From NCBI GenBank assembly GCA_947476255.1, contig CANJPY010000001.1, positions 53,768-117,767 on the forward strand: a stretch of 64,000 nucleotides of DNA, read 5' to 3'. The DNA comes from Chthoniobacteraceae bacterium (GTDB taxonomy: Bacteria > Verrucomicrobiota > Verrucomicrobiia > Chthoniobacterales > Chthoniobacteraceae). Below, in pieces: positions 1 through 64,000 of this stretch (its first letter is position 1; each line of letters opens with the position of its first letter). The translations under genes and the position numbers were made by a program. The notes beneath the pieces are model-generated. The model was not told the origin of the DNA and searched no databases. It saw only the letters and a program-made list of their open reading frames with translations.

Positions 1-1
1 G

Positions 2-115
2 ATCAAGTTGAAGATGGACATGATGCTCGAAGGCTACCGGCCGAAACGTGTGGTCCGGTTCTATCCGGCGACGTGGAAGGTCATCGCGCTGCCCAAAGAA
101 GAACAGGGTTTTTAG
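2..115 (+). CDS. C-terminal end of a CDS truncated by the window edge, unknown product
   Basis: Open frame from base 2 to TAG at 113-115: IKLKMDMMLEGYRPKRVVRFYPATWKVIALPKEEQGF*. Confidence 0.5.
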   Translation: MKLKMDMMLEGYRPKRVVRFYPATWKVIALPKEEQGF

Positions 116-162
116 CGACCCCTTTTTCCGCTCGGCAAGCGCTCCAATGACGCCGTGTGAAT

Positions 163-1107
163 TCAGCGTTCATTGGGAATGATCTGTGTATAAATCAACC
201 GGTGGTCACTGGCTTTGCGCCATTGCGGGGACTGGCTGATATACGCCCTTCCTGTCGCAAGTTCGGGGCGCAAGGCTCGGTTCACCATCAGGTAATCAAT
301 GCGCGAGTAGACATCGGTAAAATAGCGGTAGTGTGTCCAGCGGTCTCCCGCGGCATCCTCGGCGGGAAGATCGGTGAGGCTGTTCAGCCCCCCGCGCATT
401 CCAAGCACTCCACGCACGGAAGGCTCTTCCTTGGTTTCATTGAAGTCTCCATAAACAAGCAGGTTCACATTTGGGTTTTCACGGATGATCCCGTCCACAA
501 GGGAACGCAAGGCAAGCGCCTCCATCCGGCGCAACAGAGCTTCTCCAGCAGGTGAGGGCAATTTGCTCTTCAAGTGCACCCCAACCAATCTGAGAACGTA
601 TTGAGGGTTAATTTGAACGCTCACGTCCAGAAAACCGCGCCTCACCAATTCTGGAACCCCATTGAGTTCAAACGAAACTTTGGGCAGGGACTGCCGCCTT
701 GCAAATGGAAACCGGCTTAACAAAGCCACGTGCCGCTCGGGATCCGGACCATCGACATACTCGACATAGGGCAAGCGCGCACCGCGCTTTTCCAAGCGTA
801 CACGCAAATCCTCAAGCGCCTCGGGAGAGCCAACTTCACAAAGCCCCAAGATGTCAGGGTGAACACCTGCGGCGACATCAGCCACGGCGTCTCTGGCACC
901 CGTTGTTTTAATCCGGGTCCGCTCGGCACCCGTAAGAGTATAGTTTTCAATATTATATGAGGCAACAACGACCGGCGCCGATGCCTGAAGCTGGCCTGGC
1001 TCTGACGCAGCCAAAAGCCAAGAAGCCAGAATGAGGGCACAAAAAAGCCCGCCTTGAGGGGCGGGCTTTTTTTTACCGGCTGGACCGGAGTAACCAGAAG
1101 AATCCAT
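163..1107 (-). CDS. Endonuclease/exonuclease/phosphatase (DNase I-like) family protein, probably secreted
   Basis: ORF with VASYNIENY, GLCEVGS, LVGVHLKSKL, YGDFNETKEEPS, RIDYLMVN and SDHRLIY motifs; hydrophobic signal-like segment FCALILASWLLA. Confidence 0.85.
   Translation of the reverse strand: MDSSGYSGPAGKKKPAPQGGLFCALILASWLLAASEPGQLQASAPVVVASYNIENYTLTGAERTRIKTTGARDAVADVAAGVHPDILGLCEVGSPEALEDLRVRLEKRGARLPYVEYVDGPDPERHVALLSRFPFARRQSLPKVSFELNGVPELVRRGFLDVSVQINPQYVLRLVGVHLKSKLPSPAGEALLRRMEALALRSLVDGIIRENPNVNLLVYGDFNETKEEPSVRGVLGMRGGLNSLTDLPAEDAAGDRWTHYRYFTDVYSRIDYLMVNRALRPELATGRAYISQSPQWRKASDHRLIYTQIIPNER
1047..1074. terminator. Rho-independent terminator-like hairpin with U-tracts on both sides
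   Basis: aaaaaaGCCCGCC-ttgagg-GGCGGGCtttttttt; lies just downstream of tatA on the minus strand. Confidence 0.75.
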
Positions 1108-1155
1108 GTGAAGACGCAGGACTCGAAGTCCGGGAGCTTCCTGACGCAGTGTGCT

Positions 1156-1569
1156 CTAAGCGTGAGGCTGGGAGCCAGTCACAGTCCCAGCCGTCACTGG
1201 AGCGGATGCGGGAACTGCTGGAGCGGGCGCTGTGGCTGCAGGAACCGGCTCGTAAGGAGCGGTCGCAGGCGGCACCGGTGCTGACGGCGCTGCCGGGCTG
1301 GCGGCCACAGCCGAAACCGGAGCGGCGGCGGCAGGCGCGGGCGGCAATCCGTGCTCAACGGGAGCGTGATAAACAGGGTTTTCCACGTGGGCAGCGCGAT
1401 GGATTTCCGAGTTCATATCCTCTTTTGCTTTTGCAAATTCGCGCACAGCCTGACCCAACCCTTTGGCAAGTTCAGGTAGTTTCTTGGCGCCAAACATAAT
1501 AAGCACAATCAGGAAGATAATGAGCATATCGGGTCCGGCTAGGTTGGGGAGGAGGGCAAGAGTGTTCAT
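1156..1569 (-). CDS. tatA: Sec-independent (twin-arginine) translocase TatA/TatE-type subunit with Pro/Ala-rich tail
   Basis: MLIIFLIVLIMFGAKKLPELAKGLGQAVREFAKAKED: TM helix, FGAKKLPEL and amphipathic helix typical of TatA. Confidence 0.92.
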   Translation of the reverse strand: MNTLALLPNLAGPDMLIIFLIVLIMFGAKKLPELAKGLGQAVREFAKAKEDMNSEIHRAAHVENPVYHAPVEHGLPPAPAAAAPVSAVAASPAAPSAPVPPATAPYEPVPAATAPAPAVPASAPVTAGTVTGSQPHA

Positions 1570-1734
1570 AGGTTACTTGGCTCTACAGTAGCACCGCAGA
1601 ACTGTGGTTGCAACGCACGATCCTAACACGTCCCCTTCTCTTAGCAAGAGATTGAATCCATCGCTCCCGCTCTCTGAAAAAATCTCTCCTCCCTCTCCCA
1701 ATGCCGGCGCACAGGCCGATCCATTCGGCCCAAA

Positions 1735-2277
1735 CTACGCATGGAATACTTTCTGAACAGGCAGATCGTGCTTCTCCAACGGAAGCGCCTCCAGCACTTG
1801 GAACGCAAAACACACACCCATACGCTTCGTCCCAGCTCCCGCTTCAGCCAGAACGCGGTCATAGTACCCGCCTCCCCGACCCAGACGCCGTCCCGCCAAA
1901 GTGAAGGCGAGTCCGGGCACCAAGAGCAAATCGATCTCCCCCAAGGGCACGGGAATTCCCTCCTCGGGCTCGTATAACCGCCGCAACCCGTCTGTTTTGC
2001 TCGGCTGCAGGGTGCGCGGATCGGATACCTCGTGCCAAACAAGCCTGTCGCCAGCAATGCGCGGAAAGGTAAAGCGCCTGTGTTTTTCTGCCATCAGAGC
2101 GAGCAGATCCGGCTCCTCCGGCAGGGGACAAAATAGACCCACCGTGCGGGAGGCCTCCCAAAAGCGGGCTTTTTGAAGCTGCTCGCAAATGGCTTCAGAG
2201 CGCGACTTTAAGCTGGCCGCTTCGATCCGTAAGCGGGCTCGCATCTCTCGGCGCAAGGGTTCTTTCAAGTCCTTCAT
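1735..2277 (-). CDS. 5-formyltetrahydrofolate cyclo-ligase
   Basis: LLLVPGLAFTLAGRRLGRGGGYYDRVLAE signature; start set at MKDLKEPLRREMR inside the longer ORF (2340). Confidence 0.9.
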   Translation of the reverse strand: MKDLKEPLRREMRARLRIEAASLKSRSEAICEQLQKARFWEASRTVGLFCPLPEEPDLLALMAEKHRRFTFPRIAGDRLVWHEVSDPRTLQPSKTDGLRRLYEPEEGIPVPLGEIDLLLVPGLAFTLAGRRLGRGGGYYDRVLAEAGAGTKRMGVCFAFQVLEALPLEKHDLPVQKVFHA

Positions 2278-2312
2278 CTGTTGAAAAGAAAATAACCAAA
2301 GCGCTCCAAACC

Positions 2313-3320
2313 CTAGCTCAGCAGCGCTTTGAGAGCGCACTTCAAAACTGTACCCCGTGTCACGCGCAGGCGATGGCCCGTTTCAAGCGGAGGATTGCGG
2401 CGCAACAGGGCAAGGGTCTCGACCCCCAAAAGCCGGGGCAAGGCCACGCTAAAACGCAAGCGCCGCCCTCGAATGCCTTTGGTGTAGGCCGCGCCAGCCT
2501 CAAGCCAGACCTCGGCTTGCATCAGCCAGTGTTCAAACACTGGACGCGCTTTTGTGGGATTCTCCAGAAGATCGGACACCTTGAGCTTCGCCTCCTGCAA
2601 AGCCTCCAAAGGCAGGTAACAACGGCCCATGCGCAAATCTTCAGGCAGATCGCGGAGAATGTTTACAAGCTGCAGTCCCTGGCCGAAAATCCGTCCAAGT
2701 TCAATGAGTTCCGCCGTTTGGAGCCGCGAGAAGCCCGGGGTCTGGAGAGCACAAATGCGCGTCCAAAACTCCCCCACACACCCGGCAACCGCGTAGGTAT
2801 ATGCCACCGTATCCTCGGCCCGAGGAAGAGCCTGTGGAGCCGAAGCCGAGGCATAGCCAAACCGCACCAGATCGCCTCGTTGCCCTCCCGTGATCGTACG
2901 GAGCACGGACAGAACTTCTTCTCGCAGTGGCGCCTGCAACCGCGCGAAGCAGCCCACAAGCTCCTCTGCTTTTCGAAGCAGCGCCGCTTCAGCCGGGTTT
3001 GGGCATTGAATTTCCGCTAGCAACGCTGTGAGTGAATCACTGCCACACTCACTGCCACACTCATTCTCATGGGCGCTCTCGAGTGCTTGCATCAGTGCGT
3101 CCAACGCCTCCAACCGCACTCCCAATGCTGCATCGGAAGCGTCTGCGAGAGTATCGCTTGTTCTTGCCAAAAGATAAGCCAGCCCAAGAGGCTCCCTGAC
3201 TCCCTCAGGCAAAAACCGAAGAGAAAGGTAAAAGGAACGGGACACCGTTTTTAGAAGCGGCCCAAACTGAGACTCAGGTTGCGACGCAGACACGCGGTCC
3301 TGCGTGGACCCCCGCTTCAC
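2313..3320 (-). CDS. Squalene/phytoene synthase family protein
   Basis: SRSFYLSLRFLPEGVREPLGLAYLLARTSDTLAD, YAVAGCVGEFWTRI, GLQLVNILRDLPEDLRMGRCYLP. Confidence 0.88.
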   Translation of the reverse strand: MKRGSTQDRVSASQPESQFGPLLKTVSRSFYLSLRFLPEGVREPLGLAYLLARTSDTLADASDAALGVRLEALDALMQALESAHENECGSECGSDSLTALLAEIQCPNPAEAALLRKAEELVGCFARLQAPLREEVLSVLRTITGGQRGDLVRFGYASASAPQALPRAEDTVAYTYAVAGCVGEFWTRICALQTPGFSRLQTAELIELGRIFGQGLQLVNILRDLPEDLRMGRCYLPLEALQEAKLKVSDLLENPTKARPVFEHWLMQAEVWLEAGAAYTKGIRGRRLRFSVALPRLLGVETLALLRRNPPLETGHRLRVTRGTVLKCALKALLS

Positions 3321-3859
3321 AGGCCCAAGTCCTGCAAAAGGTCACGGTCTACGCGGCCCGTCACCGGAAGACCGCGGTCCACTTGATACGCACGAATCGC
3401 GTTGCGCGTTCCGGGGCCATTCATGCCATCCACCCGACCTCTGTAGTATCCAAGGCGGCGGAGATTTTCCTGAACTTGGAGGAGTCTGGTGTCCACCATC
3501 GGCACCGGTGGTGGCGGGGGGGAAGTATACTCGTAATTGGACGGCGGGACTGAATTGCCGTAATAAACTGGAGGCGTGGTGTAAACAACAGGTGGCGGAC
3601 CGTACACAACCGGCGGAGGTGTGACATAAACGGGCCCGCCGTAGGACCGGTAAGCAGGATAATAACCTCTGGGCCCGTAGTAATAAGGACCAGGTCCGGT
3701 AGAAATAGAGACTCCAATACTGGTGCTGGGCCGCGCACGATACGATGAATTTCGCCACCGCATGGCGTGTGAACCATCCTGCTCAGCACACCAAGCGGAG
3801 GAAAGCGTACTCAAAAAAAGAAGGGCCGGTACTATCGCTTTGGGAAATAGCGCTCTCAT
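3317..3859 (-). CDS. Secreted Tyr/Pro-rich protein with C-terminal PG_binding_1 domain
   Basis: C-terminus VQENLRRLGYYRGRVDGMNGPGTRNAIRAYQVDRGLPVTGRVD; start proposed at MRALFPKAIVPALLFL; overlaps the next gene start by 4 bp. Confidence 0.75.
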   Translation of the reverse strand: MRALFPKAIVPALLFLSTLSSAWCAEQDGSHAMRWRNSSYRARPSTSIGVSISTGPGPYYYGPRGYYPAYRSYGGPVYVTPPPVVYGPPPVVYTTPPVYYGNSVPPSNYEYTSPPPPPVPMVDTRLLQVQENLRRLGYYRGRVDGMNGPGTRNAIRAYQVDRGLPVTGRVDRDLLQDLGL

Positions 3860-3945
3860 AGAGGAGTGGGTAGTGATTGCTGGGGTTTCCATTCTAGTGC
3901 CTTAAACTCTGCTAACTCTACGCAAACGAAAGCAGAAAAACGGAA

Positions 3946-5700
3946 CTATTTCAAAGGGATCTGCACCACCCCACAATTCGTGCCGGCGGTCACTTTCTCG
4001 AGCCACGCAGCAGCCCCCCGTCCCAGGGGCGGACAAATCCACTGCGGCATCACGGGAGAGTTGCGTCCGAGACGCCGCAGCGCGGCCCGGATGCCGGCTC
4101 CCGCCTGAGCTGCAGTCTCCCCCTGGCGAAGCGTCGGCAAACCGTCCGAAAACAGGCATACCGTGTCCCGGCGCGTGGCACGGCCAGCGCCGACGGCGCG
4201 GCTGAGATTCCGGACCGCCTCCGCAATGGGGCTCCCGCCCGCAGCGTTGGGGAGGTTGGCGAGTCGCTCAAAAGCTCCACCGGCTGTGGAGTTTCTTAAG
4301 AGCCAGCTTATTTTGTGATCGTGAATCAACAGCAGCGATACCCTTTTGGCCTGCAGGGCGATGCCAGCCAGTATCCCACGCGCCTGCTCCAAAAAAGCGG
4401 CGGCACCCGTGGACCGGCTGGCATCCAGAAGCGCCCACAAGCGACGCACAGGCTGCGTCGAATTCCGCACCCAGCTCCAGCCAGAGGCGCCCGGTTTCCA
4501 GCCCTGTTTCACCGACTGTAGAAGCGATGCCTGCCACAGCACCGGCCCAACGGAAAGACGGCACGTTTTAAACCGGGACGTCACCTTCATGGAAGCGGTC
4601 TGGTGCCGTCCACCAAAGACCGGCTCGGGCAGGGAAAGAATTCGGGGTTTTTGCATAGAAAGCAGCGGGATAGGAGTGGGGTGTGCGGCTTTGGGTGTCA
4701 GGCCCTTTAATGGCGCAGCGGTTGGTGTGGAGGGAGCCGCGGAACCCGGTTTTCCCTCGGTGGAACAGTCTGGCTTCCGCGCGGAAGGGGAGGGCGGCGG
4801 CCTTGATGCAGGAGCCGAGGGAGGCCCGGGGGGCGCGGAAGCCCCTGCGGTGGAACGATGGCCAAGACAGAGGCGCCAAGCCTCCTCCATGTCCTCCTGC
4901 GATGCCGCATCCGAGCCCCGCAAAGCCGCAGCTGCACGCGCAGTACGCAGCACAGCTAATTCGGCACGCATCCCCTCCAATCCTTCCTCGTGGGCGCGCT
5001 TCGCGAGATCAAAACGCAGCACCTCTGCCACTTTGACCTCCAGGAGCCGTTTCCGCGCGTTTTGCAACTGTTCGTTCAAGAGCGCTGTTGGCGCCGCCCA
5101 CGCTTGCTGAAACGCTTCGGGATCATCTTCAAAGGCCAGGCGTCTCCTTCCAATTTCGACACGCTCCTCAGCCGAAAACGACCCGGAAATTTGAATCCCA
5201 TGCGCAAACCGGTCAGACAGTTGAGGGCGCAAGTCTCCCTCTTCCGGATTCATCGTGCCGATCAAAATATACTGGGAACGATGTGTTTGAGACAGACCGT
5301 CCCTTTCTTGGCGATGGACGCCAGAGGCCGCGGAATCTAGTAAAAGATCAGACACCGAGTCCGGCAGGAGATTGATTTCGTCGATGTAAAGCACTCCACC
5401 GTCCGCCATTTCAAGCAAACCCGCCTGGGAAATCCAAGCACCTGTCCGCACGAGAGATTCTCCGTGAACCGCCCCCAAAAGCCGGTCTTCGCTCACCCCC
5501 AGGGGCACTTCGACAAACGGAGCCGGCCGCGATTGGAGCGTTGGAAGCAAAGCCGCAAATCCCCGGGCGAGCGTGCTCTTCGCACAACCGCGATGGCCAA
5601 GAAGCAACGTGCCACCGATTCGCGGATCCACGGCATGCAACAGGAGGGAACGCTTGGCGCGTTCCATTCCCACAACCGCGGTGAAAGGATAAAGAAACAT
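3946..5700 (-). CDS. Magnesium-chelatase-like protein, AAA+ (BchI-like) fused to vWA (BchD-like) region
   Basis: FTAVVGMERAKRSLLLHAVDPRIGGTLLLGHRGCAKSTLARGFAALLP, GVLYIDEINLLPDSVSDLLLDSAASG, GTMNPEEGDLRPQLSDRF; C-terminal vWA-like ALLDASRSTGAA; start at MFLYPF. Confidence 0.88.
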   Translation of the reverse strand: MFLYPFTAVVGMERAKRSLLLHAVDPRIGGTLLLGHRGCAKSTLARGFAALLPTLQSRPAPFVEVPLGVSEDRLLGAVHGESLVRTGAWISQAGLLEMADGGVLYIDEINLLPDSVSDLLLDSAASGVHRQERDGLSQTHRSQYILIGTMNPEEGDLRPQLSDRFAHGIQISGSFSAEERVEIGRRRLAFEDDPEAFQQAWAAPTALLNEQLQNARKRLLEVKVAEVLRFDLAKRAHEEGLEGMRAELAVLRTARAAAALRGSDAASQEDMEEAWRLCLGHRSTAGASAPPGPPSAPASRPPPSPSARKPDCSTEGKPGSAAPSTPTAAPLKGLTPKAAHPTPIPLLSMQKPRILSLPEPVFGGRHQTASMKVTSRFKTCRLSVGPVLWQASLLQSVKQGWKPGASGWSWVRNSTQPVRRLWALLDASRSTGAAAFLEQARGILAGIALQAKRVSLLLIHDHKISWLLRNSTAGGAFERLANLPNAAGGSPIAEAVRNLSRAVGAGRATRRDTVCLFSDGLPTLRQGETAAQAGAGIRAALRRLGRNSPVMPQWICPPLGRGAAAWLEKVTAGTNCGVVQIPLK

Positions 5701-5897
5701 GGGGTGGCGAAGGAGCCAGTGTGGCGGACAACGCGCGCTCGTGGCAACGCTACAACAACAGCGCCCAAGCGGCGAGGAAACACCCCAACGCTCTTTTCCA
5801 TCCCCCTTCCCCCCCAACTTACGCCTCTTTCTCTGAATTTTAAGGCGTTCAAATCTAACAGAACGGCATGGGAGCCGATTATTACTTACGCGAACTC

Positions 5898-6311
5898 ATG
5901 GGCAGATTTTTTTTCATCCTTGGTGCGGTGGTTTGGCTGCAGCTCCCAGCCGCAGTAGTGGCCCTCCCAAGCCAACCGGCAAAGGCGTGGACTCTGGCAG
6001 ATTTTGGCGGCGTTTTATCCGTTGGTCTGGAAGGACATCGTAACTTTGGCAACGGCAGGAGTCTATTTAAGGGCCAGTGCGCCTCCTGCCATCAAATGGG
6101 AGCCTTGGGGGGAGGCCCAGCGCGCGATCTGAGCAAACGCTCGCTCACGTACGCACCGGAAGAATTGCTCGGCCACATTCTTTCCATGGAGAACCACCCG
6201 CAAAAAAAGAACGCCTTGCTGGAGAATTTCTCTCAGGGCGACGTACTTGATCTGCTCGCTTTTATTCTTTCGGGCGCAGATGCTCAGAGTCCGTTTTTCT
6301 TTCACCCCTAA
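5898..6311 (+). CDS. Small secreted c-type cytochrome
   Basis: Signal peptide MGRFFFILGAVVWLQLPAAVVA and heme motif GQCASCHQMG. Confidence 0.8.
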   Translation: MGRFFFILGAVVWLQLPAAVVALPSQPAKAWTLADFGGVLSVGLEGHRNFGNGRSLFKGQCASCHQMGALGGGPARDLSKRSLTYAPEELLGHILSMENHPQKKNALLENFSQGDVLDLLAFILSGADAQSPFFFHP

Positions 6312-6313
6312 AC

Positions 6314-7675
6314 ATGCGCGCCCGACTTTTATCGCAGACCTTCCCTCTCCTGCTGCTTCTGTGCTCGGGAGGAGCATGGGCGGAAACACAACCGGCTTCT
6401 AAACCGGCGGCCGCGCCTGCGTCTTCGTCATCGAGCACACTCATGACACTCGAGCACGCGTATGACATCGCAGCGGCCTCGGACCAAACCCTGCGCATCG
6501 CATATCTCGCCGTCCGGCAGGCAGAACTGCTCCCCCTGAGTGCGCTTACCAAGATCACGCCCCGGCTCAATGGTTCCTTGGGATACGACCGCAGCTCCAG
6601 TAGTTTTACGAGTCCAGATAGCCAAGGGAGGCATCGTGGCATCGCTTCGAGCGATCTGACGCTTCAACTTCCACTTTTGGATTTGACCGTCTTTCCGGCT
6701 CACCGGAAGGGAAAACTCGCCGTCGAATCGAGCCGGCTTGGACGCAAATTCACGATTCGCGAGACGCTGTTTGGCGTGGCTAAAGCGTATTTTGAAGTGT
6801 TGAAGGGCGAACGCGTTGTAGCTGTCAATCAGCAGTCCTTGGATCTGGCGCAGGAACAGGAAAATCTTGCTCAAAAACGTTCGGATGTCGGTGAGGTGAC
6901 TCGCTCTGACGTCCTGCGGGCGAAGGTGAGCGTTGAAACGGCTCGACGGGCGTTGATTACGTCCCAAAACGACCTCGAATTTCAACGCAACACGCTGCTC
7001 AACATCTTAAACCTGTCTCCAACCGTGACACTTCGGCTTGCTGAACCACTCCCCTACAAACGTGATGTGCCTGAATTTGGCCCTCTGCTTGCCAAGGCTT
7101 ATGATCGCCGGGAAGATCTCAGGGAGCGCGCGCTCGCGGTACAACAGGCCGAGATGCACCGAGAGGAGGTGCGTGCAAAAATGGCGCCCACTATTGTGGC
7201 ACAGGGCGGACCAAGCATAGACCGCTCCTCGGGCGAAGGGACCGGAGGAAGACAGAGTACTTGGGAAGGTCGAGTCGCGGTTCAATTTCCGCTGTTTACC
7301 GGAGGCCAGAGGGAACTGGATATTGTGGGAGCGGGGTATGAAATCCAACAGGCCACTCTCGAGAAAGAAAGGCTCACCAAAACCATTGAATCGGACGTCA
7401 AACTGGCTTGGCTAAACGTACAGACTCTTGAAGGCTCCCTGAGCGCTGTCCGTGCCCAAGTCCAAGCGGCCGAACAGGGATATAAAGACCTTCAAAACCA
7501 ATACAGCGCCGGCACCGCCAAGAGCGTCGACGTACTCTCTGCACTCAAGGATTTAAGCGGTGCGCGCGCGGATCTGGCGACGCTCTCTCTCGACTACCAA
7601 GTGGCACTGCGCGCGCTAGAGCAGGTGAGCGGCACGTTTCAAGACCTTCGAGTCCGCCAGCTCACGGAAAAGTAA
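6314..7675 (+). CDS. TolC family outer-membrane efflux protein
   Basis: Signal peptide, then two repeated helical halves (VAKAYFEVLKGERVVAVNQQSLDLAQEQ..., VKLAWLNVQTLEGSLSAVRAQVQAAEQGYKDLQNQYSAGTAKSVDVLSALKDL). Confidence 0.9.
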   Translation: MRARLLSQTFPLLLLLCSGGAWAETQPASKPAAAPASSSSSTLMTLEHAYDIAAASDQTLRIAYLAVRQAELLPLSALTKITPRLNGSLGYDRSSSSFTSPDSQGRHRGIASSDLTLQLPLLDLTVFPAHRKGKLAVESSRLGRKFTIRETLFGVAKAYFEVLKGERVVAVNQQSLDLAQEQENLAQKRSDVGEVTRSDVLRAKVSVETARRALITSQNDLEFQRNTLLNILNLSPTVTLRLAEPLPYKRDVPEFGPLLAKAYDRREDLRERALAVQQAEMHREEVRAKMAPTIVAQGGPSIDRSSGEGTGGRQSTWEGRVAVQFPLFTGGQRELDIVGAGYEIQQATLEKERLTKTIESDVKLAWLNVQTLEGSLSAVRAQVQAAEQGYKDLQNQYSAGTAKSVDVLSALKDLSGARADLATLSLDYQVALRALEQVSGTFQDLRVRQLTEK

Positions 7676-7702
7676 GCCTTCAGGGCCGGCTGTAATACCT
7701 TC

Positions 7703-8881
7703 ATGAAAAAGCTGTTGCTTCTGCTCATTTTACTGGGCGCCGCAGGTGGCGGATGGTGGTATTTCAACAACCGCAAGCCAGAGCTTCCTGTTTACACGAC
7801 GGAAACCCTCTACAAGGGCGACATCACCCAAATCGTCACGGCCACGGGCACGCTCAAGCCTGTGATTAATGTCACCGTTGGCTGTCAGATTTCGGGGACG
7901 ATCCAACAGCTGCTTGCTGACTTTAATTCCAAAGTCAAAGAAGGGGACATCATCGCGAAACTTGATCCTGCGACTTATCAAGCGGTGCTGCGGCAGGCGC
8001 AGGGTGAGCTTGCAAATGCCCAAGCCACCCTCGAGTTGGCGGAAACAACGGCCCGACGAAAAGAGGAACTCGTGAAACAAAACGCCGCCACCAAGGCGGA
8101 TATGGACTCCGCTGTGGCGGGTCTCCACCAGGCGCAAGCCGGAGTCACGATCCGCGAGGGTGCTCTCCAAAAGGCCCAGGTGGATCTGGACCGTTGCACC
8201 ATCTATTCGCCCATCGACGGGACCGTCATCTCTCGCAGCGTGGACGTCGGACAAACCGTCGCCGCTTCCCTGAGCGCACCGAACCTTTTCACCATCGCCA
8301 ACGACATGACCAGCATGCAGATAGAAGCTGCAGTTTCCGAGGCGGATATTGGTACCGTAGCAGAGGGACAAACCGTGGAGTTCACGGTTGATGCCTTTCC
8401 CTACTCTCCCTTCAGCGGCGTTGTGGAGCAGATTCGTAATTCTCCGGTCACGGTTCAAAGCGTTGTCACGTATTCGGTTTTAGTGCGCGTGAAAAACAAC
8501 GAACTGAAACTAAAACCCGGGATGACTGCCAACGTTTCCATTACCGTGGCGCAGCGCAAAGACATTCTACGCGTGCCAAACTCCGCGCTGCGTTTCAAAC
8601 TTCCCGACCCCGCCCCGACCAACGGCGCCGAAAGGCCCAAAACGGGCGGCAAACCCAAAGGCTTCAAGCCTGAGCGCAAAGTACACCTGCTCAGGGCCGG
8701 CGAGATAAAACCCGTGCCCGCGCCGGTGAAACTTGGCATAGCAGACGGTCTTTTTACCGAGGTGCTTAGCGGGGTTGCCGAAGGCGATGTGGTTGTCACG
8801 AGCCTCAAGAATCCACCACCGGCCAATGCCGTAAAGCCTCCCGCCAACCCATTAGGAGCGCCCTCAATGCGGACACGCTAG
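7703..8881 (+). CDS. Efflux periplasmic adaptor (MacA/HlyD type)
   Basis: TATGTLKPVINVTVGCQISGTIQQLLADFNSKVKEGDIIAKLDPATYQA and DRCTIYSPIDGTVISRSVDVGQTVAASLSAP. Confidence 0.92.
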   Translation: MKKLLLLLILLGAAGGGWWYFNNRKPELPVYTTETLYKGDITQIVTATGTLKPVINVTVGCQISGTIQQLLADFNSKVKEGDIIAKLDPATYQAVLRQAQGELANAQATLELAETTARRKEELVKQNAATKADMDSAVAGLHQAQAGVTIREGALQKAQVDLDRCTIYSPIDGTVISRSVDVGQTVAASLSAPNLFTIANDMTSMQIEAAVSEADIGTVAEGQTVEFTVDAFPYSPFSGVVEQIRNSPVTVQSVVTYSVLVRVKNNELKLKPGMTANVSITVAQRKDILRVPNSALRFKLPDPAPTNGAERPKTGGKPKGFKPERKVHLLRAGEIKPVPAPVKLGIADGLFTEVLSGVAEGDVVVTSLKNPPPANAVKPPANPLGAPSMRTR

Positions 8882-8907
8882 ACGACCGCCCTCGAGTTTG
8901 CGTTATC

Positions 8908-9714
8908 ATGGACGCCGCCGCAGAATCGGTCTTCTCCCAAACGCCCACTGTCCAGACTTCCATGCCCCCCGTCATTTATCTCGATCACGTGTGGAAGACC
9001 TACCGGACGGCGGATGTGGAATTGCACGCAGTCCGCGACGTTTCGCTCACGATTGAGAAGGGCGAATTTGTGGCGATCATGGGTTCCAGTGGTTCGGGCA
9101 AGTCGACGATGATGAATATTTTAGGCTGTCTGGACCGGCCGACGCAGGGGCACTATTTTTTGGATGGCACAGATGTTTCCACCCTCGACCGCGACGGCTT
9201 GGCTGACATACGGAATCAAAAAATCGGCTTCGTTTTTCAAGGGTTCAATCTTCTCACCCGGACATCTGCGGCTGAGAACGTCGAACTGCCGATGATGTAT
9301 GCCCGCAAATCTCTGGGTTCAAAAGAAATGCGGCGCCGGGCGCTCGAGGCGCTCGACATGGTGGGCCTCTCGCAGAGGGCGGACCACCATCCCAACCAGC
9401 TCTCCGGCGGGCAGCAGCAGCGCGTTGCCATTGCGCGGGCGCTGGTGAATCAACCGGCGTTACTCCTTGCCGACGAACCTACGGGCAACCTCGACACCAA
9501 AACATCCGTTGAAATCATGGAGGTCTTCCAAACGCTGAATGATCAGGGCATCACCATTGTCATGGTCACCCACGAGCACGATATTGCGCAGTACAACAAA
9601 CGCTGTCTGGTCATGCGCGACGGTGTAGTGCGCAGCGATGGCCCTGTGGTCGACCGGTTTAGCGCCCGCACACAACGCGAGGCACTCGCCGCAACCGGTG
9701 GCGCGCCCGCCTGA
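8908..9714 (+). CDS. ABC transporter ATP-binding protein (MacB/LolD type)
   Basis: Walker A GSSGSGKS, signature LSGGQQQRVAIARALVNQPALLLADEPTGNLD. Confidence 0.93.
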   Translation: MDAAAESVFSQTPTVQTSMPPVIYLDHVWKTYRTADVELHAVRDVSLTIEKGEFVAIMGSSGSGKSTMMNILGCLDRPTQGHYFLDGTDVSTLDRDGLADIRNQKIGFVFQGFNLLTRTSAAENVELPMMYARKSLGSKEMRRRALEALDMVGLSQRADHHPNQLSGGQQQRVAIARALVNQPALLLADEPTGNLDTKTSVEIMEVFQTLNDQGITIVMVTHEHDIAQYNKRCLVMRDGVVRSDGPVVDRFSARTQREALAATGGAPA

Positions 9715-9753
9715 GGCCGGCAACGGCTGACGCCCACGAACGCCATTCTCTTC

Positions 9754-10971
9754 ATGACTCCTTTAGCCACCTTCAGCCTCGCCTTGCGTGCACTGCAGCG
9801 CAACAAGATGCGTTCCACCCTGACGATGTTGGGCATCGTCATAGGCGTCGGCGCCGTTGTGGCGATGGTTGGCATTGGCAACGGAGCCAAGGCTCAAGTG
9901 GAGGCGCAGATTGCCACCCTGGGCCAAAATGTCATCCTCATTTTCCCAGGCAGCGTAGCCATGGGGGGCGTCCAATCGGGATCGGGAGGTGTGGGCACCT
10001 TGAAACTTGAAGATGCAAAGGCCATTGCGGAAGAGGTTCCGGACGTCTTGGCGGTCAGCCCCGGCACGCGCGCCTCTTCTCAATTGGGGTATGGGAACCA
10101 AAACTGGGCCACATCTGTGGCAGGCGAGGCCCCCGAGTATTTTGAAATCAGACAATGGGAGATCACTTCCGGGGCGGGCTTTACCGAACAGGACGTCCGC
10201 TCCGCGGCCAAAGTCGCCGTGATTGGCTCGACAGTCGCGCGCCAACTCTTTGGCGAAGAGGATCCTGTGGGACTGATTATGCGGGTGCGCAACGTCCCGT
10301 TTCAAGTGATCGGCGTGCTGCGCACCAAAGGCACGTCCGTCATGGGCACGGATCAGGACGACATTGTGATTGTGCCCTATACCACCGTGATGAAGCGTCT
10401 GAGCGGGATCACCAACCTGCGCATGATTTCAGTGCAGTGCGCCAGCGAAGAGCGCACGGCGGCGGTGGTCCAGGGCATCACGGATCTCATGCGTCAGCGG
10501 CACCGGCTGGGCCCGGACAGGGAGAACGACTTTATGGTGCGCAGTCAGCAGGAGATCGCAGAAATGGCGACGGCGACTTCCAAGGTGCTCAGAGTTCTTT
10601 TGGGAGCCATCGCCAGTGTGTCGCTGATTGTGGGTGGCATCGGGATCATGAACATCATGCTCGTAAGCGTGACAGAACGCACACGAGAGATAGGGATCCG
10701 CATCGCGCTCGGGGCCCATGGCGCCGACATCCTGAGCCAGTTTTTGATCGAGGCCGTGACGCTCAGTTCCCTTGGGGGTATCATCGGAATCCTCATTGGT
10801 CTGGGCACCTCGAGTCTTCTTTCACGTTTCGCAGGCTGGCCGACGCTGACGTCTGTGGACGCGATCGTGGTGGCGTTTCTTTTCAGCGCTGCCGTGGGCG
10901 TTTTCTTCGGCCTGTACCCCGCGAAGAAAGCCGCAGCGTTGGATCCTATCGACGCTCTGCGATACGAGTAG
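9754..10971 (+). CDS. MacB-type ABC transporter permease (FtsX domain)
   Basis: ALRALQRNKMRSTLTMLGIVIGVGAVVAMVGIGNGAKAQVEAQI and SVTERTREIGIRIALGAHGADILSQFLIEAVTLS...YPAKKAAALDPIDALRYE. Confidence 0.93.
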   Translation: MTPLATFSLALRALQRNKMRSTLTMLGIVIGVGAVVAMVGIGNGAKAQVEAQIATLGQNVILIFPGSVAMGGVQSGSGGVGTLKLEDAKAIAEEVPDVLAVSPGTRASSQLGYGNQNWATSVAGEAPEYFEIRQWEITSGAGFTEQDVRSAAKVAVIGSTVARQLFGEEDPVGLIMRVRNVPFQVIGVLRTKGTSVMGTDQDDIVIVPYTTVMKRLSGITNLRMISVQCASEERTAAVVQGITDLMRQRHRLGPDRENDFMVRSQQEIAEMATATSKVLRVLLGAIASVSLIVGGIGIMNIMLVSVTERTREIGIRIALGAHGADILSQFLIEAVTLSSLGGIIGILIGLGTSSLLSRFAGWPTLTSVDAIVVAFLFSAAVGVFFGLYPAKKAAALDPIDALRYE

Positions 10972-11038
10972 CCGACCTCCCACCGTACGATAACGCACGC
11001 ACAGGCCCGGAGAGAGCGAGAACGCCTTGAGGAGGAGT

Positions 11039-12481
11039 TTAATTTCCCACGCGCTGCCGGCGTGCTTGGCGAAATCGTTCGGCATCAGGGCGCTGTGCTT
11101 GGGCCTGGGAAAGAATCGTTCGTTCATCCGCCGAGAGACCCGGCGCGGAGGCAATCCACTCCGCGGCGGCGGTCGGGTTAATGCGCCTCCAAATGCCGAC
11201 GGTCTGCTCGAGCGTGCTTGCGCGCTGCTCCCCTGCGGGAAGGGTGGAGGCCCACATGGTCGCACCCTCCGGATCCCGCGGCGCAGTACGATTGGCGAAG
11301 GAAGCAACCGCGGCATCACGCGCCGTGCCCTTTGGAAGGGTATCAAGCCATGTGGCAGCCGCGACAACATCACGAGTGGCCCATTCCCGGGCAATGCCGC
11401 CGTAAGCGGAATCCTTGCTTTGGCCTTCGGGCAGTCCGCGGGCCCACGAAAGCGCTTTGTCTGTATCCTCTCGCACCAAGCCGACAGCGATAGTCGCGGC
11501 AGCTCCCGACACCGTGTTGGAAGGAAGGTCCGCGATTAATTTCTTGGCTTCCTCCAAGTTGGTAGAAGCGATTTGAGCGACCACGGCATCAATTCCAGCC
11601 TTGCGGCCGGCGCCCTCCGGCATGCGATTGGCTGCAGCAAGTGCCTCGGCGGAATCCTTTATCCCCATGTTTGCGAGCGCCGTTGTCACCAATTGATTAC
11701 GATCCTGGCCCTCGGGCAACTGATTGGCAAAATCGAGCGCCCGCTGCGGATCCGTTTTCGCGACACGCTCCAAAATGAGCGTCCGGGTTTGATTTTTGAA
11801 ATCCCCGTCCCCGAGTGCCGAGAACCAGCGCAAAGCACTTGCGGGATTGGACTTCGCCCAGGCTGTAAAAAACGCGTCCCCGAGCGGCGGCGCATTGCCA
11901 TCGGTCCACGCCTTCACCGCCCCCAACGGATCCACCTCCGCCCAACGTCTTTCCAACGCTCGAATCGCAATCGGGTTGTCTTCGGTCTTCGCACGCTCCA
12001 AGGCGGCGGCGATGTCATCCTTGCCCAGCTCGCTTGCCGCCTCATAAATGGCGAGGAACCGGCGCAAGTCGCTTTTATCGGAGAAGGCTGCGGAAATGGC
12101 GTCCATCGTCTGGAGGGGCGTGCGCGTACCCGCGGAGGGGGATGTTCCTCCCAACAAACGCGCCACCTCCGCCTCGACCGCGCTGTCGGAAGACTCCCGA
12201 ATAACTGGATCACCTTTGCCGGAAGCGCTTTGAGCTTGGGAGGAACCGGCATTGCTCCTGCTCGAACCCACCATGGGACTACGCGATGCGTAATGCATAT
12301 TCCGCCCTATCACCACACCAATCACAATGGCGCTCAAGGGCAGCCACTGCCTGCGCAATACCTGGAAGGGAAGCTGTAGATTCACGATGAAACCCGTTTT
12401 TGCGAGGCTAAAACTTCTCACGCGAAAAGTCACGCAGTTGTTCCCTCTCCCCTCGCACAGGATTCTGTGTTGGAATAGCAC
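11039..12481 (-). CDS. Membrane-anchored repeat protein, Verrucomicrobia-like W/LP-G repeats; start uncertain
   Basis: N-terminal TM WLPLSAIVIGVVIG; about 8 degenerate repeats such as ALSWARGLPEGQSKDSAYGGIAREWATRD and AATWLDTLPKGTARDAAVASFANRTAPRDP. Confidence 0.7.
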   Translation of the reverse strand: MLFQHRILCEGRGNNCVTFRVRSFSLAKTGFIVNLQLPFQVLRRQWLPLSAIVIGVVIGRNMHYASRSPMVGSSRSNAGSSQAQSASGKGDPVIRESSDSAVEAEVARLLGGTSPSAGTRTPLQTMDAISAAFSDKSDLRRFLAIYEAASELGKDDIAAALERAKTEDNPIAIRALERRWAEVDPLGAVKAWTDGNAPPLGDAFFTAWAKSNPASALRWFSALGDGDFKNQTRTLILERVAKTDPQRALDFANQLPEGQDRNQLVTTALANMGIKDSAEALAAANRMPEGAGRKAGIDAVVAQIASTNLEEAKKLIADLPSNTVSGAAATIAVGLVREDTDKALSWARGLPEGQSKDSAYGGIAREWATRDVVAAATWLDTLPKGTARDAAVASFANRTAPRDPEGATMWASTLPAGEQRASTLEQTVGIWRRINPTAAAEWIASAPGLSADERTILSQAQAQRPDAERFRQARRQRVGN

Positions 12482-12483
12482 GC

Positions 12484-13143
12484 ATGAAAGCGATTAGTGA
12501 CGCATTGCTCTACGGAATTTTAGATCTTGGTTATGTCGAACTCTCCCAGCTTGAACACGTCACCGTGCGCCTGCTGGAAGGGGGCGTGGACATTCTTCAA
12601 CTGCGCGCCAAAGGTTTCGACGAAGAGGTGATCGAGGCGTGTGCGCGCAGAGTGGTCTCACTGACGGAGGAAGCTGGTATTCCCCTGATTTTGAATGATC
12701 ACCCGGAGTTGGTGCCGTCCATGGGCGCACAGGGAGCCCACGTGGGTCAGGACGATTTTACGGTGGCTGACGCGCGCTGGCGCGCAGGACGCGCACTCGC
12801 GGGCGAGGTGGCGCTGCCGTTGATTGGCAAATCGACTCATTCCCTTGCCCAGGCCTTGGATGCCGTCGAGCAGGGCGCTGATTACATTGGTTTTGGGCCT
12901 CTTTTTAGCACGCCCACCAAGCCGGGCCGGCCCGCCATCGGTCTGGCAGACATCGCGGAAGTGCACAGCAACGTCTCCCTCCCCATTTTCTGCATCGGGG
13001 GCATCAAACGCGAAAATCTGGAACAGGTCCTCGACGCCGGAGCCAAAAGGGTTGTTGTGGTTTCGGGCATCCTGCAAGCTGCCGATATTTCCGGCTATTG
13101 CCGCGAGATCAAAGCCGAGTTGCAGGCGCGCCAATCCAAATAG
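12484..13143 (+). CDS. thiE: Thiamine-phosphate synthase
   Basis: VDILQLRAKGFDEE, PLILNDHPELV, GAHVGQDD, GKSTHSLAQALDAVEQGADYIGFGPLFSTPTKPG, PIFCIGGIKREN. Confidence 0.92.
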   Translation: MKAISDALLYGILDLGYVELSQLEHVTVRLLEGGVDILQLRAKGFDEEVIEACARRVVSLTEEAGIPLILNDHPELVPSMGAQGAHVGQDDFTVADARWRAGRALAGEVALPLIGKSTHSLAQALDAVEQGADYIGFGPLFSTPTKPGRPAIGLADIAEVHSNVSLPIFCIGGIKRENLEQVLDAGAKRVVVVSGILQAADISGYCREIKAELQARQSK

Positions 13144-13156
13144 CGCGCTCCGACGC

Positions 13157-13918
13157 TCAGCGCCTGCTCAAACTTCCCACGAGCTCCCAGGCCGCGAGGT
13201 TGACACGCCAGAACCCCGCCCCTTGAGGCACGCAGTCCTGAACTTGAAAAACGTGCTGTCGTCCTCTCCAGTCGCTTCCCACGGGAGTCCCAGCCAGGCC
13301 CTCTTTTGTGGCAAGCTTCATAATTCGGGGCAGATGCCATGCCGAGCTCACAAGCGCCGTCGATTCCCAATTCCGCTCTTTTTGAAGCCGTTTAAAAGCG
13401 CGTACTTCATCCAACGTCACCCAGCACGGCTCCGGCACCAAATGAATGGCGGCCTCCGGAACTCCAAGCGAAAGCCAGATTTGGCGGGTCTCTTCGGCCA
13501 GATTCCGAGAGCCCGTGGGACTGTCTGCCGACACCCCGCTCGCCACTAAAAGCTTCGCCAACCCAGCGTGATAGAGACGGGCCGCCGCAATCACGCGGTC
13601 TCCGCTGCAGGCAAGTTCGGGCCGGCCGAAGGGATCCAGTTCCGTAGAGCCTCCAAAAACGCAGGCAGCGGCCACCGGAGTGACGGGGAGTTTTTGAAGG
13701 TCTGGCACCTGCCGCTCGAGATGACGCATGAGTGCGTGGCCCACATGGATGTTCCCAGCGAAAGTGTAGGCGACAAAGATGAGAGTGTAGAGAGCGGCCC
13801 GTCCGCGATTGCGGCTGCGCCATCCTGCGATCGTCGCACCAAAAAGCGCCAACCAGATGAGGCCCGCTGGCATGATTAAAAATCCGACAACTTTTTGAAG
13901 CGTTAAGAGAGGTGTCAT
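13157..13918 (-). CDS. YdcF family (DUF218) membrane protein
   Basis: VTPVAAACVFGGSTE...RVIAAARLYHAGLAKLLVASGV...LSLGVPEAAIHLVPE...TALVSSAWHLPRIM; start set at MTPLLTLQKVVGFLIMPAG. Confidence 0.82.
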   Translation of the reverse strand: MTPLLTLQKVVGFLIMPAGLIWLALFGATIAGWRSRNRGRAALYTLIFVAYTFAGNIHVGHALMRHLERQVPDLQKLPVTPVAAACVFGGSTELDPFGRPELACSGDRVIAAARLYHAGLAKLLVASGVSADSPTGSRNLAEETRQIWLSLGVPEAAIHLVPEPCWVTLDEVRAFKRLQKERNWESTALVSSAWHLPRIMKLATKEGLAGTPVGSDWRGRQHVFQVQDCVPQGAGFWRVNLAAWELVGSLSRR

Positions 13919-14145
13919 GGTCGCGAAGGATTGGAAGGGAAGAAGGTGTTTTGAAAAAGGGGAATTTTTGGGCGCAAAATCACCTCCAGAGAAAGAACAG
14001 CAGGGCAAAACCAGAGAAGTAGAGAGATCTAGCCCGAAACCTGCTGTGAACGAGTTTTTCCTTGAAGGGAACCGCAGAAGAAGCCGCCGAAGCTTCGCCT
14101 GAAGTTCCCTAATCTGTTTCCTAGCCTAACTGTTTTCAACTGTTC

Positions 14146-15333
14146 ATGAGATCGACCTTCAGATCCTTAATTGCCATTGTGTCGGTGGCATTTCTGAGTG
14201 CATCAGCGATGGCTGCAATGCCCTCCAAAAACAAAGGCAAAGTGAAGGCACCCAAACCCACCGCGTCCTCCATGGTGGATGGCGAAACGGGTCAACCCTC
14301 ACCCATCAAACCGGTAAAACCTGTACCTCCGGAGGAAATGGCGTTTCGCTTCTTTAAGGAGGCCCTCGGCAATTACGGCACCTGGATTGAACTTGGCGAA
14401 TATGGCCGCTGTTGGAAACCCTCCAACGTGGGGGAGCGCTGGGCGCCATATACCGAAGGCTCATGGGCCTACTCCCGCTACGGTTGGACTTGGGTAAGCA
14501 ATGAGGAGTTCGGAGGCATTGTTTATCATTACGGCCGTTGGATGCGTACCTTTCAGGCCGGTTGGTGCTGGGTTCCCGATCTCGAGTGGGCCGCCGCCTG
14601 GGTCAGCTGGCGCTATGGTCAGGATGTCATTGGGTGGACGCCGCTGCCCCCGAAAATGGATTGGAATCCCGCCGTCGGGGTCGGCGTTTGGGTGGACCAA
14701 ATCCACAATCTCGGCCCGGACAACTACGTTTTTTGCGCCATTAGTGATTTGGATGAGTTCAACATGCGCGATGCGATCTTCCACAGGTCCGAAAATCCCT
14801 CGTGCATGCTGCATACGGTGAACGTCACGAACATCTCTCTCTTCGGAAAATCCATATTCTGCGGAGGTCCTTCATACAACTGGGTGGCGTCCAGAGTGAA
14901 AAGCGTCGTTCCCGTGGTGCAGATCGTGAAGGAACGCAGCCTCGTGAAGTTCCGGGAGAAGCTCAATGAATCCAAGGACTTGCCCCTCAGCTTCCGGTCC
15001 TTTATCGAAGGCGGGAAGCTCACTCTGGTAGCACCCGAATGGGGGCACTTGGTGGATCCTCGCAAAGCGGACGCGCTCGGGTTCACGGGCGAAGAGGACG
15101 AAAAAGTCACCAAAGTGCAGTGGGTTGAGGGCAATCCGGAGGCACCGCTCATCAAGCCAACCGGGCCTGTCGCCATTGTGGAAGTACCACTTGTGACGGG
15201 GTGGGAACTGCTGACTCCCTCGGAAAAGACGGAACTCAAAATCAAGGTTGCGCGGGAGGTTGCAGGGATAGACCCCCTCACACATCCCGCCGAGCGCTTC
15301 AACCCGGAACGCGACATTCCCACGGGCCGCTAA
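14146..15333 (+). CDS. Secreted DUF6600-like YXXW-repeat protein
   Basis: GTWIELGEYGRCWKPSNVGERWAPYTEGSWAYSRYGWTWVSNEEFGGIVYHYGRWMRTFQAGWCWVPDLEWAAAWVSWRYGQDVIGWTPLPP. Confidence 0.75.
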   Translation: MRSTFRSLIAIVSVAFLSASAMAAMPSKNKGKVKAPKPTASSMVDGETGQPSPIKPVKPVPPEEMAFRFFKEALGNYGTWIELGEYGRCWKPSNVGERWAPYTEGSWAYSRYGWTWVSNEEFGGIVYHYGRWMRTFQAGWCWVPDLEWAAAWVSWRYGQDVIGWTPLPPKMDWNPAVGVGVWVDQIHNLGPDNYVFCAISDLDEFNMRDAIFHRSENPSCMLHTVNVTNISLFGKSIFCGGPSYNWVASRVKSVVPVVQIVKERSLVKFREKLNESKDLPLSFRSFIEGGKLTLVAPEWGHLVDPRKADALGFTGEEDEKVTKVQWVEGNPEAPLIKPTGPVAIVEVPLVTGWELLTPSEKTELKIKVAREVAGIDPLTHPAERFNPERDIPTGR

Positions 15334-15354
15334 CGCCTCGGAGTTTCCACGCCG

Positions 15355-15951
15355 ATGCTTCCCAGCGCACTGCTCGCAGTGGTCGATGCGTTGCCCGTTC
15401 TCCAGAAGCTGGGCATTTCAAAGGCTGCACGTCCCGCAGACTTTGTGGCGCAGATTGAAAGCGCCTGCGAAAAAGGTCTCGGCTCGGCGGCGGCCATTGC
15501 CCACCCGGCCGCCTATGCGCTTTTGAAAGGCGGTCTTTTTTACGCGGTGGACGCACTGGACGCGGCGCATTCTATTTTTCAAGAGGATCCCAGTCCGGAG
15601 GGTTCCTACTGGCATGGGATGCTGCACCGACGTGAAGGTGATTTCTGGAATGCGAAGTACTGGCTTCAGAGGGCCGGCCGTCTTGCCGCTCTGAAAGATT
15701 TCCCCGAGTTTGATCCCATCCAGTTTGTCACTCGCTGCGAGCGCGCCGCACAACGCTCGGAGACGGAAGACCCAGAGGACCTTCTTGCGTTGCAGCGCAG
15801 AGAATGGGAGCACCTGCTCAAAGCGGCTTACGAAAAAGCCTTCCGTGATGGAACACGAAAGACTCTTTCAAACGGAACTGCGCGCGGGGGTGAACCCACG
15901 CATGCGACAGCCAGCAGACTGCCCACTGAGGCGCAATCAAGAGCGCACTGA
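15355..15951 (+). CDS. Hypothetical protein, about 198 aa
   Basis: Long ORF in coding-like context; GSYWHGMLHRREGDFWNAKYWLQRAG motif. Confidence 0.65.
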   Translation: MLPSALLAVVDALPVLQKLGISKAARPADFVAQIESACEKGLGSAAAIAHPAAYALLKGGLFYAVDALDAAHSIFQEDPSPEGSYWHGMLHRREGDFWNAKYWLQRAGRLAALKDFPEFDPIQFVTRCERAAQRSETEDPEDLLALQRREWEHLLKAAYEKAFRDGTRKTLSNGTARGGEPTHATASRLPTEAQSRAH

Positions 15952-15958
15952 GGCGCAA

Positions 15959-16738
15959 TCAGGACACCGTGGCGCGGGTCGCACCCGTTGAAATGCCACC
16001 ATCCACAAGCAAGGTCTGCCCCGTGACGTAACGGCTCGCCTCGGAGGCAAGAAATACCACGGGGGCATCCAGATCACCGGGCTGGCCGGGACGCTTCAGG
16101 GGGATGCGATCACAGAGGTAAGTGACCCACTCTGGATTTTCATAAAGAACCTTGTTCTGGTCCGTTTTAAACCATCCCGGCGCGAGACAATTGACAGTCA
16201 CGCCGTGTTTTCCCCAGTCATCCGCAAGACTCATCGTCATCTGCTTCACCCCGCCACGGCTGGCTCCGTAGGGCGCCAGTCCCGCATAACCCGCGACACA
16301 GGTCACGGACCCCACATTAATAATGCGCCCATAACGGTTGCGGATCATTCCGGCGGCCACCGCCTGCGAGGTAAAAAAGGTGCCCCTCAAGTTGGTGTCC
16401 AAAATCAAATTCCAATCCTCCCACGTCACTTCGAGAGCGGGTTTGCGTACGTTACAGCCGGCGTTATTCACAAGGATGTCGATTTTGCCGAAAGCCTGCT
16501 CGACCTCGGCCACCGCTTTTTGAATGGAAGCATGGTCACGCACGTCCAACGCCGTCGCGAAGGTTTTCCGGCCAAGTGCTTCGATTTCGTCCTGAAAAGG
16601 TCGAAGGGTTTCCACCTTTCGGCTCGTCATCGCGATGTCCGCCCCCGCGAGCGCAAGGGCTCTGGCGAAGTACTGCCCTAAACCGCGACTTGTTCCTGTG
16701 ACCAAGGCCACCCGACCGCTGAGATCAAATAATTGCAT
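15959..16738 (-). CDS. SDR oxidoreductase (gluconate 5-dehydrogenase-like)
   Basis: ALVTGTSRGLGQYFARALALAGADI, ILVNNAGCN, YGASRGGVKQM, VTGQTLLVDGGIS. Confidence 0.9.
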   Translation of the reverse strand: MQLFDLSGRVALVTGTSRGLGQYFARALALAGADIAMTSRKVETLRPFQDEIEALGRKTFATALDVRDHASIQKAVAEVEQAFGKIDILVNNAGCNVRKPALEVTWEDWNLILDTNLRGTFFTSQAVAAGMIRNRYGRIINVGSVTCVAGYAGLAPYGASRGGVKQMTMSLADDWGKHGVTVNCLAPGWFKTDQNKVLYENPEWVTYLCDRIPLKRPGQPGDLDAPVVFLASEASRYVTGQTLLVDGGISTGATRATVS

Positions 16739-16752
16739 AGAAAAACTCAGAA

Positions 16753-17784
16753 TTAAGGATGCAGGACGACTTTCATCAACCCGGGTTCGTGGCTGTAAAG
16801 ACGCTCAAACCACTTAGGGCCCTCATCAATGGGGGCAAATGCGCTCAGCATCGGATCCACTTGGATCATCCCTGTTGCGAGGAGATCGATACACGCGGGG
16901 ATTTCTCCCGCCGATGCGCAGGAACCCTGAAGCCGGATCTGACGGGTGACCACGGACTGCAACGGCAATTCAATCCGCGGCGCAATGTTGCCGACGAGGG
17001 TCACCGTGCCCCCCTTGCGTGTGCTTTCAATCGCACTTTGAACGGTGGCCGTCGTCCCCACACACTCAAAGGCGACATCCGCCCCACGGCCGCCCGTGAG
17101 CTCGCGCACCGCCGCGGGCACGTCGTTGTTCTTGGCCATGACAACGTCGGTTGCTCCCAGTCCCTTTGCGGTCTGCAAGCGTCCCTCGTCTACGTCCACA
17201 GCGATGATCCGCCGGCACCCCGCGAGACGCGCTGCCTGAAGCGTAAGCAACCCAATCATCCCGACCCCTACCACCACAGCCGTGTCATTGAGCGCCACGG
17301 GCGTGATTTCCACGGCATGCACGCCGACAGAGATCGCTTCAATCATCGCGGCCTTCTGAAAAGAAAGGCTGTCTGGTAGTGGGTATAAAATCCGCTCAGG
17401 TACCGTTACAAATTCCGCAAAGGCCCCCGCCCGCCGGAATTCTTGACAGGAAACGCCGAGCACCTGTCTCGCGTCGCAAAGATTGATGGCGCCTTTTTTG
17501 CAAAAATAACACTGCCCGCAGGAAACCATGGAGTCAAAAGTAACCCTCTGCCCGAGCTGAAAACGCGTCACTCCTGCGCCCACGTCTGCAATAACGCCGG
17601 CAGCCTCGTGCCCCATCACCAAGGGCGGAATGCGCCGGCCCGTGCTCCCGTCATAACCGTGTACATCGCTCCCGCAAACGCCGCAGGCTTCTACGCGCAC
17701 CAACACCTCTCCGGGACCGGGATCGGGTTTGGGCAGGTCTTGGATTTCAAGTTTACGGTAATCAGTGAGAACAAGAGCTTTCAT
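16753..17784 (-). CDS. Zinc-dependent alcohol dehydrogenase (polyol/threonine dehydrogenase-like)
   Basis: GEVLVRVEACGVCGSDVHGYDG, GHEAAGVIADVGAGV, CGQCYFCKKGAINLC, GVGMIGLLTLQAARLAGCRRIIAVDVD. Confidence 0.92.
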   Translation of the reverse strand: MKALVLTDYRKLEIQDLPKPDPGPGEVLVRVEACGVCGSDVHGYDGSTGRRIPPLVMGHEAAGVIADVGAGVTRFQLGQRVTFDSMVSCGQCYFCKKGAINLCDARQVLGVSCQEFRRAGAFAEFVTVPERILYPLPDSLSFQKAAMIEAISVGVHAVEITPVALNDTAVVVGVGMIGLLTLQAARLAGCRRIIAVDVDEGRLQTAKGLGATDVVMAKNNDVPAAVRELTGGRGADVAFECVGTTATVQSAIESTRKGGTVTLVGNIAPRIELPLQSVVTRQIRLQGSCASAGEIPACIDLLATGMIQVDPMLSAFAPIDEGPKWFERLYSHEPGLMKVVLHP

Positions 17785-17953
17785 ACAATTTCAGCAAAAA
17801 ACGGAACAGACTTGGACTTTAGCGTTGTTGTTGCAGAAACTAGAACAACAAAAACGATCGCTTCCCTTGTAATTAAAAAATCCGCACCACCAACGTTCAC
17901 GGTTCATATTTGGCGCTGTTTTGTCCGCCGAGTGCCGATTTTCCTTTAGACAC

Positions 17954-18901
17954 ATGTTCTTCTCCGAGCCTCTTTCTTTCGCCCCCATTTATCAGGAACG
18001 TGTCTGGGGGGGGCGCGCCTTGGAACACACACTCGGCCGCCAACTGCCTTTCTCCAAGCACATTGGTGAGTCCTGGGAGGTCGTGGACCGGCCCGAGGCC
18101 CAAAGTGTCGTCCATGGGGGACTCCAGCAGGGCGTTGACCTGCACACACTCTGGGCCCAACACCGCGAAGAAGTCTTTGGGAAGGGCGTTGAAGCTTCTG
18201 AGCGGTTTCCGCTGCTGGTGAAAATTTTGGATGCTCAAGAAGCCCTCTCGGTACAGGTTCACCCCTCTGGAAAAGAAAAAGGGAAGCCACTGGGAGAACC
18301 CAAAAGCGAGTGGTGGTATGTCCTTCATGCAGAACCTGACGCGGCCCTCTTCGCAGGCTTCACTCGAAGCCTTTCGCGCCCTGAATTTGAAGCCGCCATC
18401 ACCGAAGGTTCGGTCGAGAACCTGCTGCACCGCATTCCCGTCAAGGCCGGCGACTCCATTTATGTGCCCGGAGGCCGCTGCCACGCGATTGGCGCGGGAT
18501 GCCTGATTGCTGAGATTCAACAAAACAGCGACACGACGTTTCGCGTCTTTGACTGGAACCGCCTCGGAACGGATGGCCAACCCCGCGCCCTGCACCTTCC
18601 GGAATCGCTCGCGTGTTTGGACCTTCTGGATGTCGCGCCGACCCTCGCACCCGGACTCAGCGAGACACCATTCTCCTGCGCCTTTTTTGACGTGGAAAAA
18701 ATCCACCTCCGTGAAGCTTCTCGTCTTCCCAAGGCGGGCGGCGCCATTTTTCTTGTTCTCTCCGGTGTCGTGAGCGTGGGATCACAACAATTTTCGAAAG
18801 GAAACTGGTTTGTCCTTCCCGTTCAGGCAGCAAACCTCGCCTTCTGCCCCGGAAGCGAAAGCGCGGCGTTGTTGCAGGTTCGCCTGCCTGTTGTAAAATA
18901 G
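17954..18901 (+). CDS. manA: Mannose-6-phosphate isomerase, type I
   Basis: PIYQERVWGGRALE, GESWEVVDRPEAQSVV, PLLVKILDAQEALSVQVHPS, AGDSIYVPGGRCHAIGAGCLIAEIQQNSDTTFRVFDW. Confidence 0.92.
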   Translation: MFFSEPLSFAPIYQERVWGGRALEHTLGRQLPFSKHIGESWEVVDRPEAQSVVHGGLQQGVDLHTLWAQHREEVFGKGVEASERFPLLVKILDAQEALSVQVHPSGKEKGKPLGEPKSEWWYVLHAEPDAALFAGFTRSLSRPEFEAAITEGSVENLLHRIPVKAGDSIYVPGGRCHAIGAGCLIAEIQQNSDTTFRVFDWNRLGTDGQPRALHLPESLACLDLLDVAPTLAPGLSETPFSCAFFDVEKIHLREASRLPKAGGAIFLVLSGVVSVGSQQFSKGNWFVLPVQAANLAFCPGSESAALLQVRLPVVK

Positions 18902-19068
18902 CAGGAGGGCGTGTCGGTCACGACCAAAAGACCCCTGCAACGCGAAGCATCTGGGGAGGGAGGCAGGGAAGGCAAAGGCATGCGGGTGCCTGGCGTGCCG
19001 TTTCGAGGCAGGGACGACTGAAGAAGCCCGCATTATTGCTTGTTGCCGGCCTTTGCGAAGCACGGATC

Positions 19069-19995
19069 ATGAACGGCTCAGGTTGGTGGAATAGAAACCG
19101 AAAACAATACGCGCTGCCGGCAGCATGTCTGACTGGCGCGCTTGTCTGGATGGCAGGAAACCATTTTCAAAACAGCAGGAAGGCAAATCCGCAAAGCTCC
19201 ACCACGGCCACGGCTTCCATAAGCCCAGAGGGAGCCCGGCTACGCCGTACGGAGCCGCTACAGGAGCCTCTGGAAGATCGAACGCCACACGAGATTGCGG
19301 AAACTCTCCGCACGGATCCCCGGGGCACCCAACAAGAAGATCGCTCCGGAGTTTGGAGGTTTTTGAAAGACGCGGAAGGGTGGAAGCCTGAGAAGGAAAC
19401 AGCATGGCTCTTGGGCGCGGACGAAGCCCTGAGCTGGCTGAGGGGTGCCGAACACGCCGCGGCAGAAATCGAAACAAGCCTCTGCTCCCTAGCCCTTGCC
19501 CAAAACATTCCTGCGGCGCTGCGGGAATACGCCCTGCAGCATTTGAGCCTTTGGGCGGAAGAACACGCCGCAGGAATTCAGGTGCTTGAAACCTTCAAAC
19601 AAACATGTCTTTCAGAAGAAACATCCTCGCTCGCGGGAATTGCCCTGACAGGCCTGTATCGAAGTTGCTTTAGCACACAAGAAGCCGCTTGGATTCGGAC
19701 ACACTCCCTGTCTCTGGCCGCTGCCGCAAGAGCCCATCCCAAGGCGCGCGCAGCGGCGCTGGAAATCCTTGCGCAAAGCGGAGTGCAGGATGCCGAACCC
19801 ATCGCCCGCAGCTTCTTCACCAAAGAAGCCACGCTTGACGAGAAAATCAGCGCCCTGCAAGTGCTCGGCAGAGTGGGCACAGCGGAAACGCTGGGGTGGT
19901 TGACCTCCTTTTCCAAAGATCCCGAGCCTCTGACGGCCGCCGCTCAACACCAAGCATTACAGACACTTCGCGCACGCTGGATTCTGGCGGAATGA
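19069..19995 (+). CDS. Hypothetical HEAT-like helical repeat protein, membrane anchored
   Basis: N-terminal TM-like AACLTGALVWMAG; alpha-helical C-terminus with EKISALQVLGRVGTAETLGWL. Confidence 0.6.
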   Translation: MNGSGWWNRNRKQYALPAACLTGALVWMAGNHFQNSRKANPQSSTTATASISPEGARLRRTEPLQEPLEDRTPHEIAETLRTDPRGTQQEDRSGVWRFLKDAEGWKPEKETAWLLGADEALSWLRGAEHAAAEIETSLCSLALAQNIPAALREYALQHLSLWAEEHAAGIQVLETFKQTCLSEETSSLAGIALTGLYRSCFSTQEAAWIRTHSLSLAAAARAHPKARAAALEILAQSGVQDAEPIARSFFTKEATLDEKISALQVLGRVGTAETLGWLTSFSKDPEPLTAAAQHQALQTLRARWILAE

Positions 19996-20140
19996 GCGCC
20001 CGGCGCCTGCCGCGCGAGCTTCTGCCTTCTGGGTTGAAAACATGGCTTTCACGCTCCCTCTCACCGCGATAGGCACAGTCCTTCCGCGCGCGTCAAATGC
20101 CGGGAGGCTCATGACGGAAGGACGCTGGCCGGCTCCTCGA

Positions 20141-21919
20141 TTATTCCAAATCCGTCACCGCCCCCAGCGTGGCGGTAGTCACCGTGCGTGCGTACTTTGC
20201 CAAAACTCCGCGCGTATACGCAGGCGCAGGCGCCTTCCACTTGGCCTTGCGCTTGGCAAGTTCAGCCGCAGGAACCCCCAGCGTCAGCTCGTGCTTTTTA
20301 GCGTCGATTGTCACCAAGTCGCCGTTCTTGACCAACGCGAGCGGACCGCCCAAAGCGGCCTCAGGCGTGATGTGCCCGACCACAAATCCATGCGATCCAC
20401 CCGAAAAACGTCCGTCCGTAATCAATGCCACATCCTTGCCCAACCCCTTGCCCATCACCGCACTGGTGGGAGACAACATCTCGCGCATCCCAGGCCCTCC
20501 CACGGGCCCCTCGTGGCGAATCACAATCACGTGCCCCTTCTTCACCGTTCCGTCCAAAATGGCCTTCAGTGCGGTCTGTTCGTTTTCAAACACAATCGCC
20601 TTCCCACTGAAAAGCAGCCCTTCTTTTCCAGAGATTTTCGCCACGGCTCCGCCCGGCGCCAAGTTGCCTTTCAAAACCACCAGATGACTATCCGGTTTGA
20701 TCGGGTTCTCAAACGAACGCACAATCTCCTGGTTGCGGGGATACGCCTTCACCTTCTTGAGATTTTGAGCCAGTGTTTTGCCAGTCACGGTCAGACAATC
20801 CCCGTGCAACAATTTCTCGTCCAAAAGCATCTTCATCAGCGGGGTCTGGCCGCCGATTTCAATCAACTCGCTCATCAGGAAACGGCCGCTCGGCTTGAGG
20901 TCGGCAAGCACCGGCACCCGCTTGCCAATTTTGGTGAAATCATCCAGAGAAAGTTTCACTCCGGAGGCATGCGCCATGGCGAGCAAATGCAGGACCGCAT
21001 TCGTAGACCCCCCCAGCGCGATCACCACGGTAATGGCGTTTTCAAAGGACTCGCGGGTCAAAATATCCGAGGGCCGGATCCCCCTCTTGATCAGTTCCAC
21101 CACGGCAATCCCTGCTTGGCGGGCATCTGCAAGTTTTGCAGAAGAAGTCGCGTTCTGGGCACTCGAGTTGGGCAAGCTCATTCCCAATGCCTCGATCGCG
21201 GACGCCATCGTGTTTGCCGTGTACATTCCGCCGCAGGAACCCGCGCCCGGAATCGATTCCTCTTCGATCAAAGCCAGTTCACGGTCATCAATGTGTCCGT
21301 TGGCGATGGCGCCCACGGCTTCAAAGCAACTCACGATGTCCAGTTTGCGCCCGGCTAAGGCTTCCGCCCGGTCCTTGCGCAGGCGCTTGGCCGCAATGGT
21401 CCCCGTGATACACCCGGGCAAAATCGTCCCGCCATAAACAAACACTGAAGGCCGGTTCAAGCGCGCCAAAGCCATCACGCATCCCGGCATGTTTTTGTCG
21501 CAACCCCCGATCGCCACCACACCGTCAAAACCCTGACACCCCACCACCGCCTCAATCGAGTCGGCAATAATTTCCCGTGACACCAGAGAATACTTCATCC
21601 CCTCGGTCCCCATGGAGATCCCGTCCGAGATGGTCATCGTATTGAAAATGAGCCCCTTCCCTCCGGCGGTGTTGATGCCGGCCTCGGACTGCCTGGCCAG
21701 GCCGTCGATATGCATATTGCAGGGCGTAACCATGCTCCACGTGGAGGCGATCCCGATCTGGCTCTTCTTAAAGTCGTCGCGGGTGAATCCCACGGCATGT
21801 AACATCGCCCGGCTTGCCGCGCGCTCGACTCCGTCCACGACCTCCGAGGACCAATGCCGGTGGAGAGTTGCTTTGGCGGAGGGGGCTTTTTGGGACTTTG
21901 GGCCGGTCGATTTACTCAT
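20141..21919 (-). CDS. ilvD: Dihydroxy-acid dehydratase
   Basis: STWSMVTPCNMHIDGLA, GCDKNMPGCVMALARLNRPSVFVYGGTILPG, GAGSCGGMYTANTMASAIEALGMSLP, TDGRFSGGSHGFVVGHITPEAALGGPLALV. Confidence 0.97.
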   Translation of the reverse strand: MSKSTGPKSQKAPSAKATLHRHWSSEVVDGVERAASRAMLHAVGFTRDDFKKSQIGIASTWSMVTPCNMHIDGLARQSEAGINTAGGKGLIFNTMTISDGISMGTEGMKYSLVSREIIADSIEAVVGCQGFDGVVAIGGCDKNMPGCVMALARLNRPSVFVYGGTILPGCITGTIAAKRLRKDRAEALAGRKLDIVSCFEAVGAIANGHIDDRELALIEEESIPGAGSCGGMYTANTMASAIEALGMSLPNSSAQNATSSAKLADARQAGIAVVELIKRGIRPSDILTRESFENAITVVIALGGSTNAVLHLLAMAHASGVKLSLDDFTKIGKRVPVLADLKPSGRFLMSELIEIGGQTPLMKMLLDEKLLHGDCLTVTGKTLAQNLKKVKAYPRNQEIVRSFENPIKPDSHLVVLKGNLAPGGAVAKISGKEGLLFSGKAIVFENEQTALKAILDGTVKKGHVIVIRHEGPVGGPGMREMLSPTSAVMGKGLGKDVALITDGRFSGGSHGFVVGHITPEAALGGPLALVKNGDLVTIDAKKHELTLGVPAAELAKRKAKWKAPAPAYTRGVLAKYARTVTTATLGAVTDLE

Positions 21920-21934
21920 AGGGGAAAACAGGTG

Positions 21935-21960
21935 GTCCCCGTAGTCTAGTGGATCAGGCT
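21935..21960 (+). other. 5' tRNA-Glu-like fragment (acceptor strand plus D-arm only)
   Basis: GTCCCCGTAGTCTAGTGGATCAGGCT resembles the 5' end of bacterial tRNA-Glu (GTCCCCTTCGTCTAGAGGCCTAGGAC); no anticodon or T-arm follows. Confidence 0.45.
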
Positions 21961-22024
21961 CTTTGAGGCAAGCCCGGCTGAGGACTCGACTTTTACGATC
22001 CACGAGTTCATCCTAAGGCCTTCC

Positions 22025-22336
22025 ATGCTCCCCTTTGTTCTACTGTTGATCGGCATTTTCTTCTGCGTGATGGTCTCAGTGAAGCGTTTTCTGGCCCGGT
22101 ACCAATCCCCCACCCAGCGCTCTTGGTGGATCAGGGTTTGCATCTTCGGCTTTTTCGGCCTGGTTTTTCTGGGGATCTTGATCCTGCCACTTCCGAACAA
22201 ACAGCGTCTCCTGGCCATTGTCCCCGCCTTTTTTTTCATCGCAGTGGCCAGCCGGGTGTTTCGGTCGGGAAAAGCACGCATGCAACAGGAGCCGCAAAAA
22301 GCCCCGGACTTGGAGCAGATGAAACGACTCAACTGA
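22025..22336 (+). CDS. Small hypothetical membrane protein
   Basis: Two hydrophobic segments ([35 protein letters not shown]). Confidence 0.6.
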
Positions 22337-22452
22337 CCGGCGGCATGAGGAAGGCAGCGCTTGAGAGAATATGTTTGAACGCCCTAGAAGCCATTGGCGT
22401 CCCAAGATTTCATAGTGTATACTGCTTGAAAACCACCAACCCATCTCCCCTC

Positions 22453-23130
22453 ATGCACCACCGCCGCCTCCTCCCTTTCGCCTCGCTCCCTTTCGCCTCG
22501 CTCCCGTGCGTTTCCGCGATTTCCAGCCTTTTGCTGATTTCGTCCATTTTACCCCTCGTTTCGTCCACTGCCTCCGCGGCGGACAAACCCGCGGCAGCCG
22601 CTGAAAAAACCACCGCCGAACCCGTTGTGAACAAAGAAGAACTTCGCAAAAAACTCAGCCCCCTGCAGTACGATGTCACCTGTAATGCAGCCACGGAGCC
22701 CCCCTTCCGCAATGCCTACTGGGACAACCACAAGATGGGACTCTATGTCGACGTCATCGATGGGGAGCCTCTCTTCGCCTCCAACCACAAGTTTGATTCC
22801 GGCAGCGGCTGGCCCAGTTTCTTCCAGCCCGTCTCGAAGGCTTCCATCATTGAAAAGGAAGACCGCACCCACAACATGATCCGGGTGGAAGTCATCTCCA
22901 AGAAAAGCGGCGCCCATTTGGGCCACCTCTTCCCAGACGGGCCACGCCCCACGGGAATGCGCTACTGCATCAACTCCGCCTCCCTGCGGTTTATTCCGGT
23001 TGCAGAGCTCGAAAAGGAAGGCTACGGGAAACTGCGGCCGCTGTTCGCAGAAGCTGAGACGCAGTCCACGGACTCGGCGGCCAAGCCTGTGGGTGCCGCC
23101 GCCAAGCCCGGCGATGCCTCCAAGAAATAA
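22453..23130 (+). CDS. msrB: Peptide-methionine (R)-S-oxide reductase with signal peptide
   Basis: [24 protein letters not shown]...[13 protein letters not shown]...[30 protein letters not shown]; start [14 protein letters not shown] within ORF 22123..23130. Confidence 0.92.
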
Positions 23131-23267
23131 GTCGTAAACGCCCCTAGATCGAAGCCAGTAAAGCTGTGCGGTAAAATGCGTTGAGCCTCCCCTGAAAACG
23201 CCCGGCAACTTTTCTCCCTTCCCAGTTTCTTCTCCACCCGCTCTCTTTTTCCCTCGAAGGCCAGCCA

Positions 23268-24563
23268 TTGAACGAAATCAACCCCCGCGGTAAAATCGTG
23301 GAACGCGCCCTGCTCGTCGGGGCGTTTTTTAAACAAACAGACCGGCCTGAAGCGGAAAGTCTTCTTCAGGAACTTGAAGAGCTCGTGACCACGCTTGGTG
23401 TGCCGATTGTGGACCGGATGCTCATTTTCGGCCGGGAAACGCACGCCCAGTATCTGCTGGGCACAGGAAAAGCGGCTGAAATCGCGGAGCGTGTCAAAAT
23501 TGAAGGGCTGGATTCCGTTATTTTTGACAACGAACTGACCCCCAGCCAGCAGCGAAACTGGGAAAAAATCACGGGCGTCGCGGTTCTGGACAGGCAGGAA
23601 GTCATTCTCGATATCTTTGCCCAGCGGGCGCAAACCCATGAAGCGCGGCTCCAGATTGAACTCGCGCGCTTGGAATACTCGCTCCCGCGCCTGACCCGCG
23701 CGTGGGGACATTTGGTGCGCCAAGGGGGTGGCATCGGCGCCAAAGGAGAGGGCGAATCCCAGCTCGAACAGGACAAACGTCGCATTCGCACCGCGATTGG
23801 CCGGCTCAAAGACCAACTCAAAGAAGTCCGCACCATTCGCTCCACCCAGCGCAAGGATCGCAAGCGCACCCCCGTTCCCAACGCCGCCATTGTCGGTTAT
23901 ACCAACGCCGGAAAATCCTCCCTCATGCGTCGGTTGACGGGTGCCGAGGTGCTCATAGAGGACAAATTGTTCGCCACCCTGGACACCACGACCAGAAAAG
24001 TGTCCCTCCCCAATCACCAACCGCTTCTGCTTACAGACACAGTCGGTTTTGTGCGCCGCCTGCCCCACCGCTTGGTGGAAGCTTTCCGCGCCACTCTTGA
24101 GGAATCCGTCCTGGCGGAGTTTTTGGTCCACGTTTTGGATGTTTCCCAGCCCGAAGTTCTCACATTTTACAAAACAACCATGGAAGTCCTTGCCGAGTTG
24201 GGTACGGACACCAAACGAATGATCCTCGCCTTTAACAAGGTGGACCAAGTGGAAGAACGCTCAAAACTGGAGCCCCTGCGCCACCAGTTTCCGGAAGCGC
24301 ATTTTATTTCCACACACACGGGCGAGGGAATCGACGGTCTGGTGGAGCATATGGCGGAACTGGCCTCCAACGGTTCTCGTGTATGCACCCTTGAGTTACC
24401 GGCTGCCGCCGGCGACCGTCTTGCCCGTTTGCACAGGTCGGCACAGATTCTGGAGACGCGTTACGAGGAGGACCGCGTGTGTTTAGTTGCCGTGCTTTCA
24501 CCCGCCATGCTCAGAGACTATCAGGACTGCGTGAAGGCATCCGAGCGGGAGGGGTTGCAGTGA
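23268..24563 (+). CDS. hflX: GTPase HflX (TTG start)
   Basis: LDRQEVILDIFAQRAQTHEARLQIELARLEYSLPRLTRAW, GYTNAGKSSLMRRLTGA, LFATLDTTTRKV, LLTDTVGFVRRLPHRLVEAFRATLEE, NKVD. Confidence 0.96.
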   Translation: MNEINPRGKIVERALLVGAFFKQTDRPEAESLLQELEELVTTLGVPIVDRMLIFGRETHAQYLLGTGKAAEIAERVKIEGLDSVIFDNELTPSQQRNWEKITGVAVLDRQEVILDIFAQRAQTHEARLQIELARLEYSLPRLTRAWGHLVRQGGGIGAKGEGESQLEQDKRRIRTAIGRLKDQLKEVRTIRSTQRKDRKRTPVPNAAIVGYTNAGKSSLMRRLTGAEVLIEDKLFATLDTTTRKVSLPNHQPLLLTDTVGFVRRLPHRLVEAFRATLEESVLAEFLVHVLDVSQPEVLTFYKTTMEVLAELGTDTKRMILAFNKVDQVEERSKLEPLRHQFPEAHFISTHTGEGIDGLVEHMAELASNGSRVCTLELPAAAGDRLARLHRSAQILETRYEEDRVCLVAVLSPAMLRDYQDCVKASEREGLQ

Positions 24564-24698
24564 AATCAAACCCGGGGCATGCCCCCCAAACAACCGCACC
24601 TGCAAGGTGCGTTCAGAAAAAGGATCCCACGATTTTGACGGGTTGGCGCGAAATCAGCTATACCAAGGCTTGATTCGTTTTTTGGGAAAAAGTAGATC

Positions 24699-27600
24699 AT
24701 GAACCAGGACAGTATTGATGCTCAGAATACAGCCGCGACAGCGGTCAGTCCCGTTCTGACCCTTGAACTCGGCGATTTTTTGCACCGCATCCCCCCAGGC
24801 GCTCTGAATGACGGCCCGCATGTGCCGACCCAGCCAATTTCCTTCGATTTCAACTGGCTGGACGCCCGGGTTCAATCAGGTGACCCCACCGTTCCCCTCT
24901 CTGAAATCTATTCGAAGGTTCCAAAAATTTTCCGCGATCCAGAGTCTGCCCACAGTGCCGTTCCGATCCGTTTGCCTTACCTGAAAGTGACGCGCATGCT
25001 GGCGCAGCGCCGTGCGCAGGTAGCACTGGAAAGTCCCCCGGCAGACGCCAACATCGCGCAGGACGCTGCCCCAGTAGCCGCGCACACCCCGACGGAAAGC
25101 GCTGAATCCTCCGTCTCAATTTCCGTACCCTCCCCAGAAACGGCTGCAAAAACTGCATCGGAAACTGCGCTTGCCCAGCAAGCCGCGCAGGCTTTACCCG
25201 AGCAAACGCCTTCTCCTTCGGTGGTGGTGCTTGAAATTCCTCCAGGCACACCTGCGGTTCCCTCGGATTTGAAGCAGCCTTCTGAACCACTGGAGCAGAG
25301 TCACCTCAAGGAAATAGAGACCCTGCAACGCACCGCAGCTCAAGAATTGGAAAAGGAGCGGGAAGCGCGCATCAAGCTGCAGCACCAACTGGAAGACGCC
25401 CAAAAGGACGCCCAAAAAGCCCTGGCGGCGCTGGAAGAGGCAAAACAAGCGGCTCACACAGAAGCGGCCGCGGAACCGATAGCAAAAGGCCCCGCGGACG
25501 AAGAACTCTCGGATTGGGAATTGCGGGCTGTCAAACAGTTGGAAGAGGATGTCGAAACCTACAGGAAACGCATTCGCACTCTGCTCACAGAGCGCGACAC
25601 CCTGCAGGAAAAGAACGCCCAGCTGGCACATCAGCTCCAAACAGCCGGCCAGCCTCAGGTGCTGATTACCGCACCCAATGCCGGCGGACCCGCCCCCGCG
25701 AGTCCAAACGAGCTGCAAAACAGAATTTCAGTTCTCAAACAGGAGCGTGCCGCTCTGGAGAAAGCGCGGCAAGAAGCCCTGCAACAATTGGAAGATGTCC
25801 GCTCGGGGAAGGCGCAGCTTGAAAGTGCCGTCGCCAACATGAGCACCGAAGCGCAGGCTCAGGAAATTCTGGCTCTGCGCCAGCAGCTCGAAAAGGCGGC
25901 TAAAGAGATTGAGCAGCTCAAAAAAGACAAGGAACTCTTGTCGGACATAAAAAAAAATGACTCCGACAATTCGGAGCGTACGTCGGCTGTAAACGATCGT
26001 ACGGTTCAAGGGCTCCGGCGCTCAATTGACGCCCAGTCCAAGGCGGTCAGTTCGCTGACCCGGGAGCGGGACGCCCTGTCTGAGGAACGAGACGTCCTCA
26101 CCAAGGATCTGGCGGCCTCCAAGTCCGCGCACCAGTCGGAAGTCGAAGGGATGCGCGGACGCTTGGAAACCGCGGAAAAAACGGCTGCTGAATTCCAAAC
26201 CGTCAAAACCGCGGATATTGCCCGCATTGAAGAGCTCACCAAGGAGCGGAATCAATTGCGCCAGCAAATCAGCTCTCTGGAAAGTACGGTTCAAAATTTA
26301 CAGGCGCAATTTTCCGAGTCCAAGAAGGCGCAGGAAGAATCGACCCTCAAATTTGATGCCGAGCAACGGCGCGCAGATGCCGAACTTTCAGCCGCTCGAG
26401 CCGCTACCGAGAGCGCAGTGGCGGCGGCTCATTTGGAGAGCCACGAAAAATTGGCGGATCTGGACAGTCAGCGCTTGAAGGCGGTTGAAGCGCGGGCCGC
26501 TGTGGAGGCGCGCGCTGCGGAACTCGACCGCGCAAAATCTGTTTCGGAAACACGCAACAAGGACCTTGAAACGGATTTAGAGAATCTTCGAAAGGAGAAC
26601 CTTGAATTAAACCTCCGTCTTTCCGACATCCTTAAGGAAAAGGATGACGCCATCGCAGGCCTGCGTGAGGAGCACAAACTCACTCTGGACAGTTCAACCA
26701 GCATTCTCAAGGAGCGCCTGGAGCAGTCCGAAAAAATGCATTCCAAGGCGTTGGCCGCCGCTAAAGAAGGGGCTCAACATGCACTGGATGCCGCCAAACG
26801 CGCCCATGCCACAGAGTTGACACAGCTTCAAAGCGCGCTGGATACCGCAAAAGCCGACCGCCAACAGGCCACCGAAGCACTGCAATCCCAACTGGATGCC
26901 AGAATCGCCGAGCACCAGCGTTCGATTGACACGCTTCAAACGACGCAGGCGGCCACGCTGGAACTCACCAAAGTCCAGCACCAGCAGATTCTTGACGCCC
27001 TGCACCTCTCCCAGGAAGAAGCGCTGTCCGCCTTGCGTAAATCCAAGGACGACGAAATCGATGACATCGAAGCCGCCTCGAAGGAAACCATTCTGCGTCT
27101 GGAGGCCGAACGCAACCAACTTCTTACAGAACGCACACGGCAGCTGGCCGATATCCGCGCAGCCCAGGAAGAGCAGCTGGCCCTGAGCCGTGCCGAGCAT
27201 GAAAAAGCCCTTGCAGCCGCACTCACGGAACGCGCTGCCGCCGTTGCCGAACGCGACCAGCGCTTAGCCGCCGTAAGCGGCGACCGGGAGCGCCGGATTG
27301 CGGAATGGACCACCCGCTACGAAGCGCTGCAGGCTGAACACGCCCGCGTCGTGGCCACACTCGCGGCGGAACGCGATTCCACCGTGCTTCTCAAGGACCA
27401 ACAGCTGGCCGAAGCTCAGGCAGAACGCGACCGCCGCCTCGCAAAAGCAACCGCCGACCACCGCCAGACGCTTTCTAATCTTACCACCTCCAAGGATTTT
27501 GAGATCGCCAAGATCCGCGAAGAACTCAGTAGTGTCCGCGTGGATTCTGACCGCCTCCGGGCCGCTCTGGCTGACACAGAACGCCGCTATCCAGCGGAGA

Positions 27601-28094
27601 TTTCTCGTCTTCGTGAGGATCTCGATGCGGCCCGTAATGAGTCCTCAGAACTCACAGGCCGTCTCGCCGCTGCCGAGAGCGACTCCCGCCGCCGTTCAGA
27701 CCAGTTAAGCCGGGAACGCGAGGCGCTTCTGAACGAGAAGGTCACGCTGCTGGCGCTGCTCGAAGAAAACCGGGAAACCCTGAGGGCCCGCACTGAAGAT
27801 TTTTCACGTCAAATTGAAGGAGTCACACGCCAGCGTGACGAATTCCGGGCCTCCGCCGAGACCGCACGCGCCACGGCGCGGGAACAAGCGTTTGCCTTGG
27901 AGCGCGAACGCAACGACCTTATCCGTGGCGATACGGAGCAACGCGAACGCATCGAACGCGAGCTCGCCCGCCTTCGCAGGGAGCGCGATGCAGCCGTGCG
28001 CCAGCGTGACGCATTGCGCGAACGGGCAGACGTTCTTTTGGAGCGGCAGCAGCATCTTTTGGAAGACATCTCCCGCACCAGTCCCCAAGTTTAA
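24699..28094 (+). CDS. Giant coiled-coil protein (1131 aa) with distinct N-terminal domain
   Basis: N-terminus LTLELGDFLHRIPPGALNDGPHVPTQPISFDFNWLDARVQSGDPTVPLSEIYSKVPKIF, then about 950 aa of heptad-like, Ala/Glu/Arg-rich coiled coil. Confidence 0.85.
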   Translation: MNQDSIDAQNTAATAVSPVLTLELGDFLHRIPPGALNDGPHVPTQPISFDFNWLDARVQSGDPTVPLSEIYSKVPKIFRDPESAHSAVPIRLPYLKVTRMLAQRRAQVALESPPADANIAQDAAPVAAHTPTESAESSVSISVPSPETAAKTASETALAQQAAQALPEQTPSPSVVVLEIPPGTPAVPSDLKQPSEPLEQSHLKEIETLQRTAAQELEKEREARIKLQHQLEDAQKDAQKALAALEEAKQAAHTEAAAEPIAKGPADEELSDWELRAVKQLEEDVETYRKRIRTLLTERDTLQEKNAQLAHQLQTAGQPQVLITAPNAGGPAPASPNELQNRISVLKQERAALEKARQEALQQLEDVRSGKAQLESAVANMSTEAQAQEILALRQQLEKAAKEIEQLKKDKELLSDIKKNDSDNSERTSAVNDRTVQGLRRSIDAQSKAVSSLTRERDALSEERDVLTKDLAASKSAHQSEVEGMRGRLETAEKTAAEFQTVKTADIARIEELTKERNQLRQQISSLESTVQNLQAQFSESKKAQEESTLKFDAEQRRADAELSAARAATESAVAAAHLESHEKLADLDSQRLKAVEARAAVEARAAELDRAKSVSETRNKDLETDLENLRKENLELNLRLSDILKEKDDAIAGLREEHKLTLDSSTSILKERLEQSEKMHSKALAAAKEGAQHALDAAKRAHATELTQLQSALDTAKADRQQATEALQSQLDARIAEHQRSIDTLQTTQAATLELTKVQHQQILDALHLSQEEALSALRKSKDDEIDDIEAASKETILRLEAERNQLLTERTRQLADIRAAQEEQLALSRAEHEKALAAALTERAAAVAERDQRLAAVSGDRERRIAEWTTRYEALQAEHARVVATLAAERDSTVLLKDQQLAEAQAERDRRLAKATADHRQTLSNLTTSKDFEIAKIREELSSVRVDSDRLRAALADTERRYPAEISRLREDLDAARNESSELTGRLAAAESDSRRRSDQLSREREALLNEKVTLLALLEENRETLRARTEDFSRQIEGVTRQRDEFRASAETARATAREQAFALERERNDLIRGDTEQRERIERELARLRRERDAAVRQRDALRERADVLLERQQHLLEDISRTSPQV

Positions 28095-28343
28095 CACAAG
28101 TCTCAGCCAGCGACACTCGGCCCGGTCGCGTTTTCGCGCCCCCAAGCGGGTCAACGTCACCGGGACGGTCCGCACTCCATCCCAAGGAGGGATTCAAGGT
28201 GGGAGAAAAACAACCACCATGGTGAGGCAGTTGCAGCAGGGCCCGCCGCCGGTGGAATGGCGGGGACCCCCGCCTCACTCACCCGCAGATCTCACACAGT
28301 TAGTGGCTTTGCAGATTTAATTTTGATGCTAGATTCGCCGCCC

Positions 28344-29384
28344 ATGAAAGTTGCACTCATCACCGGAATCACGGGGCAGGATGGCTCCTACCTAGCGGAG
28401 CAGTTGTTGGATAAAGGCTACACCGTGCATGGGATGATCCGCCGCAGCTCTTCGTTTAATACGGGTCGCATTGATCATCTTCACGACGATCCCACCATTC
28501 ACGGAAGCCGGTTCTTCCTCCATTACGGAGACCTCACGGACTCCAGTAATTTAAACCGGCTCCTCGAGCGTATTCAGCCTGATGAGGTCTATAATCTTGC
28601 GGCTCAGAGTCATGTCAAAGTTTCCTTTGACGTGCCCGAATATACCTCGGAGGTCGACGCCTTGGGAACGCTGCGTTTTTTGGATGCGATTAAAGAAGTC
28701 GGGCTGCGCGACAAAACCCGTTTTTACCAAGCCTCCACCAGCGAGCTTTACGGAAAAGTCCAGGCCGTACCGCAGGACGAAAAAACCCCTTTCTACCCGC
28801 GCTCTCCCTACGCCGTCGCGAAAATCTACGGCTTTTGGATGGTGGTGAATTACCGCGAGGCCTACGGCATCCATGCGTCCAATGGAATTCTCTTCAATCA
28901 CGAGTCTCCCCGCCGTGGCGCCACCTTTGTCACACGGAAAATCACCATCGCAGCCGCTCGCATCAAGCTTGGAAAGCAGGAACAACTGCATCTTGGAAAT
29001 CTGAACGCGAAACGAGACTGGGGCTTCGCGCCTGAGTACACGGAGGGCATGTGGCGCATTCTCCAGCAAGAGACGCCCGATGATTACGTCCTCGCCACGA
29101 ATGAAACCCATACCGTCAGGGAGTTCGTGGCACTGGCGTTTGCGCATATCGGAATGCCACTGCGCTTCGAAGGAGAGGGTGAAAAAGAGGTTGGGATCGA
29201 TCCCACAACGGGCAAAGTCATTGTTGCGGTGGATCCTCGCTACTATCGGCCGACGGAAGTGGATTTGCTGATTGGTAATCCGGCCAAAGCGGCGGCGAAA
29301 CTCGGTTGGAAGCCTAAGACGCGCTTCAGTGATTTGGTCAAAATGATGGCCGAAGCCGACTTGAAGGAAATCAAAGGGCATTGA
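28344..29384 (+). CDS. gmd: GDP-mannose 4,6-dehydratase
   Basis: [108 protein letters not shown]. Confidence 0.97.
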
Positions 29385-29467
29385 TGTCACTGGCTCCGCA
29401 AAAAGGGGCGCAAACAAATCCAGTGGTTCCCGTTTGCTATCCCGGTCCCTTCACGTACATTTACCCC

Positions 29468-29998
29468 ATGGCCGCGCTCGACGAAGCATCCTTTCAATAT
29501 GCCATAGAAAACACCCAGGTCCTTCAAGCGCCCGAAAGACGCATTGATACCTTCGGCACCACTAGTTTCCGTTTCTTTCTGGTGTCTGAATTGATGGACT
29601 CCGTGGGGCAGGTCCGGGTGAGAGATGGGAGGCTGCACGCAGAGCGGCCGCAGATCATCGCCCCGGGGCACCTGCAAAGGCTTCTTTTGGATGGCTTTGG
29701 AGAAAAGGCCGAGCAGTTCATGACGTGGCTTCGGGATCATTCGAGTCATCTGGCCATTCTGAAATACGGCTTCCAGTTCAGAAAGACGGACGTTTCAGAA
29801 CATGTGGCCCACAGTAGCGTGGAGGAAGTTGTGCAGAAGATCAAAGACCAGATCGACTACTCTGAGGATCCCTTGAGCGCGATCATTTTGGGCGTCGACG
29901 AAGGCTGGGAGGTCTGTTTGCTGAAATTTGCCTCAGACATGATTCAGGAATCATCGGGAAGCAATATGGGGGACTTTCGCAGGCGCGGACTGCTCTAA
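29468..29998 (+). CDS. Conserved-looking hypothetical protein
   Basis: ORF with likely start MAALDEASFQYAIENTQVL; stop TAA at 29996-29998 abuts a tandem repeat. Confidence 0.65.
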   Translation: MAALDEASFQYAIENTQVLQAPERRIDTFGTTSFRFFLVSELMDSVGQVRVRDGRLHAERPQIIAPGHLQRLLLDGFGEKAEQFMTWLRDHSSHLAILKYGFQFRKTDVSEHVAHSSVEEVVQKIKDQIDYSEDPLSAIILGVDEGWEVCLLKFASDMIQESSGSNMGDFRRRGLL

Positions 29999-30139
29999 GG
30001 ACCCTCCCGCTGAAAAGGACCCTCCCGCTGAAAAGGACCCTCCCGCTGAAAAGGCCACTCCCCCAGAAAGGGCCACTCCCCCAGAAAGGGCCACTCCCGC
30101 TGAAAAGGCCACTCCCCCAGAAAGGGCCCTCCCGCTGAA
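29997..30139. repeat. 18-bp minisatellite, 7 full units plus one shorter unit
   Basis: aaggaccctcccgctgaa x3, then aaggccactcccccagaa/agggccactcccccagaa/agggccactcccgctgaa/aaggccactcccccagaa and agggccctcccgctgaa. Confidence 0.95.
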
Positions 30140-30352
30140 AGCCTCTCCCGCCGCGTTCAGATCAGTTCTGATTGGCTAAAATCCGTAGAGAGCTTTAAGA
30201 AGGCATAGGACACAATCCTTCTTCACATTGAGCGGCGGCGTTGCCTCCCACGAGGCGAGGGGCCGAGTTCTTTGGACAACCCAACCCACCATGCAGAGTC
30301 AGCCTTCCTTTCCAACCACCGTGGCGCGCTCGTTCGCGAGCGGGGGTGAGGC

Positions 30353-31252
30353 GTGTTTGCTCTGTATCGAGCCCTGTACGCCGTTGTGAGAGGCTTTCTC
30401 AAAGGCCTGTTTGTACTGCTGCTGACCACCGCCGTGTTCGGAGGCGGGGGCTATTACACTTACCTTCTTTATATCCATCCCGAAATCGAACTGGAAAAGG
30501 AAAAAACCTCGGGCGTCCAAGCGCAGCCTGCCTTCAAAGACCCGACCCTTGAGGAGTTTCAAAAATGCCTGCAGATAGAAGCTGTAGGAGATCCACTCGC
30601 CAGTCGGCGGTGCTTCGTCGAGTTTTTAGATAATTATCCAGACTCCTCCAAAGCCGACGAAGCGAGAACCCGCCTTGGAGCGATTCAATCCTTCCTGCTC
30701 TTTAGTCCACGCGCCACTCCTGAGAAACAAATCATCATCGTCAAATCAGGCGAGGTTTTGAACAAGCTGAGCCACAAACTCAAAACCTCCCCCGAACTGC
30801 TCCTCGCCATCAACCGCTTGGAGACACCAAACCTTCGTGTGGGACAACGCCTTTATTCTGTACCGTCCAACTTTTCAGCGCTGATTGACAGGGCGTCCTC
30901 CAAAGTCACGGTCCTCCGCGACAAGGAATTTTTCACGCAGTACCCCATCCTGGAAACCAAAGGCTCCGCCCATGTGGGGCCGCTCAAAAAAGGAGCGCCA
31001 ACCATGCTGGCCGCGAAGGTGCAGGACAAACCAGGCTGGAAAGACAATGTGCGGCTTAATTTTGGGGAAAAAGGATTTGCTGAATCCACTCGCTGGGTGG
31101 TCTTGTCGCCGCCCAGCCATACCCTGTACAGTGTGTCCTCGAACTCGAGCGAAAACCCGCCCACACCGCCCTCGGGTTACGGCCTCGCGCCAGAAGCGGT
31201 ACGTGAACTGTCGGCATTGCTCCGGAAGAACGATACTGTCACCATAAAGTGA
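30353..31252 (+). CDS. LysM-domain protein, membrane anchored
   Basis: TM LFVLLLTTAVFGGGGYYTYLLY; LysM-like IIIVKSGEVLNKLSHKLKTSPELLLAINRLETPNLRVGQRLYSVPS. Confidence 0.75.
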   Translation: MFALYRALYAVVRGFLKGLFVLLLTTAVFGGGGYYTYLLYIHPEIELEKEKTSGVQAQPAFKDPTLEEFQKCLQIEAVGDPLASRRCFVEFLDNYPDSSKADEARTRLGAIQSFLLFSPRATPEKQIIIVKSGEVLNKLSHKLKTSPELLLAINRLETPNLRVGQRLYSVPSNFSALIDRASSKVTVLRDKEFFTQYPILETKGSAHVGPLKKGAPTMLAAKVQDKPGWKDNVRLNFGEKGFAESTRWVVLSPPSHTLYSVSSNSSENPPTPPSGYGLAPEAVRELSALLRKNDTVTIK

Positions 31253-31256
31253 TTCT

Positions 31257-32216
31257 ATGAAGCTGCAGCCCCTAGAGTTTGAAAAACCGGTTCTCGATCT
31301 GGAAGCTAAACTTGCTGACCTCAGAAGCAGTTCCGCCGCCAACGATATCAACATCGAAGCCGAGGCCGCAAAGCTGGAGGAGAAACTGGAAAAAACCCGC
31401 CACGAGATCTACACCAAACTCACTCCCTGGCAGAGGGTTCAAATCGCACGCCATCCCGCGCGTCCCTTTGCGCTGGATTACATGCAGCTGTCTTTTACGG
31501 ACTTTGTGGAACTCCATGGCGATCGGTTGTTCGGAGATGACTCCGCAATGCCCGGGGGACTGGCAACCATCGGTAAACACAAATGTACGGTGATCGGCCA
31601 CCAGAAAGGCCGCGATACGAAGGAAAATCTCAAGCGGAATTTTGGGAGCGCCCATCCGGAAGGATACCGCAAAGCTCTGCGTTTGATGCGCATGGGTGAG
31701 AAATTCGGACTCCCCTTCGTCTCCTTGATCGACACCCCTGGCGCCTACCCGGGAGTCGGCGCCGAGGAACGCCACATTTCCGAAGCCATCGCGCTCAACC
31801 TGCGCGAAATGATGGCCCTCAAAACCCCCACGGTTGCCGTTGTCATCGGCGAGGGAGGATCAGGAGGCGCTCTTGGGATCGGCGTGGCAGACCGCGTCCT
31901 AATGCTCGAAAACTCCTATTATTCGGTCATCAGCCCCGAGGGATGTGCCGCGATTTTGTGGAAACACCGCAAGCACGCTCCGGAAGCTGCAGAAGCACTC
32001 AAACTCACAGGGCAAGATTTGTTGGGCCTCGGACTTATCGATGAGGTCATTTCGGAACCCCTCGGCGGCGCGCACCAAGATCAGACCGCTGCGGTCCTCA
32101 ACCTTCGTCTGGCGGTGACAAAACATCTGGATGAGCTGAGTGAGCAGCCATTGGAACAACTTCTTGAAACACGCTACGCAAAGTTCCGCAAATTCGGTGA
32201 ATTTGCCGGCGCCTAG
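31257..32216 (+). CDS. accA: Acetyl-CoA carboxylase carboxyltransferase subunit alpha
   Basis: PWQRVQIARHPARPFALDYMQLSFTDFVELHGDRLFGDDSAMPGGLATI, LIDTPGAYPGVGAEERHISEAIALNLREM, VVIGEGGSGGALGIGVADRVLMLENSYYSVISPEGCAAILWK. Confidence 0.97.
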   Translation: MKLQPLEFEKPVLDLEAKLADLRSSSAANDINIEAEAAKLEEKLEKTRHEIYTKLTPWQRVQIARHPARPFALDYMQLSFTDFVELHGDRLFGDDSAMPGGLATIGKHKCTVIGHQKGRDTKENLKRNFGSAHPEGYRKALRLMRMGEKFGLPFVSLIDTPGAYPGVGAEERHISEAIALNLREMMALKTPTVAVVIGEGGSGGALGIGVADRVLMLENSYYSVISPEGCAAILWKHRKHAPEAAEALKLTGQDLLGLGLIDEVISEPLGGAHQDQTAAVLNLRLAVTKHLDELSEQPLEQLLETRYAKFRKFGEFAGA

Positions 32217-32407
32217 CTTAAGGCGTGCCGCTGAGATGCCTTCCCAGGCCAACCCCCGCTCACCTTCGCCCCATGAAGCGAAGTCTAGCCACTCTGTCCC
32301 GCGACATCATACGAAATCTTGGAGAAAACGGGCGATTTGACCCTGGGAGCGCACGCCACAGCTCCGCTCTAAAGTCCAAATAATCAGTGATTTATTCCGT
32401 CTGCGCC

Positions 32408-34288
32408 TCAGGCGAGCTTGCTGCTGCGCCAGAAACGCTGCGGAAGCGCCGCAAATCCAATCAGCAACAACTGGCTGGCGACAAACATCATCAACCAGGT
32501 GAATGCGGCTGACATGAAGCCATAGGAATGAAGGCCGATTCCCAACATGTTCACGCCAAACCACGACCACGCCGTCACAATGTTGCCGGCAATGGCCAGG
32601 CTCATTAAACCGCGTTCACGGGCAATCCCTCCCCAGCGCGCGTGCAGAAACAACGCGTTCCACAACACAATCATCAGGGCGCCGTTTTCCTTCGCATCCC
32701 AGCCCCAAAAGCGCCCCCAGGACTGATCCGCCCAAATGCCCCCCAAAACCGTCCCGACAAAGCTGAAGAGCGCGGCAAAACACACGATCCCATAAACCAT
32801 CTTCACCAAGGACTTTGCCATCTCCGGCGTCAGGGCCCGCGTAAACACTCCCAGCGCGACATACAAAACGGCGAGAAGTCCGGCGACAAAAGTGCTGGAG
32901 TATCCCAGCGTCACCACGACCACATGGGTTGCCAGCCAGAAGTTTGTATCCAGCACGGCGCGCATCATTTCCATCGTGTCGCCACTCAGGGCCAGGTTGT
33001 GCGCAATGATCAGCGTCATGAAACCCGCCGTGGAGGACACAAGAACCCCGATCCCGTTTTTCCAAAACCGCTCCAGCAACAGTCCGAGCACGCACGCCCC
33101 CCAGCCGATGAAGACGGCGGAGGAATACAGATTCGTCACGGGCGGACGTCCTTCCAAAACCATGCGATAAATGAGGCCGCAGGAATGCACCAGCAACGTC
33201 GCAAGCGTCAGCCACCGCGCCGTCTCACGCAGGAACGCGAGCCGCTCTGGCGCGAGTGTAAAAATCAACACGCAAAGTCCGGCCAATACATACAGGACGA
33301 TGGCCTTGTAAAAAGGCTCCAAATGATTGAACACCTGCTCTCTGGAGCACTTCTTGAGTACTTCGTGCCCGTAAGGCGCGAGTTGCTCCCGGTAAAGATC
33401 CACCGCCGCCTTAAACGCCACGGCATCGCCTTTCCTAAAAGCAGTTCCCATCGAGGCATAGGCGCGCAGCGCGGCCGGAACAGGCTCCCCGCGTGCTATG
33501 CGAAAAAGGGTCTCGTCGGTACGCATCCACCCTGCAATCCCCTCCGCAGGCTGCGGCGGAGGAATCACAAGCGAGGCATTAATCTCCTTCATGACCGAGG
33601 CCCGCTGCAGTTCGGTGATGAGTTTTTCCAACACCGCCTCGTCATAGGGCTGGCCCGCTTGTTGCGCCTTGGCCGCTTCACGCCCCGCAGGCACGGCCTC
33701 CACAAAACGCTGGAGTTCTCTTTCCCAATCCTTCGCATTTTGCGGCTGCACCGTGTTCTGGAGACGCATATACATGCCCACCGAATTCCAGAGCTGCAGC
33801 AGAGCCCTGTCGTAGGGTGTTCGAGCGGACTCCTCCACTGCCGAGGCCCGGCGTGCCTCTTCGCGGACTTCCCCCAACTTGGGAGCGACTTGGTTCCATG
33901 AGAAATGTTTCCCATCCGTCTGCTTGTTTGAATCAGCGTCCAAGGGCAGGCCCAAAAGGCCCTTCACATCGGTGTGCAGAATGCGGAATACCGGTCTGGT
34001 ATCGGCAAGTTCCTGCTTGAAGAACATTTCGAGCAACCACTCCGAGGCGGTCAAGATTTTAGCCCCGCTCTCCCAAGGGGCAGTATTTACGGTCTGCTTC
34101 TCGCGAATCTGCAAAAGCGTGTTGCGCGCCAAAGAGTCCAACGGCTGGACGCGCCCGCCTGCAATGAGAGGAAGTCTTGCGAAGGCATTCACGGCCATCG
34201 CGCCTTCCTTGTCTGCGGGTGTCCGCCACGCGGAGAAAATCCAAAGCAGGGCGAACGCCGCGGTAACTAAAGGAATATTTTTTTTCAT
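32408..34288 (-). CDS. ccsA: Cytochrome c biogenesis protein CcsA/ResC type
   Basis: Multi-TM; GGRPPVTNLYSSAVFIGWGACVLGL, WADQSWGRFWGWDAKENGALMIVLWNALFLHARW, SWFGVNMLGIGLHSYGF (tryptophan-rich WWD-like motif); start at MKKNIPLVTAAFALLWIF. Confidence 0.9.
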   Translation of the reverse strand: MKKNIPLVTAAFALLWIFSAWRTPADKEGAMAVNAFARLPLIAGGRVQPLDSLARNTLLQIREKQTVNTAPWESGAKILTASEWLLEMFFKQELADTRPVFRILHTDVKGLLGLPLDADSNKQTDGKHFSWNQVAPKLGEVREEARRASAVEESARTPYDRALLQLWNSVGMYMRLQNTVQPQNAKDWERELQRFVEAVPAGREAAKAQQAGQPYDEAVLEKLITELQRASVMKEINASLVIPPPQPAEGIAGWMRTDETLFRIARGEPVPAALRAYASMGTAFRKGDAVAFKAAVDLYREQLAPYGHEVLKKCSREQVFNHLEPFYKAIVLYVLAGLCVLIFTLAPERLAFLRETARWLTLATLLVHSCGLIYRMVLEGRPPVTNLYSSAVFIGWGACVLGLLLERFWKNGIGVLVSSTAGFMTLIIAHNLALSGDTMEMMRAVLDTNFWLATHVVVVTLGYSSTFVAGLLAVLYVALGVFTRALTPEMAKSLVKMVYGIVCFAALFSFVGTVLGGIWADQSWGRFWGWDAKENGALMIVLWNALFLHARWGGIARERGLMSLAIAGNIVTAWSWFGVNMLGIGLHSYGFMSAAFTWLMMFVASQLLLIGFAALPQRFWRSSKLA

Positions 34289-34302
34289 CGGCTCAGGCGG
34301 TT

Positions 34303-35856
34303 TCAGACGGTTGGTGCGGACGCGACAGCGGTCTTGGGGGACCTCGGTTTGGAAAGGAACCCCACCAAGTGATACAGGAACTGCCAGAGCATGCCCAAAC
34401 TCACCACCGCACAGCCCAGATACGGCGTGATCCAGCTCGGATTGCGCACGACTTGCAGAACGCTGGTTCCCTTGCCTCCAGTCGGTTCCGTACGCCCCAT
34501 CTGGTGCTGATAAAACGTCAGCCCCCCGTACCGCAGCGGATTGTTCATCGAGATATCCACCTCCCGCTTCTCCGCGCTCGTTGAATTTTCCAAAAACACG
34601 CGGCTTTGAAAGTTTTTCGGGATCTCCGTCCCTGCGTAAACCTCGTGCGTTGTTTTCACCAACTTCAAGGAAAACGGCTGGTAGTAACGTTCGTTTCGGA
34701 GGCCGATTTTGAAAGTCCGTCCCTCCACCGAAACTTCCTGCAGGTTCAGCCATGGCGAAACCACCCAGACCCCCAAGCTGGTGCCTTTTTGAAGCAATTC
34801 CACTTTCGCGTAAGGTGTATTCTGCTGATCCATCCCGCGCACTTCAGGCTGCGCAACCACCAGCGCCTGCAACCCAGCCCCCATTGAAGAGGAGGCAGGC
34901 AGCGCGTCCACGGCAACCGTTCTCCCCTCGGACAGCTCTTTGCCCACGTAACGCATCGAACGCATCCGGTCATTGGCCATCTGCATCGGCGGTATCTTTT
35001 GAAACGCATTGAGCATCTGACTTTTAAAGCGCTTCTTTAACTCTTCGCGCAGTTTCTCGCCGCGCGCCGGATCCGCCACAACCCGGGCCGCGCCAGCCAC
35101 GATGTTTTTGTCGTTCTCTCCCACGGCAGCCAATGCCTGCTTCCATACGTTGAGGCGTCCCTCGTTCTCGAGCGCTTTTTCCGCTTCGCCGGGCAATAGT
35201 TCGAGCTGCGCGTACTTGGTTTCCAGCGTGCCCAGCGCGGTCAACAACTGAGTTGCAGCCTCTTTGACCGAAGGATGCGACAGCACTTCACAGTTTTCCC
35301 CAAACTCCGTGACGCGCAGCTCAAAAGGCACGTCCGCGCCCTGCAACGGCAGCTTCCGGCGCAGGGCCTTTCCGGTGAAGGAAACCACTTTCTCGCGCCC
35401 ATCCGCTCCGGGCTCGCCGGTGACAACAAGTTCTACTTCGCGGTGCGCTTCGGAATAAGCGAGAGTCTGGCCCTCGCCCTGGTCAAAGCGCATGAAACTT
35501 TCCCGGGAAAACATATCCGTGGCCAGCTGCCCGAGCAAAAGCAGCACGATCCCAGCATGCGTGAGGTGGATTCCAACCTTGCCCCAGCTTAATTTGAACC
35601 GCTTCACATGCGCCGCAAGAAGGTTGATGAGGAGTCCGAAACCCAGCGTGTAACCGCCCGTAAAAACGGGGGGTACCCACCAAACGTCGCCGGGACGACG
35701 AAACACAAGGTAGCTCTTAAACCACCGCTCTTGTGCTTCCCACAGGCCCTCGTGCACCTGCGCAAGGGTCCCTAAAAATACCAGCAGCGTGCTCAAAACC
35801 AGAAGCACAACCGTCACTTTAAGTGATGTTAAAAAATTCCAGAGACGTTGGCTCAT
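34303..35856 (-). CDS. resB: Cytochrome c biogenesis protein ResB/Ccs1 type
   Basis: LWNFLTSLKVTVVLLVLSTLLVFLGTLAQV, LSWGKVGIHLTHAGIVLLLLGQLATDMFSRES, MNNPLRYGGLTFYQHQMG. Confidence 0.88.
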   Translation of the reverse strand: MSQRLWNFLTSLKVTVVLLVLSTLLVFLGTLAQVHEGLWEAQERWFKSYLVFRRPGDVWWVPPVFTGGYTLGFGLLINLLAAHVKRFKLSWGKVGIHLTHAGIVLLLLGQLATDMFSRESFMRFDQGEGQTLAYSEAHREVELVVTGEPGADGREKVVSFTGKALRRKLPLQGADVPFELRVTEFGENCEVLSHPSVKEAATQLLTALGTLETKYAQLELLPGEAEKALENEGRLNVWKQALAAVGENDKNIVAGAARVVADPARGEKLREELKKRFKSQMLNAFQKIPPMQMANDRMRSMRYVGKELSEGRTVAVDALPASSSMGAGLQALVVAQPEVRGMDQQNTPYAKVELLQKGTSLGVWVVSPWLNLQEVSVEGRTFKIGLRNERYYQPFSLKLVKTTHEVYAGTEIPKNFQSRVFLENSTSAEKREVDISMNNPLRYGGLTFYQHQMGRTEPTGGKGTSVLQVVRNPSWITPYLGCAVVSLGMLWQFLYHLVGFLSKPRSPKTAVASAPTV

Positions 35857-36152
35857 TATAAAAATAAATTATCGGACGCGTCGCGGTTGGAGACCTCGCT
35901 TGGGGGCTTTGGGGGGATCATTAAGCTAACCCGAAATCAATATAGAGATTAGCCTTTTCCCAAAACCTCACACTATAGGTCTGCAACCCAGATCCCTGCA
36001 ACAGCAGTTTACCGACAAACCTTCCAACATCCGTGTAAACCGACCCTCACGGGCGCTTTCATGCCGTCAATAACCACCACTGTTTTCCTTGATAGCGGTA
36101 TTTGAGTTTTTAGTTCAAAGCATTCCCCTCATTCAGGGTAGTTCCGTCTGTT

Positions 36153-38396
36153 ATGCTTCGCTTCACCCCTGAGCGACAATTTCTGAAGGCCAGCTTGTTT
36201 CCACTCGCCGGCTTGCTGTGCTTGCTAGCAACCATTCTTGGGGCATCAGCCAGTTACGGAGAGAGCACAGAAGCAGCAACGCCTGTCAGTTTTCTCAATG
36301 AAATCATGCCCAGGCTCACCAAAGCAGGCTGCAACGCCGGCGCCTGCCATTCCAAACCCGAGGGGCAGAATAATTTCAAACTCTCCGTTTTTGGGTACGA
36401 TCCACAACTGGATTTCAATGAGATCGTGAACGACGCAAGAGGGCGCCGCGTTTTCTTCGCGGCACCGGAGGAGAGTCTTTTGCTGCAAAAAGCCACCGGC
36501 AAACTTCCCCACGAAGGAGGCAGCCGTTTCAGTGAAGACTCCGAAACCTACAAAACGGTCTTAAACTGGCTGCGCCAGGGCGCCCCGTTTGACGGACCGG
36601 AAGTCCCCCGCCTTTCTGGGATTACAGTGAACCCCGGGCAGGTCGTTTTGGAACCCGGTGCCAGCGCTTCCCTCAAAGTCACAGCCTCTTTCTCGGACGG
36701 CAGTACCCGGGACGTGACCGCCATGACTCTTTATGCCTCCAACGACAAGGATCTCGTCTCCGTGGGCGAGACCGGCGAATTGCAGGCTGGCAAGAACCGG
36801 GGAGAGGCCGTGGTTGTCGCAAATTACATGGGCGCCGTGGCCGTTGTGCGGCCCGTCATCCCCCCTCACAAACGCCTCTCCGATGCCGATTTCAAAGCGG
36901 CGCCAGTGCAAAACGAGGCCGACCGTTTCATTTACAAGCGGCTGGAGGGACTCGGAATTCTCCCCTCAGGCTTGTGCTCGGATGCAGAGTTTTTGAGGCG
37001 CAGCACCCTGGATTGCATAGGCCGCCTGCCCACCGTGGAGGAGGCCACGGCCTTTCTAGCAGACGCCTCCCCCCACAAACGCTCGCAGTGGATTGGCAAA
37101 ATCCTCGCAGATCCCAACTACGCCGACCACTGGGCCGTGAAATGGGGCGATCTGATCCGGCCCAATCCGGTGCGCGTCGGAGTGAAGCCGGTCTACCTGC
37201 TGGACCTCTGGCTGCGGGATGCGTTTCGGCAGAACCTGCCCTATGATGTCATGGTTCGTGAACTCCTCACCGCCCAGGGGAGTTCCCACAAGTCCGGTCC
37301 CGTGGCTGTCATCCGGGACAAACGAGAGCCCGTAGACGCGAGTGGTTTTGTCAGCCAGATTTTTCTCGGGGTGCGCATGGAATGCGCGAAATGCCACCAT
37401 CATCCGAGTGAAAAATGGACCCAGGAAGACTACTTCCAGTTGGCGGCGTTTTTTGGAAAACTGCGCTCCCGCGGACAAGGCATTTCCGCACCCATCTCGG
37501 GCGAGGCGGAAATCTGGTGGTACGATGCCTCAGGCAAAGGTGTGACTCACCCTATTTCTGAGGCCGTGATGGTGCCCAAAGTGCCCGACGGCCCTGAAAT
37601 CCCGTACGTTGAGGGAGTGGATCCCCGCAAGCAACTGGTGGAATGGATGGTCCGTCCCGAAAACCCCTTCTTTGCGCGCGCCATCGTAAACCGGATCTGG
37701 AATGAGTTTTTAGGCAAAGGCATCGTGGATCCGGTGGATGATTTCCGCGCGTCCAACCCGCCCTCCAACCCCGAGTTGCTGGACTGGCTTGCCGCGGATC
37801 TCACCGCGCACCATTACGACCTCAAACATCTGATGCGGACCATCATGGAAACTGCCGCCTACCAGCGCAGCAGCCTTCCCCATCCAAGCAACACGGCCGA
37901 CCAGCGGAATTTCGCGCGTTCTCTGCGAAAGCGCCTCCCAGCCGAGGTATTGCTGGATGCGGTGGGAGATTTGACAGGCAGCCGCGAAGCCTTTGGAGGG
38001 CTTCCCCCGGGAGCGCGCGCCGTGCACACGTGGAACCACAGAATGGGTTCCGATTTTATGGACGCTTTTGGCCGCCCCAACGCCAGCCTCGAATGTCCGT
38101 GCGAGAGGGAGAGGAAACCCACCGTGGTTCAGTCGCTGCATTTGATGAATTCTCCGGCTCTTCAAACCAAACTCGCTGCGCCCAAGGGACGGGTTGCAGG
38201 TTGGGTGGCGTCCGCAAAGCCGCTTGAAGAAACGGTGAAGGAAATCTACCTCGCCGCCTACGCCCGCTATCCGGACCCGAGCGAGACGCAGGCGGCGGTG
38301 GCGCATCTCGGCAGAGAAGGCGCTTCAAGAAACGAGTCCATGCAGGATCTTGTCTGGGCGCTGGTCAACACGGCTGAATTTGTTTTTAACCATTAA
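36153..38396 (+). CDS. DUF1549/DUF1553 (PSCyt2/PSD1-type) secreted protein with Big_2-like domain
   Basis: TKAGCNAGACHSK, Big-like GITVNPGQVVLEPGASASLKVTASFSDGSTRDVT, DAEFLRRSTLDCIGRLPTVEEATAFLAD, MECAKCHHHPSEKWTQEDYFQLAAFF, FFARAIVNRIWNEFLGKGIVDPVDDFRASNPPSNPELLDWLAADL. Confidence 0.92.
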   Translation: MLRFTPERQFLKASLFPLAGLLCLLATILGASASYGESTEAATPVSFLNEIMPRLTKAGCNAGACHSKPEGQNNFKLSVFGYDPQLDFNEIVNDARGRRVFFAAPEESLLLQKATGKLPHEGGSRFSEDSETYKTVLNWLRQGAPFDGPEVPRLSGITVNPGQVVLEPGASASLKVTASFSDGSTRDVTAMTLYASNDKDLVSVGETGELQAGKNRGEAVVVANYMGAVAVVRPVIPPHKRLSDADFKAAPVQNEADRFIYKRLEGLGILPSGLCSDAEFLRRSTLDCIGRLPTVEEATAFLADASPHKRSQWIGKILADPNYADHWAVKWGDLIRPNPVRVGVKPVYLLDLWLRDAFRQNLPYDVMVRELLTAQGSSHKSGPVAVIRDKREPVDASGFVSQIFLGVRMECAKCHHHPSEKWTQEDYFQLAAFFGKLRSRGQGISAPISGEAEIWWYDASGKGVTHPISEAVMVPKVPDGPEIPYVEGVDPRKQLVEWMVRPENPFFARAIVNRIWNEFLGKGIVDPVDDFRASNPPSNPELLDWLAADLTAHHYDLKHLMRTIMETAAYQRSSLPHPSNTADQRNFARSLRKRLPAEVLLDAVGDLTGSREAFGGLPPGARAVHTWNHRMGSDFMDAFGRPNASLECPCERERKPTVVQSLHLMNSPALQTKLAAPKGRVAGWVASAKPLEETVKEIYLAAYARYPDPSETQAAVAHLGREGASRNESMQDLVWALVNTAEFVFNH

Positions 38397-38400
38397 CGTC

Positions 38401-39732
38401 ATGGAACCCTCCTTCAATTGCAATGGCATCGGCCGCCGTAATTTCCTCCAGCTCGGTTTCGGGGCGCTGGGTGGTCTTGGTTTCACGGAATTGCTGCAAC
38501 GCCGCGCTGAAGCCGCGAAAGCCAAAGGCACTTCCACCAGCAACGTGAACTGCATTCTGATCTGGCTGGACGGCGGGCCCTCTCATTACGAGACGTTTGA
38601 TCCAAAACCAGACGCCCCAGCCGATATTCGCGGCGAGTTTAAATCCATACCGACCGCCATTCCCGGCGTGCATTTCAGCGAAATCCTTCCGACCCTCGCA
38701 AAAATCGCCGACAAGTTCGCCGTCGTTCGTTCCATTTGCCACAAAGACCCCAACCATGGCGGCGGCAATCACTACTTGATGACGGGCGCCCCCACTCCCG
38801 TACCCGTGGGCTGCGGCGCCTTCGTGAGCTATCATCCCTCCTTCGGCTCGATGGTTTCCCACGAACGGGGCGTCCGAAACGGGCTGCCCGCCTACGTCAG
38901 TCTGCCCTCCATGGCGCGCTCCGGTGGTCCGAATTTCCTTGGCGCACAACACTCGCCTTTTGTGATTTCTGGAGATCCAAACCAGACTGGGTTTCGAGTG
39001 CGCGACGTGACGCTTCCCGCCGACATCAGCGAAGGCCGGGCATCGTCGCGCAACGCCCTCTTGTCTTCCTTGGACCGGATGCAGCGCATCCAAGAGGCCG
39101 CGGCTGAAGACCCGCTGGTCGGGTTCGACCAGTCTTACAAACAAGGCTTTAACCTCCTTGCCTCCCAGCCGGCACAGGCCGCGTTTGACCTCTCCAAGGA
39201 GCCGGAGGCCATCCGGAAACTATACGGGGAAACAGATTTCGGACAGCGCCTTCTTCTCGCGAGGCGGTTGGCTGAAGTCGGCGTTTCCTTCACCGTCGCC
39301 TACTGGGGCGGCTGGGACAACCATCGCACGCTCTTCAAAACCTACCGCGAAGGGTTTGGCCAAAAACTCGACCAAGGTCTGAGCGGCCTCATCATCGATC
39401 TCGAACAGCGGGGCATGCTCGACTCCACTCTCGTGGTCTGTCTCGGCGAGTTTGGACGCACACCGAAAGTCAATAAAGACGCGGGGCGCGACCACTGGCC
39501 GGGCGCCATGTCCGTCTTTATGGCGGGTGCAGGGATTCCAAAGGGAGCGATCATTGGCGCGACGGATCCCAAGGGCTATTACGCATCCGAAAATATCTAC
39601 ACGCCCGAAGACTTCGCCGTTTCCCTCTATTCCAAGCTGGGCGTTGATCCTCACCAAACCCTCCACACCAACTCCGGCCGGCCTGTGCAATTGGTAAACG
39701 GCGGGCGCCAGATCAAAGAGCTCTTTGTATGA
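38401..39732 (+). CDS. DUF1501 protein with twin-arginine-like signal
   Basis: GIGRRNFLQLGFGALGGLGF; CILIWLDGGPSHYETFDPKPDAPADIRGEFKSIPTAIPGVHFSEILPTLA; CLGEFGRTPKVNKDAGRDHWPGAMSVFMAGAGIPKG. Confidence 0.93.
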   Translation: MEPSFNCNGIGRRNFLQLGFGALGGLGFTELLQRRAEAAKAKGTSTSNVNCILIWLDGGPSHYETFDPKPDAPADIRGEFKSIPTAIPGVHFSEILPTLAKIADKFAVVRSICHKDPNHGGGNHYLMTGAPTPVPVGCGAFVSYHPSFGSMVSHERGVRNGLPAYVSLPSMARSGGPNFLGAQHSPFVISGDPNQTGFRVRDVTLPADISEGRASSRNALLSSLDRMQRIQEAAAEDPLVGFDQSYKQGFNLLASQPAQAAFDLSKEPEAIRKLYGETDFGQRLLLARRLAEVGVSFTVAYWGGWDNHRTLFKTYREGFGQKLDQGLSGLIIDLEQRGMLDSTLVVCLGEFGRTPKVNKDAGRDHWPGAMSVFMAGAGIPKGAIIGATDPKGYYASENIYTPEDFAVSLYSKLGVDPHQTLHTNSGRPVQLVNGGRQIKELFV

Positions 39733-41426
39733 GTTCTCTTTTGAGGCACCGGGGGGGGCTCCTGCTCCGCGTTGCCTGTGCTTTGTTGTTTTCGCATCAC
39801 CACGTTGTGCAGGCTGCGTTCCCTTTGCTCACGGGCGTCACCCCTTTCGCGGCGAACCCGGGCAAGACTGTCCCAGTCAAGTTCGCCGGTAAACTGGACG
39901 GCAGGGCACGCCAGGTTTGGTGCGATGACCCGTCGATCGTTTTTTCCCTGCCAGATGCCTCTGGAAATGCGACGGTAACCGTGGCCCCAGACGCCCAGCC
40001 CGGGCTGCACTTGGTGCGTTTCCTCAACACGGAGGGCGCCACCTTGCCTATCCGTTTCGCCGTAGGCCCCCTGCCTCTGCTGGAGGAAAAGGAGCCCAAC
40101 GATGAATTCGCTGCCGCCCAGCAGATTACGAAGCTCCCTGTCTGGCTTCAGGGCAGGCTTGAAAAACCCGGAGACGTGGACCACTTCTCCCTCGTGCTCA
40201 AAAAGGGAGTTCCTCTCCTGCTCAAGGTGGACGGATATTCACTCGGATCCCCCGTCGATCTGATCCTCCATGTGCTGGACCAAACCGGCAGCAAGGTCGC
40301 GACTTACAGCGATGGACGCAACCTGGATCCCGAGGGCATTTTTGTGCCTCCCGCCGACGGCCCCTATACCCTTCAGATCGCGGGCTTCGCTCATCCGCCA
40401 GGAATGGACGTCAGCTTTACAGGTTCTGCGGCATGTGTTTATCAAATTGCACTATCCCTTGGCCCCTTCGTCGACCGCATCTTCCCCGCAGCGGTCGCCC
40501 CTGGCGATAAAACGACGGCAGAGTTGCGGGGCATTGGCGTCTCCCCGGGTTCCCGCCGGGAATTTACTCCAGCGGATTTGGTGGGAATAAGAGAAGTCGC
40601 CACTTTGTTTCCAAAGGAAGCAGTAGCGCCGATTTCCGTGTTGCGCCCCCGCCACCCGATTGTCTCGCCCCCGCACGGTTCCTTGGAAGCACCTTTACTG
40701 GTGTCGGTGCCCACCGTGATTGCGGGACAGCTGGAAAAGGATGGAGTTGTCGCTGCGTACAAGGTGGCCATGAAAAAGGGCGAACGCATGGCCGCCCGTT
40801 TTTGGTCGCGCAGTCTGGGCCTTGGAGTGGAGGGGGATTTGTCGGTCAAAGGTCCCAGCGGCCAACAAATCGCGGCGAACGCGAATCCCGCCGATATTAC
40901 TTCCGAGCCGAGTGTTGTGTGGACCGCCACCGTCGAGGGTGAATACACCCTCTTGATACGCGACCTCTTCAGTCGCGGCGGCGAACGCTTTGAGTTCCTG
41001 GCAGAAATCGCGCCGCCCACAGCCTCGTTTTCCGTGGAACTTCCAGACGGCAAACCGGCGCGCGTGGAAATGGGCAAGACTCTGGTGCTCAAGGCAAAAG
41101 TCGTCCTGAATGAGGGCTGGAAAGAGCCGCTCGTTCTGCGCGTTCAAGGCTTGCCGGACGGCGTGTTTGCCCCGGAGGTGCCCGTTCCAGAAAAAGGCGG
41201 AACTGTGGATATCACTCTCACGTGCGCTTCAAATGCCCCTGCGGGAACAGCGCCGGCAAGGATCTCGGTTTGGACTCAGGCTACGCCACCCGTTTTTGTA
41301 GAGGCGGCATATTCACTCCGTAATGAATTGAAACGCGGCGACTCCACCTCGGATTTTGCCCGGGATCTTTGGCTCACTGTCACTCCGCCCGGAGCGCCGC
41401 CGCCTCCCACTCCTGAAAAAAAGTAA
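39729..41426 (+). CDS. Secreted protein with pre-peptidase C-terminal (PPC)-like domains
   Basis: LPLLEEKEPNDEFAAAQQITKLPVWLQGRLEKPGDVDHFSLVLKKGVPLLLKV and HGSLEAPLLVSVPTVIAGQLEKDGVVAAYKVAMKKGERMAAR. Confidence 0.85.
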   Translation: MSSLLRHRGGLLLRVACALLFSHHHVVQAAFPLLTGVTPFAANPGKTVPVKFAGKLDGRARQVWCDDPSIVFSLPDASGNATVTVAPDAQPGLHLVRFLNTEGATLPIRFAVGPLPLLEEKEPNDEFAAAQQITKLPVWLQGRLEKPGDVDHFSLVLKKGVPLLLKVDGYSLGSPVDLILHVLDQTGSKVATYSDGRNLDPEGIFVPPADGPYTLQIAGFAHPPGMDVSFTGSAACVYQIALSLGPFVDRIFPAAVAPGDKTTAELRGIGVSPGSRREFTPADLVGIREVATLFPKEAVAPISVLRPRHPIVSPPHGSLEAPLLVSVPTVIAGQLEKDGVVAAYKVAMKKGERMAARFWSRSLGLGVEGDLSVKGPSGQQIAANANPADITSEPSVVWTATVEGEYTLLIRDLFSRGGERFEFLAEIAPPTASFSVELPDGKPARVEMGKTLVLKAKVVLNEGWKEPLVLRVQGLPDGVFAPEVPVPEKGGTVDITLTCASNAPAGTAPARISVWTQATPPVFVEAAYSLRNELKRGDSTSDFARDLWLTVTPPGAPPPPTPEKK

Positions 41427-41435
41427 CAAGCTCCC

Positions 41436-42788
41436 ATGCTTCCACGGATTTTATTTTCTGCGCTTGCTCTGGCTGTTCTCGGCCCGGCCACCGAGGCAGC
41501 TGATTCGCCTGCTGCGGCTGCTGCGGCTGGTGCAAACGCCCCTGCCGTCGCCGCTTTGGAGGTCTTTCGTGACGAATGTGTGGCGTGCCACCGCACCGGC
41601 AAAGCCAAGGGCGGCCTTAAACTCGAAACCTTGGAAACCATCAAAGCCGGCGGTGAATCAGGACCTGTGATCCATCCCGAGCGTCTTTCGGAAAGCCCTC
41701 TGCTTACGGTGCTCTCGTCCAAGGGAGACCCGCACATGCCTCCAAAAAAACAGCTCACCGACGCGCAAATGACCGCAGTACGCGCATGGCTGGAAGCTGG
41801 CACGCCGTGGGATGCCGCAGTCATGAACAGGCCTCCACGTAGCAAACCAATCGCCTTAAAACCCCTGCCCAATAGCGTCCACCCCGTGCTGGCGATCGCC
41901 TTTTCTCCGAACGGAGAAACACTCGCGGTGGCTCGAGGCGGAAATATTGAATTGCGAGACGCCACGGCTCCCCGTTATCCCGTCAAGAGCACCTTCACCG
42001 CGGAACCGGACACCGTTCAATCGCTGTTGTGGCTGCAGGATTCCCAGACCCTCGTCACGGGCGGATTCCGTCGAATCAGTTTTTGGAGCACCCCGGATGG
42101 AGGTTCGAAAGGCTCTATTGCAGAAGGTCTTAGCGGCGATGTCACCGCCCTTTGTTCTCATGGCGAAACGCTCTGGAGCGCCGATTCCCTGGCCAGTCGC
42201 GGCGGCTTTGTGCACCGCATCGCCTTGGCGGACCGCCGGATTCTTCAGACCTGGAAAGCCCACGACGATTCGGTCTACGGCCTCGCCGTTTCCCAAGACG
42301 GAACATGGCTGGCGAGCGCCGGCGCCGACCGCCTTGCGCGCCGCTGGAATCCCGCGACGGGCGCGCTCGCAGCCACTTACGAAGGCCATACCAATCACGT
42401 GCTTTGTGTGGTATTCGATCCCAAAAACCCTCGCCTTGCCACCACGGGGGCCGACCGCGAAGTCAAAATCTGGGACCGGGACAGCAGGGAACAGGACGCC
42501 GTTCTGGGGGACAAAAAGCAGGTAACGTCCGCTCTGGACTGGTCCTCGGATGGAAAGCGTCTTGCAAGCGTGACCGACCGCGGCACAGGTTGGGTCTTTT
42601 CGGAGATTCAAAAACACACTGGCGAACAAAGTTCGGCCACCTCCAAGATTCAAAAATTAGAAAAGGTGAACGCGGTGCTGCAGTGCGTCAGCGCCAACAA
42701 AGACGGCACCCGGGTGGCGGCGGGAGGGGCCGCCGGACAACTCTTCGTTTGGAACGGCGTGGACGGCAAATTAATTCCCCTGGATTGA
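41436..42788 (+). CDS. Planctomycete-type cytochrome c domain plus WD40 repeat protein
   Basis: VFRDECVACHRTGKAKGGLKLETLETIKAGGESGPVIHPERLSESPLLTVLSSKGDPHMPPKKQLTDAQ; WD40 blades HDDSVYGLAVSQDGTWLASAGADRLARRWN, HTNHVLCVVFDPKNPRLATTGADREVKIWD. Confidence 0.92.
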   Translation: MLPRILFSALALAVLGPATEAADSPAAAAAAGANAPAVAALEVFRDECVACHRTGKAKGGLKLETLETIKAGGESGPVIHPERLSESPLLTVLSSKGDPHMPPKKQLTDAQMTAVRAWLEAGTPWDAAVMNRPPRSKPIALKPLPNSVHPVLAIAFSPNGETLAVARGGNIELRDATAPRYPVKSTFTAEPDTVQSLLWLQDSQTLVTGGFRRISFWSTPDGGSKGSIAEGLSGDVTALCSHGETLWSADSLASRGGFVHRIALADRRILQTWKAHDDSVYGLAVSQDGTWLASAGADRLARRWNPATGALAATYEGHTNHVLCVVFDPKNPRLATTGADREVKIWDRDSREQDAVLGDKKQVTSALDWSSDGKRLASVTDRGTGWVFSEIQKHTGEQSSATSKIQKLEKVNAVLQCVSANKDGTRVAAGGAAGQLFVWNGVDGKLIPLD

Positions 42789-42808
42789 GCCCATCCCCTC
42801 AAAAAACA

Positions 42809-42838
42809 TGCGCCTCGGGAAAAGCTTCCCAAGGCGCA
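42809..42838. terminator. Bidirectional hairpin terminator between convergent genes
   Basis: aaaaaacaTGCGCCTcGGGAAaagcTTCCCaAGGCGCAcgttacgtttttt. Confidence 0.75.
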
Positions 42839-42868
42839 CGTTACGTTTTTTAGAACCGGCGGGGCGGT

Positions 42869-44293
42869 TTAGTATTCCCGCTTGGTTTTGATGCCCGGCT
42901 CCGGCACTGGGTAGAGGCCCTTCGCATCCACCTGCACGGGAGCGGGCGAGTCCATCGTAAACTTATCGGCGTCCGGAGCATATTCATGCTCGTGGTTGAG
43001 CATCTCGTCGAGGGTCACCTCCTGGGCCGTGTGCGTGGCGTAACGCCCCATGGAGGTCACCACGCTGGCCATGACTCCACGTTCTACTTCGTTGTACGGG
43101 GTGTCATTACGAATGGCAGCCGTCAGATCCTGCCATTCATTGAAATACGGATCGTCTGCAATTTTGGGATCCGGCGAAGTCCACAGCATGTTCTCCTTTG
43201 TGGGAGACTGGCCTTTGTAAGTGCTGGAAGGACGACCGCAGTCCCCATTTTTAGAAACCACAGCCATCCCTTTGCTTCCGTGCGCGTAGCTGGAATAAAT
43301 TGGCAGGGCTCCATTCATGCAACGACCGTCCATAAACAGCTTTGCCCCGTCCTCGAAGGTGTATTCGACGGAATACGAGTCAAAGTTCTGGTCGATATAG
43401 GTCTTGCCGCCGGGAGCCACGCGAGAGGTGCGCCCGCCCACGCCCTGACACTTCACCGGCCAGGCGTTCTTAAGCCAGCACAGATGGTCCACGTGGTGGA
43501 TATAGAAGTCACTGAAGGCTCCGCCGCTGGCCCACAAGAAGCTGTGGAAGCGGGAGATCTGCCACAGCAGCTCGTTGGGATCGCCGGGCCATGGTTCCGA
43601 AAACGCAGAGCCAATCACACCCTGCATCCGGTAACCGCGCATGAAATTGATGTCACCGATTTCGCCATCCTGAATGCGCTTGTGAAGTTCCTGCATCGCA
43701 TGGCTGTGCCGAGACATGAGTCCCACTCCGACCTTGAGGTTTTTCGCCGAAGCCTGCTTGCCGAGTTCCAGCATGCGGCGTGAGGTCGGACCGTCTGCCG
43801 TGATGGGTTTTTCCATGAACACGTTCAGACGCTTTTCAATCGCATACTTGAAATGCACCCAGCGGAACGCAAGCGGGGTCGTGAAGATGGCAATGTCTCC
43901 GGGGCGAAGCGCATCCATCGCGTGTTTGTAACCATCAAACCCAATGTATTTGCGGTCTCCCACATCGACCTGATCTTGAAATTTGGCGCTCAACGATTTA
44001 AAGCTGGTGTCAAGCTTGCGCTGAAAGACATCGGCCATCGCGACTAGTTTTGGGGCGCCAACCTGCGCCATCGCATTAACCGCGGCTCCGGTGCCCCGGC
44101 CACCGCATCCAATCAGGGCAATACGAAGCTGATCGCTGCCCTGTGCATGCACATGGGGAAGAGTAATGCCGGCCAAAGCGGAAGCGCCCAGAGTCAGTCC
44201 GGAGGCTTTAACAAAATCTCGTCTTGTGAGGGGGGATATATCTGTGGAGGAGTCCATCCCTGAAGTCTCCCAAGTCTCCCCGACCAGTGTCAA
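42869..44293 (-). CDS. Gfo/Idh/MocA family oxidoreductase with Tat signal; likely start MDSSTDIS (about 44257)
   Basis: PLTRRDFVKASGLTLGASALAG Tat motif; LRIALIGCGGRGTGAAVNAMAQVGAPKLVAMADVF; NVFMEKPITADGPTSRRML. Confidence 0.92.
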   Translation of the reverse strand: MTLVGETWETSGMDSSTDISPLTRRDFVKASGLTLGASALAGITLPHVHAQGSDQLRIALIGCGGRGTGAAVNAMAQVGAPKLVAMADVFQRKLDTSFKSLSAKFQDQVDVGDRKYIGFDGYKHAMDALRPGDIAIFTTPLAFRWVHFKYAIEKRLNVFMEKPITADGPTSRRMLELGKQASAKNLKVGVGLMSRHSHAMQELHKRIQDGEIGDINFMRGYRMQGVIGSAFSEPWPGDPNELLWQISRFHSFLWASGGAFSDFYIHHVDHLCWLKNAWPVKCQGVGGRTSRVAPGGKTYIDQNFDSYSVEYTFEDGAKLFMDGRCMNGALPIYSSYAHGSKGMAVVSKNGDCGRPSSTYKGQSPTKENMLWTSPDPKIADDPYFNEWQDLTAAIRNDTPYNEVERGVMASVVTSMGRYATHTAQEVTLDEMLNHEHEYAPDADKFTMDSPAPVQVDAKGLYPVPEPGIKTKREY

Positions 44294-44426
44294 CCACGCT
44301 CATCTAAATTGATCGGCATCGTTCAGATTGGAAAAAACGACTAAGAGATAGGGCGTGAAAGGATAGCTCGCCGCGCTCACCGCAGAAGGGCAGCCACCGC
44401 GCACGGAGATCGCAAGCGTGCGCTGT

Positions 44427-44492
44427 ACCACTACTCCACCACTACTCCACCACTACTCCACCACTACTCCACCACTACTCCACCACTACTCC
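44427..44492. repeat. 11-bp minisatellite, 6 perfect copies plus a partial copy
   Basis: (accactactcc)x6 followed by accacttacc. Confidence 0.95.
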
Positions 44493-45677
44493 ACCACTTA
44501 CCACTTCGACTCGAATGCCCTCCGAGAGCGAGTCTGGCGGGTTCACAATCACGCGCGACTCCGCGGTGACCCCCTCCAACAGTTCAACGGAGCTGCCAAA
44601 ATCCCTTCCCAGAGTCACTTTCACAAGCCGCACCACACCGCCGCCGTCCACAACCGCCACCTGGGCTCCCTCGGACCGAAAAATAAGCGCATTGGCGGAT
44701 ACCGTCAGGGGGGCCTCCTTCTGGGCGCTCGGAAGCAGCACTTGCGCGTAACTTCCCGCCAGGAGCCTGCCATTGGCATTGTCCACTTCCAACTCGGCCA
44801 GAAGAGTGCGCGACGCGGGATCAATAGATCCCGCCGAACGGACTATTTTTGCTTTGAACGTCTCGGAGCGCAATTCCGGCAGGGCGATCTCAGCATCCTG
44901 CCCGGCCTCAATACTGCGGGCATAAGCTTGAGGCACTCGCACAAAAACCCTTAAGCGCCGGGTTTCAGATAGTTTGAAGAGCTCTTTGGAACCGCCAGCC
45001 TCCACCAGTTGCCCCACTTCCAAGCGACGCGCCGTAATCGTGCCCTCGAACGGAGCTGTTATCGTCGCAAACTTCGCAATCTGGTTAAACCGCTGCACCT
45101 CGGCGCGGGCAGCGTCCGCAGCCGCCGTTTTAAGCTCCAAATCCGCCTTTTTTTCGTCGGCTTCCTGTTTGGAAGCCGTGCGCGCTTCCAGCAGTTCTTC
45201 CCAACGGCGGGCCGTGGTGGAGGCCAGATGTCTGGCGGCCTCCGCCAGCGCGAGCTGCGCCTCCGCGCGAGCGCTTTCCCTCTGCAGTTCAGGAGTATCG
45301 AGCTCCGCCAACACCTGACCCGCAGTCACGTGGTCCCCCATGTCCACGCTCCAGCTCCGAACATAACCCGGCACCCGCGCCAAAATGGACGCCTCCGCCG
45401 CGGGCTTGAGTTCGCCCGAGAGGGACAGAACCGCGGAGGCCGGCGCAGGGGCAGGCCTCGCCACTTTGACACGAACAACGGCGAGATCCTTTGTATCCGC
45501 CACCACAACCTCCTGTTGCTTAAGTTTGGGGAGCCAGCCCCAGTAAAAAGCGCCCGCTCCCAGAGCCGCGATCAACAACAGCACGGTATAGAATGCACCC
45601 CCGGAAGTCTCCGTCAGCTCTGTAGATGCAGAATGTTCTTTAGCGGCGTTCACAATCGTTCGTGGTAAGAAAACCAT
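44475..45677 (-). CDS. RND/HlyD-type efflux periplasmic adaptor
   Basis: LSGELKPAAEASILARVPGYVRSWSVDMGDHVTAGQVLAELDTPELQRE; FATITAPFEGTITARRLEVGQLVEAG; stop codon lies in the 11-bp repeat. Confidence 0.9.
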   Translation of the reverse strand: MVFLPRTIVNAAKEHSASTELTETSGGAFYTVLLLIAALGAGAFYWGWLPKLKQQEVVVADTKDLAVVRVKVARPAPAPASAVLSLSGELKPAAEASILARVPGYVRSWSVDMGDHVTAGQVLAELDTPELQRESARAEAQLALAEAARHLASTTARRWEELLEARTASKQEADEKKADLELKTAAADAARAEVQRFNQIAKFATITAPFEGTITARRLEVGQLVEAGGSKELFKLSETRRLRVFVRVPQAYARSIEAGQDAEIALPELRSETFKAKIVRSAGSIDPASRTLLAELEVDNANGRLLAGSYAQVLLPSAQKEAPLTVSANALIFRSEGAQVAVVDGGGVVRLVKVTLGRDFGSSVELLEGVTAESRVIVNPPDSLSEGIRVEVVSGGVVVE

Positions 45678-45792
45678 CGGGCTCCACAAAAATTGTGGTT
45701 TTTTGACAGACGCCAGCGGGGGAGAAAGCGTCTTTCAGTAGAAACTCCCGAGACATTGACGCTAAGCCCACCGGGTGGTTGGATCAAGGCAC

Positions 45793-46926
45793 ATGCTTCG
45801 ACTCGCGCTCAAAATGCTTTTTGGCGACCGCGCAAAATACGCGATGCTTGTTTGCGGACTTAGCTTTTGTGCGCTTCTGATGTCCCAACAGACATCCGTG
45901 TTCTGTGGACTGCTCCTTTGGACCACGGCCACGGTCCGCAATATCCGCGTCCCCATTTGGGTCGCCGATGCCAAGGTGGAACAGGTCAACGAGGTGGTCA
46001 CCATGCGTGAAGTCGAAGTCCAACGCGTCCGCTCTGTTCCGGGGGTGGACTGGGCGGTTCCCTTGTTTTGGTCCATCCTCCAAGCCAGGCTTCCGGATGG
46101 CACCTTTCAGGGCGTACAACTGACCGGCCTCGACAGCGCAAGCCTCGTGGGACGCCCCGCAAAAATGCTGGAAGGCAGGATTGAAGATTTGCAGCTTCCC
46201 AACGCGGTGATTGTCGACCAAGTGGCGATTGAAAAGTTCGCCAAACGCGGGATCCGCCTCCACGTCGGGACTGTTTTTGAAATCAACGACAAGGAAGCCC
46301 GCGTCGTGGGCATCTGCGAAACGGAGCGGTCTTTTCTGGGCCAGCCGTATGTCTTTACCACGTACTCCCGGGCGCTCCAGTACGCCCCTCTACAGCGTAA
46401 ATTACTCTCCTTCATCTTGGTACACCCCAAAAAAGGGACGCCTGTCCCCGAATTGGTGCATCGCATTTCCACCCTCGGCGGACTGCGCGCCTTCAGTTCC
46501 GACCAATTCGCCTGGGACACCTTAATCTGGTACGTGCGTAACACAGGCATCCCCATTTCATTTGGCACGGTGGTGATTCTGGGCATTGTGGTCGGCATCG
46601 CGATTGCGGGCCAGACCTTCTATCTCTTCGTTCACGAAAACATGCGCTATTTGGCAGCGCTCAAAGCCATGGGGGCGGGTTTCAGCGTGCTTGCAAAGAT
46701 GGTTGTTCTGCAGGCATTTACTGTTGGCTTTATCGGCTACGGACTGGGGGTCGGCCTGGCGGCGCTTTTTGGAAACGCCGTTTTGCGCAAAGGACAGCCG
46801 CCCTTTTACATGCCCTGGCAGATTCTGGCGTTTACCGGCGTTGTCATTATCCTCATCTGCCTGTTTTCCGCCCTTGTGGGGCTCATTAAAATCGCACGCA
46901 CCGAAGCGGCGATGGTCTTCAAATGA
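45793..46926 (+). CDS. ABC transporter permease, FtsX/DevC-like
   Basis: MLRLALKMLFGDRAKYAMLVCGLSFCALLMSQQTSVFCGLL; four TM segments; IGYGLGVGLAALFGN. Confidence 0.85.
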   Translation: MLRLALKMLFGDRAKYAMLVCGLSFCALLMSQQTSVFCGLLLWTTATVRNIRVPIWVADAKVEQVNEVVTMREVEVQRVRSVPGVDWAVPLFWSILQARLPDGTFQGVQLTGLDSASLVGRPAKMLEGRIEDLQLPNAVIVDQVAIEKFAKRGIRLHVGTVFEINDKEARVVGICETERSFLGQPYVFTTYSRALQYAPLQRKLLSFILVHPKKGTPVPELVHRISTLGGLRAFSSDQFAWDTLIWYVRNTGIPISFGTVVILGIVVGIAIAGQTFYLFVHENMRYLAALKAMGAGFSVLAKMVVLQAFTVGFIGYGLGVGLAALFGNAVLRKGQPPFYMPWQILAFTGVVIILICLFSALVGLIKIARTEAAMVFK

Positions 46927-47651
46927 GCACGCCCCCCTCCATGGATTACGCCGTCAAAACCACGGCCTTGGGAAAGACTTACGGCAAAGGCGACAATGTA
47001 GTGCAAGCGCTCAAAGCCGTCGATTTTGAAGCCCGTTGCGGCGAGCTCCTCATGATTGTCGGCCCCTCCGGTTGTGGCAAAACAACGCTTTTAAGCGTCA
47101 TTTGCGGGACCCTGCACTACGACACGGGCTCTGTGAGCGTCTTCGGACAAGATCTCGCCCGTTTGAGTTCAGGTAAATTGACCGCCTTCCGCGGTAAAAA
47201 CGTGGGTTTTGTCTTCCAGCAGTTTAATCTCATTCCAACCTGGACGGCATTGGAGAACGTGACGGTGCCCATGCTCTTGAATGGGAGCTCGCGCGCCAGC
47301 GCCGAAACAGCCGCCAGCGCGCTTTTGAAAGAAGTGGGTATAGGGGACAAGCTCAACGCACTCCCCTCCGAACTGTCAGGCGGCCAGCAACAACGTGTGG
47401 CCATTGCAAGGGCGCTAGTGCACGAACCACGCCTCCTCATCTGCGATGAACCCACGGCCGCCCTGGACGCTGCCTCTGGAAAGAAAGTCCTCCAACTGCT
47501 CAAGGAACGCGCCTGCCGCCCTGATCGCGGAGTGATTGTCGTCACGCATGACAGCCGTATTTTCCCTTTTGCCGATCGCATCGCTGAAATGGAAGATGGT
47601 CAAATCAAGGCCATGCACGGCCCGGGAGAATGCCAGTCTCTTTATGTTTAA
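46923..47651 (+). CDS. ABC transporter ATP-binding protein (DevA/LolD-like)
   Basis: GPSGCGKTTLLSVICGTL, LSGGQQQRVAIARALVHEPRLLICDEPTAALDAASG; 4-bp overlap with the permease. Confidence 0.93.
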   Translation: MSTPPSMDYAVKTTALGKTYGKGDNVVQALKAVDFEARCGELLMIVGPSGCGKTTLLSVICGTLHYDTGSVSVFGQDLARLSSGKLTAFRGKNVGFVFQQFNLIPTWTALENVTVPMLLNGSSRASAETAASALLKEVGIGDKLNALPSELSGGQQQRVAIARALVHEPRLLICDEPTAALDAASGKKVLQLLKERACRPDRGVIVVTHDSRIFPFADRIAEMEDGQIKAMHGPGECQSLYV

Positions 47652-48567
47652 ACGGGTTTCATTTTTCGTTGCGCTCGCGGGCATCGGCCTCGCCGCAAAT
47701 CTGGTACGCAAACAAGACGTCGTCCTGCCGCCAGTGGCCCCATTGGCAGAACCCGCTTCGGCCCCCTACCGCGACTCCATCGGTGCGCGCGGCATCGTGG
47801 AGGGCGTCGAGGAGAACGTACGCATCGCCCCCGCCGGCGCGGGTTTGGTGGCCTCGGTAAAAGTCAAAGTCGGCGACGAGGTTTCCGCAGGAGATGTTCT
47901 TTTTGAACAGGATACGAGGGACGCAGAAGCGCAGATCGCCGTCCAGGAAGCCACCGTCCTTGCGATTCAGACCTCCATCGTCGAAGCAGATGTCGCCCTG
48001 GCAGACAAGCAGGACCAATGGGACCGCGTGGTCCAGTTGCGAGAAAACCGCGTCGTCAGTGTGGATGAAAAACAGCGCACACAGTTCGCGCTGCGCGCAG
48101 CCGCGAGTCGCGTCGAATCTCGCAAAAGCGACCTCGCAGCCGCGCGAGCGCAGGCTGCGCGCGCCAAAGTGCAACGCGAACTGCTGTCCGTCCGGGCTCC
48201 GCGCCACGGAACCGTCCTCCAGGTAAATATTCGCGCCGGTGAATATGCCGTCCCCAGTGCTGCGGAGGTCAGTCTCCTTTTGGGGCGGACAGACAGTTTC
48301 CAATTGCGCGCGGATGTGGACGAAGACAACGCCCCCAGAGTCAAACCCGGCTGCTCTGGCGTGGCTTTCATCAAGGGATCCCGTCAGAACTCGATTCCCC
48401 TGCGCTTTGTACGAATAGAGCCCTATATCTTGCCAAAACGTTCCCTTACAGGTGAAAGCGGCGAGCGCGTCGACACCCGGGTCCTGCAGGTGATTTTTCA
48501 ATTCGATCGCGGCACCGTGCCGGTCTATGCAGGACAACAGATGGACGTGTTCTTGGACGCCAAATAA
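47644..48567 (+). CDS. HlyD/DevB-like adaptor subunit
   Basis: IGARGIVEGVEENVRIAPAGAGLVASVKVKVGDEVSAGDVLFEQDTRDAEAQIAVQEA; RAPRHGTVLQVNIRAGEYA; overlaps the ATPase gene end. Confidence 0.87.
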   Translation: MFKRVSFFVALAGIGLAANLVRKQDVVLPPVAPLAEPASAPYRDSIGARGIVEGVEENVRIAPAGAGLVASVKVKVGDEVSAGDVLFEQDTRDAEAQIAVQEATVLAIQTSIVEADVALADKQDQWDRVVQLRENRVVSVDEKQRTQFALRAAASRVESRKSDLAAARAQAARAKVQRELLSVRAPRHGTVLQVNIRAGEYAVPSAAEVSLLLGRTDSFQLRADVDEDNAPRVKPGCSGVAFIKGSRQNSIPLRFVRIEPYILPKRSLTGESGERVDTRVLQVIFQFDRGTVPVYAGQQMDVFLDAK

Positions 48568-48772
48568 ACCTCTGGGGCCCAGACGACTCACTCCTTTTGG
48601 GCGGGATCAGCGCCTCAAGGAATTCCCCTGCCCCACAGGGAAGCACCGGACTCGACTTGTCAGACCCACCGAAAGTTCCCGGCCCCCGAGGCGGCTCAAC
48701 TCGACAACATCGAGCGGTTCGAGCTTGCACAATTGCGAACGGCCCTCAATGATGCTCGACTCTTTTCAAAAC

Positions 48773-48863
48773 GGATGGGTGCCGGAGTGGTCGAACGGGC
48801 TCGCCTGGAAAGCGTGTGTACCTCAAAAGGGTACCGAGGGTTCGAATCCCTCCCCATCCGCCA
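48773..48863 (+). tRNA. tRNA-Ser(GGA), CCA encoded
   Basis: GGATGGG...CCCATCC acceptor stem, anticodon loop CTGGAAA, long variable arm, GGTTCGAATCC T-arm, discriminator G and CCA. Confidence 0.96.
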
Positions 48864-49080
48864 TATTTTATTGCTCCCCAAGCACTTGGGGGTTACGCCA
48901 AACCCGGCAGCCGCCGGAAGCACTGGGCGCAGCCCCCCGCAATTTGAGTCCTACGTCTGTTAAGGGTTCGTAAAAGCTGTAAACGTTCTGTTTTTTCAAT
49001 GCTCAGTCCGCGGCAGTGGTTCGATTCCTGCTCACTATGTTCCCGTCGGCACTCCCTCATCTCGCTTCCCTCCCCTCCCT

Positions 49081-52000
49081 ATGAAAAAAACGACTAAATC
49101 TGACGTTTGGAAAAAGCGGCTCGCGACCTCGGCCGCTGTGGGTTTATTGGGCTCCGTCGGCTACCTGGCTGGAAGCCATCTTGGGCAACCCCTTTCCCTC
49201 CAGACGTCTCCGTCAAACACACCCACCCCTTCAGCGCTGCATCCAAGCGCGCTCACCTCGAAAAAACCGACTGCAGATTCGTCCTCGGGGCGCGGCACGC
49301 AAGCCCCCAATCCCTCGGGAAAAGCCCCCTTCGCAGTGCTTCCAGCAAAAGGGGCCCCTCAGGGAGAACTGCTGCCCGCCGCGGCCGAAAATCCTGATGC
49401 CGACAAAGGCCGCGTCGTGAAGTTGGATTTATCAAAAGTGAAGAACTGGGCCGGGTTCAAGCAGGGCGACCAGATTGCACTGCCCACCGCCTCCGGTGAA
49501 GTCCTCGAGGGGACGATCAACTTGGTGCAAGAAGACGGGGCCTGGCTCCGTATGGGTGGCCTACTCGCCGATGGCAAAGGCAGCTTCAGCCTCAACACAA
49601 ACTTCGATGAAGCTTCCGGGATGATCCTGCTGCCGGAATCAGGAGTCGGGTATCAGATCCAAATGGATGGCCCGCAACTCGTCTTGGTGGAAAGGCGCCT
49701 GAGTTCCTTGGTTTGCTTTCCTGCAATCAAGGCCTCTTCGGCACTCGCCGCCTCAGACAACGCGCCACGCCAAGCCGTTCCCACTGCGGTTGTCATTCCC
49801 TCGGTGAACACCCGCCCGGGCGCGCGTGGCGTCATTTACGTCGATTTCGATGGAGAATCGGTCACCGACCCCGTTTGGAATGGAGGCCGTACCATTAACG
49901 CGGCGCCCTCCTCTCTCTCAAGCGACCAGATCGTGCAGGCCCTCAATAACGCCGCGCAAGACTGGGCGCCCTTTGACGTCACCTTCACCACCGACGCCGC
50001 GCTGTATGCCGCGACGCCCGCCGGTTCAAGAATGCATGCCGTTGTCACCCCCACAGATAGCGCCGCCCCCGGTTCAGGGGGTGTGGCGTACGTGGACAGC
50101 TGGAGCGGGGCCGGACGGGGCTTCCGCTCAGATGTGGTCTGCTGGATTTTCAATCAAACCGTAAAGAATGTGGCCGAATCGTTGTCCCACGAAGTTGGAC
50201 ACACCGTCGGACTCAACCACGACGGCCAGGTTGGCGGCTCGGAATATTATTCCGGCCATGGCGGAGGCCTTTCCACACCAACGAGCTGGGCGCCGATTAT
50301 GGGCGCCGGATACTCAAAGAGCCTCGTGCAGTGGAGCAAGGGTGAATATGCCAACGCCAACAACAAGGAGGATGACCTGGCCACCATTGGCAAGGCAGCC
50401 AACCAATTCGGCCTCGTCAAAAACGAACTGCTCAACGGCGTCAGAGCCCTTCCAGTCACGGGAAGCACTTTCCTGGCAGACGGCCTCCTGCGCAGCGCCG
50501 ACAGCGTGGATACGTTCAAATTCCGCACCACTGGCGGCCAACTTCTGGCTTCCGTGCGCCCCTCTACGGAGGAAAGCGATCTCGACGTTCAACTCGAACT
50601 TCAGAACTCTTCCGGCGGCACTGTAGTTCTTTCCAACTTGGCAGACGCGCTGAGCGCCTCCATTAACAAAGCCATCACAGCCGGAGAGTACAGCCTCGTC
50701 GTGCGTCCCGCAGGCATGGGAACAAAAGCGGCAAATGGATATACCGCAGGATATTCCTCCTATGGTTCGGTAGGCAGGTACACTCTCTCCGGGTCCCTGC
50801 AGGGGATCATCTCCGTCCCCATCTTTACCGCACCTTCCACGTTTCTTGGCACTGCCGGCCAACCCCTCAGTTATACGGTCAGCGTAAGCGCGGGAAGCAC
50901 GGTCACCTTGGCCCCAGGCAGTCTTCTGCCTCCCGGCCTTTCCTTCAACACGCAGACCCTCGTTTTAAGTGGGACCCCAACGCAGGCCACTGGCACTGGC
51001 ACCCCCGGCACCGCTGACGGCCCCGGCCTGCTCAAGCTCGTTGCCACCAACGCCACCGGTTCTGCAGCGATGGACATCGTGATTCACATTTCCAAGGCCG
51101 GCCTCCCCTTGGCCGACGCTCTGCTTGGCAATGCCGCGGTGACCTCACCCACTGCCCCATGGAGCGGTGTGAGCCTTGTAAAAGCAGACGGTACAACGGG
51201 TACTGTCGCCCAAAGTGGAGCGATTGCCAATGACGGTGTCACTTCATTGCGGTTTGACTACACCTACCCAAAACCTGCCACCCGCGGGGCCTCACCTTCA
51301 AGCATTCTGACCTTTTACTGGAAAGCCTCCACAGAAGCCGCAAGCAGGTTCTACTCAAAGGGCGATATGGTCCAGTGCCGCGTCGATGGAGCTCTCCTTA
51401 GGGATTGGGAACAGGGGACACCGCTCATCCTCAGCGGCGAAACCGGTTGGATGAAACAAACCGTGCGTCTCCATGGATACGGCACGCGGAGAGTGGAATT
51501 CGTTTACTCCAAAGACGCCAGCCTCAGCGCCGGTCAGGATAAAGTTTGGGTCTATGTATCCGGCATTGGGCAGCCTCCAATGGTCAACAGTTCGCCTGAT
51601 TCTCTCAAACTGAGTCAGGGAACCACCTCCTTTACCCTGAGCGCAGACATCTCCGGGGCGGATTCCCTCGTCTGGAAAAAAGATTACGCGACGCTCGTTA
51701 GCGGTTCCTCGGGAACGGGCAGCAGCATCATTGGCGCCAACACCAGCGTTCTCACCGTTTCAAACATCTCGGGCGCGGATGTGGGCGCATACTGGCTCGA
51801 AGCTAAAAACGCTTACGGCCAGGTAATTACCAGACCGGCGCAGGTTCTCATCGCCTCCCCTCCCGTCATCACTCAGCAGCCAGCGGCACCTCTGGATCTA
51901 AAACTCGGAGACCCCTTGCTCCTTACCGCCGAAGTGGGTGGAGGCGACCCCATTTATTATCAATGGATCGAGGATGGCATCGCCACTCGCTGGAGCGTTG

Positions 52001-52188
52001 CATGGTCTTCCTCGGTGAGTTTTTCGGTCCCCAAGACCACGGCTGCCACTCCGGGTAAGTATACGCTGGTCGTTCTAAACCAGTTCGGCAAAGTCACCTC
52101 GGAGTCTGTCACCGTTGCCTTCACGACCGCAACCATCGGCGCGCCGAAAGCTCGGATCCTCTCTCGCTCGACCCACCACGCAGACTGA
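49081..52188 (+). CDS. Secreted metzincin-like zinc metalloprotease with C-terminal putative-Ig/Ig-like domains
   Basis: SLSHEVGHTVGLNHDG (HExxHxxGxxH); VIYVDFDGESVTDPVWNGG; putative-Ig TFLGTAGQPLSYTVSVSAG...PPGLSFNTQTLVLSGTPTQATG; Ig-like PPVITQQPAAPLDLKLGDPLLLTAEVGGGDPIYYQWIEDG. Confidence 0.88.
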   Translation: MKKTTKSDVWKKRLATSAAVGLLGSVGYLAGSHLGQPLSLQTSPSNTPTPSALHPSALTSKKPTADSSSGRGTQAPNPSGKAPFAVLPAKGAPQGELLPAAAENPDADKGRVVKLDLSKVKNWAGFKQGDQIALPTASGEVLEGTINLVQEDGAWLRMGGLLADGKGSFSLNTNFDEASGMILLPESGVGYQIQMDGPQLVLVERRLSSLVCFPAIKASSALAASDNAPRQAVPTAVVIPSVNTRPGARGVIYVDFDGESVTDPVWNGGRTINAAPSSLSSDQIVQALNNAAQDWAPFDVTFTTDAALYAATPAGSRMHAVVTPTDSAAPGSGGVAYVDSWSGAGRGFRSDVVCWIFNQTVKNVAESLSHEVGHTVGLNHDGQVGGSEYYSGHGGGLSTPTSWAPIMGAGYSKSLVQWSKGEYANANNKEDDLATIGKAANQFGLVKNELLNGVRALPVTGSTFLADGLLRSADSVDTFKFRTTGGQLLASVRPSTEESDLDVQLELQNSSGGTVVLSNLADALSASINKAITAGEYSLVVRPAGMGTKAANGYTAGYSSYGSVGRYTLSGSLQGIISVPIFTAPSTFLGTAGQPLSYTVSVSAGSTVTLAPGSLLPPGLSFNTQTLVLSGTPTQATGTGTPGTADGPGLLKLVATNATGSAAMDIVIHISKAGLPLADALLGNAAVTSPTAPWSGVSLVKADGTTGTVAQSGAIANDGVTSLRFDYTYPKPATRGASPSSILTFYWKASTEAASRFYSKGDMVQCRVDGALLRDWEQGTPLILSGETGWMKQTVRLHGYGTRRVEFVYSKDASLSAGQDKVWVYVSGIGQPPMVNSSPDSLKLSQGTTSFTLSADISGADSLVWKKDYATLVSGSSGTGSSIIGANTSVLTVSNISGADVGAYWLEAKNAYGQVITRPAQVLIASPPVITQQPAAPLDLKLGDPLLLTAEVGGGDPIYYQWIEDGIATRWSVAWSSSVSFSVPKTTAATPGKYTLVVLNQFGKVTSESVTVAFTTATIGAPKARILSRSTHHAD

Positions 52189-52284
52189 AAGCGTGGGCGC
52201 CTCCTGCCATCCCAACCAACCTCCTCCTCCGACTGCATCAAACTCGGCATTGCCGTACACGCCGGTGCGCGGGGCCGTGGTTGG

Positions 52285-52986
52285 CTATGGATCGAGCGCT
52301 CCAAGCATCTTCTCGGCGACGAACTGGTTGCCCGCTAAGTTCAAGTGAACCTGATCGCTGGTGAGGATTCCCTTTTCCTTATCTTCCGGATTGTGAAGCG
52401 CGATGTAGTCAACGAACGCCTTTCGCAGGTCACAGAGTTGGAGGTTTCGCTCTTTGGCCAGGCTGCGACTCAGATCCGAGTATTCATCGAGCTTCGCGTC
52501 GGGAGGGTTGCTGCCGTGTTTCTTTTCGCCAATGACACTAGGGGTGCAAAGAATCACGCGCGCGCCCCCTGCCTGAATTTTGCTGATCACTTCCTTAAGC
52601 CCAGAGGTAAAGCTGTCGGGCGTGGTGCCGCGGTTCGGGTCTGTTTGGCCGCGCCAAACATCATTGATTCCGATATAGATCACGACAATCGTCGGTTCCT
52701 TGGCCACGACGTCCTTCTCGACACGGGCCTGCAGGTCTGGAACTCTGTTGCCGCTGACACCCGCCCCAAGGCACTCGATTTTAAGTTCGGGATATTTTTT
52801 ATCCAATGAACTTCTGATCATTGTGATGAAGCCGTTGAGACCCGCCCCTCCCGCAGTAATCGAATCGCCGAGGAACACGATGCGCTCGCCCTGCCTCAGG
52901 GGCGTCTTTTCGGCTTCGGATGCAATCGCGGAAACGAACAAACCGAACGTGATCAAAGCGGCGGTGGTGAGGCGAGTGGGACACAT
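52285..52986 (-). CDS. SGNH/GDSL hydrolase family protein, secreted
   Basis: ERIVFLGDSITAGGAGLNGF, CLGAGVSGNRVPDLQARV, VVIYIGINDVWRG, LTSDQVHLNLAGNQFVAEKML. Confidence 0.9.
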   Translation of the reverse strand: MCPTRLTTAALITFGLFVSAIASEAEKTPLRQGERIVFLGDSITAGGAGLNGFITMIRSSLDKKYPELKIECLGAGVSGNRVPDLQARVEKDVVAKEPTIVVIYIGINDVWRGQTDPNRGTTPDSFTSGLKEVISKIQAGGARVILCTPSVIGEKKHGSNPPDAKLDEYSDLSRSLAKERNLQLCDLRKAFVDYIALHNPEDKEKGILTSDQVHLNLAGNQFVAEKMLGALDP

Positions 52987-53395
52987 AGGGGCGCTAATGG
53001 GCAGATGGCCTGAGGTTGTCGACTTGCGCGACATCCCATGATCTTAAGTGCGATGACAACCCCCAGGACATCCCAATCCACCGCCTCCTGCGAAGGGATC
53101 AAACTTGGCATCATCTAACCGCCAGATTTCGAATTGAATCCAAAATATCGGGACTTCCGAGGATTCGTCCAAAGCACGGCGTGAGCCGGCCGGCAAACGG
53201 ACTTCCTTTGGTGCGGGGCAAAAGAGGAAGTTCAAATTTAGCGCGTTGTGCCGACGCGCTTTTGAAACCGGCGACACAATACACTCTGGTCGTAGAAGCT
53301 GCGTTTAACCCGCTGGGCAAGGAAGCCTTCCTCCCCCCCATGCGCACGCAAAAAGGAATTGCTTATCGATATTTCGGGCAGTCAAATATGTCAGA

Positions 53396-53827
53396 TCAGG
53401 GGGCAATGAGGTGTAGTGCTGCTGCACCACCTGTGAGAAGAGCGGAATCAATGCGTTGATCAAAGGTGGCCAGTTTACTTCCATGCTTCACGGCGAGGGC
53501 GAGAAGGTAGAGGTCCGTGAGCTGCTGTGACTCGGGGAGGCTCGGAAAGGCACGAGGATCCGCGAGGGAAATGTCGTCTGGCCAAAATTGGTGACCAGGA
53601 GCGGCGCGAAATGTATTTAGTACCCGCCTTGCTTCTGCCGTTGACCCCGGTCCGTGGGGATAACTGTTTCCGCCGAAAATGCGGATGAAGGCGTTCTCGG
53701 TGAGCGGGCAGGTGGCCCAGCCTTCCAGGGTGGCGCACTTTTCAAAAAACTGCAGGGCCGCAACCCTATGCGGATGATTGGCGTCCCCTAGCGCAATCAG
53801 CACATTGACATCTAGAAGGTAGATCAT
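53396..53827 (-). CDS. vapC: VapC-like PIN domain ribonuclease toxin
   Basis: MIYLLDVNVLIALGDANHPHR, TENAFIRI, LTDLYLLALAVKHGSKLATFDQRI. Confidence 0.9.
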   Translation of the reverse strand: MIYLLDVNVLIALGDANHPHRVAALQFFEKCATLEGWATCPLTENAFIRIFGGNSYPHGPGSTAEARRVLNTFRAAPGHQFWPDDISLADPRAFPSLPESQQLTDLYLLALAVKHGSKLATFDQRIDSALLTGGAAALHLIAP

Positions 53828-54111
53828 GCGTTTCCCGTGGCGACGGAGATGATCCTAGCGTCTTCTTCTTCATATTGATGATCGACAAGACGCTGAACCT
53901 GGTCGGTCGGCAGCGCTTCGGAGCGCTTTTTTAAACTCAGGATGCCAAACGGCCCCACTTCGTAGGGGCTGTCCGGCGCGAGAGTTTCCAGCGGAGCGAT
54001 TTCCCTGCGAAGGGCGTGCTCCACCATGGCCTTGAGGGTGGTTTTCCGCTGGGCAGCCAGCGCTTTGGCCGCGATCAACAAGGTGTCGGGCAAATCAAGC
54101 GTGGTTTTCAT
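53824..54111 (-). CDS. vapB: VapB-like ribbon-helix-helix antitoxin
   Basis: MKTTLDLPDTLLIAAKALAAQRKTTLKAMVEHALRREI; 4-bp overlap with the PIN toxin. Confidence 0.85.
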   Translation of the reverse strand: MKTTLDLPDTLLIAAKALAAQRKTTLKAMVEHALRREIAPLETLAPDSPYEVGPFGILSLKKRSEALPTDQVQRLVDHQYEEEDARIISVATGNA

Positions 54112-54388
54112 GATATGGGTTACGATATGGAAATATGGCTGACTGTAAAGCCCTGTTCTGGCTCTCGCGCTTTAGCGAGGTCGCTTCGTGAGCCATATCA
54201 GTGTCGCGTAAGCCCTAAGATACGCGACACCCCGAAACCAAGAGCGCCGCTTCTGACCGCGATGAGGACGCGCGGCGCGAACCTCAATCGAAAGGCCGCG
54301 CGCGGCCTATTCGCGGGACGCGTTAAAAATGCACTGACAAACAACATTCGCGCTAATACTTTATAGTAAATCTGCATTTACCTGCCCG

Positions 54389-56296
54389 ATGCCCACCCCC
54401 ACCATTCCATTCTGGGATATCGAGATCACAGAGGACAACGCTCCCCGGTGCAGCTTCAAGCTTCAGGAGGGTTTGCTTTCGCTCGGAGCCTCACGCGATT
54501 GCGAAATCGTCAGCAGCGCAGCCGGCGTTGCCCCGCGGCACGCTGAGTTTTCGGTGAACGCCGGCGTCCTCCAATTGCGCATTCTCGACGGCGTCCCGCC
54601 CGTCCACCTCAATGGCGCCCCCGTGCGAGGCCCCGTCGATGTCCCCTGCCCGGCAACCCTCCAGATCGGCGCCCTGCGCGCGTTCATCACCCACTCCGGA
54701 GCAGACACAGCTTCCGGACGGAACGCTGAGTCCACGCTCCGAATCATCCACCCGGTGAGCCACTGCGCCCCGCAGCGCACGGATCCCGACACCCTCGATG
54801 TCACGGGCCGGATTGTCTACCACCTGCCGGACGCAGAAGAAGCCTCCCCCGCAAAACCGCTTTCCCGCCACCCCGATTTTCAGAGTCAGCAAACAGCCCC
54901 CTTGTTTTCCGGCGAAAGCACCATGGCGTTTTCCATGGAATCCCTGGACCTTGAGATCGCAGACAAGGTCCCGGTACGCATCGAGTACGAGGTCAAAGGC
55001 GAAATCGCCCGGGGCGGCATGGGGAAAATCTACTCCGCCGAGGACGCCGAACTCGACCGTCTTGTGGCCCTCAAGGTCAGCACCGCCGGCGACCCCGGCA
55101 GGAACGCACAGTTCTTCCGCGAAGCCAAGATCCTCGCGGCACTCGCGCATCCCAATATCGTCCCGATCCACAACCTCGGGGTCGACGCCGAGGGGCGTCC
55201 TTTCTATTCAATGAAACTGATCCAAGGGCGCACCCTGCAATGGATCCTTAAACAGCTCGCCGCCGCGGCCCCTGGAGCCGCGTTGGTGTACACCCGGGCG
55301 CACCTGCTGGATGTTTTCCGCAAGGTTTGCGACGCCGTTTCGTTTGCGCACTCCAAGGGATACCTGCACCGCGACCTGAAGCCCGAAAACATCATGGTGG
55401 GTGAGTTCGGGGAAGTGCTCGTCATGGACTGGGGGCTGGCGAAGATCATCCGCAGGCACGGCGCGGGAACGGCGAGTCAAGGGTCGGAGGAGCATGAACC
55501 GGATTCCCTGCCCTACATCGAGGGCACTCCCCAGTACATGTCGCCCGAACAAGCAAACGGGATGTTCGGTGGACTGGACGAACGCTCCGACATCTATTCG
55601 CTGGGCGGTGTGTTGTACGCCATACTCACCCTGCGTCCACCGGTGAGCGGTTCCTCCCTGAACGAAGTGCTTGAAAAGGTGCGCAACGGCGAAACCACCA
55701 CCATGGCGCTGCCCCAAGGTTCAGTGACAACGATGGATCCGACGCGCGTCTCGGGGGTGCCGGAGGCCCTGCGGGCTGTCACGCACAAGGCACTGGCGCG
55801 AGAGAGGGAGCGCCGTTACCAGAACGTGGAGGCGTTTACGGCGGATATCGAAGCGTACCAGAACGGGTTCGCCACGAGTGCTGAGACCACTGGCATCGTG
55901 CGCCAGTTTGTGTTGTTGGTGAAGCGCCACCGCATCGCCTCTGGATTTGCAGCCGCATTGCTCGCAGGTGCCGTGGTTTTCACACTGCGGCTGGCGGCCA
56001 GCGAACAGCGGGCGAACGACAATGCTCTTTTGGCGCGCAACGAGGCGGCCAGCGCTGCGGCGCATGCGAGGCGCGCGAGCGAACAATCCGCGATTGCCAG
56101 TGCGAACGAGCAACGCGCTCTCGAAAACGAGGTGCGCGCTGTCGCCAATGAACGCAGGGCGCTGGAGCAAAAGGAGAGTGCTCGCAAATCCGCGGCTCGC
56201 GCACAAATCGCGCTCGCCGAGGCCGCCGAACAAAACCTCAACGCGCACGGAATCCGCTCTGCCCTCGACGGGGTAGACGACGATCTTCAAGGCTAG
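54389..56296 (+). CDS. FHA-like plus Ser/Thr protein kinase; N-terminal part of a disrupted kinase-WD40 gene
   Basis: FHA-like LLSLGASRDCEIVSSAAGVAPRHAEF; kinase GEIARGGMGKIYSAEDAELDRLVALKVS, HRDLKPENIMVGEFGEVLVMDWGLAKI, GTPQYMSPEQANG, DERSDIYSLGGVLYAILT. Confidence 0.92.
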   Translation: MPTPTIPFWDIEITEDNAPRCSFKLQEGLLSLGASRDCEIVSSAAGVAPRHAEFSVNAGVLQLRILDGVPPVHLNGAPVRGPVDVPCPATLQIGALRAFITHSGADTASGRNAESTLRIIHPVSHCAPQRTDPDTLDVTGRIVYHLPDAEEASPAKPLSRHPDFQSQQTAPLFSGESTMAFSMESLDLEIADKVPVRIEYEVKGEIARGGMGKIYSAEDAELDRLVALKVSTAGDPGRNAQFFREAKILAALAHPNIVPIHNLGVDAEGRPFYSMKLIQGRTLQWILKQLAAAAPGAALVYTRAHLLDVFRKVCDAVSFAHSKGYLHRDLKPENIMVGEFGEVLVMDWGLAKIIRRHGAGTASQGSEEHEPDSLPYIEGTPQYMSPEQANGMFGGLDERSDIYSLGGVLYAILTLRPPVSGSSLNEVLEKVRNGETTTMALPQGSVTTMDPTRVSGVPEALRAVTHKALARERERRYQNVEAFTADIEAYQNGFATSAETTGIVRQFVLLVKRHRIASGFAAALLAGAVVFTLRLAASEQRANDNALLARNEAASAAAHARRASEQSAIASANEQRALENEVRAVANERRALEQKESARKSAARAQIALAEAAEQNLNAHGIRSALDGVDDDLQG

Positions 56297-58245
56297 GAGT
56301 GGCGTTATTTAAAAGGCGCAAGCAACTCCGCTGCCTGGACACGCGAGATCAACAGCGCCGAGTACCCCGCCCTGTTACCGCATCCCGAATATTCCGGCGT
56401 CCTCCTTGCTCTCCACAAGGATGGTGTGCTCCGGTTCATCGACCTCACCAGCGGCTTGGCCCAGGACATCTGCAAGATTCAAGATACACGAAATCTTGCA
56501 TTTATGGATGGATTGGCAATCACCTCTGATGGAAAGACGGCCGCCATCACCACGCGCAACACGGATAAAAACGCCCCGGGGAAAAACACCGTTCAGATTC
56601 ACCTCGTACATCTCGAAGACGGGAAGCGAGTTCCTTTGAATGAGTCTCCTTCCGGCACGGGCTCCCGAGATTTGGCGTTCAGCCCCGATGGAAAATTCCT
56701 TATGGAAAGGTACGGCAACCGTCAGGCAACCCTGTTCGACACCGAAAGCAGCGCCGTTTTATGGAGTAAAACCGGAGGTTCGTTTGAGCTGTATCACTTT
56801 CAAGCGACTGGCACATGCCGCTACATCAGCGCCTCAAGAACGTACGCGCAACTTGCTCCCCAGACGGGCTTGGATCGCGGCACCATGAGCAAAGTTCCAT
56901 TTAGCATCCCCACTTTTGGGTTCCTATGCGATTCTAATGCCAACCAAATACTGTACCATGACTACGGCATCATTCGAAAATTCAACATGCTCGACGGCCA
57001 GGTTCTGTTTGAAAACCGCCTGTCCATCGCCATCGGCCAGTGGCGGAGCGTTCAAATATCGTACGTGGATGGATACAATTTGACGGTTTCTCTTTCACCA
57101 ACAATCGACAACGAGGCGACTCTGCAAGTTTGGGACGGAGCGCAAGGAACCCTGGTCAAATCGATTCCTATCGAAATCCCGGGATCCAACAGGGGAGGCT
57201 GGAAGCTTTTGGCACATTCAAAGTGGCGGCACGTCGCCATCATGCGCGGAAACACGATCAAGGCATGGCCGATTCAAAACGTCCGAGAAGATTTGTTTGT
57301 TCCCATGGAGGGTCACATCTCCCATGGATTTGCTTTCGGGAGCGCTCCCGACAGTTTCATTTATCAAAAACCACGCCGTTCTTTACAGGCAGAAGTGGCA
57401 GTCTTCATGTCGGGTGAAAAAGACGCCCAAAAGACAGGATTGCTCGAGGGGATCCACAATCCCATTTCTTTTTTTCATCCACCCGTAGCGGCGAACGTCT
57501 GGCTTTCGGTGCCGTATCCAACTTTTACTCTCCTAGCTCGCTGCGCTTCTTTGGAAACATCGAAGAGACACGACTGCAGCCCCCTGGCAACGGTTCGCCC
57601 ATTTCCGGGGCTCCCCACTGCTTTGAACTGAGCCCGGACGGATCCCTCCTCTGGCTGGGCAGCGGTTTTTACGAGCCCTCCGCACAAAAGCGCATCCACG
57701 AACTCGACCGCTCGGGCATGGAGAGACCGGAGGGAGTTGAATCGGCGTGCTGGGTTGGAAACTCGCACGTCGCGGAAGTCGTCACATGGGTTGTGCCAAA
57801 ATCGGACCGCCGCCGCGCCATCGCGCGCTGGAGCCTCAGCGAGGCCAAGCCCCTGCTGGAAGAGGCACCGAATGCAAACGCGGTCTCCGCGTCGCCGGAT
57901 GGGGCGCTGATTGCCGAGGCAGGAGCGGACATGCGCGTGCGCATCCGGGACGGCGTGACTTTGGCCGAGCGAAAAACACTCCGCACCCACAATGCGCCCG
58001 TTACAGGAGTGGCATGGCATCCGACTTTGCCCCTTCTTGCGACTGCCTCGCAGGATTACACGGTCAAAATCTGGAACCTGGAAACGGAAGCCCTAGTGGA
58101 GGAGATCGGTTTATTTCGGAGCGTACCCGGCAAGCTATACTGGAGTCCGGACGGAAAAAGGCTCGCCGTTCGAACGAACGGATCCGCAGACAGGGGCGGG
58201 ATCAGCCTGTTTACTCCAAAATCCTGCACTCAGGCCGGCAAGTAA
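56297..58245 (+). pseudogene. WD40/beta-propeller-like C-terminal part of the kinase gene, split by a TAG (56294-56296) and a -1 shift near 57469-57475
   Basis: Same frame continues past TAG as EWRYLKGASNSAAWTREINSAEYPALLPHPEYSGVLLALHKDGVLRFIDL; after T7 the reading continues in the -1 frame as [34 protein letters not shown]...[30 protein letters not shown]. Confidence 0.75.
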
Positions 58246-58458
58246 GCAGCACGGCAGCATTGGCACCGAGGCAGCTCTTCTTCCGGATCTTCTGCAGGTT
58301 CTCATGGACCAGAGGCATTCATCTCGCACAGACTAGGAGGCTTGATTGTGTGAGTCCCTTAAAGCGGCTTGGTGTTATTCGGCATCTTTTTTAGTCGCTC
58401 GTTTACCCGATTGTATCTGTTAGCAAACTCCCACTGATCCAGACGTTTATTCTCAGCT

Positions 58459-58740
58459 TTGATGGACCCACGCCACGGCAAGGACGATCCCACTTGGAAC
58501 GGCGAATGGCGCGTGGAAACGCGCTTCGAGAAGACCACCCGCGTCTGGCGTTCCCAGTTGAGCATTCCCTTCCAGACTCTCGAGACTCCGCCGCCCGCGC
58601 AGGGAACCCGGTGGCTGGCCAACTTTGCCCGCCACCACTTGGTGGCGCGCAGCAAGCAGGACGATTCAATCTGGTCTTCCTCCGCTTCGAGCCATTCCAT
58701 GGACGACCGGAGCGTGTTTGGGGAACTGCTGTTTGAATGA
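58459..58740 (+). pseudogene. C-terminal remnant resembling a CBM9-like carbohydrate-binding domain
   Basis: DPTWNGEWRVETRFEKTTRVWRSQLSIPFQTLETPPPAQGTRWLANFARHH...FGELLFE without an N-terminal part. Confidence 0.5.
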
Positions 58741-58754
58741 GTTCGCCCCGCCCG

Positions 58755-59987
58755 TCAGCGGGAGCGGCGCTTTGAACTGGGGCGCCGCTCTTTGGGCTCC
58801 CAACTGGCCAGTGTGGCGTCCAGGTCCGCAAGCAACGACACCTGTCGCCCACGGTCTGCGCGCAGATCCCTCTCGATTCGGGCCCGCAGGGCCGACCTGT
58901 CGGGCGTCTGGCTGAACTTCCAGGCCATGTCCTTTTTCGCCCCACTCAAACTCCGCAGCATGGCCTGAATGGACCGCCGCAATTCCCGAAGGGCAGCCGC
59001 CATCTGGGACAAGGAAGTACCGGCGACCTCTCCTGCAGTCACCTCGCTCAACGCAAACAGCCTCTCCAACCGCTCCAGATCGCCCTTTGCATAAGCCTCC
59101 TGCACCTCGTGCCAAAGCGTACCGACCCCGTCCTTGGCGTCTGTCCTCGCGTCGGGGTGCAGGCGGCGCACCAACTGCCGGTAGAGGTCTTTGAGCCGGG
59201 AAACCCCCGAACTTTCGGCCCCCGAGGTCTTGACGGCGCTCGCTCGTTTGCCGCCCTTTTTTTGGGGGGGCGGAGGCGTATGCCCGAGCACTTCTTTTTT
59301 AAACTTCGCAAAAAGCCGCTTGTACTCGGCCTTGCTGAGGTCCTCGGCGAAGAGGCCCATGTGTATTTCTAGAAACTCGTGAAACAACAACTCTTCATCC
59401 TCCCCGTGTTGCCCCGCCGCTGTAAACCCCTCAAAGGGATCGGGCTCCTCGTCCCTCCAAGCCGCATCCCCGTTGCCAGCTTCCTCCGGAGGAGCAGCAC
59501 GTCGCTCCATGACCAATTTGTAGGCAGCCCGGTGGTTGCGCGCAAATCCAAGAAGGACAACGAGCTCCACTTCCTCGATGAGGTTCATTTTCTCCCGGGA
59601 CTCCTGCTCCCCCTCACGCAACTGCGTTAAAAGCGCCCCGAACTGATGTGCCATCCACTGCGCAAACAGCGGCTGGTCTTCCTTCTCAAACCGTGCCCAC
59701 TCCGCCCGCAACCGCTCAAGCCTCGCCATCTCCTTCGCGCAGTCACCCGCCGCCTTTTTCCTCAGGGGCTCCTGCTCCAACAGCACGATCTCCATACACT
59801 CAGAAACCCAAGACCCAGTTTGGGTCTTCTTCTTCTTGCCCGATGATTTCTTCCTGCGCTGACTCACAACTAACTGTTCCACGATTTCCAACCGAATTCC
59901 AGCGCAAGAAATCCCAGCGAACGGCCAGTTCCAACGGGCGCCCATTGTTGGATCTGCCCCCGGTTCCCGCTGCATTTGGAGAAGCAT
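58755..59987 (-). CDS. J-domain-like protein, about 400 aa; start uncertain
   Basis: SRLKDLYRQLVRRLHPDARTDAKDGVGTLWHEVQEAYAKGDLERLERLF (HPD motif between helices). Confidence 0.75.
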   Translation of the reverse strand: MLLQMQREPGADPTMGARWNWPFAGISCAGIRLEIVEQLVVSQRRKKSSGKKKKTQTGSWVSECMEIVLLEQEPLRKKAAGDCAKEMARLERLRAEWARFEKEDQPLFAQWMAHQFGALLTQLREGEQESREKMNLIEEVELVVLLGFARNHRAAYKLVMERRAAPPEEAGNGDAAWRDEEPDPFEGFTAAGQHGEDEELLFHEFLEIHMGLFAEDLSKAEYKRLFAKFKKEVLGHTPPPPQKKGGKRASAVKTSGAESSGVSRLKDLYRQLVRRLHPDARTDAKDGVGTLWHEVQEAYAKGDLERLERLFALSEVTAGEVAGTSLSQMAAALRELRRSIQAMLRSLSGAKKDMAWKFSQTPDRSALRARIERDLRADRGRQVSLLADLDATLASWEPKERRPSSKRRSR

Positions 59988-60215
59988 TTCCCATTAGCGC
60001 GCCTGCCCACAATGACGCGCGCACGCGTCCAGGATACAGGCTCCGGCGAGTTTATCGTAGCCGAGTTCCCTGCCAAGCTCAGAGGCCGGGAATGGGAGTC
60101 TCATCCCTCATGCTGGTGTGTCTGTTGAGAAAGATCCTTTGCTGGCGTTAGATTGACAATCTCGGGTTGAGCTACGCGACTTGTTCTTTTTTATTTTTTT
60201 GGTAGAAAAATTCCT

Positions 60216-62759
60216 GTGAACCAGTGGGCTCTTTCCCTCCTCGGCCCCGCAGGGCTCATCTCGCGATTTGAATCTGGGACGGCGCATTTTGTCCTCGGGA
60301 CAGAGGAGGCGCCTGATGTATTGCGGGTGAATGGCGAAGGCGTGGCCGCGCGTCACGCTTGGGTGTGGATTGCGGACGGCAGCATGCAGGTTGAGGACCT
60401 TGTCGGCGGCACCTTGGTGAACGGACATCCTGTGAGCGGACGGGTCCAGATAGACTATCCGGCTTCGGTGCAAGTTGGAGACGTGACGTTGGTGGTGGTA
60501 CACAAGGAACATGCCGAAACCGAGGGGGCCATTACCCTCCCGCAGCGCTCGAATCGGGCACCGTCAAAGAGTCCCGGTGGACTGCTCGAGTCGCCAGTGA
60601 GCACCGTCCTGCCACCTCCCGAAGGTCTGGCGGGTACGCATTGTCAGTACCGGTTGTTGCGTGAAATTGCGCGGGGTGGGATGGGGCGCATTTATTTCGG
60701 AGAAGATGCGCAGCTTAAGCGAAACGTCGCGGTGAAGGTGAGCAGCATCAGTGAGCAAGGGGTGGATGCGCGTTTTTCTAAGGAGGCTGAGGTCCTTGCT
60801 CTATTGGCGCACCCCAACATCGTGCCAATTTATGCGCAAGGGATGGACAGTTCGAACCGTCCCTTTTATTCAATGAAGCTCGTGAATGGGCGGACGCTAC
60901 AGGCCCTGCTAAATGCGATCCGCGACGGCGAGGCGTTAGCGGTGAAGGAGTACCCCCGGGCGGCGCTGCTAACCATTTTCCGGAAGGTGTGCGATGCCCT
61001 AGCGTTTGCGCACGCAAAGGGTGTGTTACACCGCGACCTCAAACCGGAGAACATCATGGTAGGGGAATACGGGGAGGTGCTCGTAATGGACTGGGGCCTG
61101 GCCAAGGTTCTGGGGAGTGACGAGACGCTCGGTGCGACGAGATCACCTGCAAAGGGTACGGCCGATTACGGAATGACGATGGAGGGGGAGGTTATGGGGA
61201 CGCCTCAGTACATGTCGCCCGAACAAGCCGAGGGAATGGTGGCTGAACTCGACGTGCGCTCGGACATTTATTCGCTCGGCGGGATCCTCTACGCGATACT
61301 CACGATGCGCCCGCCGATTGACGGTAAGACGCTGGACGAGGTGCTCACCAAGGTAAAGAAGGGCGAGATCACCTCGATGGCGATCAAGGGGGACGCAAAA
61401 ACGGGCGCGGTTATGGGCACGCTAGTGTCCAAGGGTGTAGAGGTGCCTGAGGCCTTGCAGGCGGTGACACTCAAGGCCATGGCCACGGACCGAACGACGC
61501 GCTATGCGGGCGTGGTTGCATTTGCGAAGGACATTGAATCTTACCAAAACGGGTTTGCCACGAGTGCGGAGAATGCGGGGGCATGGAAGCGCGTGAAGCT
61601 GTGGGTTGGCCGCAACAAGGGGTTGGCGGGAGCAACGGCAGTCTTGATGCTTGTAGTCAGTGGCTTCACGGCACGCGTGATTCAGAAAGGACAAGAGGCC
61701 ACCGAGGCGCTCAGAAGTTTGGCGGATACGGCGCCGACGTTTGCCCTTCGGGCTCAGGACGCCCTGCACTCAGGCGACTATGAGGAGGCATTGAAGGCGG
61801 TGTCGTTCGCCCTCCATCTTCATTCCTCCGTCGCGGAATACCATGTGATTCGGGGGAACATTTTGCAGCTTTTAGTACGCTGGCCTGAGGCAGTTGCAGA
61901 ATACCGGTTGGCCGGTGAGCATGAAATGGCGCAGAAAAATTTAATGCTCACTGAGGCGCTTATCGCCAAGGCCAAGGTAGAGGGGGAAAAAAAGGCCAAG
62001 GCCTTCCTGTTTGAGGCGCTGGGCGAACAAGGACGCCAGACCGAGGCGATGAGATTCGCGAGAGATCTCGAAGATTTTTGGAAAGGCCGAAAGGGCGATC
62101 CCAAAGCTCTCGCCGAACTAGTTCACCGCTTGGAATCAAAACTGCTGCCAGTGCCGGGGACAGGCGTTTTAATGTGTAAAACCGAGTTCACGGCAGGTGA
62201 GTGGAAGCTCTACGACAAAGCAACCCATCAGACTCTTTATGCGCAACCAGGCAGCTGGAAAAGGTCCGGGGTGGAGTTTGTGCAGGATGACAATCACCCC
62301 GTGGTTTACTGCAGTTGGAAAGCGGTTCAAGCCGTTGCCGAGTTTTTAAGTTCACAAACAGGCAAGGAATGGCGAGTGCCCACGAGTGCAGAATGGAACG
62401 CTGCCGTGGGACCTTCCAAGTATCCGTGGGGACAATATTATCCTCCCAACTGGGACGACGGAAATTACGCAGCAGGCGCAGGATTGGGACAGGATCCGGA
62501 AAAAAAAGGTTTCGATGGCATCTACGGCACAGCCCCAGTGGCATCATTTAAGCCTAATGCTTTGGGGTTCTATGATCTGGGAGGCAATGCCGCGGAATGG
62601 ACCGCGGATTTGGGGCCTGATAAAAAAGGCCCGCGCTTTCTTCGTGGTGGCTCGTGGATAAATTATAACGTTGGCTGCACATCCTCCTTCAAAGAAACCA
62701 ATCCTGAGACCTTCTCAGACAACACCACCGGGTTTCGCTTGGTGCGGGTGCAAAAATAA
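60216..62759 (+). CDS. FHA-like, Ser/Thr protein kinase and C-terminal formylglycine-enzyme (SUMF1)-like domain; GTG start
   Basis: Kinase REIARGGMGRIYFGEDAQLKRNVAVKVS, HRDLKPENIMVGEYGEVLVMDWGLAKV; FGE-like EWRVPTSAEWNAAVGPSKYPWG...FKPNALGFYDLGGNAAEWTADLGP...FLRGGSWINYNVGCTSSFKETNPETFSDNTTGFRLVRVQ. Confidence 0.93.
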   Translation: MNQWALSLLGPAGLISRFESGTAHFVLGTEEAPDVLRVNGEGVAARHAWVWIADGSMQVEDLVGGTLVNGHPVSGRVQIDYPASVQVGDVTLVVVHKEHAETEGAITLPQRSNRAPSKSPGGLLESPVSTVLPPPEGLAGTHCQYRLLREIARGGMGRIYFGEDAQLKRNVAVKVSSISEQGVDARFSKEAEVLALLAHPNIVPIYAQGMDSSNRPFYSMKLVNGRTLQALLNAIRDGEALAVKEYPRAALLTIFRKVCDALAFAHAKGVLHRDLKPENIMVGEYGEVLVMDWGLAKVLGSDETLGATRSPAKGTADYGMTMEGEVMGTPQYMSPEQAEGMVAELDVRSDIYSLGGILYAILTMRPPIDGKTLDEVLTKVKKGEITSMAIKGDAKTGAVMGTLVSKGVEVPEALQAVTLKAMATDRTTRYAGVVAFAKDIESYQNGFATSAENAGAWKRVKLWVGRNKGLAGATAVLMLVVSGFTARVIQKGQEATEALRSLADTAPTFALRAQDALHSGDYEEALKAVSFALHLHSSVAEYHVIRGNILQLLVRWPEAVAEYRLAGEHEMAQKNLMLTEALIAKAKVEGEKKAKAFLFEALGEQGRQTEAMRFARDLEDFWKGRKGDPKALAELVHRLESKLLPVPGTGVLMCKTEFTAGEWKLYDKATHQTLYAQPGSWKRSGVEFVQDDNHPVVYCSWKAVQAVAEFLSSQTGKEWRVPTSAEWNAAVGPSKYPWGQYYPPNWDDGNYAAGAGLGQDPEKKGFDGIYGTAPVASFKPNALGFYDLGGNAAEWTADLGPDKKGPRFLRGGSWINYNVGCTSSFKETNPETFSDNTTGFRLVRVQK

Positions 62760-62836
62760 CTAAGGTATTCTCCGCTTCGAACCACCCAGCGGGCGGGTGG
62801 ATGTCTTTTGTCGCAGGCGGCTTTTGGGGCCGCCGC

Positions 62837-62940
62837 TTGAGGCACTCAGAGGCCTCCCTTGAGGCACTCAGAGGCCGCCCTTGAGGCACTCAGAGGCCGC
62901 CCTTGAGGCACTCAGAGGCCTCCCTTGAGGCGCTCAGGGG
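62837..62940. repeat. 22-bp minisatellite, 4 full units plus partial fifth
   Basis: ttgaggcactcagaggcc[t/g]ccc repeated at 62837, 62859, 62881, 62903; degenerate ttgaggcgctcagggg at 62925. Confidence 0.95.
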
Positions 62941-63130
62941 CCGTGTGAGGGGGGCGACTAAACAGCTGCTCCGTCGTATTTTCGGTCTGAGCGCGCCCCG
63001 CAACAACGCCGTACACTCGACCCTCGGATACGGGATAAAAGGCGATTCCAGAATTTATGATGTGTCACAGCCTGCGCTAAAACACCATATTCAGCATCAT
63101 TTGGGGCAGGCTAATATGCCGCATTCTCGA

Positions 63131-63223
63131 GCGGTAAGGTGTCGTGTTACTGCACCACCCGTGAGAGGGTCGTGGTCAATGCTTTGATCACACGTCGTCG
63201 GGCCAAAAGTCGTGACCGCAACC
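63131..63223 (-). pseudogene. Decayed vapC (PIN toxin) remnant with internal deletion
   Basis: Minus-strand pieces GCGHDFWPDDV and, frame-shifted, DQSIDHDPLTGGAVTRHLTA match PGHQFWPDDI and DQRIDSALLTGGAAALHLIAP of the intact toxin at 53396-53827. Confidence 0.75.
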
Positions 63224-63286
63224 CATCCCTCGGCTCCTGCTAATCCTCAATTGCACGCTCTACGAATTTGAAAACCGTGAATCCAA

Positions 63287-63857
63287 TCAAGCAGGCGGCG
63301 GGGAGAATCCCAAACGATGAGACAGCCCGTCGGCGAAGTGCCTCACTTGCGGGCCAAGCTTGTCTAGTGCGCGCAGCGGCAGCCGCTCCGAGGGACCGCT
63401 GATCCAGATCGCGGCGACGGGAAGGCTGCGATGATCAAACACAGGCGCCGCGACGCACGCGAAAGTCTCGCTCTCTTCGCCTCGGTCGAGCGCGTAGCCG
63501 CATGCCTTCACTCGCTTCAATTCGGCGAGATAGACGGCGACGCTGGTCAGCGTGTGGCGCGTCTTTTTGCTAAACTCAAACTTCTGCACAAAAGCCTTCT
63601 GCGCCTCACCGCTCCAGTAGGCCAGCATCGCCTTTGCCGGTGCCGCTGTGTGCAGCGTAAAGGCGTGTCCGATTTCTACCACGACCTTCACCGGATGCGA
63701 CGACGGGATCTGATCAAGCACCACGCCATAATTTCCCGCCAGGGTTCCGAGCAGAGCCGTCTCCCCGGTGGCATTGCGCAGCGCCCTAAGGATGGGACCG
63801 GCAGCCTGCATCAAACGTTCCCCACCCACGGCCGCGTGTCCTAGACTCAGCAGTTTA
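63287..63857 (-). CDS. IclR family regulator, effector-binding domain (3' exon of an interrupted gene)
   Basis: KLLSLGHAAVGGERLMQAAGPILRALRNATGETALLGTLAGNYGVVLDQI...GHAFTLHTAAPAKAMLAYW...RVKACGYALDRGEESETFACVAAPVFDHRSLPVAAIWISGP; no HTH upstream in frame. Confidence 0.85.
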
Positions 63858-64000
63858 ATAGAGTAGGGAGACGAGGATGGTTTGCGGCCACAACCACTCC
63901 TTGTCCTCCTCTCCCCCTCATCGAACCGGACGGGCGGATTTCCCGCATCCGGCTCTCGGAGGCTGTTCTCCGGTTTGCTTCATTTGCATTGCCGTGTGGC
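63858..64000 (-). mobile_element. Group II intron 3' end (domains V and VI), continues beyond the window
   Basis: Reverse complement gAGCCGGATGCGGGAAATCCGCCCGTCCGGTTC (domain V, 63923-63955) followed by a GGGAGAGGAGGA...TCCTCGTCTCCC stem and CTACTCTAT terminus. Confidence 0.85.

Follow-up and report, generated by a model that had tools for sequence, protein, structure and literature searches.

At one end of the 64,000-nucleotide stretch of Chthoniobacteraceae DNA analysed here (the window), a group II intron directly abuts a fragment of an iclR-family regulator gene, and the locus raises the question of whether splicing can restore the regulator. The original prediction, made from the letters of the window, stated that the 3′ end of a group II intron is present, that a regulator gene lacking its wing-HTH half follows on the same strand, and that regulator expression may depend on the splicing of the intron. 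In our study, the intron end, the shared minus strand and the interruption of the gene were borne out, whereas restoration by splicing was not supported. The best explanation as a whole is probably that an intron of group IIC-like type homed to the end of a MITE lying in iclR, and that iclR is a pseudogene here.

The intron end and the interrupted iclR gene

The RF00029 (Intron_gpII) model of Rfam covered positions 63957-63858 (-) end to end with 52.2 bits (E 2.2e-7), the gathering cut-off being 40. Domain V was found to fold as a hairpin, GAGCCGGAUGCGGGAAAUCCGCCCGUCCGGUUC, with a 2-nt bulge, and its exact sequence occurred only once in the window. The folded domain VI contained a single bulged A, the predicted branch point, at 63864, 7 nt from the 3′ end, in agreement with the bulged A at 7-8 nt and the terminal AY of group II introns. 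The 3′ boundary was CTACTCTAT followed by T, the intron ending in CTAT. Owing to the many repeated copies of the intron, the window stops at the end of contig C1 (117767 bp), and only 143 nt of the intron are therefore visible; of the intron-encoded reverse transcriptase/maturase (IEP), just the last residues, in 21 nt, lie in the window and the remainder lies beyond the contig end. The features of the locus are given in Table 1.

Table 1. Coordinates of the intron and iclR features in the window
Feature	Positions	Strand	Basis
Intron, 3′-terminal 143 nt	63858..64000	(-)	Rfam match, 56 distinct junctions with a common boundary, and full-length relative copy L091
Intron domain V, catalytic hairpin	63923..63957	(-)	RF00029 match and fold
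Intron domain VI hairpin	63861..63919	(-)	Fold
Last codons (ATRQCK) and stop of the intron-encoded reverse transcriptase/maturase	63980..64000	(-)	Same as the ends of the intact IEP ORFs, in frame, of L090/L091
TAA flank directly 3′ of the intron	63855..63857	(-)	Agreement with the TWA flanks at the target sites of the MITE family
3′ fragment of the interrupted iclR-family regulator gene (wing end and effector domain, stop included)	63287..63857	(-)	Pfam IclR_C and orthologues

The frame past the intron junction was open for 189 codons, and its product matched Pfam IclR_C (PF01614) at 7.9e-37 over residues 8-180, almost the entire model. HTH_IclR was absent from this product in the Pfam search, whereas a functional IclR contains HTH_IclR and IclR_C in one protein. 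Genomes of the same genus were found to contain complete, intron-free iclR orthologues of 75-77% identity, which read through the site as YRASR followed by KLLSLGHAAVGGERL. IclR proteins therefore do not naturally begin at the junction, a possibility that the original prediction had raised against itself and that these orthologues exclude. Judged from its sequence, the iclR gene is truly broken. The junction lies inside a conserved Arg-Lys codon pair, and the 3′ exon begins in frame at the third base of the Arg codon; the codons past the junction (T-AAA-CTG) are compatible with an original CGT-AAA-CTG, and the orthologue at L063 contained TAA at the exact junction position.

The upstream HTH exon, which the original prediction had proposed to look for, was searched for with the HTH_IclR profile and with the orthologous N-terminus, and the assembly yielded only three intact paralogues. 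The SDR gene, the upstream neighbour of iclR in two relatives, had no close orthologue in the assembly, only paralogues at about 26-36%.

On the other side of the iclR fragment, between it and the neighbouring ORF, a 22-bp unit, GGCCGCCCTTGAGGCACTCAGA, was present in 5.2 tandem copies (62828-62943). An ORF of 847 aa at 60216-62759 (+) resembled, by eye, an FHA/Ser-Thr kinase fused to a formylglycine-generating-enzyme-like domain.

Copies of the intron and of a MITE in the genome

The genome contained 56 distinct 3′ junctions of the intron, and a burst of at least 56 copies has taken place in this Chthoniobacteraceae-related (Verrucomicrobiota) genome. The intron end was identical over all 143 nt in 14 placements, the window copy and 13 others, and dozens of places, most of them contig ends, contained its first 143-147 nt at near 100% identity. 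A T followed the intron at position +1 in 55 of the 56 junctions and TWA followed it in 48, the flanks of the other 8 not being TWA. The background of WA given a +1 T was 4.9%, and the binomial tail for the TWA flanks was 2e-55.

The same genome contained a family of MITEs. The main MITE was 462 bp long (on C47; 457 bp on C12) and formed one long imperfect hairpin with the ends CCTAAATGCGGCAATG and CATTGCCGTTTTTAGG, i.e., CCTAAA..TTTAGG, and with stops in all three frames read. A 206-nt MITE probe had 57 matches, and the left end was seen at 36 places, many of them at most a few hundred bp from a contig end. The left flanks read TWA-N-CCTAAA in 25 of 28 cases, and intron-free right ends of MITE type read TTTAGG-N-TWA in 51 of 62, a few of the 62 being chance matches or the sites of relatives. 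The elements are short, devoid of any ORF and present in many copies, with terminal inverted repeats and TWA flanks on both sides, as is characteristic of MITEs; both flanks of one copy were seen in few cases, and those of the C47 copy are TAA and TGA, not an exact repeat. TWA thus flanks both the 3′ end of the intron and the MITE, which places the intron precisely at the border of the MITE end and the TWA flank.

The 5′ junctions of the intron family assembled in this genome were only four (C122, C168, and the diverged C128 and C31). Mass 5′ truncation of the intron was considered as the cause and was rejected for most copies, as the repeats of MITE plus intron exceed the contig-end overlap. 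The MITE is longer than this overlap of about 143-147 nt and collapses the 5′ side, whereas the 3′ flanks are unique; therefore, the 3′ junctions were assembled and the 5′ junctions were not. Internally deleted or 5′-truncated copies do occur, on C3, C7, C23, C60, C61, and C168. The copies on C52, C127, and C182 had also been taken for truncated introns, and this was rejected, because a MITE interrupts the intron at TAATCGAG.

The latter three copies (L042, L164, and L163, respectively) contained the MITE at the same place and had three different 3′ flanks, which reflects either repeated insertion at one site or the spread of a MITE-bearing intron copy. At L050 (G000:C61, 1-728), a copy of the intron with an internal deletion carried, within its RT region, the 3′ end of another copy, and at L049 (G000:C129, 1-731) the intron 3′ end lay antisense beside the reverse transcriptase ORF of a different group II intron. 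In genome G005 of the same genus (L087, on C75, and other placements), domain V was up to 100% identical over 74 nt and domain VI had no match, which suggests a sister family of introns.

The ORFs abutting other intron copies on the sense side matched, in Pfam, DMFA2_C, ROK, an integrase, and an alpha/beta-hydrolase fragment, and an ORF on the antisense side matched a BNR-repeat. Since the copies have either orientation relative to the genes in which or next to which they lie, splicing that restores a gene is not a general property of this intron.

Full-length relatives and the pairing of EBS1 with 5′ exons

Full-length relatives of the intron, each with an intact reverse transcriptase/maturase ORF, were present in G013 (C43, L091), where the intron measured about 1947 nt from GTGCG, and in G009 (C284, L090). 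The IEP of L091 matched TIGR04416 (387 bits), RVT_1, and GIIM and so contained both the RT and the maturase parts. No HNH endonuclease family was found in this IEP, the ORF of which ended shortly past GIIM, just before domain V. Its best solved relatives, as ranked by phmmer and not by a class-labelled tree, were 7uim (6.7e-58) and, second, the GsI-IIC RT 6ar1. A hairpin, CCTAGAAACGGCAA..TTGCCGTTTTTAGG, of -37.8 kcal/mol was found directly upstream of the C122 intron copy. The element appears to be a mobile group II intron of IIC or class-C-like type.

The start GUGYG of group II introns was seen in the relatives as GTGCG, together with an EBS1 that covaries with IBS1; the window copy contains the 3′ end only. 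The 5′ exon preceding GTGCG was GCCGTTTTTAGGC (also given as TTTTTAGGC) in the C122 copy and CATCTAGGA in the C168 copy. In the relatives, it was TTTAGGT and TTTAGGC (G013) or TTTAGAA (G009 and G002). The visible 5′ exons of this intron type were the ends of palindromic repeats, either a hairpin or a MITE terminus ending in TTTAGGN or similar.

The loop before GAAGGCTGTCAGG in the relatives behaves as EBS1. Three variants covaried with their 5′ exons at 7 of 7 positions each (GCCTAAA with TTTAGGT, TTCTAAA with TTTAGAA, and GCTGGGG with CCCCAGC), and a fourth relative intron, with EBS1 GCCTGAG and exon CTAGGGC, paired at 6 of 7 by eye. The EBS1 of the intron in the present genome was taken from relatives about 98-99% alike over the 3′-terminal 143 nt, since no contig of its own spans EBS1. 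The C168 5′ exon, TCTAGGA, paired with GCCTAAA at only 5 of 7 positions. The GCTGGGG variant homes to a different palindrome and has TCCGCGG as its 3′ exon; thus only the T at +1 is the demand of the intron itself, and WA comes from the target of the MITE. The 5′ exon of iclR predicted from the orthologues (CAAGTCG/CCAGCCG) paired with EBS1 at 1-2 of 7 positions, in contrast to 7 of 7 for the MITE ends.

Proposed history of the locus and comparison with known systems

The proposed history consists of two steps. A MITE would have inserted in iclR at CG[TAA]ACTG (Arg-Lys-Leu), and the intron would then have retrohomed into the right end of the MITE, between the terminus and its TWA flank. In such targeting, base pairs would form between the EBS1 loop (5′-GCCTAAA) and TTTAGGN, the MITE terminus preceded by a hairpin. 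Even after excision of the intron, the mRNA would retain about 460 nt of MITE, in which every frame contains stops, and the function of the regulator would be lost. At iclR, the MITE on the unassembled 5′ side is inferred rather than seen, since the assembly lacks both the N-terminal exon and any close orthologue of the upstream neighbour. The iclR gene was most likely wrecked by the transposon and would not be repaired by splicing.

A direct insertion of the intron in iclR, with splicing that ligates two iclR exons and makes expression of the regulator intron-dependent, would agree with the common strand of intron and gene, with the position of the junction within the Arg-Lys codon pair and the in-frame 3′ exon, and with the intact domains V and VI. 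We consider it quite improbable, since the TAA flank and the identity with 13 other placements link the iclR copy to the burst of homing into MITEs, the 5′ exons at the visible junctions are MITE ends, the orthologue-predicted iclR exon hardly pairs with EBS1, sister copies adjoin genes in both orientations, and the N-terminal exon was not found in the genome. It is also rather unlikely that the iclR fragment and the intron were joined through a deletion or through recombination of intron (or MITE) copies with one another, so that no 5′ iclR exon lies opposite. More than 50 near-identical copies would be ample substrate for such an event, deleted and truncated copies exist, and both the iclR N-terminus and the upstream SDR orthologue are missing from the assembly; however, the TAA flank at the exact Arg-Lys codon of the orthologues fits a clean target-site insertion, and, with a genome completeness of 93% and 189 contigs of which the shortest measures about 3.1 kb, the missing exon could easily have been lost along with a short contig.

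In the genome as a whole, a parasitic partnership of two elements seems rather likely: a IIC-like intron that pairs with the hairpin-forming terminus of a MITE would follow the DNA transposon to more than 50 sites, genes included, in freshwater Verrucomicrobiota. With a transposon end as its homing site, a retroelement can in this way multiply to very many copies in the chromosome of a bacterium. The partnership would also explain the fragmentation of MAGs from such bacteria, the contigs of which end in the intron or the MITE, and it warns that an intron may lie in a gene in sense orientation without being capable of restoring it.

Class C (group IIC) introns insert after terminators or at attC sites (PMC4424553). 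The present intron, a candidate member of this class, resembles them in having an IEP without an endonuclease domain and apparently also in its insertion directly 3′ of a DNA hairpin plus a short IBS1, whereas it targets the end of dispersed MITEs flanked by T(W)A, and its IBS1 pairing covers 7 nt. Another group II intron, RmInt1 of Sinorhizobium meliloti, likewise uses a different mobile element, ISRm2011-2, as its homing target and spreads on the copies of this element (PMC5894124); however, RmInt1 belongs to class D and lies inside the IS in about 10 copies in strain GR4, whereas here at least 56 copies were found at the outer edge of non-autonomous MITEs. The introns of Thermosynechococcus elongatus occur in 28 copies, with EBS1 divergence into target families and nesting in mobile elements and introns (PMC2882425). 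High copy number, EBS1 divergence, and nesting are shared with the present intron, whereas the T. elongatus introns are IIB, and MITE ends as target and a higher number of copies were found here. In Ca. Thiomargarita nelsonii, 57 group II introns were reported alongside MITEs, as was an intron-MITE composite, the "MITEtron" (PMC4853749). Group II introns and MITEs thus coexist in both genomes; however, the MITEtron consists of a MITE borne by a group I intron, and the group II introns of that organism belong to IIB2 and have HNH, whereas in our study a group II intron targets the MITE ends. The literature searched, which leaves most subscription journals outside its scope, contained no description of a group II intron targeting MITE ends. 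The homing of group II introns into other mobile elements is already known from RmInt1 and T. elongatus.
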